54,979 nt of DNA from Verrucomicrobiales bacterium (GTDB lineage: Bacteria; Verrucomicrobiota; Verrucomicrobiia; Verrucomicrobiales; DEV007), in contig JABSSQ010000001.1 of the NCBI GenBank assembly GCA_013213905.1, positions 1-54,979 on the forward strand. The letters are read 5' to 3'. Below the pieces are notes generated by a model. The model did not search any database, was not told the origin of the DNA, and was given only the letters and a program-made list of their open reading frames with translations. This document shows, piece by piece, positions 1-54,979 of the stretch (its first letter is position 1; the number at the start of each line of letters is the position of its first letter). The translations under genes were made by a program, and so were the position numbers.

Positions 1-81
1 AAGTCAGCCAAGTCAGCCAAGTCAGCCAAGTCAGCCAAGTCAGCCAAGTCAGCCAAGTCAGCCAAGTCAGCCAAGTCAGCC
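1..81. repeat. Nine tandem copies of a 9-bp unit
   Basis: The unit AAGTCAGCC is repeated nine times without a mismatch and touches the window edge, so the full array may be longer. On the minus strand the unit reads GGC TGA CTT, and the stop codon (76-78) plus the last glycine of the deacetylase gene lie inside the copy nearest that gene. On the plus strand the repeat is open in all three frames (Lys-Ser-Ala, Ser-Gln-Pro or Val-Ser-Gln repeats), so it could also be the end of a converging gene outside the window. There are no spacers, so it is not a CRISPR array. Confidence 0.95.
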
Positions 82-894
82 ATTGCCGTCCATCGCAATA
101 AGCTGCGTAACAGTAACGAACTGATAGCCCTTTGCGAGGAGCTGGTCGACGGCCGAAGGAATCGCGTCGATGGTCGGAGCGTGAATGTCGTGAACCAGGA
201 GGATGCCGCCGGGTGAAGCTCCTTTGACGAGGCGGGAAGTTACAACAGAAGGGCCGGGCTTCTTCCAGTCTTCGGGATCGACCGACCACATGATGGAAGG
301 GTATCCAAACTCTTCGCGGATCCATTTCTTTTGCGAAGAAGTAATTGCCCCATAGGGAGGGCGCATGGTGCGTGGAGCGACTCCGGTCGTTGCGACAATG
401 GACTCATGGGCGTCGGTGAGTTCCTTTCTCACGCCGGCGGCCGACATTTTGGCGAGGTTGCCGTGGGTCACGGTGTGGTTGCCGATCTCGTGACCCTCAG
501 CAATGATGCGGCGCATGATTTCGGGATAGGCCCGTGCATTCGTTGCTACGACGTAGAAGGTCGCTTTGACGTTTCGCTTCTTAAGAATGTCGAGAAGGCG
601 GGGCGTGTGGGACGGGTGAGGGCCGTCGTCGAAAGTGAGGGCAATAAAGGGAAGGCTGGTATCGACCTTGTAATAGGAGTCTTTCGTGCCGATTGAGGCG
701 GGAAGGTTCTGACTTCCAGCTTTGTTCCAGGATGGAGAGTCGAGGCCGGCGGTGTTTCGAGCAGGGTTGTCAGCCGACGCGAGGGGGTTGTCACTTCCTT
801 TCTTTAAACCGGACGGAGTTTTACAGCCGACGAAAGCGACCCCGGCGACTATCAGGATCAAAGCGAGACAGGTTTGTGATCTGGAAACTTTCAA
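76..894 (-). CDS. Polysaccharide deacetylase (CE4/NodB family) lipoprotein
   Basis: A 272-residue protein expected to remove N- or O-acetyl groups from a cell-wall or surface polysaccharide outside the cytoplasm. Residues 1-23 form a lipoprotein signal ending FVG-Cys24. The NodB domain spans about 80-270 and has all the usual motifs: TFDDGP (87-92, metal and catalytic aspartates), HTVTH (140-144, metal histidines), RPPYG (178-182), a DPEDW segment (206-210) and LVHD (233-236). Residues 25-75 are a low-complexity linker. The start is TTG at 894; no in-frame ATG lies between it and an upstream stop, and it gives a complete signal peptide. The stop codon is embedded in the 9-bp repeat array. The natural substrate cannot be told from the sequence. 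Confidence 0.92.
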   Translation of the reverse strand: MKVSRSQTCLALILIVAGVAFVGCKTPSGLKKGSDNPLASADNPARNTAGLDSPSWNKAGSQNLPASIGTKDSYYKVDTSLPFIALTFDDGPHPSHTPRLLDILKKRNVKATFYVVATNARAYPEIMRRIIAEGHEIGNHTVTHGNLAKMSAAGVRKELTDAHESIVATTGVAPRTMRPPYGAITSSQKKWIREEFGYPSIMWSVDPEDWKKPGPSVVTSRLVKGASPGGILLVHDIHAPTIDAIPSAVDQLLAKGYQFVTVTQLIAMDGNG

Positions 895-952
895 CGGATT
901 CGCCGGGTTATGGAGGGGGAAAACCTAAATCTAAGAAGTTTTTAAATTTTTT

Positions 953-967
953 GCAAATCAGATTTGC
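953..967. repeat. 15-bp palindrome between mtnP and the deacetylase
   Basis: GCAAATC and GATTTGC flank a single A in the AT-rich 81-bp gap downstream of mtnP and upstream of the deacetylase. Read along the minus strand it is followed by A-rich rather than T-rich sequence, so it is not a typical intrinsic terminator. It could be an operator or a 3'-end stem-loop. Confidence 0.4.
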
Positions 968-975
968 GAAAATTC

Positions 976-1860
976 TTAATTATTAATAAATCTTGAGAGA
1001 ATGGGTCGGAGTGACTCTGTTGTATCTGTCGGCCAGATTTCCGGAGCGGTAAAGAGCGCGTTGTCGAGAGCCGCATGCTCGGGCCAGTCCGGATTAGTCG
1101 GGATTTTCGGAATCACCACCTGGAGAATCTCTCGCGCAGTTGCTGCATTCGCCTGGACGTGCTCGATCACAGAGTGGGCGGTAACAGCGTCTTCCTCGAC
1201 TTTCCAGCAATCGTAGTCAGTGATCATGGCTAAAGTGGCGAGGGCGATTTCGGCTTCCCGAGCCAGTTTGGCCTCGGGAAGGTTGGTCATTCCGATGAGG
1301 TCGAAGCCGAGTTTGCGGTTGGTCTCTGATTCTGCCCTCGTGGAAAAAGCGGGGCCGTCCATGTTCACATAGGTGCCGCCGTTGTGAACGGTTTTCCCGA
1401 GTTCGCCTGCAGTTTCGTGGAGCATTTCTCTGAGTTGGGTTGAGATCGGATCTCCGAATTCAATATGGGCTACGATTCCCTTTCCAAAGAAGGTGTGCTC
1501 GGTGCGGCGGCTGGTGCGGTCAAAGAACTGATCGGGTAGAACAATATCGCGGGGATGGTATTCTTCGCGAAGTGAGCCCACGGCGGTAACGGCAATGATC
1601 CATCGGACGTTGAGGGAGCGAAGCGCCCAGATGTTGGCTCGATGATTCAGTTCCGAGGGGAGGATTCGATGTCCTCTGCCGTGGCGGGGGAGGAAGCAGA
1701 CTCGGCGACCGTCGATGCGCCCGGAGATGATGGCGTCTGATGGTTCCCCGAAAGGAGTTTCAACTGCGATTTCCTCGATATCGGTGAGCCCTTCCAGTTC
1801 ATAGAGGCCCGAGCCGCCGATGACACCGATGGCAGTGTCGGGGTGAGAATCTTCAGTCAT
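976..1860 (-). CDS. mtnP: S-methyl-5'-thioadenosine phosphorylase
   Basis: A 294-residue cytosolic enzyme that cleaves methylthioadenosine with phosphate to adenine and methylthioribose-1-phosphate, part of methionine salvage. It has the N-terminal phosphate-binding loop IGVIGGSGLY (11-20), the RHGRGHRILPSE segment (59-70), the MDGPAFSTRAE substrate loop (167-177) and the MTNLPEAKLAREAE stretch (191-204) that separates MTA phosphorylases from purine nucleoside phosphorylases. The length is normal for the family and the start is ATG. It lies upstream of the deacetylase on the same strand with an 81-bp gap; no other methionine-salvage gene is near. A related deoxyadenosine or inosine activity cannot be excluded. 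Confidence 0.93.
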   Translation of the reverse strand: MTEDSHPDTAIGVIGGSGLYELEGLTDIEEIAVETPFGEPSDAIISGRIDGRRVCFLPRHGRGHRILPSELNHRANIWALRSLNVRWIIAVTAVGSLREEYHPRDIVLPDQFFDRTSRRTEHTFFGKGIVAHIEFGDPISTQLREMLHETAGELGKTVHNGGTYVNMDGPAFSTRAESETNRKLGFDLIGMTNLPEAKLAREAEIALATLAMITDYDCWKVEEDAVTAHSVIEHVQANAATAREILQVVIPKIPTNPDWPEHAALDNALFTAPEIWPTDTTESLRPILSRFINN

Positions 1861-1988
1861 AGGGCGCGAATTTACGAAGAGTACGAGGTTTGTCCAAGCG
1901 GCAAATGAGTCGGTTCTTACTGGTAAAGGTTGAGTGAAGCTATTAGAATGACTTGAAATTTAAGAATTACTAATTAAATATTTTTAAA

Positions 1989-2969
1989 ATGTTTGGTCGC
2001 TATTTAGTTTCAGTGCTCCTGATCGCCTTGGGGATTGCTTCCCCATGGCTGGTGAAGGATTGGCTGGAGTGGCGGTCCGAAGGAGGGGAGAAGAGCGGAA
2101 TCTATCAAAAGCTTTCGGATTTCCCTCAGGCGTGGAGGGCCCGGTTTCAGAGAGAGTTGGAGCCTGAAACTACCGTGGCGGTAGCTGAGCACACCTCGGC
2201 AGAGGTCGACCCGTATCCCCTTGCTGAGCGGACCATGCGATTCTTTGAGGGGTTTCTACCTTCGAGAGACAGCGAATCCGTGGGATTGCCTTCTGATCCC
2301 GTGGTAGATTCTGCTGAATCCAGACTGGCCCGGGTGGCAGCGAAGGAGGCGCTGGTCAGGGCTGATGAAGCCCTCGCCGCGTTGCAGCTTTCCGTGGGGG
2401 ATCCCGTATTCCTGAGGCTGTTTAAGGAGGAAAATGAACTGGAGGTCTGGATGCGCGGTGAAGGGGATTCTCACTATACGCTATATAAAGTGTATCGTCT
2501 GCAGGGGTGGTCCGGGAAGTTGGGCCCAAAACTGAAAGAGGGAGATCGCCAGGTTCCCGAAGGCTTTTACTATGTCAGCGTTTCCCGTTTGAGGCCCGAG
2601 ACCCGTCATTTCCTCGGCGTGGATCTAGGTTTTCCCAATAAGTATGACACCTATCATGGCCGAACCGGGAGTGGGTTGATGATCCATGGTGGGAAAAATG
2701 ACACCGGAGCTTTTGTCCTCTCTCCCGGAGACATGAATGAAGTCTACGCCTTGTCTGACGCCGCGCTTCAATCCGGGCAACGGCTTTTCAGAGTGAACGT
2801 TTTTCCTTTTCGGATGACCGACAAGAGGATGGAGCAGGAGTGGAAGAAGCAGCCGGAATGGATCGATTTCTGGGTGAATCTGAAAGAAGGTTATGACTTT
2901 TTTGAAAACGCTAATTTCCCACCGGATGTGTCGGTGAATGCTGGAGAATATGCCTTTCGATTCCCGTGA
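1989..2969 (+). CDS. L,D-transpeptidase-like (YafK-type) protein lacking the catalytic cysteine
   Basis: A 326-residue protein with an N-terminal hydrophobic anchor or signal (about 4-25) and a C-terminal YkuD/YafK-like domain (about 135-300). The diagnostic stretch MIHGGKNDTGAF keeps the His-Gly of the active site. In catalytic YafK-type enzymes the following Gly is joined to the nucleophilic Cys; here that position is Ala (codon GCT), and the other family cysteine is also absent. Cross-link-forming activity is therefore doubtful, and the protein may instead bind peptidoglycan or be a pseudoenzyme. The start ATG follows an AT-rich leader with no Shine-Dalgarno. It is divergent from mtnP. The family call comes from motif and layout only. 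Confidence 0.7.
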   Translation: MFGRYLVSVLLIALGIASPWLVKDWLEWRSEGGEKSGIYQKLSDFPQAWRARFQRELEPETTVAVAEHTSAEVDPYPLAERTMRFFEGFLPSRDSESVGLPSDPVVDSAESRLARVAAKEALVRADEALAALQLSVGDPVFLRLFKEENELEVWMRGEGDSHYTLYKVYRLQGWSGKLGPKLKEGDRQVPEGFYYVSVSRLRPETRHFLGVDLGFPNKYDTYHGRTGSGLMIHGGKNDTGAFVLSPGDMNEVYALSDAALQSGQRLFRVNVFPFRMTDKRMEQEWKKQPEWIDFWVNLKEGYDFFENANFPPDVSVNAGEYAFRFP

Positions 2970-3126
2970 CCTTAAATTTTAGGTTTTCGGCGTTTTTTTC
3001 TTCACGAGCCTGATCAATTTCTCTAGGTTCCGTCCACACCGGTGTGGGAACCTCCGAGTTCCGACTGGTTCATGCTGCGCAGACAGTAAGAATTTACCGA
3101 GAACCTCCTTAACCAGCATATCAGTT
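2970..3126. other. 157-bp intergenic region with a 27-nt palindromic stem
   Basis: The gap between the transpeptidase-like gene and the first pilus ATPase carries a strong inverted repeat. GGTTC (3026-3030) pairs with GAACC (3048-3052) and, after a 3-nt bulge, CCACA (3034-3038) pairs with TGTGG (3043-3047) around CCGG. No T-tract follows, so it looks more like an operator or leader structure for the pilus genes than a terminator. A weaker AT-rich inverted repeat at 2969-2984, directly after the stop codon, is the only terminator-like element. No confident promoter was found. Confidence 0.45.
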
Positions 3127-4806
3127 TTGTACGCGAACGAATCCTACCTCCTTGAACTGTTGCAGGAGGCGCATCTGTTCGATGCCGCCGCTCTGGAAGA
3201 CGTAAATCACAAAAAGAAGTCCACGGAATCGACCCTTGAGGCCCTGATTTCGCTGAACATCGTCACGGATGAAAACGTGGCCGAGGTTTTGGCGAACAAT
3301 GCAGGGATGGAATATGTCGATCTCCAGAAGATGGAAATCGATCCGTCAGTGGCTTCTCATATTTCCGGTGAGCAGGCACTTCGTTTCAAAATCGTTCCCA
3401 TCGCTGAGTCGCATGGTTCTCTGGTGATCGCGGTTAGCGATCCTCTCGATTTCGACACGCTTGATTCAGCGCGTCACATTCTTTCCGTCGAGCCTGAGTT
3501 TGTGGTGGCCTCGGATTCTGCGATCAAGCAGCGCCAGTTGGATTTCTATGCGTCCGAACTTGATTCGGATCAGATTCAAAAACTCGATGGCGAAGCGATC
3601 GCGGTGACAGAGGGCGGAGAAGGTGAAGGTGGCGACGCTCCCATCATTAAGATGGTGTATCAGATCCTCCAGGAAGCCTATCAAAATAAGGCTTCTGATA
3701 TTCACATCGAGCCGACAGAGGAAGAGTTGAGGATCCGCTACCGGATTGACGGAGCTCTCCACAAAGTTCAGAGCCACCCGTTGCGCCTGCTTCCCTCAGT
3801 GGTCAGCCGAATTAAGATCATGACCGGCACCATGGCGATCGCCGAGAAGCGCGTGCCGCAGGATGGTCGAATCCAGGCGAAGTTCGGCAGTGGCGATCTC
3901 GACCTTCGTGTCTCTACGGTTCCGACCAGTTGTGGCGAGAGTATCGTCATGCGTATTCTTGATCGCAGCTCTCTCTCGATTGGTCTGCCGCAGTTGGGAT
4001 TCTTCAGCGATGACGAGCAGAACTTTAACAACCTGATTCGCCTGCCGGACGGAATTATCCTGGTGACGGGTCCTACGGGTTCCGGTAAGACGACGACTCT
4101 CTACGCTTGTTTGAATGCCATTAACAAGTCAGACCGAAAAATCATCACGGTTGAAGATCCGGTCGAATACCTGCTTTCCGGTATTAACCAGGTCCAGGTG
4201 AAGGAAGACATCGGGATGACGTTCGCGGCAGCGCTGCGAGCCATCCTTCGACAGGCGCCGAACATCATCATGATTGGTGAGATTCGTGACCTTGAGACTG
4301 CTTCCATTGCGATTAACGCAAGTCTCACCGGCCACCTGGTTTTCAGTACCCTGCACACGAATGACGCACCTTCAGCCGTGGCTCGTATGGCTGATATTGG
4401 CGTTAAGAAATTCCTCATTGCGAGTGCGGTTCGCTCCATCATGGCGCAACGCCTGATTCGTAAGATTTGTCCTGACTGCATTACGGCAGGGGAAATTACC
4501 GAAAAAGAAATTCGAGCTCTTCGCCTGACTCAGGAGCAGTTGGACAAGGCAGAAATTAAACAAGGCTCAGGCTGTCGGACGTGCCGCATGACTGGGCACA
4601 AGGGACGGATGGGTCTCTTTGAGATTTTCAATATTACCGAAGAGGTTCGTCTCCTGATCAATGGAGATGAATCGAGTTCTCAATTGCGCAAGCGCGCAAG
4701 GGAGTTGGGGATGCGAACCCTCCGGGAGGATGGTGTGCGGAAAGTGCTGGCAGGAACCACGACACCTTCGGAAGTGATTCGTGTGACCATGGCGGATGCG
4801 GATTAA
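3127..4806 (+). CDS. pilB: PilB/GspE-type secretion ATPase (first of two)
   Basis: A 559-residue cytoplasmic AAA-type ATPase that powers assembly of type IV pili or a type II secretion pseudopilus. An MshEN-type N-terminal domain (about 1-150) precedes the ATPase core with Walker A GPTGSGKT (315-322), the Asp box EDPVEY (343-348), Walker B ending at Glu385 and the His box around His403. A zinc tetracysteine (C448, C451, C483, C486) follows, as in PilB and GspE and unlike PilT. The start is TTG with no Shine-Dalgarno; the next in-frame Met is about 60 residues in and would remove conserved sequence. It is followed after 36 bp by a paralogue. PilB versus GspE cannot be decided here. Confidence 0.92.
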   Translation: MYANESYLLELLQEAHLFDAAALEDVNHKKKSTESTLEALISLNIVTDENVAEVLANNAGMEYVDLQKMEIDPSVASHISGEQALRFKIVPIAESHGSLVIAVSDPLDFDTLDSARHILSVEPEFVVASDSAIKQRQLDFYASELDSDQIQKLDGEAIAVTEGGEGEGGDAPIIKMVYQILQEAYQNKASDIHIEPTEEELRIRYRIDGALHKVQSHPLRLLPSVVSRIKIMTGTMAIAEKRVPQDGRIQAKFGSGDLDLRVSTVPTSCGESIVMRILDRSSLSIGLPQLGFFSDDEQNFNNLIRLPDGIILVTGPTGSGKTTTLYACLNAINKSDRKIITVEDPVEYLLSGINQVQVKEDIGMTFAAALRAILRQAPNIIMIGEIRDLETASIAINASLTGHLVFSTLHTNDAPSAVARMADIGVKKFLIASAVRSIMAQRLIRKICPDCITAGEITEKEIRALRLTQEQLDKAEIKQGSGCRTCRMTGHKGRMGLFEIFNITEEVRLLINGDESSSQLRKRARELGMRTLREDGVRKVLAGTTTPSEVIRVTMADAD

Positions 4807-4842
4807 TCCCTGAACAGGAGAACGTTTAACGGAAGTTTTTAT

Positions 4843-6549
4843 ATGACGGTTGAAAGTGTAATCGATCTTTTGATCTCCCGGGGGTTGATTGATGACTCCC
4901 AGAGAAGTGACTACATCACTGCAGGTCACGAGAGTGGGGTGGATATCACCCAGGCAGTGGAGCAAATGGGCATCATTCAGCGTGACCAGTTGTTCCAGTT
5001 GGTGGCCCAGGATATTGGCGGTGAGTATTATGATCTCAGTGATTTTGAGCCTGCTCAGCAGGTGTTGATGGCTGTTCCGGCGGGAACGGCAAAGCTTTAC
5101 CAGGCAATCCCGATTCAGTTTCTCGATGGTGGCCTCCAGGTGGCGATCGCCAATCCGCTCGACCCACAGAATCTGGAGGAGTTGGGGTTCTCTCTCAACC
5201 AGACCATCGTCCCGGCGGTTGCTCCTCCGGAGCAGATCTCCGAATTGATCGAGCGCCTCTACTACGGTGGAGGTGCTGGTGGTGGCGAAGAGGGTGGTGG
5301 AGCCGGCTCCGGAGGTGGTGAGAGTGATGCTCTCGCGGCGATTCGTGCAGAGGTGGCAGCTATTTCCGAAGAGGATCTCGAAGAGGAATCCAACTCGGCG
5401 CCTATCATTCGCTACGTTGACCTGGTGCTCTACCAGGCGATCAAAGAGAAAGCGTCGGATATTCACTTCGAGCCGTTCGAGGATGACTTCAAGATTCGTT
5501 ACCGTGTCGACGGTGCGCTCTATGAAATGGCGCCGCCGCCTCAGCACTTGAAGGCCGCGATCATCTCCCGTATTAAGGTGATGTCAGGATTAAATATCGC
5601 CGAGACTCGTCTTCCTCAGGATGGACGAATCACTAAGGAGATTAATGATAAGCCGGTTGATATGCGAGTATCGACACTGCCGACAGCATTTGGTGAGAGT
5701 GTCGTATTGCGTGTTTTGGATCGATCTAACGTTAATCTCGATTTGGAGACTCTGAACCTTGAGCCTGAAGTCTACGAATACGTCACGGACACGATTGATA
5801 AACCAAACGGCATCTTTATTTGCACGGGCCCAACGGGTGCCGGAAAGACCACAACCTTGTATGCCTGCCTTCGCAGGATTAATACCGAAGACTCCAAATT
5901 GCTCACGGCTGAGGATCCGGTCGAGTATGACATGGACGGTATTATGCAAGTGCCGGTCAATGAGACCATTGGTCTTACGTTCGGGCGAGTGCTGCGAGCT
6001 TTCCTGCGTCAGGATCCGGATAAAATCCTGGTAGGTGAGATGCGTGACCTTGAGACGGCTCAGATTGCGATTCAGGCATCGCTTACCGGGCACCTGGTGC
6101 TCTCTACTCTCCACACCAACGATGCGCCGGGTGCTGTGACTCGTCTCGTTGATATGGGATGTGAGCCCTTCCTTGTTGCGGCAACGCTTGAAGGTGTGTT
6201 AGGGCAGCGTCTCTTGCGACGGATTTGCCCGGACTGCAAGGTGGCTTACAATCCGACGGCAGCGGTTCTTGCGCAGCTCGGATTGACCGAAGCTGATACA
6301 GGTGGCCGTGAGTTCTACACGGGCCAGGGGTGCGATGCCTGTAACGACACCGGCTACCGTGGACGACAGGGTTTGTTCGAGCTTCTCGATATGACCGATC
6401 CGATTCGCGAGCTCGTATCCCAGCGGGCTGCTACGGTGGTGCTGAAACAAAAAGCTCAGGAGCTTGGAATGAAGACGCTCAGGGAAGATGGCCTGAGAAA
6501 TATATTTGGAGGAATCACGACAATCGAAGAGGTGCTGAAATACACCTGA
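4843..6549 (+). CDS. pilB: PilB/GspE-type secretion ATPase (second of two)
   Basis: A 568-residue paralogue of the preceding ATPase with the same plan: MshEN-type N-domain (1-135), ATPase core with Walker A GPTGAGKT (329-336), EDPVEY, a Walker B ending VGEMRD and the TLHTND His box, then zinc cysteines C462, C465, C497 and C500. It differs by a Gly/Glu-rich flexible linker (about 142-165) between the N-domain and the core, absent from its neighbour. The start is ATG at 4843. All catalytic motifs are intact in both copies, so neither looks like a decayed duplicate; they may form mixed hexamers or serve different machines that share the downstream PilC. Confidence 0.92.
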   Translation: MTVESVIDLLISRGLIDDSQRSDYITAGHESGVDITQAVEQMGIIQRDQLFQLVAQDIGGEYYDLSDFEPAQQVLMAVPAGTAKLYQAIPIQFLDGGLQVAIANPLDPQNLEELGFSLNQTIVPAVAPPEQISELIERLYYGGGAGGGEEGGGAGSGGGESDALAAIRAEVAAISEEDLEEESNSAPIIRYVDLVLYQAIKEKASDIHFEPFEDDFKIRYRVDGALYEMAPPPQHLKAAIISRIKVMSGLNIAETRLPQDGRITKEINDKPVDMRVSTLPTAFGESVVLRVLDRSNVNLDLETLNLEPEVYEYVTDTIDKPNGIFICTGPTGAGKTTTLYACLRRINTEDSKLLTAEDPVEYDMDGIMQVPVNETIGLTFGRVLRAFLRQDPDKILVGEMRDLETAQIAIQASLTGHLVLSTLHTNDAPGAVTRLVDMGCEPFLVAATLEGVLGQRLLRRICPDCKVAYNPTAAVLAQLGLTEADTGGREFYTGQGCDACNDTGYRGRQGLFELLDMTDPIRELVSQRAATVVLKQKAQELGMKTLREDGLRNIFGGITTIEEVLKYT

Positions 6550-6648
6550 TGATGTTAGGCGTGGTTGTTTTCCATCGACACTGAGGTGGGTGAATCGCTA
6601 CGTTGAAAAAAGAGAATTTCACGAACGTAAACTGCATAAGAAAGATAT

Positions 6649-7923
6649 ATGGCGAACTTTGAATACATTGCCCTGGATGCAAAGGGGGAAGAAACGACCG
6701 GATCGATTTCGGCAAGCAATGAGGCGGATGCCATTGCCCAGCTTCGTAAGGGCGGGCTTTATCCGACTCAGGTAGCTCCGGCCGGTAAGGGAGGAGTGTC
6801 CGGCACGGCGAAGCGTCGTGCGAAGAAGGGGGCAAAGGCAAAGGGCAAGGCAGGAACCGGAGTCGGTGGTCGCGTTAAGGGTAAGGTTCTGATGATCTTT
6901 ACCCGTCAGCTGGCGACTCTGGTTGACTCTGGTCTTCCGCTGCTCCGCGGACTCTCCGTGCTGGGTAAGCAGGAGAAGAACAAGGTGATGGCTGGCACTA
7001 TCAATCACCTTGCTGACTCCGTCGCAGGTGGTTCGACTTTCTCTGAGAGTCTCGGCCAGCACCCTCGAATCTTTGATAAGCTCTACGTCAACATGGTGAA
7101 AGCCGGTGAGCTTGGCGGTGTGCTTGAACTCGTATTGATTCGTCTGGCTGAGTACCAGGAGAAAGCACAGAAGCTCAAGAACCGCATCGTTTCGGCGATG
7201 GTTTATCCGATCATCGTGATCGTGATCGCGATTGCGATCTTGATCTTCCTCATGGCGGTGATCGTTCCCCGTTTTGAGCGTATCTTCGCTGAAATGCTTG
7301 GCGACAAGCCGTTACCCAAGATTACCCAGGTGGTGATTGCGATCAGCCGGTTTGTGCAGGATAACCTCTTGATTGTTGTCGTTGGGGGCGGCGTATTGTA
7401 TGCAGGCTGGAAGTTATTCGCGATGACCAAAGGAGGGCGTCGCATAATCGATCGATGGAAGCTTTACATACCAGTCTTTGGTCCGGTTGCATTGAAGGGG
7501 GCTATCTCCCGATTCACGCGTACCCTCGGAACCCTCGTCACCAGTGGTGTGCCGATTCTTCAGGCGCTCAACATCACTCGTGACACTGCCGGTAACGTGG
7601 TGGTTGCTGAGGCGATCGACAAGGTGCACGAGGCGGTTCGCGAAGGTGAGTCTGTCGTCGCGCCGCTCGAAGCGAGTAAGATTTTCCCTCCCATGGTGAT
7701 CAGTATGGTCGACGTGGGTGAAGAAACCGGTCAGTTGCCGGATATGCTTCTGAAAATCGCTGACGTGTATGATGACGAGGTCGACAACGCCGTCGATGCG
7801 ATGACTTCCATGATTGAGCCGATCATGATCGTTTTCCTGGCCGCTATTGTCGGAACGATCGTTGTGGCTCTGTTCATGCCGATGATTACGATCATCACCG
7901 AGATGAACAACGCCGCAGGCTAA
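6649..7923 (+). CDS. pilC: PilC/GspF inner-membrane platform protein
   Basis: A 424-residue polytopic protein that couples the ATPase to pilin polymerisation at the inner membrane. After a short N-terminal region and an unusual Lys/Gly-rich linker (about residues 45-80), two T2SSF domains follow. Hydrophobic segments lie near 184-208, 240-262 and 388-415, the usual PilC/GspF arrangement. The ATG at 6649 lies 99 bp after the second ATPase. Gene order ATPase-ATPase-PilC-pseudopilin supports one machine, with the remaining components (prepilin peptidase, secretin, PilM-Q or Gsp genes) outside this window. Confidence 0.93.
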   Translation: MANFEYIALDAKGEETTGSISASNEADAIAQLRKGGLYPTQVAPAGKGGVSGTAKRRAKKGAKAKGKAGTGVGGRVKGKVLMIFTRQLATLVDSGLPLLRGLSVLGKQEKNKVMAGTINHLADSVAGGSTFSESLGQHPRIFDKLYVNMVKAGELGGVLELVLIRLAEYQEKAQKLKNRIVSAMVYPIIVIVIAIAILIFLMAVIVPRFERIFAEMLGDKPLPKITQVVIAISRFVQDNLLIVVVGGGVLYAGWKLFAMTKGGRRIIDRWKLYIPVFGPVALKGAISRFTRTLGTLVTSGVPILQALNITRDTAGNVVVAEAIDKVHEAVREGESVVAPLEASKIFPPMVISMVDVGEETGQLPDMLLKIADVYDDEVDNAVDAMTSMIEPIMIVFLAAIVGTIVVALFMPMITIITEMNNAAG

Positions 7924-7971
7924 TAGTAGAAAAAAGAGCGAACAACAGGCTGTGTTGATATTTACAATGTA

Positions 7972-8001
7972 TTGACACGGCTCGGTGTCGCCTGATACGA
8001 T
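7972..8001 (+). promoter_or_regulatory. Candidate promoter for the pseudopilin gene
   Basis: A perfect TTGACA (7972-7977) is followed at 18 bp by TACGAT (7996-8001). A TG dinucleotide at 7993-7994 gives an extended -10. Transcription would begin close to 8008-8009, essentially at the ATG of the pseudopilin gene, so the message could be leaderless. This is a sequence match only. Confidence 0.5.
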
Positions 8002-8008
8002 TCTAACT

Positions 8009-8608
8009 ATGAAAATTTCTGCGAAGAAGCGCCATGCGGCTGGTTTCAGCATGATTGAGTTGATGACTGTGGTCGCTATTATGGTGATCCTTGCCGGGCT
8101 CCTGATTGCAGCTTTGCCCGGTATACAGTCCAAGATTAATCGGGGTAAAGTCGAGAGATTGATGGCCGAACTCGCGAACGGTTTGTCGAAATATCAGTTG
8201 GATCATGGTGTTTACCCTCAGAATCCTCTGAACGGTGGGGATCGCGACGCGATTGGGCTTGATGGCTCCAGCATTCTATACAAACACCTGTCAGGTGATT
8301 GGGATGAAGATGGTGAAGTTGACTATGATCCTGATACGGATACTGGTGAAAAAGTCTATGTTCCCCGCTTGAGTTTTCGCGAGAATCAAGAATCCAGTGA
8401 CCCTCGGGTGGGGGTTTCAGCGGGTGGGAAATTTGTCATTCTCGATGCCTATGGTAGCGAGATGAGATATTTGGCAGATCCTCCAAATATTGATCCGGAA
8501 AAGCGTGGATCCATCAATCCGACCTACGACTTGTGGTCAATAGTGGATGCAGATCCCACGGCACCCGAAGATCAGGCGCGCCATATCACGAATTGGCAGG
8601 CAAACTAG
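8009..8608 (+). CDS. GspG-like type II pseudopilin / type IV pilin-like protein
   Basis: A 199-residue prepilin. A short basic leader ends in the prepilin-peptidase site GFSMIEL: cleavage after Gly and Glu at +5 of the mature protein. It is followed by a hydrophobic helix of about 20 residues and a soluble domain in which YQLDHGVYPQNP resembles the GspG-type region before the calcium loop. The ATG at 8009 is preferred to an in-frame GTG at 7985 because it gives a normal leader. The protein is longer than a typical GspG (about 140), with an acidic Asp-rich insertion near 95-115. It follows pilC by 85 bp and has its own candidate promoter. The 244 bp after it hold no recognisable gene, only a run of eight G at 8624-8631. 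Confidence 0.85.
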   Translation: MKISAKKRHAAGFSMIELMTVVAIMVILAGLLIAALPGIQSKINRGKVERLMAELANGLSKYQLDHGVYPQNPLNGGDRDAIGLDGSSILYKHLSGDWDEDGEVDYDPDTDTGEKVYVPRLSFRENQESSDPRVGVSAGGKFVILDAYGSEMRYLADPPNIDPEKRGSINPTYDLWSIVDADPTAPEDQARHITNWQAN

Positions 8609-8852
8609 TGGTTCGAGTCTTTTGGGGGGGGCAGGCGTTTGCAGTCATTGCATGGGCTGAAATCCTGGGTCGAATGCCTTTGTTTTTAGCCGCTCCCATC
8701 ATTGGTCGATGTCTTGAACGGGTTCGGTCGTGGTTTCGTTTAGAACCGGCGCTCTTCACCTGCCGCAGGTGTCTCAAGTCGATTTCGCTGGCGCCATCGA
8801 AGGGATGCGCCTACTTTCGCCGCGCTTCCGAATGACGGGAGTCGATATAACT

Positions 8853-9944
8853 ATGGACTTCATCGATTTGAAAGCGCAGCAGGCCCGGATTCGTGGCGAT
8901 ATCGATCGTCGGATTGCCGCAGTCCTCGATCATGGTCTCTACATCATGGGGCCGGAAATCGCTGAGCTGGAAAGTCTTCTCGCTGATTATGTAGGTTCTC
9001 GCCATGCCATTGGAGTCTCATCAGGTACGGACTCTCTTCTCATGGCTCTGATGGCATTTGAGATTGGGCCGGGGGATGAGGTGATAACGGTGCCCTATAC
9101 CTGGATCTCAACAGCCGAAGTGATCGGGCTGGTTGGTGCGACTCCTGTTTTCGTTGATATCGATCCGGTCTCCTGGAACATGGATCCCGAGCTCGTTAAA
9201 GCTGCTATTACGGAAAAAACAAAAGCGATCATGCCAGTCGGTATCTATGGGCAAACCAGCGATATGACGGCGATTAACCGCATCGCAAAGGAGATGGGGG
9301 ACATTCCCGTTATCGAGGATGCAGCACAGAGTTTCGGTGCGACCCATCACGGGAAACGTTCCGGAGGGCTCGGCACGATTGGCAGCACCTCGTTCTTTCC
9401 GTCGAAGCCTTTGGGCGGCTACGGTGACGGTGGCGCAATCTTTACTGACGATGATGAACTGGCAGAGCGGATGCGGTGGATCCGACTGCACGGCCAGGAG
9501 AAGAGGGATCACCATCCTGTGCTTGGAATTAACGGTCGACTTGATTCGATTCAAGCGGCAGTCGTGATAGCGAAGATGGCGATTTTTGATGAAGAGATCG
9601 TCATGCGCCAACAAGTCGCCGAGCGCTATGCTGAGGTGCTCGCTGACGCCGGGGTTGATCTTCCGGAGGTATCTGAAGGTAACACTTCGGTTCACGCCCA
9701 ATATACCATCTTGAGCGAAAATCGGGATGACATTCAGAGGGTGCTATCGGAAGCCGGGATACCCTCCGTGAAGTACTATTCCGTCCCTTTACATCTCCAG
9801 CCTGTCTTCTCGAATCTTGGTCATCAGGATGGCGATTTCCCGGTGACCGAGAGAATCGCTTCACTCGGCTTGAGCCTGCCGATGAGCCCCTACGTGAAAT
9901 CGGAAGATCAGGAGCGTCTTGGGTCCGTGATTTCCGGGTGCTAA
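8853..9944 (+). CDS. DegT/DnrJ/EryC1 sugar aminotransferase, WbpE-like
   Basis: A 363-residue PLP-dependent aminotransferase that would place an amino group on a nucleotide-linked keto-sugar. The N-terminus (FIDLKAQQARIR), EDAAQSFG with the PLP-nitrogen-binding Asp156, and SFFPSKPLGGYGDGG with PLP lysine Lys185 closely match the WbpE group, which makes the C3-amino sugar of UDP-2,3-diamino-uronates. None of the usual partners (WbpA, WbpB, WbpD) is in the window, so the substrate is uncertain; a C3 or C4 keto-hexose is possible. The ATG at 8853 is chosen because the 41 extra codons upstream have no family similarity. The gene stands alone ahead of the regulator that opens the glycan locus. Confidence 0.88.
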   Translation: MDFIDLKAQQARIRGDIDRRIAAVLDHGLYIMGPEIAELESLLADYVGSRHAIGVSSGTDSLLMALMAFEIGPGDEVITVPYTWISTAEVIGLVGATPVFVDIDPVSWNMDPELVKAAITEKTKAIMPVGIYGQTSDMTAINRIAKEMGDIPVIEDAAQSFGATHHGKRSGGLGTIGSTSFFPSKPLGGYGDGGAIFTDDDELAERMRWIRLHGQEKRDHHPVLGINGRLDSIQAAVVIAKMAIFDEEIVMRQQVAERYAEVLADAGVDLPEVSEGNTSVHAQYTILSENRDDIQRVLSEAGIPSVKYYSVPLHLQPVFSNLGHQDGDFPVTERIASLGLSLPMSPYVKSEDQERLGSVISGC

Positions 9945-9956
9945 TCCTTGAGAGGC

Positions 9957-9969
9957 CCTGATTTTCAGG
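9957..9969 (+). terminator. Short hairpin after the WbpE-like gene
   Basis: CCTGA and TCAGG flank a TTT loop 12 nt after the stop codon. There is no immediate T-tract, though the sequence turns T-rich about 10 nt later. It is a weak candidate for a transcript 3' end. Confidence 0.3.
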
Positions 9970-9979
9970 AGGCTGAGGT

Positions 9980-10003
9980 TTTGTTCATTTTTGTTTGAAC
10001 AAA
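9980..10003. promoter_or_regulatory. Inverted repeat, candidate operator upstream of the GbsR-like regulator
   Basis: TTTGTTCA (9980-9987) and TGAACAAA (9996-10003) form a perfect 8-bp inverted repeat with an 8-bp T-rich spacer. The right half lies in a near-palindrome, GTTTG-AA-CAAAC (9993-10004). The site is in the 204-bp gap before the regulator at 10149. Its size and symmetry suit a dimeric winged-helix regulator, so autoregulation is plausible. The rest of the gap holds nothing else recognised. Confidence 0.4.
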
Positions 10004-10148
10004 CTTTAAACGCCCTTTTAGTGCTCCTGGGTCACCTGTTTTGAACGGTTACTCTTCATCTTCGAACTGCTTGGGGGGTGCTTCGGACCGACAATTGGCC
10101 GGGGAACACCAGTGGCGGTAGCTTGCGACAAACGGCCGTCCAAAAGTC

Positions 10149-10655
10149 ATGGGGACAACAACGAAAGAAAGCGCGATTGAGCTGACTCGCCTTGAGGAGG
10201 AGTCGATCGACTATTTTGTGTCTTTTGTTCAGATGTTTGGCCTGCCCAAGTCGATCGGCCAGATATATGGGCTGCTCTTCGTCTCTCCTGAGGCGCTCCC
10301 GATGGATTCTATCCAGACACGATTGGGGATCAGTAAAGGTAGTCTGAGCCAGGGCTTATCTCTCCTCAAAGATCTTGGGGCAGTGACTTCACATTCCCTC
10401 GAAGGAGATCGACGGGAGCACTATCGGGCGGATCTCCAGGTTTCCCGAATTACCAATCACTTTTTTGAGAATCGTCTCGAGCCTCGCCTTCAGAATGGAA
10501 AGAGTCGGCTTTCCTTGATGATGGATTTGATTGATGAATCTCTCGACGGTTTCGATGACTCTGCGGAGGTTAGGACGAGGGTTGCGGCTTTGCAAAAATG
10601 GCATAAGCGGGGGGGGAGCATCATTCCGATGATAGTTAAGTGGTTGAAACGATAA
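10149..10655 (+). CDS. GbsR/MarR-type transcriptional regulator
   Basis: A 168-residue winged-helix DNA-binding protein. Residues 30-95 carry the GbsR-like helix-turn-helix: KSIGQIYGLLF, then a recognition region around GISKGSLSQGLSLLKDLG, then a wing near GDRREHY. The C-terminal half (95-168) is helical and probably dimerises. It opens the glycan operon: fcl starts 18 bp downstream, so it is likely co-transcribed and likely controls the locus. The effector is unknown; choline sensing by Bacillus GbsR should not be assumed. The start is ATG. Confidence 0.85.
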   Translation: MGTTTKESAIELTRLEEESIDYFVSFVQMFGLPKSIGQIYGLLFVSPEALPMDSIQTRLGISKGSLSQGLSLLKDLGAVTSHSLEGDRREHYRADLQVSRITNHFFENRLEPRLQNGKSRLSLMMDLIDESLDGFDDSAEVRTRVAALQKWHKRGGSIIPMIVKWLKR

Positions 10656-10673
10656 CGAGAATCTAAAACTGGA

Positions 10674-11621
10674 ATGATAGTCTCAGATAAAAAGTATTAT
10701 ATAGCCGGACATCGCGGAATGGTGGGTGGTGCCCTTGTCAGGGCCCTTAGGCGAAAGGGCTGTGAAGATATTGTAACGGCGGGAAGTGGCGAGGTTGATC
10801 TTAGGAATCAATCGGCGGCATCTGAGTTTGTTGCAGACCAAAAGCCTGACTGCATGGTGATTGCTGCAGCAAAAGTGGGCGGTATTATTGCGAACAGCAC
10901 TTATCCTGCTGATTTCCTCTACGACAACCTGATGATCGCTTCGAACTTGGTTCATGCGGCGCATGAGAATAAAGTTGAGCGTGTCCTTTTTCTGGGAAGT
11001 TCGTGTATCTATCCTAAGATGGCGGAGCAACCGATCAAGGAGGAGTATCTCCTGACTTCACCTCTTGAGCCTACTAATGAAGCTTACGCGATAGCGAAGA
11101 TTGCGGGCCTCAAACTCTGTGACTTCTATCGTCAACAGTATGGGCGCCTCTATCATTCGGCTATGCCATGCAACCTCTACGGCATTGGTGACAACTATCA
11201 CCCCGAAAACTCTCATGTGATTCCGGGCCTGATTCGTCGCTTTCATGAGGCCAAAGAAGCTGGTGGTGAAAGCGTGACTATCTGGGGGACAGGTTCTCCG
11301 TTGCGCGAATTTCTTTTCGCCGACGATCTTGCTGACGGCTGCCTCCACCTCATGGGGTTGGAGGATCCGCCGTCTCTCGTAAATATCGGAGTGGGATCAG
11401 ATGTCACGATTTTGGAGTTGGCGAAGCTGATCGCAGAAACGGTGGGCTTCGACGGTGAGATCCTGACCGATCCATCCAAGCCCGATGGCACTCCTCGCAA
11501 GCTGATGGATTCCAGCTTGATTCGTTCCCTTGGCTGGGAGCCTCAAACTTCGTTGGAAGAGGGCCTCATGGCCTCTTACGAGGATTTCCTTGATGCCGAG
11601 GAGGAGGTCCGATCGGTCTAG
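10674..11621 (+). CDS. fcl: GDP-L-fucose synthase (GDP-4-keto-6-deoxymannose epimerase/reductase)
   Basis: A 315-residue SDR enzyme that performs the 3,5-epimerisation and NADPH-dependent 4-reduction giving GDP-L-fucose. The NADP-binding loop [11 protein letters not shown] (11-21) is characteristic of this family. The catalytic Ser/Cys region is GSSCIYP (108-114), and the Tyr138/Lys142 pair sits in EAYAIAK. The length is typical. Its substrate is made by the gmd gene at 29891, unusually far away (18 kb), although the two are normally adjacent. The start is ATG. Confidence 0.93.
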
Positions 11622-11667
11622 GCTGAAGGAGCTGTTTCGTTATCGCTTGGTGTTGATGTAGCAATTC

Positions 11668-12531
11668 ATGGCAGAAGATTCGAAGTTTACCAAAGTGACA
11701 GTCCATTCATCGGGTTCGGCTCTCGCTTCGCCGGCGCGACTGATATTGTCCGTATTTGATGGGGTCTGGTCCTCAAGGGAGTTAATCTGGAGTCTCTTTG
11801 TTCGCGACCTGCGATCTCAGTATCGCCAGAGCATCATGGGCTATGTGTGGCTTTTTGTTCCTCCTGTAGTCACGGCCGCCGTCTGGTTTTTCCTCAATAA
11901 CCAGCGCATCATCCGAGTTGAGACTGACATTCCTTACCCGATTTTTGTGATAGTCGGTACTACGATCTGGGCATCTTTCATCAGCTTTGTTCAGCGACCT
12001 CTCATCGGCTTCCTCGGTGGAAAGCCAGTTTTCACGAAGATCGAGGTTCCCCCGGAAGCCTTCATTTTCAGTTCGATGTTGCGAGCGATTTTTGAAATGG
12101 GATTGAGGGTGTTGATCCTGATTCCCGTGTTCGTTGCTTACAAGTTCCAGGTGCCGCCGACGGCATTTCTTTTTCCGTTAGTGCTTCTTCTGCTGGCGCT
12201 CGTTGGATTGGCGATTGGCACCATGGTAATTCCGATTGGAGGGCTCTACAGTGACGTGCAGAACGGGATTAATTCGTTCATCGGACTTTTCATGTATACC
12301 GTTCCTGTGGTTTTCCCAATTCCTGAGTCTGGAGGCTACCTGGCAACGATCATGAATCACAACCCCTTGACGCCTGTGGTTGCGCTCGCACGGGATGTCC
12401 TAACCACAGGGTCGCTGGAATGGGCTGGCCAAGCGCTGATCACCGGTGGTGTAAGTGCCATTATTCTATTTTTGTCGCTGCTCTTTCTCAGGGTGGCGCT
12501 TCCGCATCTCATCGCCCGTATGGGGATGTAG
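11668..12531 (+). CDS. wzm: ABC-2 type polysaccharide/O-antigen export permease
   Basis: A 287-residue integral membrane protein, the channel half of an ABC exporter for undecaprenyl-linked glycan. It has a cytoplasmic N-terminus with SLFVRDLRSQYRQSIMGYVW just before the first membrane segment, a hallmark of Wzm/KpsM/TagG permeases, and about six transmembrane helices (near 57-77, 92-112, 128-158, 165-188, 203-222 and 257-278). The matching ATPase (wzt, 24827) lies 12 kb downstream rather than next to it. The start is ATG. Confidence 0.9.
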   Translation: MAEDSKFTKVTVHSSGSALASPARLILSVFDGVWSSRELIWSLFVRDLRSQYRQSIMGYVWLFVPPVVTAAVWFFLNNQRIIRVETDIPYPIFVIVGTTIWASFISFVQRPLIGFLGGKPVFTKIEVPPEAFIFSSMLRAIFEMGLRVLILIPVFVAYKFQVPPTAFLFPLVLLLLALVGLAIGTMVIPIGGLYSDVQNGINSFIGLFMYTVPVVFPIPESGGYLATIMNHNPLTPVVALARDVLTTGSLEWAGQALITGGVSAIILFLSLLFLRVALPHLIARMGM

Positions 12532-12551
12532 TTGAATTGAAAGATTAAATC

Positions 12552-13550
12552 ATGAAGCAGCTATTGATCACCGGGGGGACCGGGTCGTTTGGAAGAGCGT
12601 TCGTTGAGCGTCTGCTCAGGGAATACCCGGGGCTCGAAAGAATTATTATCTTCTCTCGCGATGAGTTGAAGCAGTTTGAGATGTCCCAGGTGTTCTCGCC
12701 GCAGGAATATCCCGCTCTCCGCTACTTCCTCGGAGACGTGAGGGATGCCGACCGCCTTCGGCGTGCTCTGCAGGGAATTGATACGGTTGTTCACGCTGCC
12801 GCGCTGAAGCAGGTGCCTGCAGCTGAGTACAATCCCATGGAGTTTATTAAGACAAACGTCATGGGGGCTCAGAATATTGTCGAAGCCTGTATCGATGCCG
12901 GGGTTGAGCGGGTTGTGGCACTGTCGACTGACAAGGCCTGTGCTCCCGTGAATCTTTACGGCGCGACAAAGCTTTGCTCGGACAAGATTTTTGTCGCAGC
13001 CAACAATTATGCCGGTGGAATTGATGCCCGGTTCTCAGTGGTGCGATATGGCAATGTGATGGGCTCGCGGGGTTCAGTGATTCCATTCTTTATCCAGAAA
13101 AAGGAGAGTGGTTCTCTTCCCATCACTGATTCTGAAATGACACGTTTTAACATCACATTGAACGAAGGCGTAGATCTGGTAATCAAGGCATTGGAGCATT
13201 CTGAGGGAGGCGAGATTTTCGTTCCCAAGATCCCATCTTATCGCATCCTCGATGTGGCAGAAGCTATCGGCCCGGAATGTGAGAAGCCAGTCGTAGGGAT
13301 CCGTCCCGGGGAAAAGATCCATGAGGAAATGATCACTGATGCGGATGCTCCGATGACCGTGGATATGGGCGACCGCTATGCGATTTTGCCAAGTGCCAAT
13401 GAGCGGTTAACTGAAAAGTATCTTGGCGAGCTCGGCTGCGTTATGGTCCCTGAAGGATTTCGATATAATTCCGGCACGAATGAAGAGTTCTTAACGGTTG
13501 AAGAAATTCGCAGTCTTATTGAGGAAAACGTGAAGGATAAGACTTCCTGA
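12552..13550 (+). CDS. pseB: UDP-N-acetylglucosamine 4,6-dehydratase (inverting), PseB
   Basis: A 332-residue SDR enzyme for the first step of CMP-pseudaminic acid synthesis, converting UDP-GlcNAc to UDP-2-acetamido-2,6-dideoxy-L-arabino-hexos-4-ulose. It has the Rossmann loop GGTGSFG (8-14), the catalytic STDK segment (125-128), Tyr136 and Lys140 (YGATK), and the soluble short form without the membrane domain seen in WbpM/CapD. The start is ATG, 20 bp after wzm. It heads a tight pseB-pseC-pseF-pseG run. Confidence 0.94.
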   Translation: MKQLLITGGTGSFGRAFVERLLREYPGLERIIIFSRDELKQFEMSQVFSPQEYPALRYFLGDVRDADRLRRALQGIDTVVHAAALKQVPAAEYNPMEFIKTNVMGAQNIVEACIDAGVERVVALSTDKACAPVNLYGATKLCSDKIFVAANNYAGGIDARFSVVRYGNVMGSRGSVIPFFIQKKESGSLPITDSEMTRFNITLNEGVDLVIKALEHSEGGEIFVPKIPSYRILDVAEAIGPECEKPVVGIRPGEKIHEEMITDADAPMTVDMGDRYAILPSANERLTEKYLGELGCVMVPEGFRYNSGTNEEFLTVEEIRSLIEENVKDKTS

Positions 13551-13558
13551 TAAGAGTT

Positions 13559-14737
13559 ATGATTCCTTACGGGAAGCAGAGTATTTCAGAGGAAGACGTC
13601 GAGGCCGTGGCTGAGGTGCTTCGGTCAGATTATCTGACTTGTGGTCCTCGCGTTGAGGCCTTCGAAAATGCCTTTGCTGAAATGTGCGGAGCGGAGTTTG
13701 CTGTCGCATGCTCGAATGGCACTGCCGCCCTGCATCTTGCTATGCTTGCGACAGGGGTTGGCGAGGGAGACAGGGTGATTACCACTCCGATCACCTTTCT
13801 TGCCTCTGCCAATGCTGGAAGATATGTCGGTGCCGAAGTGGACTTCTGTGACATCGAGCCTGAGACCGCCACACTGGGGGCGGCGTTCCTGGAGGATTCC
13901 TGGAGAGATGAAACAAACGCGGTTGTTGGAGTCGACTATGCCGGGCACCCTGCAGATTTCGAAGCGATTTCAAAAGTCGCCAGCGAACGCGGAGCTGTCG
14001 TAATCGAGGATGCTTGCCATGCAGTTGGGGGGCGCTGGAAGAAGGCGGATGAAGAGTATCGGGTTGGATCGCTGCCCTGGGTTGATGCAGCAACGTTCAG
14101 TTTTCACCCGGTGAAAACGTTGACGACAGGTGAAGGGGGAATGGTGACCACTAATAACCCCGAGATTGCTGAGCGGGCACGATTGCTGCGAAGTCACGGA
14201 ATGGTTCGTAAACCCGACAAGTTTCAGTTATTTGGCACTTCGGGGGCATTGAGCGAAGTCGGAGACTGGGCCTACGAAATGCAGGAGCTGGGATTCAATT
14301 ATCGCCTAACGGATCTTCAGTGTGCCTTAGGGATTTCCCAGCTGAAACGGTTGCCTGAATTTATAGAGCGCCGGCAACAAGTTGTTTCAAAATACAATGA
14401 AGCATTCGCGGAATTGGAGTTGCTGAAGACGCCTTCGATTGGTCCATGGATTGGTGATGAGAATGAATTGAGTTGGCATCTATATCCGGTGCGGGTTGAT
14501 TTTAAATCCTTGGGGAAGTCCAAGAAGCAGTTTGCTGCGGAACTCAGGGAAAAGGGGATTGGCAGTCAGGTGCACTACATTCCTGTCTCTGAGCAGCCTT
14601 ACTATCGATCCGAGGGTGTCCATTTTCCAAATGCGAACTCATTTTATGACTCCGTGATTAGCCTGCCTCTTTTCCCTTCAATGACGGATAGTGACAGTTC
14701 GTTAGTCTGCGAAGCAGTATCGGATCTTTTGAATTAG
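13559..14737 (+). CDS. pseC: UDP-4-amino-4,6-dideoxy-N-acetyl-beta-L-altrosamine transaminase, PseC
   Basis: A 392-residue PLP aminotransferase for step two of pseudaminic acid synthesis. It starts IPYGKQSISEEDV, typical of PseC. The PLP-binding Asp151 lies in EDACHAVG and the Schiff-base Lys186 in SFHPVK, followed by TTGEGGM. It lies 8 bp after pseB and 2 bp before pseF, consistent with one transcript. The start is ATG. Confidence 0.94.
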   Translation: MIPYGKQSISEEDVEAVAEVLRSDYLTCGPRVEAFENAFAEMCGAEFAVACSNGTAALHLAMLATGVGEGDRVITTPITFLASANAGRYVGAEVDFCDIEPETATLGAAFLEDSWRDETNAVVGVDYAGHPADFEAISKVASERGAVVIEDACHAVGGRWKKADEEYRVGSLPWVDAATFSFHPVKTLTTGEGGMVTTNNPEIAERARLLRSHGMVRKPDKFQLFGTSGALSEVGDWAYEMQELGFNYRLTDLQCALGISQLKRLPEFIERRQQVVSKYNEAFAELELLKTPSIGPWIGDENELSWHLYPVRVDFKSLGKSKKQFAAELREKGIGSQVHYIPVSEQPYYRSEGVHFPNANSFYDSVISLPLFPSMTDSDSSLVCEAVSDLLN

Positions 14738-14739
14738 AG

Positions 14740-15444
14740 ATGTCATGCGTCTGCATCATTCCTGCTCGAGGTGGCAGTAAAAGAATCAGGAATAAGAATA
14801 TCCGATCTTTTTCCGGTCGGCCGATCATTGAGTGGTCGATAGAGGCAGCGCTTGAAGCGGACCTGTTTGCCAGAGTGGTAGTTTCGACCGACAGCGAAGA
14901 AATTGCAAAGGTAGCGAGGGGTGTCGGTGCTGAAGTTCCTTTCTTCCGTCCTGCAGAATTGTCCGATGATTACACCGGGACGATTCCGGTAGTGAAGCAT
15001 GGCATCGAGGAGTTGGAAAAGACCGGGGAAGCCATCTCTTCGGTATGTTGTCTCTATGCGACGGCTCCTTTTGTGACTGCTGAGCGACTCGCTGAGGCTA
15101 AGGGAATGCTGGACGATGACCCCGAAACCCAGTTTGTGTTCCCTGTGAGTTCATTTCCTTCTCCCATCTTCAGGGGAGTTGAACTCGATCCGGAAGGTCG
15201 GGTTTCGATGATCTGGCCGGAGAAGGAACAGGTTAGGTCGCAGGATCTACCTGATGTTTATCATGATTCGGGTCAATTCTATTGGGGGCTGCGAGATGCC
15301 TTCGTTAGTCAGTTGAGTGTTTTCTCTCCTCACTCCAAGGGAATGGTGATTCCACGGAAAGAAGTTCAGGATATCGACACCGAGGAAGACTGGTTGAGTG
15401 CCGAGGCCCTTTTCAACGTGTTGAAGCTGAACGAAGCCAAATGA
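14740..15444 (+). CDS. pseF: CMP-pseudaminic acid synthetase (cytidylyltransferase), PseF
   Basis: A 234-residue cytidylyltransferase that activates pseudaminic acid with CTP. It has the CTP-binding loop IPARGGSKRIRNKN (7-20), the FSGRPIIEWSI segment, and VYHDSGQFYWG, typical of PseF rather than NeuA. Its last four bases (ATGA) overlap the start of pseG. It is one of three CMP-sugar synthetases in this locus, with those at 26121 and 36149. Confidence 0.92.
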   Translation: MSCVCIIPARGGSKRIRNKNIRSFSGRPIIEWSIEAALEADLFARVVVSTDSEEIAKVARGVGAEVPFFRPAELSDDYTGTIPVVKHGIEELEKTGEAISSVCCLYATAPFVTAERLAEAKGMLDDDPETQFVFPVSSFPSPIFRGVELDPEGRVSMIWPEKEQVRSQDLPDVYHDSGQFYWGLRDAFVSQLSVFSPHSKGMVIPRKEVQDIDTEEDWLSAEALFNVLKLNEAK

Positions 15445-16472
15445 AGGCGGTATTTCGAGTTGATGCATCGAAAGAAATGGGAGCGGGGCATGTCATGAGA
15501 ACCCTGGCCCTGGGGCAGGAGCTTCTCAGTAGAGGGTATGCCGTCATCTATCTCATGGCCAGTATCCCTGAATGGGCCGAGAATCGACTCCGCTCAGAGG
15601 GGATAGGTTGCGAACTAGTCGGGGGCGAAGAGTGCGGCGGGCTCCGGGACGCGTCTCGCACTCTAAAGTTCTGTCAGGATTTTGAGGCTGATTGGCTCGT
15701 TGTTGACGGGTACCATTTTTCCGATGGATTCCGCTCCACTGTTCAGGCCAGCGAATATCGCGTCTTACTGTTCGATGATCATGGTGGCGATCGTTTGCTG
15801 CCGGCAGCGGTGGTGCTCAATCAGAATGCCTATGCAGATGAGAGACTTTATCGAGAGACTTCCGGTTATAGTGTTCTCCTTGCAGGGATAGATTACTGCC
15901 TGATTCGAAATGAGTTTTTTGAGCAGCGAAAGTTACCAACGAACGTTGGGGAATCTGAAGTGCGTTACCTGGTCACGGTAGGAGGTACGGATCCCAAGAG
16001 AGCGAGTGAAAGAATTCTTGGTGAGATCCTCGAGATCCAAGAAAGGAAGGCATCGGTTAAAGTGATATCTAACGACCGTAGTTTTCTGGCAAGTATGGAA
16101 CGGGAAGCTGTTCCGGGGCAGCATAAGGTGGAATTAATTGAGAGCGCCCAGAATATGGCGGAATGCCTGGCTTGGGCTGACTTTGTTTTTACTGCTGCGG
16201 GAAGTACGATTTGGGAATGTGCCTTTATGAACGTTCCCGTCGCCTACGTGTTGTCTGCGGATAACCAGGAATTGAATCACCAGTATCTGCAACGTATCGA
16301 AGGTGGTGTTTTTCTGGGTGATATCAGGCAATCCCTGACTGAGGAGTTTTCTGAGGCTGTTCGTTACTTGGTTAACGAATTCGATGGTGCCGCGAAATGT
16401 AATCTTCCTGAGGTTGGCGGGAAAGGCAGAGCATCGGTGGTTGATGTGATGGAAGCGACTTTGGCCTCCTAA
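15441..16472 (+). CDS. pseG: UDP-2,4-diacetamido-2,4,6-trideoxy-beta-L-altropyranose hydrolase, PseG
   Basis: A 343-residue GT-B-fold hydrolase that releases UDP from the 2,4-diacetamido sugar. The start KAVFRVDASKEMGAGHVMRTLAL includes the GxGHxxR motif of the MurG/PseG fold, and FTAAGSTIWECAFMNVPV in the C-terminal half is the nucleotide-binding region. The start overlaps pseF by 4 nt (ATGA). PseG normally acts after acetylation by PseH, but no PseH-like acetyltransferase is present here; some PseG proteins carry a fused acetyltransferase, and this one is too short for that. Confidence 0.92.
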   Translation: MKAVFRVDASKEMGAGHVMRTLALGQELLSRGYAVIYLMASIPEWAENRLRSEGIGCELVGGEECGGLRDASRTLKFCQDFEADWLVVDGYHFSDGFRSTVQASEYRVLLFDDHGGDRLLPAAVVLNQNAYADERLYRETSGYSVLLAGIDYCLIRNEFFEQRKLPTNVGESEVRYLVTVGGTDPKRASERILGEILEIQERKASVKVISNDRSFLASMEREAVPGQHKVELIESAQNMAECLAWADFVFTAAGSTIWECAFMNVPVAYVLSADNQELNHQYLQRIEGGVFLGDIRQSLTEEFSEAVRYLVNEFDGAAKCNLPEVGGKGRASVVDVMEATLAS

Positions 16473-16481
16473 TTTGAGCGA

Positions 16482-17201
16482 ATGCGAGCCGCGATTCTAA
16501 GTGATATCCATGGGAACTTTGCAGCTCTGGAAGCCGTATTGCGAGCTGCTCGCGAGGCGAGTGTCGAGGTTATCATTAACGCAGGTGATTGCGTGGGGTA
16601 TTACTATCACCCTCATCAAGTTTATCGAAAATTGAAGAGCCTCGGGGCAATATCTATCCGCGGAAACCACGAGGATATGTTGAGGGACTGGGTCGAAGAC
16701 CGCGAGGGCGTTCGCGAGCGAATCAGAGGGAAATACGGGAGCGGGCTTGAGGTTGCCGCAGAAGAGTTTTCGCCTGAAGAGATGAACGAGATCTTCCAAA
16801 TGCCGGAGGAGCGAACCTTATCGCTCGATGGTTCCACTGTTCATGTCTGTCATGGTGCTCCGTGGGACCCCGGTGGTTACGTGTATCCAGACGCACCCGA
16901 TGAATTCAAATCGCGAATTGCCCGTGAAGTGCCCGAAGGTTTGGTTGTGATGGGGCATACCCATTACCCAATCCATTGGGATTTAGGGAAGGTAGTTGCT
17001 GTAAATCCGGGTTCGGTTGGGCAACCGAGGGACCGAAAGCCGGGAGCGTGCTGGGCGCTTTTCGATTCGAATAACGACGCCCTGGAGTTGCGGCGGGAAT
17101 CCTACGACTACGAAAGTGTGATCAGGGAATGTGAGCAACGGGATCCGGGATTGCCTTTCCTCGGCGAAGTTCTGAGGCGTAGAAAGGAGGCGGTCGAGTG
17201 A
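16482..17201 (+). CDS. Calcineurin-like metallophosphoesterase (YfcE/MJ0936-like)
   Basis: A 239-residue metal-dependent phosphoesterase with the full motif set: SDIHGN (7-12), GDCVGY (35-40), GNHED (61-65), CHGAPWD in the middle, GHTHYP, and the family-typical NPGSVGQPRD. It is cytosolic, with no signal peptide. Its place between pseG and pseI, with a 9-bp gap before it and a 4-bp overlap after it, suggests a role in making or modifying the pseudaminic acid. Possible roles are removing a phosphate from an intermediate or cleaving a nucleotide by-product. The family is broad and the substrate cannot be read from the sequence. Confidence 0.82.
   Translation: MRAAILSDIHGNFAALEAVLRAAREASVEVIINAGDCVGYYYHPHQVYRKLKSLGAISIRGNHEDMLRDWVEDREGVRERIRGKYGSGLEVAAEEFSPEEMNEIFQMPEERTLSLDGSTVHVCHGAPWDPGGYVYPDAPDEFKSRIAREVPEGLVVMGHTHYPIHWDLGKVVAVNPGSVGQPRDRKPGACWALFDSNNDALELRRESYDYESVIRECEQRDPGLPFLGEVLRRRKEAVE
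17183..17190 (+). promoter_or_regulatory. Shine-Dalgarno of the ATP-grasp gene
   Basis: AAAGGAGG lies 7 nt before the GTG at 17198, inside the end of the phosphoesterase gene. It supports the GTG start and coupled translation. Such clear ribosome-binding sites are rare in this window. Confidence 0.75.
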
Positions 17202-18166
17202 AGTTTCTGGTAACAGGCGCTAACGGAGACATAGGGGCAGCCGTCGGGCGTGTGCTTCGGGAGAGATATCCTGATGACCAGATCGATGGTGTTGATGCGG
17301 GTGGCAGGCTGCCTGGATTAGGCATCTTTGATCGGATGTTTCCTATTCCTCTTGCTTCAAGCGGCGACTACCTCAGAACGTTGATTGAACTGTCGGAAGG
17401 CTGCGATCTGGTTATTCCGACAAGTGAGCCGGAAATACTGGCGATTGCTAACTCCGAGCCTGATTTTCAACTTGGAGATCGGGCCTTGATCCTTGATTCC
17501 TCGATCGTTAATACCTTTTGCGACAAGCTGTCTGCATACGAATGGTTTGTGCAGAATCAGGTTGCTACTCCAAAAACAGCACTGCTCGGTGATGCATCGC
17601 CAGAGGACTTACCCCTTCTTTTGAAGCCGCGGCGTGGCTGCGGAAGTCGCGGGATCCAAGTGGTGGAGAACGCTTTGCATCTGGAACAGCAGATCAATGA
17701 GAATAGAGGGGGAGACGATTTTCTCGCCCAGGAGTATCTCACTGAGGCTGATGAGGAATATACTTGTGCCCTGTTTAAGTTTGGTGGCGAGCTGAGACAT
17801 ATCGCCATGAGGCGTCAGTTGCAGGGTGGATTTACCGCTCAGGCAGAAGTAGTGTCCAGCGAGTTAATTGATCATTTTCTGGTGATGATAGGGAGTCGGA
17901 TTGATTTTGAGGGATGTCTGAATGTCCAGTTTCGGATGAAAAAAGGGGTGCCTGTCGTATTTGAGATCAATCCCCGCATTTCCAGCACGGTGATGATGCG
18001 TCACAAGATCGGGTTCGAGGACCTCGTTTGGTGGATCGAATCCAGGATGCGTCAATCGGTTCCGGAATTCAGACAACCTGACGCAGGCACTAAAATTTTT
18101 CGTTTGTCCGACGAGGTTGCCTTTGATCCCAATGGCGAACCTGTTGAATCAGTCTTATCCCAATGA
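17198..18166 (+). CDS. ATP-grasp ligase-like protein in the pseudaminic acid cluster
   Basis: A 322-residue protein of the carbamoyl-phosphate-synthase-like ATP-grasp group. An N-terminal pre-ATP-grasp Rossmann region (VTGANGDIGAAVG, 5-17) is followed by the ATP-binding lysine stretch PLLLKPRRGCGSRGIQVV (about 139-156) and the metal-binding VFEINPRISSTV (about 250-261). These enzymes join a carboxylate to an amine or thiol through an acyl-phosphate. The gene overlaps both neighbours by 4 nt and starts with GTG. A role in acylating the 4-amino group of the Pse precursor, or a later amino-acid decoration, is inference; no acetyltransferase for that step is present. Confidence 0.82.
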   Translation: MKFLVTGANGDIGAAVGRVLRERYPDDQIDGVDAGGRLPGLGIFDRMFPIPLASSGDYLRTLIELSEGCDLVIPTSEPEILAIANSEPDFQLGDRALILDSSIVNTFCDKLSAYEWFVQNQVATPKTALLGDASPEDLPLLLKPRRGCGSRGIQVVENALHLEQQINENRGGDDFLAQEYLTEADEEYTCALFKFGGELRHIAMRRQLQGGFTAQAEVVSSELIDHFLVMIGSRIDFEGCLNVQFRMKKGVPVVFEINPRISSTVMMRHKIGFEDLVWWIESRMRQSVPEFRQPDAGTKIFRLSDEVAFDPNGEPVESVLSQ

Positions 18167-19101
18167 GCGACCAGGAGAAAATTGAAAGTCTAGCAAAGCA
18201 GCATGGTCTAATCCTAAATGGCTATGGCTTTTACGAGGTTAGGGATAAGCCGTCTCTGGATGAGCTGGCGAAGTTTTACGGTGAGGAATACTACCAGACT
18301 GCACAGGGTTCCTACGAGCTGGAGTATGGTGAGCCGGAATTGAATTATCTTAGGGCGAAGATCAGGCAAAGATTCCAATATCATTCCTCTAAGGTCCCAT
18401 TGAAGGCATCAACAGGACGACTTCTCGATGTTGGTTGTGGAGAAGGGCATGCCCTGGCATACTATCGATCACAGGGGTGGGACGTTCGGGGGCTCGATTT
18501 CAGTGTCGCAGGCTGCGAGAGAATGAATCCGGACTGCCTGCCCTTTTTGACTCAAGGTGACATCTATCACAATCTGGAAGCGCTTATCGTCGGGGGCGAT
18601 CGATTCGACGTAATCGTTCTTGATAACGTTTTAGAGCATGTTCTTGATCCGCTTGGGTTGATGAAAAAGTTGCTCGAGGTCCTTTCAGAAACGGGTGTCT
18701 TAATTGTTGATGTCCCTAACGATTTCTCAAAGGTGCAGATGGCTGCTTTGGAAGCCGGTTATGTTGATGATCCCTTCTGGATTTCTGTCCCGGCACACTT
18801 GTCCTATTTCAATCCCTCGGGTCTGGAGAATCTTGCTAAGTCAGCTGGGTTTGCCCCTGTGGGATTGCTTGGCGATTTCCCGGTTGATATCTATTTACTG
18901 AATCCAAATTCGAATTATTGGGGGAATGTCAACGAGGGTGTGAATGGCGTTTCGCGAGGCCGTGCGGCTCACGATGCTCGAATCCTCATCGAGAACCAAC
19001 TGGATCAAAGTGATGACGGCGGGGTCAATCGTATGTTTGAGGCTATGGGGCGAGTTGGTTTAGGCCGCTGTATTGCCGGATTTTTTGTTCCGGCTGGATA
19101 A
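18163..19101 (+). CDS. Class I SAM-dependent methyltransferase
   Basis: A 312-residue protein. A short N-terminal region with GFYEVRDKPS and FYGEEYY resembles the lead-in of sugar-modifying methyltransferases. The SAM-binding domain has LLDVGCGEG (87-95) and VIVLDNVLEHVLDP at motif II/III. The ATG overlaps the ATP-grasp gene by 4 nt. It probably methylates a sugar or a terminal residue of the glycan; oxygen versus nitrogen methylation cannot be told. A 40-bp gap follows before pseI. Confidence 0.85.
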   Translation: MSDQEKIESLAKQHGLILNGYGFYEVRDKPSLDELAKFYGEEYYQTAQGSYELEYGEPELNYLRAKIRQRFQYHSSKVPLKASTGRLLDVGCGEGHALAYYRSQGWDVRGLDFSVAGCERMNPDCLPFLTQGDIYHNLEALIVGGDRFDVIVLDNVLEHVLDPLGLMKKLLEVLSETGVLIVDVPNDFSKVQMAALEAGYVDDPFWISVPAHLSYFNPSGLENLAKSAGFAPVGLLGDFPVDIYLLNPNSNYWGNVNEGVNGVSRGRAAHDARILIENQLDQSDDGGVNRMFEAMGRVGLGRCIAGFFVPAG

Positions 19102-19141
19102 TTCAGCCTAAGCGCATTGCTCAGTTAACAAGATAGAAAAC

Positions 19142-20188
19142 ATGAACATAGGCGGAATTGAGATAAAAGATCAGCACCCGACATTTGTGATCGCGGAGCT
19201 TTCGGCAAATCACAATGGCAGCTTGGATGATGCAATTGCCTTGATGGAAACCGCGAAAGCGAGCGGAGCCGACGCCATTAAAATCCAGACCTACAAGGCG
19301 GACACGATTACGCTCAAAAGTAACCGGCCTGAATTTCAGATTAATTCAGGTACGATGTGGGATGGGCGCAACCTCTATGATCTCTATGACGAGGCGCACA
19401 CACCGTGGGACTGGCATGAAGCGCTATTCAGTAAAGCGAGTGATCTTGAGATCCCACTGTTCTCAACACCATTTGATGATACGGCGGTGGAGCTTCTGGA
19501 AAGGTTTGACCCACCCGCCTATAAGATTGCTTCGTTTGAATTGATCGACCATGGGCTGTTGCGAACCGTTGCGCGCACGGGTAAACCGATTATCATGTCC
19601 ACCGGAATGGCGACCCTGGGCGAGATTGAGGAAGCTGTTAGTGTGATTCGAGAGGAAGGGTGCGAATCACTTTGCTTGCTGAAATGCACCAGTTCATACC
19701 CTGCTCCGATTGAAGAGGCGAACCTGCGGACCATTCCACATCTGGCGGAAACATTCGATGTCGTCGCCGGTCTCTCGGATCATACTTTGACGGAGGTTGT
19801 TCCAATTGGTGCCGTAGCCATTGGGGCAAGGGTAATCGAAAAGCATTTAACCCAGTCCCGCGACCTGCCTGGCCCCGATAGCGCCTTCTCAATTGAACCC
19901 GCTGAATTTCGTTCGATGGTCGATGGGATTCGCACTGTCGAGGCTGCTCTCGGTGGAGTCGATTACAGCCTTACTGATGGCGAGAAAGCCAGTGTGAAAT
20001 ACCGCAGATCCCTGTTTGTGTCCGCAGACATGAAGAAGGGGGATAAGTTCTCCGCTACGAACATTAAATCTGTCAGGCCCGGACACGGGCTCCCGCCCAA
20101 ATTCCTCCCGGAGGTCATTGGGAAAACAGCCGTAGCTGATTATGAAGTTGGGACGCCTCTCAGTTGGGAGATGATGTCCGACAGTTGA
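19142..20188 (+). CDS. pseI: Pseudaminic acid synthase, PseI
   Basis: A 348-residue NeuB-family synthase that condenses the 2,4-diacetamido-altropyranose with phosphoenolpyruvate to give pseudaminic acid. The TIM-barrel part has AELSANHNGS (18-27), KIQTYKADTI, FSTPFD and KIASFEL. The C-terminal SAF/antifreeze-like domain (about 290-348) is complete, unlike the second NeuB-type protein at 27302. The start is ATG. It is separated from pseG by the phosphoesterase, ATP-grasp and methyltransferase genes. Confidence 0.93.
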   Translation: MNIGGIEIKDQHPTFVIAELSANHNGSLDDAIALMETAKASGADAIKIQTYKADTITLKSNRPEFQINSGTMWDGRNLYDLYDEAHTPWDWHEALFSKASDLEIPLFSTPFDDTAVELLERFDPPAYKIASFELIDHGLLRTVARTGKPIIMSTGMATLGEIEEAVSVIREEGCESLCLLKCTSSYPAPIEEANLRTIPHLAETFDVVAGLSDHTLTEVVPIGAVAIGARVIEKHLTQSRDLPGPDSAFSIEPAEFRSMVDGIRTVEAALGGVDYSLTDGEKASVKYRRSLFVSADMKKGDKFSATNIKSVRPGHGLPPKFLPEVIGKTAVADYEVGTPLSWEMMSDS

Positions 20189-20198
20189 GCGGGGTTGC

Positions 20199-21662
20199 TT
20201 GGAATACCTTTCGTTGATTCAGTGTCCAAGAAACGCCGTGAAGCGCAGTGTCGGAATTGTAGTTGATCACCCTGAAAGGGATCTTGGCGGGATCGTATTT
20301 CTTGCCACTTTGCTGGTAGATGCGGGAGTTAATGTTCGCCTTTATCCCTGGAATTTGGTGTCACGAAGCCGGGGCCTTCTGCTTGTGGAACAGAGTGATG
20401 ATCTTGTCATTTTGAACTACCTTCGACCGAACAATTCCTACCTCGGGCCAATCCTCGAGGAGGCGGGAATACCGTTTGCCGTCCTGGAGACAGAAGGCGG
20501 AGTGCTCGTCTCAATCGAAAAATATTTTGAGAAGGCTTTGCCGAAGGAAGACTGGCAGCGTGTTTCGCGATATTTTTCGTGGGGGAATGAATTGGCCGAA
20601 GGATTCGTGGAGAGGGGTTTGATTGATAAAGACCGAGTGGTTGTCACCGGTTCTCCGCGCATGGACTTCTACGTGGCGCCGCTCGCAAATAGTCTTGTTC
20701 GGCAGGATGGTCAGGGCAGCGATGATATCATCCTAGTGAACGGGAATTTCACTTTGTCGAATCCTGCCTTTCAGACTCCGGAGAAGGAGATTGATATGCT
20801 CGTGAATCAGCTCGGCTATGATCGCGTCGAAATGGAGCAGATGCTTGAGCGGTGCAAGAAAGCCAAGGCGGAGATGATTCGCCTCACGATTGAACTTGCG
20901 AAAAGATACCCTGCCCGGGAGGTGGTTTTTCGCCCCCATCCGTTTGAGAACGTCGAATCATATCGGGAGATCTTTCCTGATTTGCCGAATCTCTCTGTGA
21001 CAAGGGAAGGGACAGTGGATCGATGGATTCTTCGTTCGAAGTTGTTGCTCCATCGATCATGCTCCACAGCTGTGGAGGCAGCACTCGTCGGAGTGCCGGC
21101 TGTCTCGCCGCAGTGGGTTGTGCCCATGGGAGTGCAGCCGACATCCGAAGCTTGCAGTATCCCGGTGGAAGATGAAGAGGCGCTCTTTGCTTTGGCCGAT
21201 CAGATTGACCGGGACGCCTACACGTTTCCAGGCCATTTGCCGCCTCAAGAAATTATCGAAGATTTTTTCTTCAGAGTGGATGGCGAATCCGGGCGGCGAG
21301 TTGCGGAAGGGGTGTTGAAGTTTCTTGAATCGTCACCCCGAAACGAATCGATGAGCACCAGCATTGAGGATACTGATCCGGGCGGGGGTGTGAGTTTGCA
21401 GCGGAATTCGTTTCGAGTCAGATGTCAGCGTTTTTTCGGGCGGATTCTTTCGCGAGGGCACCACAATGAGGAGTCCCATGTGGACGAAAATGAGTGGGTT
21501 GAGCCTTGGAGCAAGACTGCGAAGTATTTCGATGCTGATGCCGTTTCGAAAGCTCAGGCTATGATTGGCAGTGCATACAAAGATCTTACTGTGCCTGAGG
21601 TTTCCAATGAGCAAGCCGTCATTGGAGGCCGGGTCATTCCTTTTGTTCAATTGAAAAGCTAG
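20199..21662 (+). CDS. Surface carbohydrate biosynthesis protein, GT-B-like
   Basis: A 487-residue protein. The region VGIVVDHPERDLGGIVFLATLL followed later by LETEGGV resembles proteins annotated as surface carbohydrate biosynthesis proteins. The C-terminal half has KLLLHRSCSTAVEAALVGVPAVSP, reminiscent of CDP-glycerol-type and other GT-B glycosyltransferases. A tail of about 120 residues is not recognised. The start is uncertain: TTG at 20199, 10 bp after pseI, or GTG at 20238. It directly follows pseI, so transfer of pseudaminic acid or its derivative is possible but unproven. Confidence 0.68.
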   Translation: MEYLSLIQCPRNAVKRSVGIVVDHPERDLGGIVFLATLLVDAGVNVRLYPWNLVSRSRGLLLVEQSDDLVILNYLRPNNSYLGPILEEAGIPFAVLETEGGVLVSIEKYFEKALPKEDWQRVSRYFSWGNELAEGFVERGLIDKDRVVVTGSPRMDFYVAPLANSLVRQDGQGSDDIILVNGNFTLSNPAFQTPEKEIDMLVNQLGYDRVEMEQMLERCKKAKAEMIRLTIELAKRYPAREVVFRPHPFENVESYREIFPDLPNLSVTREGTVDRWILRSKLLLHRSCSTAVEAALVGVPAVSPQWVVPMGVQPTSEACSIPVEDEEALFALADQIDRDAYTFPGHLPPQEIIEDFFFRVDGESGRRVAEGVLKFLESSPRNESMSTSIEDTDPGGGVSLQRNSFRVRCQRFFGRILSRGHHNEESHVDENEWVEPWSKTAKYFDADAVSKAQAMIGSAYKDLTVPEVSNEQAVIGGRVIPFVQLKS

Positions 21663-21672
21663 AGATGCATTC

Positions 21673-21690
21673 GAGCCATCGTGATGGCTC
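21673..21690 (+). terminator. Post-stop hairpin, no U-tract
   Basis: GAGCCATC and GATGGCTC form a perfect 8-bp inverted repeat around GT, 10 nt after the preceding stop codon and in the only sizeable gap nearby (48 bp). No T-run follows. It may be a non-canonical terminator or a 3'-stabilising stem. Confidence 0.4.
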
Positions 21691-21710
21691 TGTTAACTGA
21701 AAATTAGAAA

Positions 21711-22676
21711 ATGCTCAGAGAAACAATTCAGCGATTGAAGTGCCTGTGGAGACTTTCCGGTGTGCTCTCACGTCTCCGTTTGGAAACGCATATTGATGAG
21801 TTAGGATTAATCCACGATCTCGTTCTGTCGTCGCGATTTAATCAACGGAATCTTGATAATGTTCTTCTTCACCGTGGTGGAAAAGAGTTGGCTGATTTTT
21901 CATCGCAGCGCGACTTGCTGCGAGCGGTCGAGATGAAGATTTTCTCCCAGAACGGTGAAGACGGAATCCTGTCGTTTCTGGTTTCGCGTATCAAGAACCC
22001 GGTAAGGGCAGCCATGGATATCGGTTGTGGTGGTAAGTCGTCCAATACGCTGAACCTGATTTGCAATCGTGAGTGGACGGGGGTGTTTGTCGATATGTCA
22101 GGCAAGGCATTGAACGAAACCAAGAGGAATGCTGCAGTTGGTAAGGTTAAGTCGCCTTGCCACTATCTTAATCTGAATATCTGCGATGACGGTAGCCAGG
22201 AGAAGGTCAAAGAGGCATTGGACGGCAACGAAATTGGAGTTCTTTCTATTGATATCGACGGGCTGGATTACTGGATCTGGAAGGAGGTCCAACTGGATGC
22301 CCAGATCGTTGTTATCGAATTCAATCCATCATTTGGTCCGGAGAAGTCCCTGACCGTCAAAAATGATCCTACTTTCAATATCAATGAGGCTCATCCGAAA
22401 CGCTGGTTTCATGGCGCCAGCCTCGAAGCGATGCGCCGCCTTGGGCTCCAAAAGGGTTACGGGTTCGTCGGCGTCGATTCGAACGGGGTGAATGCCTTTT
22501 TTATGAGGCAAGACCTTTTGAGGGCCTCGGGGCTACAGGAGGTGAGTAGTGAGGAGGCCTACTATCCACATTTTCAGAGACCCGAGCCGATTGATGAGCA
22601 GGTCAAGGCGACCAATCAGATGGGAGCCCTGGAGGTTGGTGAGGACGGCGAAGTTGCAGCCAGCGCAGAATCATGA
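21711..22676 (+). CDS. FkbM-like class I methyltransferase fold protein
   Basis: A 321-residue protein. The central region EMKIFSQNGEDGIL, then AAMDIGCGGKSSNT and GVFVDMSG, matches a polysaccharide-locus family related to FkbM methyltransferases. IGVLSIDIDGLDYWIW corresponds to the FkbM metal and substrate segment. The Gly-rich SAM motif (DIGCGGKSSN) is atypical. The gene overlaps the next, clearer FkbM gene by 4 nt (ATGA), so the two may act together in glycan O-methylation. The start is ATG. Confidence 0.75.
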   Translation: MLRETIQRLKCLWRLSGVLSRLRLETHIDELGLIHDLVLSSRFNQRNLDNVLLHRGGKELADFSSQRDLLRAVEMKIFSQNGEDGILSFLVSRIKNPVRAAMDIGCGGKSSNTLNLICNREWTGVFVDMSGKALNETKRNAAVGKVKSPCHYLNLNICDDGSQEKVKEALDGNEIGVLSIDIDGLDYWIWKEVQLDAQIVVIEFNPSFGPEKSLTVKNDPTFNINEAHPKRWFHGASLEAMRRLGLQKGYGFVGVDSNGVNAFFMRQDLLRASGLQEVSSEEAYYPHFQRPEPIDEQVKATNQMGALEVGEDGEVAASAES

Positions 22677-23530
22677 GCGATCAAAGTTGGGAGGTAGTCG
22701 GGTTTCAGGGCAAGTTTTTGCAGTGGGCTTACCAGCGTCCCAAGGTCTGGGCCGCTTTGCAGCGTTTGAATCCTGAAATCCGTTTTTCAGCGGCTCGCGT
22801 GATTGGCATGGGGGATTTTGAGTTGCTTGTGCCCTGGGAACAAGTGCAGGAGAAACTGGGGGTATTCATTGGGGCGAAGCAGTACTTCGTCGACATGGAA
22901 CGTTGTTTTCCTGAGACCAAAGAGGCTTCGCGTATGCCGGATTATATCTTTGATGTTGGTGCAAATGTTGGTGGATTTACCGTAGAAGCGAGAAGCCTAT
23001 ACCCCGACGCAAAGATTGTGGCGGTCGAACCAAATCCAGTCTGTTTCAAGTTCCTCAGAAGTAATTCAGGCCCGCTTGATGTGCATTGCGAAGAGAAAGC
23101 GGTTGGCGAATCCGGCGGACGAATTGAGATGGCTAAGGGGATGTCTTTGACGACGGCTTCACTGGGGCATTCCGGAGTTTACAAAGTGAAGGCTGGAAAG
23201 CGGCGATACTTTGCGCGGAATGAGAGAGTTTGGGATGAAACCTTTGAAGTGGAGTGTGTGGGAATCGAGGAGCTGATGAAGGGCGTTGAGGGAAGCGTTC
23301 TTTTGAAAGTGGACTGTGAAGGCGGTGAGTATCACATCTTCACGGAGAAGAATCGGGAATTGCTTTGCAAGGTCGATTACCTGCTCATGGAGGCCCATCC
23401 TTCTGAGATTGGTATGCCCGATGATCTCATGGGGACTCTCGAAAAATGGGGTTTCCAATCTGTTCGGGAGCCAATGACTAATGGGTGCGAAATGATTTAC
23501 GCAAGAGGTCCCGGCGTTTCTGTGTCTTGA
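22673..23530 (+). CDS. FkbM family methyltransferase
   Basis: A 285-residue SAM-dependent methyltransferase. The FkbM domain covers about 95-270, with YIFDVGANVGGFTVEA (SAM loop), IVAVEPNP (acidic loop binding the SAM ribose) and VLLKVDCEGGEYHIF, the family signature that holds the catalytic or metal Asp. About 90 N-terminal residues are unassigned. It starts inside the preceding gene (ATGA), and its stop TGA shares a base with the next start. The substrate is likely a sugar hydroxyl of the surface glycan. Confidence 0.85.
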   Translation: MSDQSWEVVGFQGKFLQWAYQRPKVWAALQRLNPEIRFSAARVIGMGDFELLVPWEQVQEKLGVFIGAKQYFVDMERCFPETKEASRMPDYIFDVGANVGGFTVEARSLYPDAKIVAVEPNPVCFKFLRSNSGPLDVHCEEKAVGESGGRIEMAKGMSLTTASLGHSGVYKVKAGKRRYFARNERVWDETFEVECVGIEELMKGVEGSVLLKVDCEGGEYHIFTEKNRELLCKVDYLLMEAHPSEIGMPDDLMGTLEKWGFQSVREPMTNGCEMIYARGPGVSVS

Positions 23531-24825
23531 TGAAGATTGCCCTGATCCTGGCAAAGGGGATCGCTCCCCTCGATAGTATTGCTTCTGTTCTTGAGGCTCT
23601 TTCAGCGCGAGGTGACGAAGTCTCGATTTTCCTGCTGACTCCTTCTAAGCGTCAATTGCTGCGTGGAGGTGAGTTCTATGAAGAGAGGCTTCGTTCTGCT
23701 GGAGTCCGGTTTCTGGATCTGATTGATTGTGCTGATCTTTCACCCCTGGAACGATGGATTGCCAGAAGGGCTTATTTGAATTCGTCCAGAGATTCAGCGC
23801 CGGTGACTCGCCTTGAGCGTTGGGCAAAAAACTTTATTCTGCGCCGCGGCCTGGTGCCGAGAGTTGATATGGAGGTTGCTTTTCCGGCTGGTTTGAAATC
23901 CCTGGATCCCGATTTGATCCTGCTGGATCATTCCAGTTCACTTCCGGCGCGGCAGGCAAAAGAGGTTCTCAAAAAGTCTATTGCCGGCAACAACAACCTG
24001 AAGGTCGTTTTGCTTCCGCACGCTCCACATCATGTTCAGAGCAATTGTTTTGCTCCCTATCTCCAGGAGGACCGGTTCCCAGGGTTCTGCGATTTTTGGA
24101 TGACCCTGGAGAGTGAGCGGAGTTGGGAGGCTCTACCGGATCAACGAGAGCGTTTTTTCTATTCGGGATACCCCGGGATGGATCGAAACTGGCTTGATTC
24201 GTTGAGAGCGTCTTGCAGAAGTGGTGAGCCGGTCAGAATTGTATATCTCATTCGACGATTCCTGAATCAGGGGCAACAGCGCGGGTCAGGTGACAATGAA
24301 TTCGTAATGGACTTCGAAGAGTTTGAAGTCACGACGCGCGCAGTGTTAGAGGCGGTGGCCAAACTGGATGAAGACGTGAAGCTGGTTATTAAGCCCCACC
24401 CTTCTAATGACTTTGCGGTGGTTGACAGGTTGGTTTCCGGGTGGAGCTCCATGGAGGTCGAGATTTCAGGCGAACCGATTTATCATTGGATTTCCAGAAG
24501 TGACTGCATGATATCGCTCTACTCGACCGCCTACTTCCCGGCTATAGCTGCAGGGATCCCGTGTATTGTTCTCCCAACTGAGGCACAAGAGTTTGTCGAG
24601 TCACAGAACGAGACGATGTCTAAGATGTACCTGGGGCTTCGTGGTCGGGTTCGTTCACTTGAGCAATTGGATGATACCCTTCAGCAGGCGTTGAATGATC
24701 CCTCATTTGGGGAGCAAGATTGTGATCATCTGAGAAATTTCTACCCTGACGGGGCAGTGTACCGCTCAGTCGCCAGAATTGACCATCTGGTATCTGAAAG
24801 AGCGGAGCACAACTCCATGAGTTGA
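23530..24825 (+). CDS. Putative GT-B glycosyltransferase of unassigned family
   Basis: A 431-residue protein beginning MKIALILAKGIAPLDSIASVL, a typical N-terminal Rossmann strand of GT-B enzymes. The C-terminal half contains VKLVIKPHPSND and a SLYSTAYFPAIAAGIPCIVLP segment, like the nucleotide-sugar-binding domain of CDP-glycerol-type and capsule glycosyltransferases. The ATG at 23530 overlaps the preceding stop (TGATG) and is preferred to an upstream in-frame start at 23485. The donor sugar is unknown. It shares this PHP and S-x-A layout with the proteins at 20199 and 28213. Confidence 0.62.
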   Translation: MKIALILAKGIAPLDSIASVLEALSARGDEVSIFLLTPSKRQLLRGGEFYEERLRSAGVRFLDLIDCADLSPLERWIARRAYLNSSRDSAPVTRLERWAKNFILRRGLVPRVDMEVAFPAGLKSLDPDLILLDHSSSLPARQAKEVLKKSIAGNNNLKVVLLPHAPHHVQSNCFAPYLQEDRFPGFCDFWMTLESERSWEALPDQRERFFYSGYPGMDRNWLDSLRASCRSGEPVRIVYLIRRFLNQGQQRGSGDNEFVMDFEEFEVTTRAVLEAVAKLDEDVKLVIKPHPSNDFAVVDRLVSGWSSMEVEISGEPIYHWISRSDCMISLYSTAYFPAIAAGIPCIVLPTEAQEFVESQNETMSKMYLGLRGRVRSLEQLDDTLQQALNDPSFGEQDCDHLRNFYPDGAVYRSVARIDHLVSERAEHNSMS

Positions 24826-24826
24826 C

Positions 24827-26086
24827 ATGAATAGTGCACTTGAAGTTCATCAGCTTTCCAAGCTGTTCCAGTATTCGCTTAAGACATCTCTGGCCCAGGG
24901 AGTGGTCGACATTGCGGGCGAGTTCGGCGCGTTGCGAGACTACCGCGTCGGAAAAGAGTTCTATGCGATCAAAGACCTTTCTTTTGAACTCGAGCAAGGA
25001 AGCTGTTTTGGAATTGTTGGGTCAAATGGCGCAGGAAAGACGACCCTGCTGAAGGCGATCAGTGGTTTGCTTAAACCGGACGAAGGTTATGTGAAATACC
25101 GAGGGCGATTAGAGTCCTTGATTGCTTTAGGTATCGGTTCCAATCCGATTCTGACAGGAAGGGAAAATATCCACATTTTGGGAAGCCTGCGGGGAATACC
25201 AAAGCGTGAGCATTCGAGACTGGTAGAGCGGGTCATTGAGTTCTCCGGGATTGGCGATTTTATCGATGCACCGCTTCAGAACTACAGTTCGGGAATGAAA
25301 GCCAGGCTGGCTTTCGGCGTCGCGATGAACATGGACCCCGATATTTTGCTGGTCGATGAAGTCCTCGCAGTGGGGGATGCTTCTTTCAGGGAGAAGGCCG
25401 CTGAACAGATGCATCAGCTCACAGCAGGTGGAGCCACCGTGGTTCTCGTGTCTCACAACTCAGTGACCATGGAGAAGATGTGCAGCGAGGTGTTGTGGTT
25501 GGATCGCGGGCAAAAGAAAATGATGGGGGACGCGCGTCAGGTAATCGGTGCGTATGAAGCATCGTCCGCAGAAGAGAGCGCTAAGGATAAGGTCAAGGAA
25601 GATGAATCACAGAAGTGGAAGTCGTTTTTCAGCGATTTGATCATCGAGCGGCAGGGAGGGAAGGTTTTTATCAAAGGCCAACCGACCGATGCCGGGCATC
25701 TGGTGTTTGTGATCGAAAAGCCTACCGGATCCGGGGAGCCGAACCGGGCTGCGCTTGGAAGTAGCTACTTCTTCGGCGAGGAGCCATTGAAGGCCGGGGA
25801 TGAGTTTGATTTTACTGTCGAGATTGACGGGTTTACTCCGGGATCTTATCGATGCCTGATTGGTCTAATGAAAAACCCCACAGGGCAGGTGGGAGAGAAG
25901 TACTTGTTGCCGCCAACCGTTGCTGGAAGTTTCACTTTGGATGCGGAAGAGTTGCTGGATCGATACCGGACGATACCCGCAACGCAGGTGGTGAACCTTC
26001 TTCCAGCGAGGAATCCGGAATTCAGCTATCGGGTTAACGGCAATCTTGTCGGTAAGTTTGAGGTAAGGCCGCAGGATCTCGACTAG
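24827..26086 (+). CDS. wzt: Polysaccharide ABC exporter ATPase with C-terminal substrate-recognition domain
   Basis: A 419-residue ATPase partner of the permease at 11668. The ABC domain (about 1-245) has Walker A GSNGAGKT (65-72), the YSSGM signature (153-157), Walker B ILLVDE (173-178) and the H-loop His210. After an acidic linker, a beta-rich domain (about 270-419) resembles the Wzt C-terminal domain that, in characterised O-antigen exporters, reads the capping group on the finished chain. That implies chain-length control by a terminal modification, and several methyltransferases in the locus could supply it. ATG at 24827; it follows the GT-B gene by 1 nt. Confidence 0.9.
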   Translation: MNSALEVHQLSKLFQYSLKTSLAQGVVDIAGEFGALRDYRVGKEFYAIKDLSFELEQGSCFGIVGSNGAGKTTLLKAISGLLKPDEGYVKYRGRLESLIALGIGSNPILTGRENIHILGSLRGIPKREHSRLVERVIEFSGIGDFIDAPLQNYSSGMKARLAFGVAMNMDPDILLVDEVLAVGDASFREKAAEQMHQLTAGGATVVLVSHNSVTMEKMCSEVLWLDRGQKKMMGDARQVIGAYEASSAEESAKDKVKEDESQKWKSFFSDLIIERQGGKVFIKGQPTDAGHLVFVIEKPTGSGEPNRAALGSSYFFGEEPLKAGDEFDFTVEIDGFTPGSYRCLIGLMKNPTGQVGEKYLLPPTVAGSFTLDAEELLDRYRTIPATQVVNLLPARNPEFSYRVNGNLVGKFEVRPQDLD

Positions 26087-26120
26087 TGGTTTGTCGCATT
26101 ACTTGAATCATTTCTATTCT

Positions 26121-27302
26121 GTGAAAAAGAACGTCATCGCCATTATTCCCGCTCGAAGCGGCTCCAAGGGCATTCCTGATAAGAACATCAGGGAAATTGG
26201 TGGCCGTCCCTTGATGGCCTGGGCTATTAAGGCCTGCCAACAGGTGGCCTCCATTGACCGGGTGATTGTCTCAACGGACTCCCCTGAGTATCGGGATATT
26301 GCGGTGAGGGAAGGCGCTGAAGTTCCTTTCCTGCGGCCAGTTGACCTTTCCGGTGATGATTGTTCGTCAGAGTCTGCTCTGCTTCACGTGCTGGAGTGGA
26401 TGGAAGCAAACGGGGACGAGGTCCCAGATGTTCTCGTCTTTGTTCAGTGCACTTCTCCGCTGCTTGATTCAAAGGATCTTGAAAACGCGGTGCAGGAGCA
26501 TATCGAAAAGGAAGCAGGCTCCACGTTTTCGATGTCACCATCTCACCGTTTCGTCTGGAGACCTAGTGAAGGGGGGATGAAAGGGGTCAATCACGATCAC
26601 CGTTCGCCCCGTAAACGCCGGCAGGATCTGGATCCAGAGTATGTTGAAACTGGATCATTTTATGTGCTCGATGTGGCAAAGTTCAGGGAGGAAAAGCACC
26701 GTTTTGTGACGCCTGTTTCCGGATATGAAGTGGCTGCCTGGCGGTCCTTTGAAATTGACGATCTTTGGGACTGGGAGCTTTGCGAAAAACTCCTCAGGCA
26801 ACGACGAAGCGAAAGCCATGCCATTGACTGGTCAAAGATCAAGACGCTTGCTTTCGACTTTGACGGTGTTTTCACGGATAATCGGGTCTGGACTGATGAG
26901 AATGGTATCGAGTCCGTTGCCTGTTCACGTTCAGATTGGCTCCGATTTGAAGAACTGACAAAATCACGGCCTGATATTCGATGCGTTATTGTTTCGAAAG
27001 AACGCAATCCGGTCGTCGCAGCCAGAGCGGCAAAGTTAAAGGTCAAAGTGCTGAGTGGAATCGACGATAAGGTGCCTGCTCTGGAGGCCTGGATGGGAGA
27101 CGGAGTGACTGGCTGGGACACCGCTGCTTTCGTGGGAAATGATCTTAATGATCTCCCGTGTATGAATCGCGCTTCAGTCGCTGTTGCCGTTGCCGATGCC
27201 TATGAAGAAGTCCGCGAAGAAGCGGACCTCGTTTTGAGCCGAGCCGGTGGACACGGTGCAGTGAGAGAGCTGTTTGATCTAATTTTAAAACCTGAAATCT
27301 AA
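26121..27302 (+). CDS. CMP-nonulosonate synthetase fused to a HAD phosphatase
   Basis: A 393-residue two-domain enzyme. Residues 1-225 are a NeuA-type cytidylyltransferase, starting VIAIIPARSGSKGIPDKNIR. The C-terminal part (about 240-393) is a KdsC-like HAD phosphatase with the nucleophile motif AFDFDGVFTD, Ser in VIVSKE, Lys in SGIDDK and the metal motif GNDLND. All catalytic positions are present, unlike the degenerate HAD tail of animal CMP-sialate synthetases. It could dephosphorylate a nonulosonate-9-phosphate and activate it with CTP. Its stop overlaps the start of the synthase downstream (TAATG). GTG at 26121 is preferred; TTG at 26091 is an alternative. Confidence 0.87.
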   Translation: MKKNVIAIIPARSGSKGIPDKNIREIGGRPLMAWAIKACQQVASIDRVIVSTDSPEYRDIAVREGAEVPFLRPVDLSGDDCSSESALLHVLEWMEANGDEVPDVLVFVQCTSPLLDSKDLENAVQEHIEKEAGSTFSMSPSHRFVWRPSEGGMKGVNHDHRSPRKRRQDLDPEYVETGSFYVLDVAKFREEKHRFVTPVSGYEVAAWRSFEIDDLWDWELCEKLLRQRRSESHAIDWSKIKTLAFDFDGVFTDNRVWTDENGIESVACSRSDWLRFEELTKSRPDIRCVIVSKERNPVVAARAAKLKVKVLSGIDDKVPALEAWMGDGVTGWDTAAFVGNDLNDLPCMNRASVAVAVADAYEEVREEADLVLSRAGGHGAVRELFDLILKPEI

Positions 27303-28189
27303 TGTTCATTAAAAACGAACCTCATGAAGGGCCCATAGTGATTGCGGAGATTGGCTGCAATCATAAGGGGTCAATGGAACTGGCGAAGGAGTTGCTTGTC
27401 TCAGCAGCGCTCTTCTGCAAAGTGCCGGCGGTCAAGTTCCAGAAACGGACTAACAGAGAGCTTCTTTCCGAGGAAGAATACAATGCTCCTCACCCGAACC
27501 CGATGCATTCCTATGGTGATACATACGGGGCGCACCGTGAGTATCTTGAATTGGATGTCGATCAGCATCAACAGCTCAAAGAGTGGTGCGAGGAACTGGG
27601 GCTGATCTACAGCTCATCTGTTTGGGATCTCACCGCAGCAAAGGAAATCTGTGGTCTCGAACCGACGTCAGTTAAGATTCCATCAGCGTGCAATACGAAG
27701 TGGCATATGCTGGAGTGGATCTGCGCTGAGTATGGCGGTGAAATTCAAGTATCCCTCGGTATGACAACGCGAGCCGAAGAGGATGAACTGATTGCAATGT
27801 TTGAGAGACACGGGCGGCTGAAAGATCTCGTTCTGTTTTCCTGCACGTCAGGTTATCCTGTTGCCTTCGAAGATGTTTGCCTCGGAGAAATTACGCGACT
27901 TCGCGACACCTATGCCAAGTCAGTTAAAGCGGTTGGATTTTCCGGACATCATCTGGGGATTGCCGTTGATATCGCGGCCATCACACTGGGCGCAGAGCTG
28001 GTAGAGCGCCACTTTACTCTCGATCGGACATTTAAGGGAACGGATCACGCTGCCTCTCTTGAGCCTAACGGAATGAGGAAACTGGTTCGGGACGTGAGAA
28101 ACGTTTCCAAGGCATTCGGAACCAAATCGAGCGAAATTCTCGAAGTCGAGGCGGTGCAGCGCGAGAAGCTGAAAAGCGGAGACAGCTGA
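27302..28189 (+). CDS. NeuB-type nonulosonate synthase without SAF domain
   Basis: A 295-residue PEP-dependent sialic-acid-synthase-like TIM barrel. It has IAEIGCNHKGS (14-24), VKFQKRT, SLGMTTRAEE, SGYP, FSGHH in place of the usual LSDHT, and RHFTLDRTFKGTDH (236-249). The C-terminal SAF domain of NeuB and PseI, which reaches over the partner's active site, is absent: the reading frame ends and another gene begins 24 nt later. Its overlap with the synthetase-phosphatase fusion suggests a 9-phosphate product, for example KDN-9-phosphate from mannose-6-phosphate, since no ManNAc-producing epimerase is present. That substrate assignment is inference. Confidence 0.85.
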   Translation: MFIKNEPHEGPIVIAEIGCNHKGSMELAKELLVSAALFCKVPAVKFQKRTNRELLSEEEYNAPHPNPMHSYGDTYGAHREYLELDVDQHQQLKEWCEELGLIYSSSVWDLTAAKEICGLEPTSVKIPSACNTKWHMLEWICAEYGGEIQVSLGMTTRAEEDELIAMFERHGRLKDLVLFSCTSGYPVAFEDVCLGEITRLRDTYAKSVKAVGFSGHHLGIAVDIAAITLGAELVERHFTLDRTFKGTDHAASLEPNGMRKLVRDVRNVSKAFGTKSSEILEVEAVQREKLKSGDS

Positions 28190-28212
28190 TAGTGGTCGTT
28201 TCCGGTTTTCGA

Positions 28213-29688
28213 ATGACTAAGCCTAAAAACGTGACTCGGATCCTCATCGTCCTGCCGTATCTGTTCTCTGTGCGGGACTTTCTTTTTTCCCGGGTCTGTG
28301 ACCTGGTGGAGCAAGAGGGCGATCTCGAGATTACCATTCTTGGTAACGCATCACTGCGGACAATTATCAGGGAAAAGGACTTAAAGAGCTTCAAGGTTAT
28401 GGAGCTAGGTGCGCTTGATCCGCTGAAAGCGAAGAGTGGACTGAGGGGGTGGCTGAGATGGCAGTTTAACTTTCTCGACAAGTATCTCTTCGACGCGGTC
28501 AAGCTTCGGTGGGGATTCGTAAACGATCTCAACTTCGTAAATGTCTTTTCCGCGAAGTCACGGAATGAACAGAAGAAGTACGAGCAGTTTTTTGACTTCC
28601 GAAAAGGAGTCGGCCCCTCGCGACCGTTTCCAAGAAGTCGGAAGTTGTATGAGGCGCTTTTGTATATACGGGACAAGTGCCTGTTTCGCCATGTCGATCC
28701 GGCACATGTTGGGCTGCTCAAGAACTATGATTTCGATTTCGTCCTCTTGGGGAGATTCGAAATGCCGATTCGCGTGTTTTACTGGTTGAGGCTTTTCAAA
28801 ACAGCGAACCTCCCGGTTTATTCCATTGTTGGAAGCTGGGATCACCCGACGACGAAGGGGCCTCCCTCCCCATTGATCCGGAAATTTATTGTCGCCAGTC
28901 GCGCCATGACGGGGCAGATGGGGAAATACAGTGGGATTGATGAATCACGAATCGCACAGATCGGAAAGGTTCAGATGGACATGTATGCCGAGGCCGACTC
29001 GCCGAAAGCAATTGAGTTGCTCAAGCAATCTGGTTTTGACGATTGGGAAAACTACATTCTTTTCTGCCCGAATACGACCGGGCTCAAGGAACACGAGGTT
29101 TCGATCGCGGCGTATCTTGCCCGGAACGTAGAGCAGAAAAAACTGGGTTCGAGACTGCTGATTCGCTGTCATCCCCAAGATAAAAACTGGAAACGTGATT
29201 TTCTGCCCCTTGATAACGGTGACTCGGTCAGGGTAATTCAGGCCTCGGGATTTGATCCGGCCAGAGATGATCTTTCGAAATCACAGGACGATCCACTTTT
29301 GCTGGCTGCTCTGATTCGCCTTTCCGGTGTCGTCGTTCAGAGCCGTGGATCGATCGCCCTGGATGCGATTGCGCAGGATAAACCTGTTATCAGCATTAAT
29401 TTCGACGGCGACTTGGAGCTTGTGTGCGACGCTGACACATTTGCGTTGGAGAACACCTATCATCACTATGCGCCTCTGGTCGAGGCAGGCGGTGTTGAAA
29501 TTGTCTCGTCGTACGAAGAGTTGATTGAGTCGATCGCTACATTTATTGAGACACCCAATCGGGGGAGCGAAGGTCGAAAGAGAGTGCTGGAGGATCACCT
29601 CGCTCCCTTGGATGGCAGAGCGGCGGAGAGACTGGTCGAGTGTTTACAACAGTTTGGAAGAGAATCAGTTGCTGATTCGGAAAATTGA
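28213..29688 (+). CDS. Putative GT-B glycosyltransferase-like protein
   Basis: A 491-residue protein of no family I can name. The N-terminal part begins TRILIVLPYLFSVRDFLF. The middle has VYSIVGSWDHPTTKG and the C-terminal half SRLLIRCHPQDKNW and a VVVQSRGSIALDAIAQDKPVIS stretch. That layout (a donor-site H-P motif, then a Ser/Ala-rich helix) matches GT-B enzymes of the capsule/CDP-glycerol type. The ATG at 28213 is chosen; a GTG at 28192 is in frame. It sits 23 bp after the SAF-less synthase, so it could transfer that nonulosonate. A 202-bp gap follows. Confidence 0.58.
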   Translation: MTKPKNVTRILIVLPYLFSVRDFLFSRVCDLVEQEGDLEITILGNASLRTIIREKDLKSFKVMELGALDPLKAKSGLRGWLRWQFNFLDKYLFDAVKLRWGFVNDLNFVNVFSAKSRNEQKKYEQFFDFRKGVGPSRPFPRSRKLYEALLYIRDKCLFRHVDPAHVGLLKNYDFDFVLLGRFEMPIRVFYWLRLFKTANLPVYSIVGSWDHPTTKGPPSPLIRKFIVASRAMTGQMGKYSGIDESRIAQIGKVQMDMYAEADSPKAIELLKQSGFDDWENYILFCPNTTGLKEHEVSIAAYLARNVEQKKLGSRLLIRCHPQDKNWKRDFLPLDNGDSVRVIQASGFDPARDDLSKSQDDPLLLAALIRLSGVVVQSRGSIALDAIAQDKPVISINFDGDLELVCDADTFALENTYHHYAPLVEAGGVEIVSSYEELIESIATFIETPNRGSEGRKRVLEDHLAPLDGRAAERLVECLQQFGRESVADSEN

Positions 29689-29689
29689 G

Positions 29690-29704
29690 GCCCCAAGAAG
29701 GGGC
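29690..29704 (+). terminator. Post-stop hairpin, no U-tract
   Basis: GCCCC and GGGGC flank AAGAA, 1 nt after the stop codon at 29688. It opens a 202-bp gap before gmd. There is no T-run, so it is at best a non-canonical terminator. Confidence 0.4.
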
Positions 29705-29726
29705 GTATGAAAAGTCATGCTTGAAT

Positions 29727-29768
29727 TGAGGATTTCAGGGTTGTTGGCTGAATTATCTTGAATCCTCA
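29727..29768. repeat. Inverted repeat upstream of gmd
   Basis: TGAGGATT (29727-29734) and AATCCTCA (29761-29768) are perfect complements with a 26-bp spacer. They lie in the 202-bp gap before gmd and may be an operator pair or a leader stem. No clear promoter was recognised in the rest of the gap (29769-29890). Confidence 0.35.
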
Positions 29769-29890
29769 GAAAGAAATTGGAGATTCGCGGGCTGCTGAGT
29801 TTTTCTACCCATTGCGAAGCCGTGGTATTTGAAAATCAAAGACATGCAGCTGAATAGCGATCACGCCAATATGTCGCAAAATCGAAATTT

Positions 29891-30943
29891 ATGAAAAAGG
29901 CACTTATCACCGGAATTACTGGTCAAGACGGCTCCTATTTGACTGAGCAGTTGATCGAGAAGGGATACGAGGTTCACGGGATTATTAGGAGATCCAGTTC
30001 CTTCAATACTGATCGCATTGATCACTTGATGAGTGATCCTGAGATATACAATCAGTCCCTGTTTCTTCACCATGGCGATCTCACGGATTCTTCAAACTTG
30101 AACCGAGTGCTGGATACGGTTGGTCCGGATGAGATCTATAACCTCGCGGCGCAGAGCCATGTGAAGGTTTCGTTCGACGTTCCGGAATACACCGCCGAAG
30201 TGGACGCTGTCGGGACATTACGTTTCCTGGATGCGATCAAGGAAACTGGTTTGGAAAAAAGTGTTAGGTTCTACCAGGCCTCTACCAGCGAACTTTTCGG
30301 AAAAGTTCAGGAAGTGCCGCAGTCCGAAACGACGCCCTTCTATCCCCGTTCCCCGTATGGTGTCGCTAAGCTCTATGGGTTCTGGATCGTGGTTAATTAC
30401 CGCGAGTCCTATGGTATTCACGCCTCCAACGGTATTCTTTTTAACCACGAATCTCCACGCCGGGGAGAGACCTTCGTCACTCGAAAGATTACAAGGGCTG
30501 CTGGACGTATTGCTGAGGGGCTTCAGGATAAACTCGTTCTCGGTAATTTGGATGCTCAGCGTGACTGGGGTTATGCGCCGGAATTCACCGAGATGATGTG
30601 GCAGATTCTTCAGCAGCCCGAGCCGGGGGATTTTGTGTGCGCCACAGGTGAAATGCATACAGTGCGCGAGTTTTGCGATCACGCTTTCGAGAAAGTTGGA
30701 CTTCCTCTCCGTGTTGAGGGCGAGGGTGTCGAAGAGAAAGGAATATGCGCAGAAACTGGTAAAGTCCTGATCGAAGTGTCTCCTGACTATTTCCGACCTG
30801 CTGAAGTCGAGGAGTTGCTCGGTGATTCAACCAAGGCCAAAGAGGTTCTTGGTTGGGAGCCTTTCGTGACTTTCAAAGAGCTTGTCCAAATCATGGCTGC
30901 TGCCGACTGGAAGCTGGCCAAGAAAGAGCTTCTGATGAAGTAA
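29891..30943 (+). CDS. gmd: GDP-mannose 4,6-dehydratase
   Basis: A 350-residue SDR enzyme that converts GDP-D-mannose to GDP-4-keto-6-deoxy-D-mannose, the precursor of GDP-L-fucose. It starts [16 protein letters not shown] (NADP loop 8-14) and continues with the [14 protein letters not shown] segment, the STSELFG catalytic region and YGVAKLY with the Tyr/Lys pair. The length is typical. It stands alone between two wide gaps, 18 kb from fcl, which suggests separate transcription or later locus expansion between the two genes. The start is ATG. Confidence 0.95.
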
Positions 30944-30950
30944 ACTAATT

Positions 30951-30969
30951 GATCGTTATCACAACGATC
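30951..30969 (+). terminator. Post-stop hairpin after gmd
   Basis: GATCGTT and AACGATC form a perfect 7-bp stem with an ATCAC loop, 7 nt after the gmd stop codon, followed by TTGTGG rather than a T-run. It is the strongest of the hairpins that lack a U-tract. The remaining gap to 31124 holds nothing recognised. Confidence 0.45.
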
Positions 30970-31124
30970 TTGTGGCAGCAGTGGACCGGCGCAGGAATTG
31001 CTTGATGGAGCATTTCTCCTCCCGGGATCGGCGGTAATTCTGCCGACAAGTTTCTCGCTATTCTTTGTCTTAAAGGTCAAATCAGACGTGGCTGCAAACT
31101 GCGGCAGCTACCGCCAAAATAGGT

Positions 31125-33716
31125 ATGACAAAAATTGAGGTCAACCTGGAGGAAGGTAATCTCCGTGACAACATGCTTGCCCGGCTTTCCTGGGCGCTCG
31201 CGCCTGTCGAGAACTATGAGCTTGTCCTGGCGGGATGCGAGAATCCCGGAGAGGTCAGCCTTCCTGGGGAGTTTGACGAGGCTGTTGGACCTCTTCTGGA
31301 GAGTATGCTCCAAAAGGCGCAGTGGCGTTCTCGTCCGTTTTCAGGAATTGAACCTGGGCACCTGCGAGTTCAGCAGGAGGGTGATGATGATCCCTGGGAT
31401 GAGAATATCTCCTCTTCCTTTCGAAACGAAGGAAGTAAGCTTTGCCTGCTTTCGAGTCGCATCAGGGCTGTCGAGTTGCCGCGACTACGGCAGCGCAGCG
31501 GAAACCGCTTCAGGGATTGGGTCGAAGACTGGAAACGCGACTATTCCAAGGCTGCAGTTATTGCAACAGGACCTTCGTTCGATTGGTACAGCGAATTTGA
31601 TTTCGGTGATCAGTTTGTCGTGACCTGCAACAGTGCGATTGTTAATCGCGAGATGATGGAGCAAGTGCAGCCTGAGCTCGTGGTATTTGCCGACCCCATT
31701 TTTCACTTTGGTCCATCACAGTATGCCGGAAAATTCAGGGCTTCCTTGCTTGAGGCCGCAAGCGAGTTTGAGTTCAAAATAGCGATTCCGGAAATGTATG
31801 CATTCCTCTTTCTTGCATCGTTTCCGGAGTTTGAGAATCGAACCATCTTCCTTCCGTCCAGACCTGATCTTCCTGAGTTTAATCTCGATCTTTGCGGCGA
31901 CTTCATTGTTCGCACCACTAAGAATATCCTTACTTACCTGATGCTCCCTCTCGCTGGATCAGTTGCGAAAGAAATCAAGGTGCTGGGCTGCGACGGAAGG
32001 GCGCTGAAGGAGGATTCCTATTTCTGGGGGCACAGCCAGTCGGCGCAGATTACCGATAAGATGGCAAACATCCAGGCGGTGCACCCCGGATTCTTCGAGA
32101 TCGACTACAATGAGTATTACCTGGAGCATTGTGGAATGCTGGAGCAGTTGCTCAGGGATGGTGAAATTGGTGGAAGTCGCTTTTACAGCGTAACTCCTTC
32201 GAAGATTCCGGCGCTTGGCCATCGGGCAGTTTCGGATGAACTGGCTGCTACCGTCGATGATGATATCGTTGAAGCACTTTCAGAGGGAGGTTATTCAAAG
32301 CTTAAGCAGGAAGCGGCCCGCCTCGAAGTTCGTGGGGAAAAGATCGGCCTGATATCTGTGAATCCCAGTCTCAAGAATGGAGTGGGGCACGCACTCTATC
32401 AGGATCTCTCGATGAAGCAGGCAATCGAGGTGTCAGGAAAGGGGTTTGTGAGTATTGGTCAGAGCGATCTAATCGACGAACTGAAGGGGGATTTTATCCT
32501 GCCATCCTTCACCTCGACGATGTTTGAAATCGTGCGGTCGGACGAATCCCGGCAGCATGTCTTAGCGGCTCAGTTTGTTGATGAATTGCTGATTTCCCTG
32601 AAGCTGCTTTCCGACGTTGCTGATACGAGCGAAGCGGTTGTGTTTCTCTACCTGGGGCATTCTTCGATTTTGGCACTTTTAAGGGCCCGGTTGGCGACCT
32701 TTCGGGCTCCGTTCGGGAAGATTGTGGTGAATCTCTTCTCAGGCTATTTTGATCTGTCGGACAAAAAGAGCGAGATCCTTGACCTTGTGAATGCAGGGTT
32801 GCTTTCATCGTTTGTTCAGGATGAAGAGCGAATCGAAGTTACTGTCGATTCAGTCATGTTACGGGATGTCTTGGCCCGCCGAACTGGAGTTGCACTTGAC
32901 GTGCTGCCAATGGCTCCCAGTCAAACCTTTGAATCCAGCCAGTCACCCAGCAAGGAAGGTGCGCCGATTCGGGTAGTCTTTCCATCGCAGGCTGAGAGCA
33001 TTCGAGGGTTTGATTTACTGAAGCGTTTTATCGATCGCCGTGCTTCCGAATACGAAGGGAAAATTGACTTTATCATCCGACAACGGGCTCCATGGGATTG
33101 GAAATATGTTAAGCCCTTCCGCGACCGCAAAAATGTGAAGTGGATAGTGGGGGACCTCAGTGAGGACGAGTATATTGACTTGATTGTCAGTGGTGAAGTG
33201 ATTCTGCTTCCTTATTCACCGGAGGGGTTTCGTCTTCGAACATCCTCCATCTTGGCGGAAGCCTGGTCTCTCGGTACGCCCGTTGTCGTGGCGAATCATA
33301 CCTGGTTAGCCCATCAGGTGGTAGAAGTCGGTGCAGGGTGGATCGCAAGCCAGATGACTGTAGATGCTCTTGCTGCCGCACTGGATGAGATGATCAGGGA
33401 TCGAGATTTGATTCCCACGATGTGTGACACAGATCGCTTAAGGGCGTGGCTGGACGAGAACTCGATTGAGAATTTCGTTTCGAAAGTAGTCGGTAGCAGA
33501 TGTGAGCTGAGCTGTCCAGATGTGATGAAAGTCTCCGCCTCTTTAACAGAGGTAGAGAAGTTGGAGTCGCTGGAGCTGGACTGGAAGACCCGGCTCTGGG
33601 AAAAGGCAAGACAAAAGAAGAGTCTGGTGCCCTATCCGATCAGGAGAGTTATGCGCTGGATGTTTTGGACTTGCCTTAGTACAGGGCGGAAGATTTACCG
33701 TGCGGTGAAGCGTTAA
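31125..33716 (+). CDS. DUF115/Maf-like domain fused to a GT4-like glycosyltransferase
   Basis: An 863-residue protein. The N-terminal half has a DUF115-type domain (about 135-350) with AAVIATGPSFDWY (nucleotide-binding loop near 145-151), an FADPIFHFG segment, and KVLGCDGRALKEDSYFWGH. DUF115 is the core of the Maf flagellin glycosyltransferases that use CMP-nonulosonates. The C-terminal half (about 610-800) resembles a GT4 nucleotide-binding domain, with SIRGFDLLKRF and SSILAEAWSLGTPVVVAN. The middle part is unassigned. A bifunctional transferase that adds a nonulosonate and another sugar is plausible. The start is ATG; the gene stands alone after a 181-bp gap. Confidence 0.72.
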   Translation: MTKIEVNLEEGNLRDNMLARLSWALAPVENYELVLAGCENPGEVSLPGEFDEAVGPLLESMLQKAQWRSRPFSGIEPGHLRVQQEGDDDPWDENISSSFRNEGSKLCLLSSRIRAVELPRLRQRSGNRFRDWVEDWKRDYSKAAVIATGPSFDWYSEFDFGDQFVVTCNSAIVNREMMEQVQPELVVFADPIFHFGPSQYAGKFRASLLEAASEFEFKIAIPEMYAFLFLASFPEFENRTIFLPSRPDLPEFNLDLCGDFIVRTTKNILTYLMLPLAGSVAKEIKVLGCDGRALKEDSYFWGHSQSAQITDKMANIQAVHPGFFEIDYNEYYLEHCGMLEQLLRDGEIGGSRFYSVTPSKIPALGHRAVSDELAATVDDDIVEALSEGGYSKLKQEAARLEVRGEKIGLISVNPSLKNGVGHALYQDLSMKQAIEVSGKGFVSIGQSDLIDELKGDFILPSFTSTMFEIVRSDESRQHVLAAQFVDELLISLKLLSDVADTSEAVVFLYLGHSSILALLRARLATFRAPFGKIVVNLFSGYFDLSDKKSEILDLVNAGLLSSFVQDEERIEVTVDSVMLRDVLARRTGVALDVLPMAPSQTFESSQSPSKEGAPIRVVFPSQAESIRGFDLLKRFIDRRASEYEGKIDFIIRQRAPWDWKYVKPFRDRKNVKWIVGDLSEDEYIDLIVSGEVILLPYSPEGFRLRTSSILAEAWSLGTPVVVANHTWLAHQVVEVGAGWIASQMTVDALAAALDEMIRDRDLIPTMCDTDRLRAWLDENSIENFVSKVVGSRCELSCPDVMKVSASLTEVEKLESLELDWKTRLWEKARQKKSLVPYPIRRVMRWMFWTCLSTGRKIYRAVKR

Positions 33717-33736
33717 AGAACCAGGCTGTTTTGATC

Positions 33737-34669
33737 ATGAAAGAAAAACTGCGAGAGCTATTGCCAGAGTCTTTGAAAAGCATATTGCGACCCTGGGTAA
33801 ATCGCTATCGAAAGCTTCGCCAAGGCACTCCGACTCAAGTTGAAGAGGTGGGAAGTCAAAAGACCAATTACTCCGGCGACGAATTGGCGAATGGTTTGAA
33901 TCGCGAGAAGAAGGCGCGCCTGGATGAAGGCGAACTGATTCGGAGTTACTTTTCTACGACGTCCCGAAAAGGTGATTCGGGCATTCCGCTGTGCATCGAT
34001 GTGGGAGCTCACTATGGAAGTAGTGCCAGACCTCTTCTTGAGGAAGGATGGAGGGTAGTAGCATTCGAGCCCGATGAGAAGAATAGAGAAAAGCTCAATG
34101 GAAGCCTGAAGAGTTACATACCAGAGAAGCTCGTCATCGAAGAATTGGCTGTCTCGGATGAAGAGGCTGACAATGTGAGCTTCTTTCGCTCAGAAGTCAG
34201 TACAGGAATCAGCGGTCTGAGTTCATTTCACGAAAGCCACACTTCAGCAGGATCAGTTTCGACTACGACGTTGGCGACCTATGCTGCGCAGCATTCCATT
34301 GGAGCTGTCGATTTTTTGAAGATCGACACCGAGGGTTTTGATTTTCATGTGCTTCGAGGCGTTCCCTGGTCGGATTGGAAGCCCGGGGTGATTCTTTGTG
34401 AGTTTGAGGATCGAAAGACCTTGCCGCTTGGATACGGTTGGAAAGAAATGGCTGAGTTTCTCATTGGGAAAGGGTATGAGATCTGGGTCAGCGAGTGGCA
34501 CCCCATCACCGAATACGGAAAAGCACATGATTGGAACCGTATGTTTCAATTTCCAGGTGAGTTATCAGATTCTGACGCCTGGGGAAACCTCCTGGCATTT
34601 CAGGATTCCGTCGATCCAAAGACAATGGAATCCCTGCTCAACACTCATCTTAATCTATTCGGGGAGTAG
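33737..34669 (+). CDS. FkbM family methyltransferase
   Basis: A 310-residue SAM-dependent methyltransferase. The domain at about 80-250 has CIDVGAHYGSSARPLLEEGW (SAM loop), VVAFEPDEKN and VDFLKIDTEGFDFHVLRGV, the FkbM signature. The N-terminal 75 residues are basic and unassigned. The ATG at 33737 is preferred to TTG at 33731. It lies 20 bp after the DUF115-GT fusion. It is the third FkbM-like gene in the locus and probably O-methylates a sugar in the same glycan. Confidence 0.85.
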   Translation: MKEKLRELLPESLKSILRPWVNRYRKLRQGTPTQVEEVGSQKTNYSGDELANGLNREKKARLDEGELIRSYFSTTSRKGDSGIPLCIDVGAHYGSSARPLLEEGWRVVAFEPDEKNREKLNGSLKSYIPEKLVIEELAVSDEEADNVSFFRSEVSTGISGLSSFHESHTSAGSVSTTTLATYAAQHSIGAVDFLKIDTEGFDFHVLRGVPWSDWKPGVILCEFEDRKTLPLGYGWKEMAEFLIGKGYEIWVSEWHPITEYGKAHDWNRMFQFPGELSDSDAWGNLLAFQDSVDPKTMESLLNTHLNLFGE

Positions 34670-34680
34670 AATGAGTTGAG

Positions 34681-34695
34681 TCCGGGAATGCCGGA
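34681..34695 (+). terminator. Post-stop hairpin before the aldolase module
   Basis: TCCGG and CCGGA flank GAATG, 11 nt after the FkbM stop codon. It begins the 158-bp gap that isolates the aldolase-anomerase-cytidylyltransferase genes. No T-run follows. A second short inverted repeat (CTCGC and GCGAG) lies later in the gap, and no confident promoter was found. Confidence 0.35.
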
Positions 34696-34827
34696 AAAGT
34701 TCGGAGTGAATCAGCCTGCTGTGGGCGGCCCGCAAACCTGAGTGATTTGAACACCTCGCGTTGAGCTTGCGAGAGAATCTTTTGAGACCAAATCCGATAT
34801 ATGAATAGCTATTTCACCTTTTGAACC

Positions 34828-35622
34828 ATGAAGAAGAACTCCCACTATGAATCCAGGGTGCTGTCATGCCTGAGGAATGGAAAGCCTGCTATTGGCAGTT
34901 GGATCAATACGTCCAGCCCCATTGTAGGTGAATTGATGGCCGGATGCGGCTTCGACTTTCTAACCGTCGATGTCGAGCATTCGCCTGCTGGAGTCGGAGA
35001 GACCCAGTCGATTTTTCAAGCGGTTCGAAGCGGAAACCCTGATTGCGATTGTCTGGTTCGTCTTCATGGAGTGGACTATTCCCATGTGAAGCGCTTTCTG
35101 GATTCCGGAGCTAACGGGGTCATTGCTCCGCTGGTGGAAACCCGGGAAGATGTCGAGACTCTGGTAGCTGCGACCAAGTATCCGCCGGTGGGCCGAAGAG
35201 GAGTAGGTTTCTGTCGTGCCAGCCGCTACGGATTGAACATCATCGACTATGTTGAAAATGTGAATGATCAGATGTTGCTCGCATTGCAGATTGAGTCAGC
35301 GACGGCAGTCGAGAAAATTGATGATCTACTTTCGGTAGATGGCGTCGATGCGGTATTTCTCGGACCTTATGACCTCAGCGCATCGCTCGGAGTGACGGCA
35401 CAGTTTGATCACCCCGCTTATATCGAAGCAAGAGACAAGGTTCTTGAAGCCTGCAAAAAACACGGGATCGCCGCAGGTATCCACGTGGTCCAGCCTGACC
35501 CGGCTGAACTGCTCGAGCGAGAGAAGGAAGGATACCAGTTGCTGGCTTACAGTCTTGATATCACGATGCTGACTAAGGCTTGTTCGGAAGGACTTGAGAC
35601 AATCCGGGCAGGAATCTCCTGA
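34828..35622 (+). CDS. HpcH/HpaI-type class II pyruvate aldolase
   Basis: A 264-residue TIM-barrel metal-dependent aldolase that reversibly adds pyruvate to an aldehyde, making or splitting a 2-keto-3-deoxy or 4-hydroxy-2-oxo acid. The catalytic set known from HpaI is present: DVEH with His51, VRLHG with Arg79, QIES with metal ligand Glu156, and GPYDLS with metal ligand Asp182. Its two close neighbours are a NanQ-type anomerase and a CMP-sugar synthetase. In this context it may build an ulosonic acid rather than degrade an aromatic. The start is ATG; a 19-bp gap follows. Confidence 0.87.
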   Translation: MKKNSHYESRVLSCLRNGKPAIGSWINTSSPIVGELMAGCGFDFLTVDVEHSPAGVGETQSIFQAVRSGNPDCDCLVRLHGVDYSHVKRFLDSGANGVIAPLVETREDVETLVAATKYPPVGRRGVGFCRASRYGLNIIDYVENVNDQMLLALQIESATAVEKIDDLLSVDGVDAVFLGPYDLSASLGVTAQFDHPAYIEARDKVLEACKKHGIAAGIHVVQPDPAELLEREKEGYQLLAYSLDITMLTKACSEGLETIRAGIS

Positions 35623-35641
35623 GCCAAAATTCGTATTTTTT

Positions 35642-36115
35642 ATGATCGTCAGCAAAGAAAACGGAGTAGATCGGAAAGCGCTGATTCAGGCCTTTCCCTG
35701 GATCGGTAAGTGTCTCGAATGGGCGGCTTCGGCCCCCGCGTGGTCTGAAGAGAATGAAGCGGTCACAGAGGGGATCTATGTGAAGAAAGTCGCTTATGAG
35801 ACACATGATCCCTCAGAGTGTCGCTTCGAGAACCACCGTAAGGAACTGGATTTGCAACTGATCATCGAGGGAGGAGAGGTAATTGAGTTGCTGGCTCCAG
35901 CTCAGGTTGAAAAGGATGAAGGGTATCAAGTTGATGGAGATGTTGAGTTCTATCATTCATCCGATGCGGTTGCGACACGCCTGCCTCTCAAGGCTGGAGA
36001 CTTTGCGGTATTCTTTCCGGATGATGTTCATTGTTGCGGGTGGACGCGGGAAGGTGTAGCGACGGTTCGCAAGTACGTGTTCAAAATTGACCGTGAGCAC
36101 TGGAACTTGGTCTGA
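35642..36115 (+). CDS. nanQ: YhcH/NanQ-like sialic acid anomerase
   Basis: A 157-residue cupin-like protein of the YhcH/YjgK/YiaL/EbgC family. E. coli YhcH (NanQ) speeds the interconversion of sialic acid anomers. Visible family features are CRFENHRKELDLQLIIEGGE (His65, Glu77 region), DVEFYHS (100-106), LKAGDFAVFFPDDVH (116-130, His130) and RKYVFKI. The length fits the family. The ATG at 35642 is preferred to an overlapping TTG at 35594. Sitting between a pyruvate aldolase and a CMP-sugar synthetase, it could supply the beta-anomer that CMP-sialate synthetases use. The precise substrate is inference. Confidence 0.85.
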   Translation: MIVSKENGVDRKALIQAFPWIGKCLEWAASAPAWSEENEAVTEGIYVKKVAYETHDPSECRFENHRKELDLQLIIEGGEVIELLAPAQVEKDEGYQVDGDVEFYHSSDAVATRLPLKAGDFAVFFPDDVHCCGWTREGVATVRKYVFKIDREHWNLV

Positions 36116-36133
36116 AACGAAGAATTAGTTCAC

Positions 36134-36140
36134 GGGAGGA
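36134..36140 (+). promoter_or_regulatory. Shine-Dalgarno of the third cytidylyltransferase
   Basis: GGGAGGA lies 8 nt before the ATG at 36149, in the 33-bp gap after the anomerase gene. It supports that start. Confidence 0.7.
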
Positions 36141-36148
36141 AGAATAAG

Positions 36149-36847
36149 ATGTCGATTGTCGCCCTTTTGCCAATGAAGGCCCACAGTTCCCGAGTGCCCG
36201 GGAAGAACTTCAGAATGTTCGCGGGGAAACCACTGTTCCGGTGGATTCTGGATACGCTTCTGGAGTTGAATGAAATTGATCGGGTAGTGATCAATACGGA
36301 TGCGAGAAGTAATCTTGAGGAAGCAGGGTTAAAGGAAGAGGGGAAAGTGTTGATTCGTGATCGTCCCGAAATCCTTTGTGGGGACGAAGTAAGCATGAAT
36401 CTGATCATTGGTGACGACCTTGAAAACGTTCCGGCTGAAACCTACTTGATGACGCATACAACAAATCCACTTATAAGCGCGGCCACTATTCGGAGAGCGA
36501 TAAGCACTTATGAAAAGGGAGTGAAGGCGGGAAAAGACAGCTTGTTTTCGGCGAACAAGCTGCAGACTCGATTTTATCGTGAAGATTGCAGCCCTGTGAA
36601 TCATGACCCTGAAGACTTGATCCCGACGCAAGATCTCGAACCTTGGTATGAAGAAAATTCCTGCCTTTACATATTTAATAGCGAGAGTTTTACGCGGACG
36701 AATGCACGTATTGGCGAGCGACCGGCGCTTTTTGAAACTCCCCGTCTGGAATCCGCTGATATCGATAACAAGGTTGAGTGGCATCAGGCTGAAATTATGG
36801 CATTAAGCCGACTTGTTTTCGAAAGTCACTCCAGTTTTGACGAGTAA
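36149..36847 (+). CDS. Acylneuraminate-type cytidylyltransferase (third CMP-sugar synthetase)
   Basis: A 232-residue NeuA-family protein. The nucleotide loop is a variant, VALLPMKAHSSRVPGKNFR (4-22), in place of the usual IPARxGSKxxPxKN; it keeps the Arg, Pro-Gly-Lys-Asn end. It then has THTTNPLISAATI (acceptor side) and ENSCLYIFN. The last residues contain ADIDNKVEW, matching the metal-binding Asp region. It closes the three-gene aldolase module and is followed by a 95-bp gap. A glycero- or other keto-acid sugar is a likely substrate; the variant loop marks a subgroup distinct from the pseF and 26121 proteins. Confidence 0.85.
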   Translation: MSIVALLPMKAHSSRVPGKNFRMFAGKPLFRWILDTLLELNEIDRVVINTDARSNLEEAGLKEEGKVLIRDRPEILCGDEVSMNLIIGDDLENVPAETYLMTHTTNPLISAATIRRAISTYEKGVKAGKDSLFSANKLQTRFYREDCSPVNHDPEDLIPTQDLEPWYEENSCLYIFNSESFTRTNARIGERPALFETPRLESADIDNKVEWHQAEIMALSRLVFESHSSFDE

Positions 36848-36942
36848 GAAATATGAATTTATCGGCTAACTGCTGTTTCTGTGGGTTGAGGTGAGATGAC
36901 AAGGTAATAGCGCATGTTGGCCATGACGAAATTTGGTGAATT

Positions 36943-37839
36943 ATGATTTCTCCACAAAACTGTAAGGATACGATTTGCCGTAAATCCGCGCGTATGATTC
37001 GTCGCTCGGCAAAGCGTCGTGAGGTCGCGAAAAGGGCCAAAGCTATTCGATCTGGCCGGAGCGAGATGCCGGTGCTGGTCTATCAAATGGGAAAAGTTGG
37101 GTCATCAACAATTTCGTTCTCGATGAGAACTGCGGGGATTGAGTGTGAGCATGTCCACCGTGTTCTTCCGGAGACAATCAAGGCTGTGCGAAAACAACAT
37201 TTGCAGAGAGGAGTCGAACCGAAAGACGAGCGGGTTGGCCTCGCAATTGGGAGAAGACTCCGTGAAAGTAATGAGCCGGTTAGGATCATCACTATGGTGC
37301 GAGAGCCCATTAGCCGGAATATTTCTGCCTATTTTCAGAACCTTAGTGAATTTTTCGTTGGTGAGGAACTGAATTCGATTCGTGTCGATGGAGCAATCGA
37401 AACATTTCTTGAAGAATATCCTCACCAGACTCCGGTCAAATGGTTTGATGACGAGTTTGAGACGGCGACGGGGCTGAGTGTCTATCGAGGCGGTTTTGAT
37501 TTTGAGAAGGGCTACGAAATTTTCACTGAGGGAAAATATTCCGTGCTCTGCCTGCGTGTTGAAGAGCCGGATGAGACGAAACAGATTGCTCTTGAAGAGT
37601 TTCTTGGTCGCAAAGATATCATTTTAACATCCGCGAACGTCGCTAACCAGAAAGCGTACGCAGATCTCTATCGCGAGTTCAAGAATCAGGTGGTCCTTCC
37701 CGAGGAGTATATCGACAACCTGCTTCAATCGAAATATGCGACTTACTTCTACTCGGGCAAGGAACTTGAGAGAATCCGTGAAGGGTGGTCGAAAAACCGG
37801 CGCCAGCCGGTGATGGAGTACATCGCTCGCTGTGAGTGA
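36943..37839 (+). CDS. Sulfotransferase-like putative capsular polysaccharide synthesis protein
   Basis: A 298-residue protein with two sulfotransferase hallmarks: the 5'-phosphosulfate loop VYQMGKVGSSTI (46-57) and the 3'-phosphate motif VREPISRNISAYFQN (119-133). This fits the family often annotated as putative capsular polysaccharide synthesis protein. It probably transfers sulfate from PAPS to the glycan; the sulfate-activation genes are not in the window. The N-terminal 40 residues are strongly basic. The start is ATG. Retention of both motifs suggests it is active, but the acceptor is unknown. Confidence 0.75.
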   Translation: MISPQNCKDTICRKSARMIRRSAKRREVAKRAKAIRSGRSEMPVLVYQMGKVGSSTISFSMRTAGIECEHVHRVLPETIKAVRKQHLQRGVEPKDERVGLAIGRRLRESNEPVRIITMVREPISRNISAYFQNLSEFFVGEELNSIRVDGAIETFLEEYPHQTPVKWFDDEFETATGLSVYRGGFDFEKGYEIFTEGKYSVLCLRVEEPDETKQIALEEFLGRKDIILTSANVANQKAYADLYREFKNQVVLPEEYIDNLLQSKYATYFYSGKELERIREGWSKNRRQPVMEYIARCE

Positions 37840-37895
37840 TGAGCCCGGCCATTGCTTGCCGTTTGATATTGATATTTTGAGCTGCGGGCAATTCC

Positions 37896-37901
37896 TATAA
37901 T
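37896..37901 (+). promoter_or_regulatory. Candidate -10 element for the DUF115/GT42-like gene
   Basis: A perfect TATAAT sits 6 nt before the ATG at 37908. No good -35 is present at 16-18 bp upstream. Transcription would start at about the ATG, giving a leaderless message like the one proposed for the pseudopilin gene. Confidence 0.35.
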
Positions 37902-37907
37902 TCCAGA

Positions 37908-38744
37908 ATGAGTGTTTTCGATGAGCTCCGAGATTCGCCTGAAGGCAGAGCACTGCGTGACTTGGTCAGAGCCATTGCCGTGCGAGTGACGGGAAAATCC
38001 AGCGTATCGCTTCGGTCGGGGCTGGGGAAAGTCTCGCCGCTGGGTAAGTTTGATGATGCTCACAAGGATGAGGATTGTTTCCTTATTGGGAATGGGCCTT
38101 CGCTCAATCAGACAGATCTTTCCCAGTTGAGAGGGAAGCACGTCTTTGGGTTGAATAAAATTTACCTGATGTTTGAGAAGTGCCCTATAGATCTCAGCTA
38201 TCTCGTGGCGGTAAATCCATATGTGATTGAGCAATCTGTTTCCACCTACCGTGAAATGGATGTGCCTGTTTTTATGCCGAAAACCCGTGCAATCAGTGCT
38301 GGATTGACCGGTAAAAACCATTTTGGTATTCGAATTGAAGGTGGGTTTAGTTTCGGCGAGCACATGACATCGACATTCGCTGAGGGGGCTACGGTAACCT
38401 TCACCGCTATGCAACTCGCGTTTGCGATGGGCTTCAAGCGAGTGTTCTTAATTGGGGTGGATCATTCGTTTAAGCAGGAAGGTAAACCTAACGAAGCGCA
38501 AAAAATGACCGGGGATGATCCAAATCACTTTCACCCCGACTATTTCAAGGGCGTTCAATGGCAGTTGGCTGACATTGAAGGGTCGGAGATAGCCTACCAA
38601 ATTGCCCGCTATGTTTATCACCGAGAGGGGCGGCAAATTATTGATGCAACCGTAGGAGGGAAGTTGGATCTCTTTCCCAAGGTCGATTACAGTGAGGCGG
38701 TGGCCATGTGCGAAGACCGGAAGCGTGATCCGGTTCGACCGTGA
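37908..38744 (+). CDS. DUF115/GT42-like protein, candidate nonulosonate transferase
   Basis: A 278-residue protein. CFLIGNGPSLNQTDLSQL (57-74) resembles the N-terminal nucleotide-binding loop shared by DUF115 proteins and the Campylobacter CstI/CstII sialyltransferases (GT42). FTAMQLAFAMGFKRVFLIGVDHSF (about 175-198) and the His-rich DPNHFHPDYF (214-223) match the later GT42/DUF115 motifs; a His in this region is the catalytic base in CstII. With three CMP-nonulosonate synthetases nearby, transfer of such a sugar is a reasonable role. Assignment rests on motifs only; a non-transferase DUF115 role is possible. Confidence 0.68.
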   Translation: MSVFDELRDSPEGRALRDLVRAIAVRVTGKSSVSLRSGLGKVSPLGKFDDAHKDEDCFLIGNGPSLNQTDLSQLRGKHVFGLNKIYLMFEKCPIDLSYLVAVNPYVIEQSVSTYREMDVPVFMPKTRAISAGLTGKNHFGIRIEGGFSFGEHMTSTFAEGATVTFTAMQLAFAMGFKRVFLIGVDHSFKQEGKPNEAQKMTGDDPNHFHPDYFKGVQWQLADIEGSEIAYQIARYVYHREGRQIIDATVGGKLDLFPKVDYSEAVAMCEDRKRDPVRP

Positions 38745-38753
38745 TTGAATTAA

Positions 38754-38767
38754 CCCGGTAAGCCGGG
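38754..38767 (+). terminator. Post-stop hairpin, no U-tract
   Basis: CCCGG and CCGGG flank TAAG, 9 nt after the stop codon of the DUF115/GT42-like gene, in a 41-bp gap. It is short, with no T-run. Confidence 0.3.
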
Positions 38768-38785
38768 GCCTCGTCAGATTAATTC

Positions 38786-39799
38786 ATGAGTCGCGATTGT
38801 GATTCGAATATCTCGGAGAGTAGCAGCGGGAGACGGGTGTGCCTGGTGGCTCTCCCAAAACCCTTCATTGGAGAAACTGCCGATCTTCAGGAAACGGCCT
38901 TAAAGTCGTGGCAGGAAATTGATGGATTGGATATCCTCCTGGTTGGTAATGAGTCGGACCTTGCCACCATTCCGGAGGGATATGATGTAAAGACCCGGTT
39001 TATTTCTCCAGTTGAGGATCATCGTCGCGACAGTGTCTTGCCCTACTTTTCTCAAGTGCTGGATACGGTCCCTGCCGAGTCCGACTATGATACCATCGTC
39101 TACCTCAATGCAGATATTGTGTTGCCTCGAGATTTCGTGGATCGGCTCCAACTTTCGGAAGTACATCGCGAATGCGGCCGGGGCTTCCTGATTACCGGAC
39201 GAAGGATTGAAATGCAGGAGGGTGTGTCCTTTGCTCGAGGTAGTGATTTTTATCCGTTTCTCTCGGAGAATATGAATAGTTGGAATGTTGGTCGTTTCGA
39301 TCACATGGACTATTTTGTGTTTAAACGTGGTATTTTCAGCGAATTGCCACCTTTGATCGTGGGCCGCGGAGCCTATGATAACGCGTTGGTCGCCTATTGC
39401 CTCCGAGGGAGGGTTCCCGTGATTGATGCCTCAGAAGGTCTTCCAGTGATCCATCCATTCCACGGGCATGGTCACCAGAAAGGTGGCAAAAAGGAGGTCT
39501 ATGATGGAAATGATGCGATGTTGAATCGTAAGCGCCACGATATCATTCACAGCCCACCGACTTTGTTCGAAGCAGGCCTGATTCTAGGGGAGAAGGGGCT
39601 TCGACGAAATCGCTGGCGGGGAGGAATCCTGCGCCGGTGGGAAGCGGCTCTTCGCTATGTTTACAAGTTAAAGCTGCTGAGCTACGCGTTGCGAGTGCCT
39701 GCAAGATTGCTTGATCTGGAGATGTCGGCCGAAGAAAAGGAACAACGCCGTATCACCGGGAAATATTATGAAATGCTGCAGCGCATTTCAGCTGGTTGA
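38786..39799 (+). CDS. Putative GT-A glycosyltransferase-like protein
   Basis: A 337-residue protein with features of a GT-A enzyme: a beta-strand-rich N-terminal region with a DTIVYLNADIVLP segment (around 109-121, the position of a DXD metal site), a middle FDHMDYFVFKRG, and VGRGAYDNALVAYC as a possible acceptor helix. The C-terminal 60 residues are basic and amphipathic. No named family was recognised. It is immediately followed by the HlpA-like gene with no gap between stop and start. The start is ATG. Confidence 0.6.
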   Translation: MSRDCDSNISESSSGRRVCLVALPKPFIGETADLQETALKSWQEIDGLDILLVGNESDLATIPEGYDVKTRFISPVEDHRRDSVLPYFSQVLDTVPAESDYDTIVYLNADIVLPRDFVDRLQLSEVHRECGRGFLITGRRIEMQEGVSFARGSDFYPFLSENMNSWNVGRFDHMDYFVFKRGIFSELPPLIVGRGAYDNALVAYCLRGRVPVIDASEGLPVIHPFHGHGHQKGGKKEVYDGNDAMLNRKRHDIIHSPPTLFEAGLILGEKGLRRNRWRGGILRRWEAALRYVYKLKLLSYALRVPARLLDLEMSAEEKEQRRITGKYYEMLQRISAG

Positions 39800-40714
39800 A
39801 TGCAAGAAACTCCACCGGTTTTACTTTTACTGTTTAATCGACCTGATCTCGCCGAAAAGGTCTTTGAGCGGGTTCGAGAGGCGCGTCCTGCGCGCCTTTT
39901 TATTTCTGTGGACGGGGCGAGAGCAGATCGAGAGGAGAAAGACCTGGTCGATCAGAACAGGGCATTAGCGAATAAGGTGGATTGGCCTTGTGAAGTCGAA
40001 ACTCGGTTTCATGAAACCAACCAGGGGTGTGGAACAGCGGTGAGCGGTGCCATTACCTGGTTCTTCAGTCATGTAGAGTCAGGAGTTATTCTGGAGGACG
40101 ATTGCCTTCCCGAGGCTTCGTTTTTTCCTTTCTGCGCGGAACTGCTGGATCGCTTCGCGGGTGATGAGTCGGTCATGATGATCAACGGAACTTCATATAT
40201 CCCGACGGAGATTCGTCCTGAAGAGTCCTATTACTTTTCGATGTTTGACCAGGTTTGGGGATGGGCCAGTTGGAGAAGGGCCTGGAATCAATATGATTTT
40301 ACGATGCCGCAATGGCCGAAGCATCCCAATGTCCAGGCTAGCCTTAAGGAGTTAAGTCTGCTCAACCGCCTCGCGAGGAGCCGATTCTTAAATCGTTTGA
40401 AGGCCGGTGAAATTGATACGTGGGACTTCCAGTGGGAAATTGCAATCTGGGCAAATCTCGGGAAGGTGATAACGCCGCGAATGAATTTGATTTCAAATCT
40501 TGGGTTTGATGGTCGGGCGACTCATACCTCCAAGGGTGATGATGGGCGGGCAGAGAGGGAGACAGGAGAGGTGACGTTTCCGCTAAAGCATCCGGATAAC
40601 GTCGAGGTTGATCAGAAACTCGACCGATGGTTGCAAGCCAACTACATGGTTTCCCCGGCGGTGGTAATGCAGGCAGCCTGGCGCCGAATCCGAAGAGTTC
40701 TGGGAGGAAAGTGA
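39800..40714 (+). CDS. HlpA-like GT-A glycosyltransferase
   Basis: A 304-residue protein of a family sometimes labelled hemolytic protein HlpA-like, with a GT-A nucleotide-sugar transferase fold. VLLLLFNRPDLAEKVFERV begins the first strand, ISVDGARADREEKD follows, and GVILEDDCLP is the metal site. SYYFSMFDQVWGWASWRRAW is the diagnostic motif of the family. The start ATG abuts the preceding stop; its own stop TGA shares one base with the next ATG. Linkage and donor are unknown. Confidence 0.75.
   Translation: MQETPPVLLLLFNRPDLAEKVFERVREARPARLFISVDGARADREEKDLVDQNRALANKVDWPCEVETRFHETNQGCGTAVSGAITWFFSHVESGVILEDDCLPEASFFPFCAELLDRFAGDESVMMINGTSYIPTEIRPEESYYFSMFDQVWGWASWRRAWNQYDFTMPQWPKHPNVQASLKELSLLNRLARSRFLNRLKAGEIDTWDFQWEIAIWANLGKVITPRMNLISNLGFDGRATHTSKGDDGRAERETGEVTFPLKHPDNVEVDQKLDRWLQANYMVSPAVVMQAAWRRIRRVLGGK
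40702..40707 (+). promoter_or_regulatory. Shine-Dalgarno of the GT4 gene
   Basis: GGGAGG lies 6 nt before the ATG at 40714 and fixes that start over the in-frame upstream Met at 40627. It is inside the coding sequence of the preceding gene. Confidence 0.75.
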
Positions 40715-41814
40715 TGAAGTGCGTTGGGATTAATGCTCTCTGTATTGTGCCCGGAAGAAATCGAGGGGTTCAGACCTACCTGGAAGAGTTGATTCGTGAA
40801 CTGGTGAAATCTGGAAAGTTTCGTCTCAAGGTATTTGTTAGTCAGGTGAATCGTGATCACTTTGCTGCCATCGAGGGAATCGAGTTAGTGGAATGTCCGG
40901 TGGAAGGTAACAACCGTGCGACCCGCGTGCTGTATGAACAATTACGCTTTCAGTCTTTGGCAAAGAAAGAGGGGTGTGATCTGCTTTTTTTTCCGGGGTA
41001 TCTTGGCCCTTTGAGGAAGACGATGCCATTTGTCCTGACCGTGCATGACATGCAGTTTCGTGACATACCGGAGGGCTTCAGCCCGCTGTTTAGGGGGATC
41101 TACGATTTGATCGTTCCCGGAGCGTTGAGGAACGCTGATCGGGTGTTGACCGTTTCAGAGTTTTCCAAGACAAGGGTTTGTCATCACGTCGATATCCCTC
41201 CCGACAAGGTTCTGGTGTCCCACCTCAGCGGAAGAGATTCCGCTGCTGCTGACGAGGTCTTAGAGCTGTCTTCCGGGGACCGTGAGATTCTGGACACGGT
41301 TGAAAATGATGACAGGCCCTATCTCATATCAGTATCGAGCTCGTTTCTGCACAAGAATATAGATGGACTCGCCGATGCCTTCAAACGCCTGAATACTGAA
41401 GGTAAGTATCGACTGCTGCTTGTTGGTGTCGAGAGGGACGATGATGATGATTCAATTATATCCACGGGCTATGTGTCTACGGAACTGCGAGATGCCCTCT
41501 ATCGCGGAGCTGTCGGGTATGTCTTCGCCTCGCGTTATGAGGGCTTTGGTCTTCCTTTGCTAGAAGCAATGGCAATGGGAGTTCCGGTAGTCTCTTCCAA
41601 CGCCGGATCACTTCCCGAAGTTGGCGGCGATGCTTGCCTTTATTTTGATCCTGATCAACCAGAAGAGATGATCGAAGCCATGCGGTATCTGCTTCTTGAT
41701 AAAGATCTCAGGAAGCAACTGCGAGAGGCGGGTAAAGAGCGAGTGAAGAAATTCAGCTGGGCCAGTACCGCCGCGACTACTGAGAGAGCTTTTACAGAAG
41801 CACTCAGGCTTTAG
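40714..41814 (+). CDS. Family 4 glycosyltransferase
   Basis: A 366-residue GT-B glycosyltransferase. RGVQTYLEELIREL at the N-terminus is the glycine-rich acceptor side; FVLTVHDMQF and RVLTVSEFSKTRV are typical GT4 blocks. The donor-binding EGFGLPLLEAMAMGVPVVSS carries the conserved E-x7-E, followed by GSLPEVGGDACLYFDP. It is probably a retaining enzyme that adds a mannosyl-type sugar. ATG at 40714 (GTG at 40711 is also possible); it overlaps the preceding stop by 1 nt. Confidence 0.9.
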   Translation: MKCVGINALCIVPGRNRGVQTYLEELIRELVKSGKFRLKVFVSQVNRDHFAAIEGIELVECPVEGNNRATRVLYEQLRFQSLAKKEGCDLLFFPGYLGPLRKTMPFVLTVHDMQFRDIPEGFSPLFRGIYDLIVPGALRNADRVLTVSEFSKTRVCHHVDIPPDKVLVSHLSGRDSAAADEVLELSSGDREILDTVENDDRPYLISVSSSFLHKNIDGLADAFKRLNTEGKYRLLLVGVERDDDDDSIISTGYVSTELRDALYRGAVGYVFASRYEGFGLPLLEAMAMGVPVVSSNAGSLPEVGGDACLYFDPDQPEEMIEAMRYLLLDKDLRKQLREAGKERVKKFSWASTAATTERAFTEALRL

Positions 41815-41824
41815 GTTGAAGCCG

Positions 41825-42610
41825 ATGGAAACCCCGACCAACAAAACCTTGATCTCTGTCGTTACAGCTACTTTCAACTCAGCCTCAACGATCGCTGACA
41901 CTCTCGAGTCAATCGACGGACAAACCTGCCGGGACTACGAGCATTGGATTATCGATGGTGCGTCCAAGGATGATACACTTAAAGTTGCCTCATCATTTGC
42001 ATCCGATCGAAGGCACGTTCTGTCTGAGCCGGATGATGGAGTTTATGACGGGATGAATCGGGGTATCGCTGCGAGTAGGGGCGATGTGATTGGATTCTTG
42101 AACGCCGATGATTTCTATGAGTCAGATGAGGTGCTCGGGTTAGTTACCCGTGCGTTTGAGGATTCGTCGATCGACGTGGTCTACGGAAATTTGAGATACG
42201 TCGACAGTGCAGATACGGCAAAGGTCATCAGAGACTGGGCCTCGGAACCTTTTCGGGCGGGGATGTTTCGCTTCGGCTGGATGCCTCCTCACCCGACCGT
42301 TTATGCGCGCAGGAAAGTGTTCGAGGAAGTGGGCGTTTTTGATCAGTCTTTTTCCATTTGCGCTGACTGGGAATGGTTGTTTCGGGTTTTTGAATTGGGT
42401 GGATATAAGACCTGCCACATGGACCGCTATTTTGTCAGAATGCGAGTCGGCGGTGTCTCCAACAGCTCCGCATCCAATGTGCTGAGGAGCAATCGGGAGG
42501 CAATGAAGGCCTTTCGAAAACACGGTCAAAGTTTTCCCATTGGTTTTTTTCCGGGAAAAGTGATTCATCGAGGTAAGCAGTTCCTGCAGCGAAAGGCGTC
42601 GGGATCATGA
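41825..42610 (+). CDS. Family 2 glycosyltransferase
   Basis: A 261-residue GT-A enzyme. LISVVTATFNSASTIADTLESI (start) is the GT2 first strand, HWIIDGASKDDTL and VIGFLNADDFYE (metal DXD) follow, and DWEWLFRVFELGG holds the catalytic ED-like base region. The length and motif set match WcaA-type single-domain polysaccharide glycosyltransferases. ATG at 41825 is preferred to TTG at 41816. Its last 4 nt overlap the reductase gene. Confidence 0.9.
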   Translation: METPTNKTLISVVTATFNSASTIADTLESIDGQTCRDYEHWIIDGASKDDTLKVASSFASDRRHVLSEPDDGVYDGMNRGIAASRGDVIGFLNADDFYESDEVLGLVTRAFEDSSIDVVYGNLRYVDSADTAKVIRDWASEPFRAGMFRFGWMPPHPTVYARRKVFEEVGVFDQSFSICADWEWLFRVFELGGYKTCHMDRYFVRMRVGGVSNSSASNVLRSNREAMKAFRKHGQSFPIGFFPGKVIHRGKQFLQRKASGS

Positions 42611-43551
42611 GGGTTCTTGTGACAGGGGCGAACGGTTTTGTCGGGCGTCACTTGTGCGAGGCTCTCGAGGAAGCCGGGCATGAGGTGGTTCCGTGTCTGA
42701 GGAGAAATGCAGAAACGCCGCCGCAGGATGGCAGTCGGTATCTTGAGTCCGGAGGTAATTGGGGGGAATTACTTGAGGGGATTGATGCGGTGGTTCATAC
42801 CGCGGGGGTTGCCCATCAAGCCGGTAAAGACGCAGACGAGCTTCGACGGGCATTTCAAGAGGGTAATTGTGATTTGACCACGTCGCTGTCAAAGGCGGTG
42901 GAAAAGTCAAAAGTGGATAGTCTCATCCATATCAGCAGCATTGCGGCCGCCGGATATACGCGCTTCCCTGATGGGAAAGGCTTGGGAGAAATTAATGCCG
43001 TGGAGCCCAGTGGCGATTACGGTCGGTCGAAACGGAATTGTGAATCTGCTGTGGTGGCGATTAAAGACTCCGGAAAGTTAGGAGTGAATCTTCGTCCGCC
43101 TCTGATCTATGGGAAAGGAGCAAGAGGGAATTGGCCGAAGTTGTTGAAGTTGGCGAGAAGTCGAATGCTTCTACCTTTTGGCTCGATAAAAAATCGCAGG
43201 TCATTCCTCGGAATTGGAAACCTGAGCGAGTTGGTTGGTGTGATCCTTGCGAGTGGTGCGGACTCTGATCTAAGTGGAACCTATCATGTGGCCGATTCTG
43301 ATGTTGTATCACTCAGGGATGTTATCACTTCCTTACGTGAGGCTGAGGGGCGGGGACCAGGCATGATAGGGTTTCCCGTAAGTGTATTTCGAGTGGGTCT
43401 GAAACTGATGGGTAAGGAAGCCATGAGCGATGGATTGTTTGCTGATCTTGTCCTCGATACTGAGAAGGTCAGGAAGGCGTTCTCTTGGGACCCCTCGATG
43501 GGGACGCTTGATGGAATGAAACGTAGCGTGGAGACGGGGAGAATTGCATGA
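42607..43551 (+). CDS. NAD-dependent sugar epimerase/reductase, WbpV-like
   Basis: A 314-residue extended SDR. TGANGFVGRHL (NAD loop 7-17), VVHTAGVAHQAG, HISSIAAAGY and YGRSKRNCE (catalytic Tyr and Lys) are seen. VVHxAxxxH is characteristic of the WbpV/WbmF-type 4-keto-sugar reductases that, with a WbpM dehydratase, give UDP-QuiNAc or UDP-FucNAc. That WbpM-like partner lies two genes downstream (44210), and a phosphoglycosyl transferase lies between them. Reductase versus 4-epimerase is not certain. The start overlaps the GT2 stop. Confidence 0.8.
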   Translation: MRVLVTGANGFVGRHLCEALEEAGHEVVPCLRRNAETPPQDGSRYLESGGNWGELLEGIDAVVHTAGVAHQAGKDADELRRAFQEGNCDLTTSLSKAVEKSKVDSLIHISSIAAAGYTRFPDGKGLGEINAVEPSGDYGRSKRNCESAVVAIKDSGKLGVNLRPPLIYGKGARGNWPKLLKLARSRMLLPFGSIKNRRSFLGIGNLSELVGVILASGADSDLSGTYHVADSDVVSLRDVITSLREAEGRGPGMIGFPVSVFRVGLKLMGKEAMSDGLFADLVLDTEKVRKAFSWDPSMGTLDGMKRSVETGRIA

Positions 43552-44120
43552 TGAAAGTCCTTTTCGACAGACTCTGCGCGCTCTTCGGGTTGGTCTTTGC
43601 CGCACCTCTCATGCTGATACTGATTCCGGTGATTCGCCTTAATTCACGCGGACCTGCAGTCTTTCGTCAGACCCGGGTGGGGAAGGGTGGAGAGGAGTTC
43701 ACCTGCCTTAAGCTGCGAACCATGAAGCAGAATACGCGTCAGGCTGGAACTCACGAGATCTCCGAAGCGTCGGTGACGGGGATCGGGAAGTTCCTCAGAA
43801 AAACCAAACTGGATGAACTGCCTCAATTGCTCAATGTGTTGAGAGGGGAGATGAGCTTGGTAGGTCCACGTCCGTGCTTGCCGGTGCAGGATGAATTGGT
43901 GAAAGAGCGCAAAGCAAGGAGGGTCCTGAACATACTTCCGGGTATTACGGGGCTGGCACAGGTCAAGGGTATTGATATGTCGGACCCTGTTCGTCTCGCG
44001 GAGTGCGATGAATTGTATCTTTCCAGGATGTCTTTTTTATATGATCTTTCGCTGATTTGGTACACTCTTTTGGGGGCTGGCAGGGAAGACCGAGTCAGTT
44101 CGGAGGAATCTATTGATTGA
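43548..44120 (+). CDS. Initiating phosphoglycosyl transferase (PglC/WcaJ catalytic-domain type)
   Basis: A 190-residue monotopic membrane enzyme that transfers a sugar-1-phosphate from UDP-sugar to undecaprenyl phosphate, the first step of repeat-unit assembly. An N-terminal re-entrant hydrophobic helix (9-30) is followed by QTRVGK (41-46), KLRTM (55-59), the catalytic Asp89-Glu90 dyad in KLDELPQL, VGPRP and ILPGITGLAQVKG. It is the short PglC-like form without WcaJ's extra membrane domains. The ATG overlaps the reductase by 4 nt. The substrate is probably the UDP-6-deoxy-HexNAc made by its neighbours. Confidence 0.92.
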   Translation: MMKVLFDRLCALFGLVFAAPLMLILIPVIRLNSRGPAVFRQTRVGKGGEEFTCLKLRTMKQNTRQAGTHEISEASVTGIGKFLRKTKLDELPQLLNVLRGEMSLVGPRPCLPVQDELVKERKARRVLNILPGITGLAQVKGIDMSDPVRLAECDELYLSRMSFLYDLSLIWYTLLGAGREDRVSSEESID

Positions 44121-44153
44121 ACCGTGATCAATACCTGCCGTTGATGATTGAGA

Positions 44154-44183
44154 GTCCCAATTCGGAAATTGGGACTTTTTTTT
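44154..44183 (+). terminator. Strong intrinsic terminator before the WbpM-like gene
   Basis: GTCCCAATT pairs perfectly with AATTGGGAC (9 bp) around a CGGA loop and is followed by eight T (44176-44183). It lies 33 nt after the phosphoglycosyl transferase stop and ends 26 nt before the ATG at 44210. It is the only canonical intrinsic terminator seen inside the glycan locus. Confidence 0.92.
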
Positions 44184-44209
44184 CCCGATTTCCGCCCCCC
44201 ACGAACCGT

Positions 44210-46105
44210 ATGAGGCTTAGATTTAGACAAATTGAAGAAAGCATCTTCATCCGAAGATTGCTGGCCTTCATTTTTCATCTCATCGGAATCTTCGGTGCTT
44301 ATTATCTCGCCTTTCAGTTGCGTTTTGACTTCGCTGTCGAGGACTGGCGTTGGGAAATATTCTGGCAGACCGTGCCCTGGGCAGTCAGTGCCAATATGCT
44401 TTGTGTGTTTGTCTTTGGGCTCTACCAGGGCCTGTGGCGATTCTTTACGCTCAATGACTGCATTGTAACCGCAGCCGCTCTTTCGGTAGGAACGATCGCT
44501 ACGGCCGGAGCGGTTTTTGTCGTCCGCGACTATTCGTTCGAGCTCTATCCAAGATCGGTTCTATTCATATCATTTTTGCTTTTCCTCTTTTGGGAAATCG
44601 GGGGAAGAGGTTTTGTGAGACTGTCGCGGGAGTCGCTGCAAAGTCGCAATCGAGACCCTTCCAGTAATCTCAAGCGATTGCTCTTGATCGGGGACCCTCA
44701 GGAAGCTGACGTTCTTCTCAGGAGTGTTCAACATTCCGGTGAGCTGGGGCGAGTGGTGGGGATTGTGTCAGAGCACAAGAAGCACGCGGGTTCGAAGCTT
44801 CGAGGCGTCAGGATCAGCACGGGGCTTGATTCCGCTGCTGCACTCGTGAAGGACCTGAGTGTTTCAACCCTGATATTCCTGCCGCCTTGTACGCGTCCAC
44901 GGAAAATCCGAAAGGTGATCGACAAATTGTCGGCCGAAAAGCTTGTTTGCAACTACCAAGTGATTCCATCGATGGATGAGCTCGCATCGGGTAGGCTCAA
45001 TGTGAGTTCTATCAGGAAGGTGGCGATCGAGGATTTACTTCCTCGTGTTCCCTACCGAATTGAGATGGACAAAATCAGTCATTCCATCTGCGGTAAGAAA
45101 ATTCTCGTCACTGGAGCTGGTGGAAGTATCGGATCTGAAATTTGTGTCCAACTGCTCAAGTTCAAGCCAGATACGCTGGTTCTTTATGAAATCAGCGAGT
45201 TCCAACTTTTCAAAACGGAGCGCGAACTGTTGGGAGCTGCTAAGGAAGCGGGAGTTAGAATTATTGCCTGCACTGGTGATGTGAAGAACGCCAACCAGTT
45301 GAAGGCCGCTATTCGCAATGCCGGGGGCATTGATATTTTCTACCATGCGGCGGCCTACAAGCACGTCGATTTGATGGAGAGGAATGCGATTACCTGCTTC
45401 CAAAACAACGTGATTGGAAGTCACGTGGCAGCCACCGTGGCTGAAGAGGAAGGGGTGGATCATTTCGTTTTGATTTCCACTGACAAGGCGGTTCGCCCAA
45501 CCAGCCTGATGGGGGCAAGTAAGCGGTTGGCGGAACGTCTTCTCATCGAACGCGAAAAATGTGGCACCTCATTTCGCGCCGTTCGCTTCGGTAATGTCCT
45601 GGGGAGTAACGGCAGCGTGGTTCCTATCTTCCGATCCCAGATCGAGAAAGGTGGTCCGGTGACGGTTACCAGTCGTGGGGTGACGCGATTCTTTATGACG
45701 ATCCCCGAAGCTGTAGAGCTGGTTCTGGCTGCTGGGGCTATCGAAGAAGACAGGAGGATTTTTGTCCTGGAAATGGGCGAGGCGGTAAGGATCGACGAAA
45801 TGGCCCGGAGGATGATCGAGTTGTCCGGCCTGATTCCTGATGTCGACATCCCCATTGTCTACACAGGTCTGAAGTCCGGGGAAAAGGAATACGAAGAGCT
45901 CCTGACGGACGATGAGAATGTGGTCAGGACAGACTTGGATCGAATTTGGGTCGTGGCTAAAGATGCTCCCGGTGACTTGGAGCCTGTCAATATTGGGCGT
46001 CTGCTCGAATTGATCGACGAAGAGGATGAGGAGGGGATTCGGATTTACGCCCACTCATTGATCCGGGGTTCGATGTTAAATTCTGGAATCGACTGTGCAG
46101 TCTGA
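44210..46105 (+). CDS. Membrane-bound nucleotide-sugar 4,6-dehydratase, WbpM/CapD-like
   Basis: A 631-residue inner-membrane enzyme: about four transmembrane helices (1-140), a first Rossmann-like domain, and an SDR domain (about 290-560) with KKILVTGAGGSIGSE. The catalytic region is LMGASK, a Met in place of the usual SDR Tyr, as in the WbpM/FlaA1 group, preceded by STDKA. It likely converts UDP-GlcNAc to the 4-keto-6-deoxy sugar used by the WbpV-like reductase. ATG at 44210 gives the normal short N-terminus; ATG at 44144 and TTG at 44117 are in frame but would place the terminator inside the coding region. Confidence 0.88.
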   Translation: MRLRFRQIEESIFIRRLLAFIFHLIGIFGAYYLAFQLRFDFAVEDWRWEIFWQTVPWAVSANMLCVFVFGLYQGLWRFFTLNDCIVTAAALSVGTIATAGAVFVVRDYSFELYPRSVLFISFLLFLFWEIGGRGFVRLSRESLQSRNRDPSSNLKRLLLIGDPQEADVLLRSVQHSGELGRVVGIVSEHKKHAGSKLRGVRISTGLDSAAALVKDLSVSTLIFLPPCTRPRKIRKVIDKLSAEKLVCNYQVIPSMDELASGRLNVSSIRKVAIEDLLPRVPYRIEMDKISHSICGKKILVTGAGGSIGSEICVQLLKFKPDTLVLYEISEFQLFKTERELLGAAKEAGVRIIACTGDVKNANQLKAAIRNAGGIDIFYHAAAYKHVDLMERNAITCFQNNVIGSHVAATVAEEEGVDHFVLISTDKAVRPTSLMGASKRLAERLLIEREKCGTSFRAVRFGNVLGSNGSVVPIFRSQIEKGGPVTVTSRGVTRFFMTIPEAVELVLAAGAIEEDRRIFVLEMGEAVRIDEMARRMIELSGLIPDVDIPIVYTGLKSGEKEYEELLTDDENVVRTDLDRIWVVAKDAPGDLEPVNIGRLLELIDEEDEEGIRIYAHSLIRGSMLNSGIDCAV

Positions 46106-46131
46106 TTCGTTTGGAGCTGCAGAAGAATTAG

Positions 46132-47463
46132 ATGAATCGCTTGAAATTAGGGGAATTTGAATGGGCATCGCTTGTCGTAGTCGGATTGCTGGTGATGGCG
46201 ATGATGTTCAACTACCCGGCGATGAATATCATGTCTGTAGCAGGCATTCTTCTGGGCGTGGTTGCTCTCGCGATGAGTGGTCCTGTTAGGAGCGTGTGTG
46301 GCGAAACGTTCCCGCTTCGATTTCGATTGGTAGTAATTGCCTACATCGTCGTTTTCCTGCTTACGCTAGTCTTTTCTCCGATCGAACCGTTTGATTCAGA
46401 TTCCGCCCGGGAGCTAAAGTGGGTGGCTCTCTTTCTGTTGCTGCCTCCAGTTGTGGTTGCTATGCATTTCTTCAGCGGAGTTGAAATCATGGACACGCGT
46501 CAGGCCACCTGGCTTAAAATTGTCCGCTACGGATTTCTTGGGGTTCTGATTGCTTCGACGGCTTATGCTGGCTTCCGATACGTTACGGGAATTGATTACC
46601 TCAGGGAGTTGCGTACCGGAGAGGACCTTGATTGGCGGCGCGGTAGCGGTTTTTTCCGTAACCCGATCGTCTTTTCTCACATGTTCGGAGGGGTGTTTGT
46701 AGCCTGTTTTTCGACGATTGCTCTTTGGGGCCGTTCTAGATATCGAATCAGCATGGGATTGGTCCTTCTGCTATCGATGACCTGCTTGTTCCTGAGCCTC
46801 TCGAGAGGTAGCTGGTTGGCTGCCCTTTTAATAGTTCCGTTCTGGATTTTGCTTTTGGAAAAGAAGTGGCGTCGTGCTGGAATCGGAGTGGCTTTCGTCG
46901 GAGGCGTAATCGCTCTGGTTGCATTGCTTACCTCGGATAGTGCCATGTCGAGGATTCGCGAGGGCGTAGACTTTCAATCGGAAAGCGTTAGATTGAGGCT
47001 TGAGGTATGGAAGGCATCTTCTGAAATACTCAAAGATTATCCGATGGGGATTGGATTCTCTAACGCGATGGCCATTTATCCCGAGTATTACAAAGAACTC
47101 GGGATTGTGCAGGGCGATCACAAGCTGTTCCATGCTCACAATGAGTTTTTTGAAGTGTTACTCGGAACGGGAGTAATTGGTTTTGCGATCTACATGACCC
47201 TCTCAGTGGGGTTTCTTTTTTTGACGTGGGGACTCGTCCGCCATTACCAGAGAGAGAATGACAGGTGGCGTGAAGGACTGGCAATGGCCAGCTTTTGCGT
47301 CCAGGTTTTCATCAGTGCCTGTGCGATGACAGACCAGATTCCAACACCGACGCGGATCTTCCTGGTGGTTTGTTGGATTGTTGCACTGGTTCTCTGGCGA
47401 GAGAAAACACTGGAAGGAGAGACTGCTTGGTTAGAGATCAGGCGACGCGCCACTCAAGATTGA
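46132..47463 (+). CDS. O-antigen ligase/polymerase-like membrane protein
   Basis: A 443-residue protein with about 10-12 transmembrane segments. LSLSRGSWLAALL and KLFHAHNEFFEVLLGTGVIG are the two conserved regions of the O-antigen ligase domain shared by WaaL and Wzy; the second gives the periplasmic catalytic His. Since export appears to be by Wzm/Wzt and no Wzx flippase is present, ligation to lipid A-core or another acceptor (WaaL-like) is more likely than polymerisation. Its end overlaps the convergent M16 gene by 10 bp, so there is no terminator space between them. Confidence 0.85.
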   Translation: MNRLKLGEFEWASLVVVGLLVMAMMFNYPAMNIMSVAGILLGVVALAMSGPVRSVCGETFPLRFRLVVIAYIVVFLLTLVFSPIEPFDSDSARELKWVALFLLLPPVVVAMHFFSGVEIMDTRQATWLKIVRYGFLGVLIASTAYAGFRYVTGIDYLRELRTGEDLDWRRGSGFFRNPIVFSHMFGGVFVACFSTIALWGRSRYRISMGLVLLLSMTCLFLSLSRGSWLAALLIVPFWILLLEKKWRRAGIGVAFVGGVIALVALLTSDSAMSRIREGVDFQSESVRLRLEVWKASSEILKDYPMGIGFSNAMAIYPEYYKELGIVQGDHKLFHAHNEFFEVLLGTGVIGFAIYMTLSVGFLFLTWGLVRHYQRENDRWREGLAMASFCVQVFISACAMTDQIPTPTRIFLVVCWIVALVLWREKTLEGETAWLEIRRRATQD

Positions 47464-50282
47464 TCAGGCTTAATCACCACGGCGACCATCGACTCTGATG
47501 AAAGGAACTCTTTCGCGAGTGCATTCACCTCATCGACAGTGATGTTCTTGTAGTCGTCGACGAATGAGCGAGACCAGTCGAGCCGCTCAGGATATTCCTG
47601 ACTTGATTCGAGAACACTGCCCATCCAGTAGCGATTGGTTCGGCGCATTTCCTCGATGGATGTGACCTGCGGTTTTTTGGCCCGATCCAATTCGTCCTCA
47701 GTAATGCTTTCACCGGTTGCGAGATCATCCGCAATCTGGGCCACCACCTGAGTCACGGCTTCGGCCTGATCAGGAGCCACTGTTACAGAGGCAAAAAGGT
47801 ATCCGTAGTCAGTCCAGGTATCACTTGGGAGGTTGTGAGCAAAAGGGCTGTAAGCATCGCCAAGTTCCTCGCGAATTTTGACTCGAAGTCGATCGTCCAT
47901 GATAGCGGAGAGCATGCTGAGACGACGGGTTTTCTCAATGTCGTAGATGTCGATGGTTGGCCAGTGGATGACGGCCATCGCTTTCGGGATTTCCGACTCA
48001 AACGTAAACACTTTCGACCCCGCTTCGGGGAAGGAAACCAGACGCTCTTCAGAGTAGTCTGGTTTTTTCGCGTTCCGCTCGGGGAGATTGCCGAAGGTGG
48101 AAGCCACCAGGTCGATGGCTTCGTCGAGATCAAAGCTGCCCACGATGGAGATCTCGAGGTAGGCGGTTGCGAGCTCCGGTGTCAGCCACTCTCTTGCCTG
48201 TGAAGTCGTCAGCGCTTCGAGGTCGGCCCTGGCAGGAAAGCCAAAACGGGTGTCCCCGGAATGAAGATACTTTGCCACTTCGTTCTGGGCAAACCCGCCC
48301 GGAGTGTGGTTGAGCTGCTGGTAGATGTAGTCGAGCGCTTTCCGAAACTCCAGGGCAGCTTCCTCGCGATAGCCTGCGTTGGTCAGGTAGGCGCGCATGA
48401 GGGTCAGTTGAGCTCCGAGATCTTTCGGGGTTGTCTGCCCGGAAAGGGTGAAGGCATCGTCGTCGATTCCAAATGAGGAGCTCACCGACTCTCCCGCAAA
48501 AATCTGTTTCAGTTCGTCATGGCTGTGAGCCTCGAGGCCGCCCTTGTTGAAAACGCTGGAGGCAAAGAAGCTGAGACCGGGGCTTGGTTCAGTGATGCGA
48601 CCGGATCCTATACGGGCTTTCACGTAAACCGTTTCGTCTTCGAAATCAGTCACCTTGAAATTGGCGCGCACGTTATTGGCGAATTTGATCTGGGTGACGG
48701 CAACGTCCTCGATATCGATGCGTTCGGCGATTTCGCCGCCATCGGGAAGTTCGCTGTAGGCGAAGGCGGCGACTTCCTTGTCCTTAGGCGCTGTCACAGC
48801 AACTTGACCGCTCTCTTCGTAAACGCCTCGAATCGCGGCGATGGCGTCTTCGACTTCGGCATTGCCCGAGAGCATGAGCATGGTGTCTTCGGCATTTTCC
48901 CAAAGCTCGCGCAGTGAGTCACGGGTGGATTCCGTAGTGACGGAATCGAGCGCTTCTTTGACGCGGGGGAGATCGTCAGCCGGGCTGGTGAAGATCCGGC
49001 GTGAACCGATTCGGCGTGCGATCTCGTTGGCGAGGTCTCGCGACTTTCGGGTTCCCATCTGCTTGGCGGCTTCCTCGTAGAGGCGACCAATTACGGCTTT
49101 GGTTTCGGCGAGCTCGGAATCAGTGAATCCGTGCTCGAGGGCACGTCGCAGTTCCTGCTCGATCAAAGTGAGTGCTTCTTTCCAGTCCTCCGGTTTGCAA
49201 TCGGCGTCGATGGAGGAGTAGAGAGCAAAGCCAAGGTCGTAAAAGTCTCCCGCATGCATCGTCGCGGAACTGATAGGGGAACCTTCTTCCTTGGCGAGGC
49301 GCTCGAGTCGGCGGTTAACCATGCGGGCAGCCACCATGCGCTGGAGGTCTTCTAGGCGACGTTGTTTGTTGTCCGGCGGTGAGATTCGAGTCTTGAGTGC
49401 TTCGATCGATACGGAGGTCTCACCGGCTTCGTTCTCGTAATAATGGTGAACGTCAAACTCGCGCTTGGCGATGTTCCCCATTTTTGGATCCGGGCGCTTT
49501 TCGCGGGCCTCCATTGACTCGAAATGCTCGCGAATAACCTTCTCGGTTTCCGCGGCGTCGATGTCGCCGACCACGATGATCGCCATGCGGTTGGCCGTGT
49601 ACCAATTCTCATAGAACTCGACGAAGCGCTCGCGGGGAGCGTTCATGATGACTTCTTCTGTGCCGATGGGAAGGCGGGTGCTGACTCGATGCTCCGGAAG
49701 CGCAAACTTGATCTGCTCAACGAAGGTGCGCCAGCTGACCGAGTCGCGAGTGCGTTTTTCACTGAGGATGATGCCTCGCTCATCTTCAATTTCGTCCGGA
49801 AGGAGCAGCATGCCGTCCGCATAGTCGCGAAGCAGGCCCATGCCTTCATCGATCATTTCTGCCTCGGTGTTAGGAAGCTCCAGCTTGTAAACGGTTTCGT
49901 TAAATGAGGTGTGCGCATTGGTGTGGTTTCCGAATCCCATTCCGAGGCGCTGGAAATACTCCACCATCTCTCCGGCCGGGAAGTTGGTGGTTCCGTTGAA
50001 GGCCATGTGCTCGAGAAAGTGAGCCAAACCCTGCTGATCTTCGTTTTCCATGAGGGACCCGGTATCGACGTAGAGTCGCATGCTGACCCGGTTCGGCGGC
50101 TCGGCATTCGGAAGAATGGCGTAGCGAAGTCCGTTATCGAGAACTCCCCAGGTCACAGCGGAGTCGGGTTGGATGTCGCTATCTTCCTGGGGAAGTGGAA
50201 TCGGGTCGTTCTGGGCCAGGACGGGCAGGGCAACCAGTGCTGCAAGCACGGCAATCAGACAGGTGTGGATTCGGGGGATCAT
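47454..50282 (-). CDS. M16 family (insulinase-like) zinc metallopeptidase, exported
   Basis: A 942-residue protein with a Sec signal (about 1-23, ending PVLA-Q), so probably periplasmic. The first M16 domain has the inverted zinc motif HFLEH (88-92) with the downstream Glu in EDERGIILSEKR; further inactive-type M16 domains (around 220-400, 540-720 and 730-940) complete a single-chain four-domain peptidase like PqqL or insulinase. It degrades peptides. ATG at 50282 is preferred to TTG at 50339 because it starts at the signal peptide. It lies 53 bp after hisA on the same strand, with no functional link apparent. Confidence 0.92.
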   Translation of the reverse strand: MIPRIHTCLIAVLAALVALPVLAQNDPIPLPQEDSDIQPDSAVTWGVLDNGLRYAILPNAEPPNRVSMRLYVDTGSLMENEDQQGLAHFLEHMAFNGTTNFPAGEMVEYFQRLGMGFGNHTNAHTSFNETVYKLELPNTEAEMIDEGMGLLRDYADGMLLLPDEIEDERGIILSEKRTRDSVSWRTFVEQIKFALPEHRVSTRLPIGTEEVIMNAPRERFVEFYENWYTANRMAIIVVGDIDAAETEKVIREHFESMEAREKRPDPKMGNIAKREFDVHHYYENEAGETSVSIEALKTRISPPDNKQRRLEDLQRMVAARMVNRRLERLAKEEGSPISSATMHAGDFYDLGFALYSSIDADCKPEDWKEALTLIEQELRRALEHGFTDSELAETKAVIGRLYEEAAKQMGTRKSRDLANEIARRIGSRRIFTSPADDLPRVKEALDSVTTESTRDSLRELWENAEDTMLMLSGNAEVEDAIAAIRGVYEESGQVAVTAPKDKEVAAFAYSELPDGGEIAERIDIEDVAVTQIKFANNVRANFKVTDFEDETVYVKARIGSGRITEPSPGLSFFASSVFNKGGLEAHSHDELKQIFAGESVSSSFGIDDDAFTLSGQTTPKDLGAQLTLMRAYLTNAGYREEAALEFRKALDYIYQQLNHTPGGFAQNEVAKYLHSGDTRFGFPARADLEALTTSQAREWLTPELATAYLEISIVGSFDLDEAIDLVASTFGNLPERNAKKPDYSEERLVSFPEAGSKVFTFESEIPKAMAVIHWPTIDIYDIEKTRRLSMLSAIMDDRLRVKIREELGDAYSPFAHNLPSDTWTDYGYLFASVTVAPDQAEAVTQVVAQIADDLATGESITEDELDRAKKPQVTSIEEMRRTNRYWMGSVLESSQEYPERLDWSRSFVDDYKNITVDEVNALAKEFLSSESMVAVVIKPDQS

Positions 50283-50335
50283 AATAAGGAAGCGATACAG
50301 GGGGAGGATGTTTGTTTGAAGGGAAGTGAAATGAA

Positions 50336-51121
50336 TCAAAGGCTTTCAGGCAACTGGTTGAAGGTCACGCAATCGGAGTAGCTTACGCCGCTGCCGCCGA
50401 AAATGTCGAGGGCGCTGCCAATGGTGAGGTCGACCGCTCCGCCGCTGATTTGGTCGACCCGCTTCAGGTCTTCGAGGGAAGAAGCTCCTCCGGCGTAGGT
50501 GACAGGTTTTCTGCCCCATTTTCCGAGCAGGGCGACGAGCTCTTCGTCGATCCCTTCGCACTTTCCCTCGACATCTGCTGCGTGGATAAGGAATTCATCA
50601 CAGGAAGCGGCGAGTTGATCGAGGGTTTCCAGGGTCACCGGCATATCGGTGATCGTCTGCCAGCGATTCATCGCTACGACCCAGCCGTTGTCTCTGCGCC
50701 GACAGCTCAGATCAATGACGAGGCGATCAGGGCCGGTTTCAGCCAACAGGGCCTGAAGGCGGTCTTCCCGGAACCTGGCGCTTTCATCGAAGAGGAAGGA
50801 AGTGGCAATGAGATGAGAGGCTCCGGCCTCGAGCCATTCGGCTGCATTTTCATTCGTAATCCCGCCGCCCAGCTGGAGGCCGCCGGGATAGGCGGAGAGC
50901 GCAGCGCGAGCCGATTCGTCGTTGCCGGGACCGAGCTTGATGACATGACCACCGGTGAGTTTGTCCTCGGCGTATTTCGAAGCAAACCAGGCCGGGCTCT
51001 GGTCACTGGTGAAATTGGTTTTCAGTTCTTCGGAGGAAGAATCGAGGGTGCCACCAACAATCTGTTTCACTTTGCCATCGTGAAGATCAATGCAGGGGCG
51101 AAATCGTGTTCCTCGGCGCAT
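50336..51121 (-). CDS. hisA: Eukaryotic-type phosphoribosyl-formimino-AICAR ribotide isomerase (HisA)
   Basis: A 261-residue beta/alpha-barrel enzyme for step four of histidine biosynthesis. The N-terminus FRPCIDLHDGKVKQIVGGTL, then TNFTSDQSPAWFASKYAEDKLTGGHVIKLG, matches the eukaryotic HIS6-type isomerases rather than the common bacterial HisA. Catalytic aspartates are Asp12 (CIDLHDG) and Asp183 (HAADVEGKCEG). GGGIT and YAGGASS are the phosphate-binding loops. No other his gene is nearby. The start is ATG; it lies 35 bp after the GT2 gene. Confidence 0.88.
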   Translation of the reverse strand: MRRGTRFRPCIDLHDGKVKQIVGGTLDSSSEELKTNFTSDQSPAWFASKYAEDKLTGGHVIKLGPGNDESARAALSAYPGGLQLGGGITNENAAEWLEAGASHLIATSFLFDESARFREDRLQALLAETGPDRLVIDLSCRRRDNGWVVAMNRWQTITDMPVTLETLDQLAASCDEFLIHAADVEGKCEGIDEELVALLGKWGRKPVTYAGGASSLEDLKRVDQISGGAVDLTIGSALDIFGGSGVSYSDCVTFNQLPESL

Positions 51122-51156
51122 AAAAGGGGAGGCGGAAAATTACCTCAAAGTCATCA

Positions 51157-52185
51157 TTATGCGACGCAGAAAAAGTCTTTTCCTTCCGTGAAAGAGCAAT
51201 TTGAGACCAGTTCGCGGATCCGGTCGCGGGCGCCCTCCTGTCCAACGGCTCCGAGGGCGACGGCATGGCCGGCAAAGTTCGGCAACTCTGCGGATCCGAG
51301 AACCGGAATGCCGGCGATTCGATTTCCGATTTGGCGTTCGTTGACTTCGAAGAAGGCGTGAATGGTGACTCCCGCGGCTCGGAGCAGACGGGCCATTTCT
51401 TTGCCAACAGGACCGGCGCCACAAATGACCACCCCGAGTTGAACGACGGCCGGCAGGCGTTCCAGAAAATGGACTTTGGCGGCCTGGAAACGGGACAAAT
51501 CGTAGCGGCTTAAGTTTCGAGTCGCCCGGGAGTCACTATCATACCAGTCGAGGAGCTTTTCGTTGACCTTGGCGATGCGATAGCCGTTTTCAAGGAGCCT
51601 GAGCCAGAAATCATAGTCCTCCGCCCAGACCGGATCCTGATACCCGCCGAGTGATTCCATCACAGAGCGCCTCACCATGGCCGTCGGGTTGGGCACTGGG
51701 CTGTCGACATAGCGCTGCACGAAAATTTCCTCGTGAGTGACCACGGAATTTACCCAGTCTTCGTACCGCTTGTAGCCGCCGTCAGGGGGGAGAGCGGATC
51801 CGTTCCGCCCCCGTTTGACGATGTTGACCAGAGTGCCACAGGCGGAAAGCTCGGGATTCGTCTCCATCATCCGAACCTGCTTTTCGATTCGTTCCGCATG
51901 GGCGACGTCGTCGCTGTCCATACGGGCGATGAGGTCACCCTGTGCTGACTGCCAGGCCAGATTGGCGGCCTCCACAAAAGTTCCGTCGTGGCGGACATAG
52001 TGGATCCTTTCGTCTCTTGCGGCCATCTCCTCGAGAATGGCCGGGGAATTGTCCTCCGAAGCGTGATCCACCAAAACAATTTCCAGATTCGGCCAGGTCT
52101 GCCGTTGCAGGCTGGTCACCGCTTCCGCCACGGTTGCTTCCGCATTCCTCAGGGGCATGACGACTGAGACCAGCAGTGAATTCAT
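51157..52185 (-). CDS. Family 2 glycosyltransferase with a C-terminal Rossmann-like domain
   Basis: A 342-residue protein. The N-terminal GT2 domain (1-235) has LVSVVMPLRNAEATVAEAV, VDHASEDNS, ARMDSDDVAHAERI (metal DXD) and WAEDYDFWLRLLENG (catalytic Asp). A C-terminal domain (about 255-342) begins VVICGAGPVGKEMARLLRA, a nucleotide-binding GxGxxG loop, and continues VLGSAELPNFAGHAV, like the N-domain of PglD-type sugar acetyltransferases. ATG at 52185 sits only 5 nt downstream of the rplY terminator, so its own promoter must overlap that element or it depends on read-through. The sugar is unknown. Confidence 0.85.
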   Translation of the reverse strand: MNSLLVSVVMPLRNAEATVAEAVTSLQRQTWPNLEIVLVDHASEDNSPAILEEMAARDERIHYVRHDGTFVEAANLAWQSAQGDLIARMDSDDVAHAERIEKQVRMMETNPELSACGTLVNIVKRGRNGSALPPDGGYKRYEDWVNSVVTHEEIFVQRYVDSPVPNPTAMVRRSVMESLGGYQDPVWAEDYDFWLRLLENGYRIAKVNEKLLDWYDSDSRATRNLSRYDLSRFQAAKVHFLERLPAVVQLGVVICGAGPVGKEMARLLRAAGVTIHAFFEVNERQIGNRIAGIPVLGSAELPNFAGHAVALGAVGQEGARDRIRELVSNCSFTEGKDFFCVA

Positions 52186-52190
52186 GGCAG

Positions 52191-52218
52191 AAAAAAAGCC
52201 CCGGGTTACCCCGGAGCT
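52191..52218 (-). terminator. Intrinsic terminator of rplY
   Basis: On the minus strand AGCTCCGGG pairs with CCCGGGGCT (9 bp, one G-U) around a GTAA tetraloop (a GNRA loop), followed by seven T. It lies about 30 nt after the rplY stop and 5 nt before the next ATG. Confidence 0.9.
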
Positions 52219-52247
52219 TTTCAAATTAAAGCAATAATGCAGTTCGA

Positions 52248-52919
52248 TTACTCGCTGGCTGCCTCTTCGCCGCCTTCACCTTCGGCAGAAGCTTCGCCTT
52301 CAGCGGCTGCGCCATCTTCACCACCTTCGCCCTGGCCGCCGGCGGATACCGCGGCACGGGTCTGGGCAACGAGTGCGACAAGAACTTCACCTTCCATCTT
52401 GGTGGTAACACCGTCGGGAAGGTTGAGCTCGCTAACTTTGAGGGAGTCACCAATGTCGAGACTGCTGACGTCGTTAGTGATAAATTCAGGAAGGTCGGTC
52501 GGACGACAGTGAACCTCGATGTCGCGGAGAAGTTGCTCCATGAGGCCGCCACCTTTAACGCCGGCAGGTTCTCCGGTGAGTTCGATCGGAACGACAGCGT
52601 GAATGGTCTCGTTCTCGCTGACAGCGCGGAAGTCTACGTGGATCAGGTTGCCGGTGAGGGGGTCTTTTTGAACGTCTTGGACGATCGCCATTTTGGACTT
52701 CTCCTGGGCACCTTCGATTTCAAGAGTCACGATGAAGTTCTGACTGCTCTGGCGGCGGGCAAGATCGCCGAACTCCTTGGAGTTGAGCTGAATCATGTAT
52801 TCGCGCTGGCTGGAGCCGTAAATAACAGCGGGCACGGTTCCTTCGCGGCGAAGACGCTTGGAAGCGGTCGTTCCTTTTACTTCGCGCTTCTCGGCCTGAA
52901 GAGTTTCTTGTTTAGCCAT
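52248..52919 (-). CDS. rplY: Ribosomal protein L25 (Ctc form)
   Basis: A 223-residue long-form L25/Ctc that binds 5S rRNA. The N-terminal L25 domain has KRLRREGTVPAVIYG and QDVQKDPLTGNLIHVDF; the C-terminal TL5-type domain follows with VPIELTGEPAGVKGGG and DIGDSLKVSEL. The last 35 residues are a Gly/Glu/Ala low-complexity tail. ATG at 52919 is preferred to the TTG-like in-frame start at 52958 because MAKQETL is the usual start. It follows prs by 77 bp; prs-rplY is a common bacterial pair. Confidence 0.93.
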   Translation of the reverse strand: MAKQETLQAEKREVKGTTASKRLRREGTVPAVIYGSSQREYMIQLNSKEFGDLARRQSSQNFIVTLEIEGAQEKSKMAIVQDVQKDPLTGNLIHVDFRAVSENETIHAVVPIELTGEPAGVKGGGLMEQLLRDIEVHCRPTDLPEFITNDVSSLDIGDSLKVSELNLPDGVTTKMEGEVLVALVAQTRAAVSAGGQGEGGEDGAAAEGEASAEGEGGEEAASE

Positions 52920-52996
52920 GATATCAGTCTGTTTCGGGTAAATTCGTTGATTTTCCAATTCTCTCCCGAGAGAGGGCGCGAAATCTACGTTATACC

Positions 52997-53935
52997 CTAG
53001 GAGATGTCAAAGAGAGATGTGACCGACTCCGAAGAATGAATTCGGCGGATCGCTTCTCCGAGAAGTTCGGCCACGCTGACCACGGTGACTTTCTCTCCGA
53101 CAGCGTAAGGGGTGCTGTTCGTGGAAATGAGCTCTTCGATATCTGATTCGGCAATTCGTTGCTTGCCCTGATCATTCAGGACGGCGTGCGAAACCCCGGC
53201 AAATATACGTTTGGCGCCATGACTCTGGAGCAATCTGGCGGCTGAGGTAAGTGTACCTGCTGTCTCGGAAATATCATCGACCAGGAGGACATTGCATCCT
53301 TCCACCTCGCCGATCAGGCTGATGGCCTCGACTTCGGTCGCGCTGACCCGGTTCTTTGCCACGATGGCAAGGGGGCATTCGAGAGCCTTGGAGTAGGAAT
53401 GGGCCATTTTCATGCCGCCCACATCAGGGGAAACCACGACAATATTGTCGGTCAGCCCTTTTTCCCGCATGTAGCGAATCAGGACCGGCTTGGCGTAGAG
53501 GTGATCGACCGGGATATCAAAGAAGCCTTGAATCTGACCCGCGTGGAGATCCATCGTCAAAACCCGGTCGACACCCGCTGCCGTGAGCAGGTTCGCAACG
53601 AGCTTGGCGGTAATGGGAACACGAGGCTGGTCTTTTCGGTCCTGGCGGGCATATCCGAAAAACGGAATCACGGCAGTGATTCGGGAGGCACTGGCGCGCT
53701 TCGCCGCATCAACCATGATGAGGAGCTCCATGAGGCTCTCATTGGTTGGCGGACACGTCGGCTGCACGATGAACACATCCCGGTTACGGATATTCTCGTT
53801 AATTTTGACGAAGGTTTCTCCGTCCGGGAATTGGGTCACTGTGGTGTCAGCTTTGCGCACTCCGAGATACTCACAAATCTTTTCTGCAAGCTCGGGATGC
53901 GCTGTTCCGCTGATGATTCGAATATCGGGTTCCAT
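52997..53935 (-). CDS. prs: Ribose-phosphate pyrophosphokinase
   Basis: A 312-residue cytosolic enzyme that makes PRPP from ribose-5-phosphate and ATP, feeding purine, pyrimidine and histidine synthesis. Motifs include PDGETFVKINENIR, PFFGYARQDRK (ATP-binding flexible loop), MDLHAGQIQGFF (metal His), VSPDVGG and the PRPP loop NVLLVDDISETAGTL. The length matches the bacterial class I enzyme. The start is ATG. It is followed on the minus strand by rplY and preceded by a sensor kinase; the 90-bp gap upstream holds nothing recognised. Confidence 0.96.
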   Translation of the reverse strand: MEPDIRIISGTAHPELAEKICEYLGVRKADTTVTQFPDGETFVKINENIRNRDVFIVQPTCPPTNESLMELLIMVDAAKRASASRITAVIPFFGYARQDRKDQPRVPITAKLVANLLTAAGVDRVLTMDLHAGQIQGFFDIPVDHLYAKPVLIRYMREKGLTDNIVVVSPDVGGMKMAHSYSKALECPLAIVAKNRVSATEVEAISLIGEVEGCNVLLVDDISETAGTLTSAARLLQSHGAKRIFAGVSHAVLNDQGKQRIAESDIEELISTNSTPYAVGEKVTVVSVAELLGEAIRRIHSSESVTSLFDIS

Positions 53936-54025
53936 GCCGTTTCCATCCTCGCGAAAACGTCACAAAACGCCAGTCAAATATGGCGACAATCGAAGTTTAT
54001 CCCGGCTTGCCTCGCAAAAATGTTA

Positions 54026-54979
54026 TCAGGACGTCAGTGCCACTGAATTTCCGCGCTCGGCTTTCATGGTTTCGATGCGCGAACGGAGGTCCTGGAGGTC
54101 GAAAGGCTTAGTCACCACGTCATCCATTCCGGCTTCGCGGCAGTTCTCTTTGTCCTCTTCGAATGCCATCCCGGTCATGGCTAGAATGCGGGTGGAGGCA
54201 TTCTCGTGTGAGAGTTGTCGGATCTGTCGAGTGGCCTCGAGTCCGTCCATCACCGGCATGTTCACATCCATGCAGATGAGGTCAAAATTGATAGGGCCGT
54301 CTGCTAGGTCGACGGCTTCCTTGCCGTTATTGGCGATGTTCACTTCGCAGCCCAGCTGTTGAAGCGTCAGGCTGGCAACTTTCTGGTTCACCTTGTTGTC
54401 TTCGACGAGGAGCACGCGGAACTTATTGTCTTTGGCTACTGAGTCGGAAACGGAATCGAGTTTGCCCCTTTGAACAATCTCAGTGTCATCGCTGATATCG
54501 GATTCCGGCAGGTCGTAGTCGATGGTGAAGAAGAAAGTGGTTCCTTTTCCGATTTCACTCTCAAACCAGACCCGACCGCCCATGAGCTCGACGAGATTCT
54601 TTGAAATGGCTAGCCCGAGGCCGGTGCCTTCATAGCGTCGCTCGTCGGCCGAATCGATTTGGCGGAAAGGGGAGAAGAGGGCTTTGCCCTTCTCCGGGTC
54701 GATCCCGATTCCTGAGTCCTGGATGGACATTAGAAGTTGATGGCGTCCTGATTTTTCGATGCCTTGGATCGTGACGCTGACCCCGCCCCGGTCGGTGAAC
54801 TTGATCGCGTTGCTGACGATGTTAGAGATGATCTGCTTCAGTCGGAGGTCATCAGCCACGTAGTGGTAGGGGAGAGACTCGCAGATCGTGGCTGAAAGGG
54901 TGATGCCTTTACTGTCGGTGGTGGGTTTATAGACCCAAAGTACGTCGCGAATCAATTTGTTAAGATCGAATGCTCGCGG
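54026..54979 (-). CDS. Hybrid sensor histidine kinase, C-terminal part (N-terminus outside window)
   Basis: The open frame runs from the window edge without a start codon: 317 residues of a larger protein. It begins within the segment that follows the phospho-acceptor helix (RAFDLNKLIRDV). The HATPase domain has an N-box (NIVSNAIKFTD), G1 (DSGIGID) and G2 (GTGLGLAI) boxes. A receiver domain follows with VLLVEDNKVNQ, phospho-acceptor Asp in MDVNMPVMDG, and Lys in TKPF. The sensor and HisKA part lie outside the window; the signal and output are unknown. No partner regulator is visible. Confidence 0.95.
   Translation of the reverse strand, partial: PRAFDLNKLIRDVLWVYKPTTDSKGITLSATICESLPYHYVADDLRLKQIISNIVSNAIKFTDRGGVSVTIQGIEKSGRHQLLMSIQDSGIGIDPEKGKALFSPFRQIDSADERRYEGTGLGLAISKNLVELMGGRVWFESEIGKGTTFFFTIDYDLPESDISDDTEIVQRGKLDSVSDSVAKDNKFRVLLVEDNKVNQKVASLTLQQLGCEVNIANNGKEAVDLADGPINFDLICMDVNMPVMDGLEATRQIRQLSHENASTRILAMTGMAFEEDKENCREAGMDDVVTKPFDLQDLRSRIETMKAERGNSVALTS

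What the first reader, a model, noticed from the sequence alone, without database searches (positions are those of the whole stretch)
34828..36847. Candidate undescribed route to a CMP-ulosonate: aldolase, anomerase, cytidylyltransferase
Three tightly spaced genes, bounded by wider gaps, encode an HpaI-type pyruvate aldolase with full catalytic set, a YhcH/NanQ-type anomerase and a CMP-sugar synthetase with a variant nucleotide loop. Known CMP-sialate and CMP-Kdo routes use PEP-dependent synthases. Here the keto-acid could be built by pyruvate addition, its anomer corrected by the NanQ-like protein, and then activated by CTP. The anomerase makes sense only if an anomer-selective synthetase follows. 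To my knowledge this combination is not a described pathway.
Basis: inference. Interest (0 to 1): 0.8.

Follow-up and report, generated by a model that had tools for sequence, protein, structure and literature searches.

The report
Aldolase-fed CMP-sugar acid module
In a large surface-sugar gene cluster, three adjacent genes probably make an activated acidic sugar by joining two small molecules with an aldolase instead of the usual PEP-using synthase; related genomes carry the same activating enzyme but feed it with a quite different set of oxidising enzymes.

Summary
The three genes are real: HpcH/HpaI aldolase (ALD), YhcH-family protein (ANO) and NeuA-fold cytidylyltransferase (CYT), with gaps of 19 and 33 bp. 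CYT belongs to a conserved, undescribed subfamily (60-70% identical across several phyla). ALD-CYT linkage recurs in 13 of 84 CYT loci. In a sample of 384 genomes of the class, ALD and CYT co-occur (7 shared of 9 and 15; P about 1e-9), and no PEP synthase lies within 5 kb of a true subfamily member. Most CYT loci instead have a D-2-hydroxyacid dehydrogenase, often with an SDR and one of two unrelated lactonases. In this class the two supplies exclude each other: seven CYT genomes have ALD only, seven the dehydrogenase only. CYTs of the two types can be sisters (77% identical). Best reading: two interchangeable routes to one 2-keto sugar acid, activated by CTP. A sialyltransferase-like DUF115 protein nearby may transfer it. 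Weak points: the Arg that binds the carboxylate in CMP-sialate synthetases is Thr in 70 of 70 members; ANO is optional and its known role is with an aldolase; YhcH+aldolase also occurs without CYT. The sugar and its donor (pyruvate or hydroxypyruvate) are unproven.

The parts
34828..35622 (+). ALD: class II HpcH/HpaI 2-keto acid aldolase, proposed aldol step
   Evidence: PF03328 126.9 bits; PDB E. coli HpcH 4b5s E=1e-41; D48, E50, H51, R78, E156, D182 = catalytic and metal set of E. coli HpcH, 16/16 homologues; Ec Ala174 is Tyr181 and Ec Leu212 is His219 in 16/16. Linked to CYT in 13 of 84 other loci.
35642..36115 (+). ANO: YhcH/YjgK/YiaL (DUF386) protein, probable ulosonate anomerase (mutarotase)
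   Evidence: PF04074 85.6 bits; TIGR00022 70.9 vs cut-off 45.5 met, NanQ equivalog NF040884 58.5 vs 160 not met; H....D.Q and P..H motifs aligned with HI0227
36149..36847 (+). CYT: NeuA-fold cytidylyltransferase of a distinct subfamily, proposed CMP-ulosonate synthetase
   Evidence: PF02348 63.2 bits; AF2 model pLDDT 86.9, best PDB matches CMP-Kdn, CMP-Neu5Ac and CMP-Pse synthetases, then CMP-Kdo synthetases; both metal Asp (D204, D206) kept; subfamily signature K10, H103, R141, T160, R187
36943..37839 (+). NKWYS-domain protein (putative capsular polysaccharide synthesis; sulfotransferase-like is inference), next to the module here and in L001
   Evidence: PF10364 83.9 bits; 51% id homologue beside ANO-CYT in L001
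37908..38744 (+). DUF115/MptE-like protein with GNGPSL motif; candidate transferase using the CMP-activated acid
   Evidence: PF01973 39.1 bits; profile best PDB hits GT42 sialyltransferase CstII (E=0.02); AF2 model best Foldseek hits CstII 1ro8, ST6GALNAC2 and HPPK; within 5 kb of CYT in 34 of 84 loci

Best explanation
ALD joins a small 2-keto acid (pyruvate or, as I think slightly more likely, hydroxypyruvate) to a hydroxylated aldehyde, giving a 2-keto sugar acid. ANO speeds its ring opening and closing, and CYT couples the cyclic form to CMP. A sialyltransferase-like DUF115 protein nearby then transfers it to the glycan. In related bacteria the same CYT is fed by another route: SDR and lactonase (aldose to lactone to aldonate), then a D-2-hydroxyacid dehydrogenase (aldonate to 2-keto-aldonate). 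ALD is thus a non-homologous replacement for the dehydrogenase in supplying one CYT substrate. Shown by computation: gene identities, catalytic residues, linkage, mutual exclusion in this class, fold of CYT, absence of PEP synthases. Inferred: reaction direction, donor and acceptor, the CMP product, and the transferase step.
For: ALD beside CYT in 13 of 84 CYT loci from Verrucomicrobiota, Elusimicrobia, an alphaproteobacterial plasmid and an archaeal MAG. Class sample: CYT in 15 of 384 genomes, close ALD in 9, both in 7, P=1e-9. Mutual exclusion: 7 ALD-only versus 7 dehydrogenase-only CYT genomes, Fisher 0.0006; one ALD genome (G604) has its ALD unlinked, in another export/glycosyltransferase cluster. 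Sister CYTs L003 (dehydrogenase type) and L048 (ALD type), 77% identical, and no sugar-pocket position separating the two types. Two unrelated lactonases, never both in one locus, and SDR only in non-ALD loci. Complete ALD catalytic set. CYT fold closest to CMP-nonulosonate synthetases. DUF115 fold closest to CstII. HpcH aldolases accept hydroxypyruvate and pyruvate with hydroxyaldehydes (PMC7610986).
Against: Arg165 of NeuA (carboxylate salt bridge; R165A inactive, PMC2901514) is Thr, and Gln104 is His, in 70/70 members; invariant R141 and R187 might substitute but this is untested. Divergent CYT loci (L113, L102, L105, L058) hold an aldolase and a 2-hydroxyacid dehydrogenase together, so the two are not always alternatives. 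Close ALDs without CYT exist in G346 and G376, the latter paired with ANO near LacI and MFS genes that look catabolic. No biochemical data for any member.
Confidence: 0.58

Rival explanations
1. The pathway is: pyruvate plus a sugar aldehyde gives a 3-deoxy-ulosonate (Kdo-, Kdn- or hexulosonate-like) that CYT activates; hydroxypyruvate is not involved.
For: Pyruvate is the standard donor of this aldolase family; known CMP-activated ulosonates are 3-deoxy; YhcH acts on 3-deoxy acids Neu5Ac and KDN.
Against: CYT is shared with a lactonase/2-hydroxyacid dehydrogenase route that most simply yields a 3-hydroxy-2-keto acid, with no dehydratase seen among the recurrent neighbours; a common product would then need hydroxypyruvate.
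Confidence: 0.25
2. ALD and ANO form a catabolic or recycling pair that opens and cleaves a 2-keto sugar acid, next to CYT by chance or to remove surplus sugar.
For: YhcH is known from catabolism with an aldolase (PMC8141875); ALD-ANO pair without CYT in G376 beside LacI and MFS genes.
Against: In the class 7 of 9 close-ALD genomes have CYT, and every complete CYT genome lacking the dehydrogenase has ALD; without ALD, CYT in the window has no visible substrate supply.
Confidence: 0.12
3. CYT activates something other than an ulosonate, for example a different hydroxy acid, and ALD and the dehydrogenase act upstream in different ways.
For: Loss of the carboxylate Arg and of the Gln in all members; aldolase and dehydrogenase together in L113, L102, L105, L058.
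Against: Nearest folds are all CMP-nonulosonate synthetases; both supply modules centre on 2-keto acids; DUF115 neighbour is sialyltransferase-like.
Confidence: 0.15

Closest known systems
CMP-sialate, CMP-Kdn and CMP-pseudaminate synthetases (NeuA, PseF; PDB 1eyr, 6ifd, 9t4z, 9ftc)
   Same: Fold, CTP-site residues (S13, K19, N20, R72), DID metal motif
   Different: 20-25% identity; Arg165 to Thr, Gln104 to His, Arg12 to Lys; NCBIfam PseF equivalog cut-off not met; no NeuB/PseI partner
HpcH/HpaI aldolases (E. coli HpcH, YfaU, GarL; S. wittichii HKA)
   Same: Fold family and all catalytic residues
   Different: Below all equivalog cut-offs (176 bits vs 369 for HpaI); polar His at the Leu212 pocket position; sits in glycan biosynthesis clusters, not in ring-cleavage or sugar-acid catabolism
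YhcH/NanQ N-acetylneuraminate anomerase with NanA aldolase
   Same: Family DUF386 and pairing with a 2-keto acid aldolase
   Different: Class II aldolase instead of class I NanA; linked to a CMP synthetase; NanQ equivalog cut-off not met
KdsA-KdsC-KdsB and NeuB-NeuA routes
   Same: Build a 2-keto sugar acid, then activate with CTP
   Different: Those use PEP synthases; here a metal aldolase or, in relatives, lactonase plus 2-hydroxyacid dehydrogenase

Membership tests
CMP-nonulosonate synthetase (NeuA/PseF) | Nucleotidyltransferase fold closest to NeuA | tested here: met
   Foldseek top hits 9t4z, 6ifd, 1eyr, 1qwj, 9ftc
CMP-nonulosonate synthetase (NeuA/PseF) | Two metal-binding Asp (D209, D211 of N. 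meningitidis) | tested here: met
   D204 and D206, 68/68 aligned members
CMP-nonulosonate synthetase (NeuA/PseF) | Arg that salt-bridges the ulosonate carboxylate (Arg165) | tested here: not met
   Thr160 in 70/70; role of Arg165 from PMC2901514
CMP-nonulosonate synthetase (NeuA/PseF) | Curated family score cut-off | tested here: not met
   TIGR03584 63.3 bits vs 205.7
CMP-nonulosonate synthetase (NeuA/PseF) | Makes a CMP-ulosonate | not testable with these tools
   Needs enzyme assay
HpcH/HpaI aldolase | Pfam PF03328 gathering score | tested here: met
   126.9 vs 25 bits
HpcH/HpaI aldolase | Catalytic His45/Arg70 and metal Glu149/Asp175 (E. coli numbering) | tested here: met
   H51, R78, E156, D182; 16/16
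HpcH/HpaI aldolase | Assignment to a named aldolase (HpaI, GarL, YfaU) | tested here: not met
   All equivalog cut-offs missed by far
YhcH/DUF386 anomerase | Family score | tested here: met
   PF04074 85.6 vs 26.5; TIGR00022 70.9 vs 45.5
YhcH/DUF386 anomerase | NanQ equivalog score | tested here: not met
   58.5 vs 160
PEP-dependent CMP-sugar acid route | NeuB/PseI/KdsA-type synthase in the module | tested here: not met
   No NeuB/PseI homologue within 5 kb in any subfamily locus; only the 31%-identical outsiders L114 and L115 have one. KdsA was not searched for.
GT42-like CMP-sialate transferase (DUF115 neighbour) | Sialyltransferase fold and GNGPSL motif | tested here: inconclusive
   CstII is the best hit, E=1.5e-4, TM 0.44-0.48; HPPK scores similarly

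The most novel reading that the evidence does not exclude
A new class of nucleotide sugar, a CMP-activated 2-keto-aldonate that is not 3-deoxy, is made in several phyla by two unrelated and interchangeable routes: an aldolase using hydroxypyruvate, or lactonase plus 2-hydroxyacid dehydrogenase. It is activated by a NeuA-like subfamily with a rebuilt carboxylate site.
Probability: 0.33. Interest if true: 0.85.

Novelty: new variant of a known kind. Interest (0 to 1): 0.64.

Why it matters
The well-known CMP-activated sugar acid pathways build the acid with a PEP synthase. A conserved, widely spread CMP-synthetase subfamily that is fed instead by an aldolase or by oxidation of an aldonate would add a nucleotide sugar and two routes, give annotators a correct name for proteins now called 'acylneuraminate cytidylyltransferase family', and explain a component of many environmental surface glycans. 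The two supply modules give independent, testable constraints on the unknown sugar.

Tried and rejected
Chance neighbourhood: rejected by linkage and co-occurrence. PEP synthase of the same cluster feeding CYT: unlikely, because the PseI and the short NeuB lie in separate modules that hold their own cytidylyltransferases (CYT15 and CYT-HAD), and none accompanies CYT elsewhere. A general ALD-ANO-CYT triad as the unit: rejected, ANO is facultative. A missing dehydrogenase elsewhere in the window's genome: best hit 34-36%, no orthologue. A HAD phosphatase between CYT and ALD in L001 and downstream in L113 suggested a phosphorylated intermediate; homologues in only two loci plus one unlinked orthologue in the window's genome, so left open. 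E. coli K3 capsule (4-deoxy-2-hexulosonic acid) as a chemical precedent: no CYT relative found in E. coli by DNA search (weak test), so unresolved. Paper searches for the combination returned nothing relevant.

Full report
What is there. ALD keeps every catalytic and metal residue of E. coli HpcH; ANO is a DUF386/YhcH protein; CYT is a PF02348 cytidylyltransferase with an unusual nucleotide loop. The genes lie in a large glycan cluster that also holds a pseudaminate-type set (12552-20188: PseB-, PseC-, PseF-, PseG- and PseI-like) and a second PEP-synthase pair (cytidylyltransferase fused to a KdsC-like HAD at 26091-27302 and a short NeuB at 27302-28189). Each PEP synthase lies in a module with its own cytidylyltransferase, so CYT at 36149 is left without one.

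The synthetase is a distinct subfamily. Sixty-one GTDB loci were found, most 60-70% identical to CYT, in Verrucomicrobiota, Proteobacteria, Cyanobacteria, Nitrospira, Bacteroidota, Elusimicrobia, a Lachnospiraceae MAG and an archaeal MAG. Its AlphaFold2 model (pLDDT 86.9) is closest to CMP-Kdn, CMP-Neu5Ac and CMP-Pse synthetases, then CMP-Kdo synthetases. The CTP and metal residues are kept, but Arg165 of N. meningitidis NeuA, which salt-bridges the sialate carboxylate and is essential (PMC2901514), is Thr in 70/70 members; Gln104 is His in 70/70; invariant Arg141 and Arg187 are new. The substrate is therefore probably an acid of another shape; that it is an ulosonate is inferred.

Two supply modules. 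Around CYT in 84 loci (three near-identical pairs and two distant outsiders included), 71 have no aldolase nearby; of these 63 have a D-2-hydroxyacid dehydrogenase, 53 a GT2, 44 an SDR and 27 a lactonase, either a metallo-beta-lactamase-fold one or an SMP-30 one, never both. Thirteen have an aldolase; none of these has the GT2, the SDR or a lactonase, and only the four divergent ones (L113, L102, L105, L058) have a dehydrogenase. The dehydrogenase's nearest solved relatives are phosphoglycerate dehydrogenases; the SDR's include glucose 1-dehydrogenases. Read together this is aldose to lactone to aldonate to 2-keto-aldonate, then CMP transfer (inference).

Mutual exclusion. In 384 genomes of the window's class, CYT occurs in 15 and the close ALD in 9, with 7 shared (hypergeometric P about 1e-9). 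Among CYT genomes, G000, G001, G211, G275, G311, G418 and G604 have ALD but no orthologous dehydrogenase (best hit 37% or less), while G261, G364, G499, G516, G559 and G434 have the dehydrogenase but no close ALD; G625 has the dehydrogenase and no close ALD in the class search; G513 is cut by a contig end. Fisher P=0.0006. In G604 the ALD is unlinked but lies between an export-protein-like gene and a glycosyltransferase. L003 (dehydrogenase) and L048 (ALD) have sister CYTs, 77% identical, and no pocket position separates the two types. The simplest account is that both modules deliver the same 2-keto acid.

Which donor. HpcH aldolases accept pyruvate, and some accept hydroxypyruvate, with glycolaldehyde, glyceraldehyde, lactaldehyde or erythrose (PMC7610986). 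If the dehydrogenase route yields a 3-hydroxy acid, convergence would need hydroxypyruvate. In the Acuticoccus plasmid (L113) the order ALD, CYT, phosphoglycerate-dehydrogenase-like, HAD phosphatase could supply hydroxypyruvate from 3-phosphoglycerate; this is speculation. Pyruvate remains possible.

The anomerase. The only characterised YhcH opens Neu5Ac for NanA (PMC8141875), so its presence is explained by the aldolase alone. ANO is enriched in ALD loci (4/13 versus 2/71, P=0.005), and an ALD-ANO pair occurs without CYT (G376). Two loci have ANO near CYT without a linked aldolase (L003, L135), so a role for CYT is possible too.

Transfer. The DUF115 protein two genes downstream has the GNGPSL motif; its family profile and model both give the GT42 sialyltransferase CstII as best PDB match, followed by human sialyltransferases and archaeal HPPK. 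DUF115 is within 5 kb in 34 of 84 loci. It is a candidate transferase, not a proven one.

Verdict. I found no description of it in the literature available here.

Noticed in passing
window 12552-20188, 26091-28189 and 34828-36847: Three separate CMP-acid activation modules in one glycan cluster: pseudaminate type, NeuB plus cytidylyltransferase-HAD fusion, and the aldolase module.
   Followed up: partly
window 27302-28189: NeuB-family synthase of only 295 aa; only the NeuB domain is detected, so the C-terminal SAF domain seems to be missing.
   Followed up: no
window 31125-33716: 863-aa protein with a DUF115-like N-terminal part (by eye) and a weak GT1 C-terminal match; relatives occur beside CYT in L001, L040 and L043.
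   Followed up: no
L096 9237-10043 and L097 9394-10694: Close ALD homologues without CYT in G346 and G376; in G376 paired with a YhcH protein near LacI, MFS and 2-hydroxyacid dehydrogenase genes, perhaps catabolic.
   Followed up: partly
L113 7201-10362: Plasmid of Acuticoccus sp. carries aldolase, CYT (about 41% identical), phosphoglycerate-dehydrogenase-like and HAD genes in a row.
   Followed up: partly
L114 9989-12899 and L115 9986-12896: Capsule-like loci on E. coli and Enterobacter plasmids pair a 31%-identical cytidylyltransferase with an inositol monophosphatase-family protein and a roughly 515-aa NeuB-family protein, an unusual set.
   Followed up: no
L145 6797-7441: The window's genome holds, at a contig end, a 64% orthologue of the HAD phosphatase that sits between CYT and ALD in L001.
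   Followed up: partly
G614: A genome of the same genus lacks both CYT and ALD, so the module is accessory.
   Followed up: no
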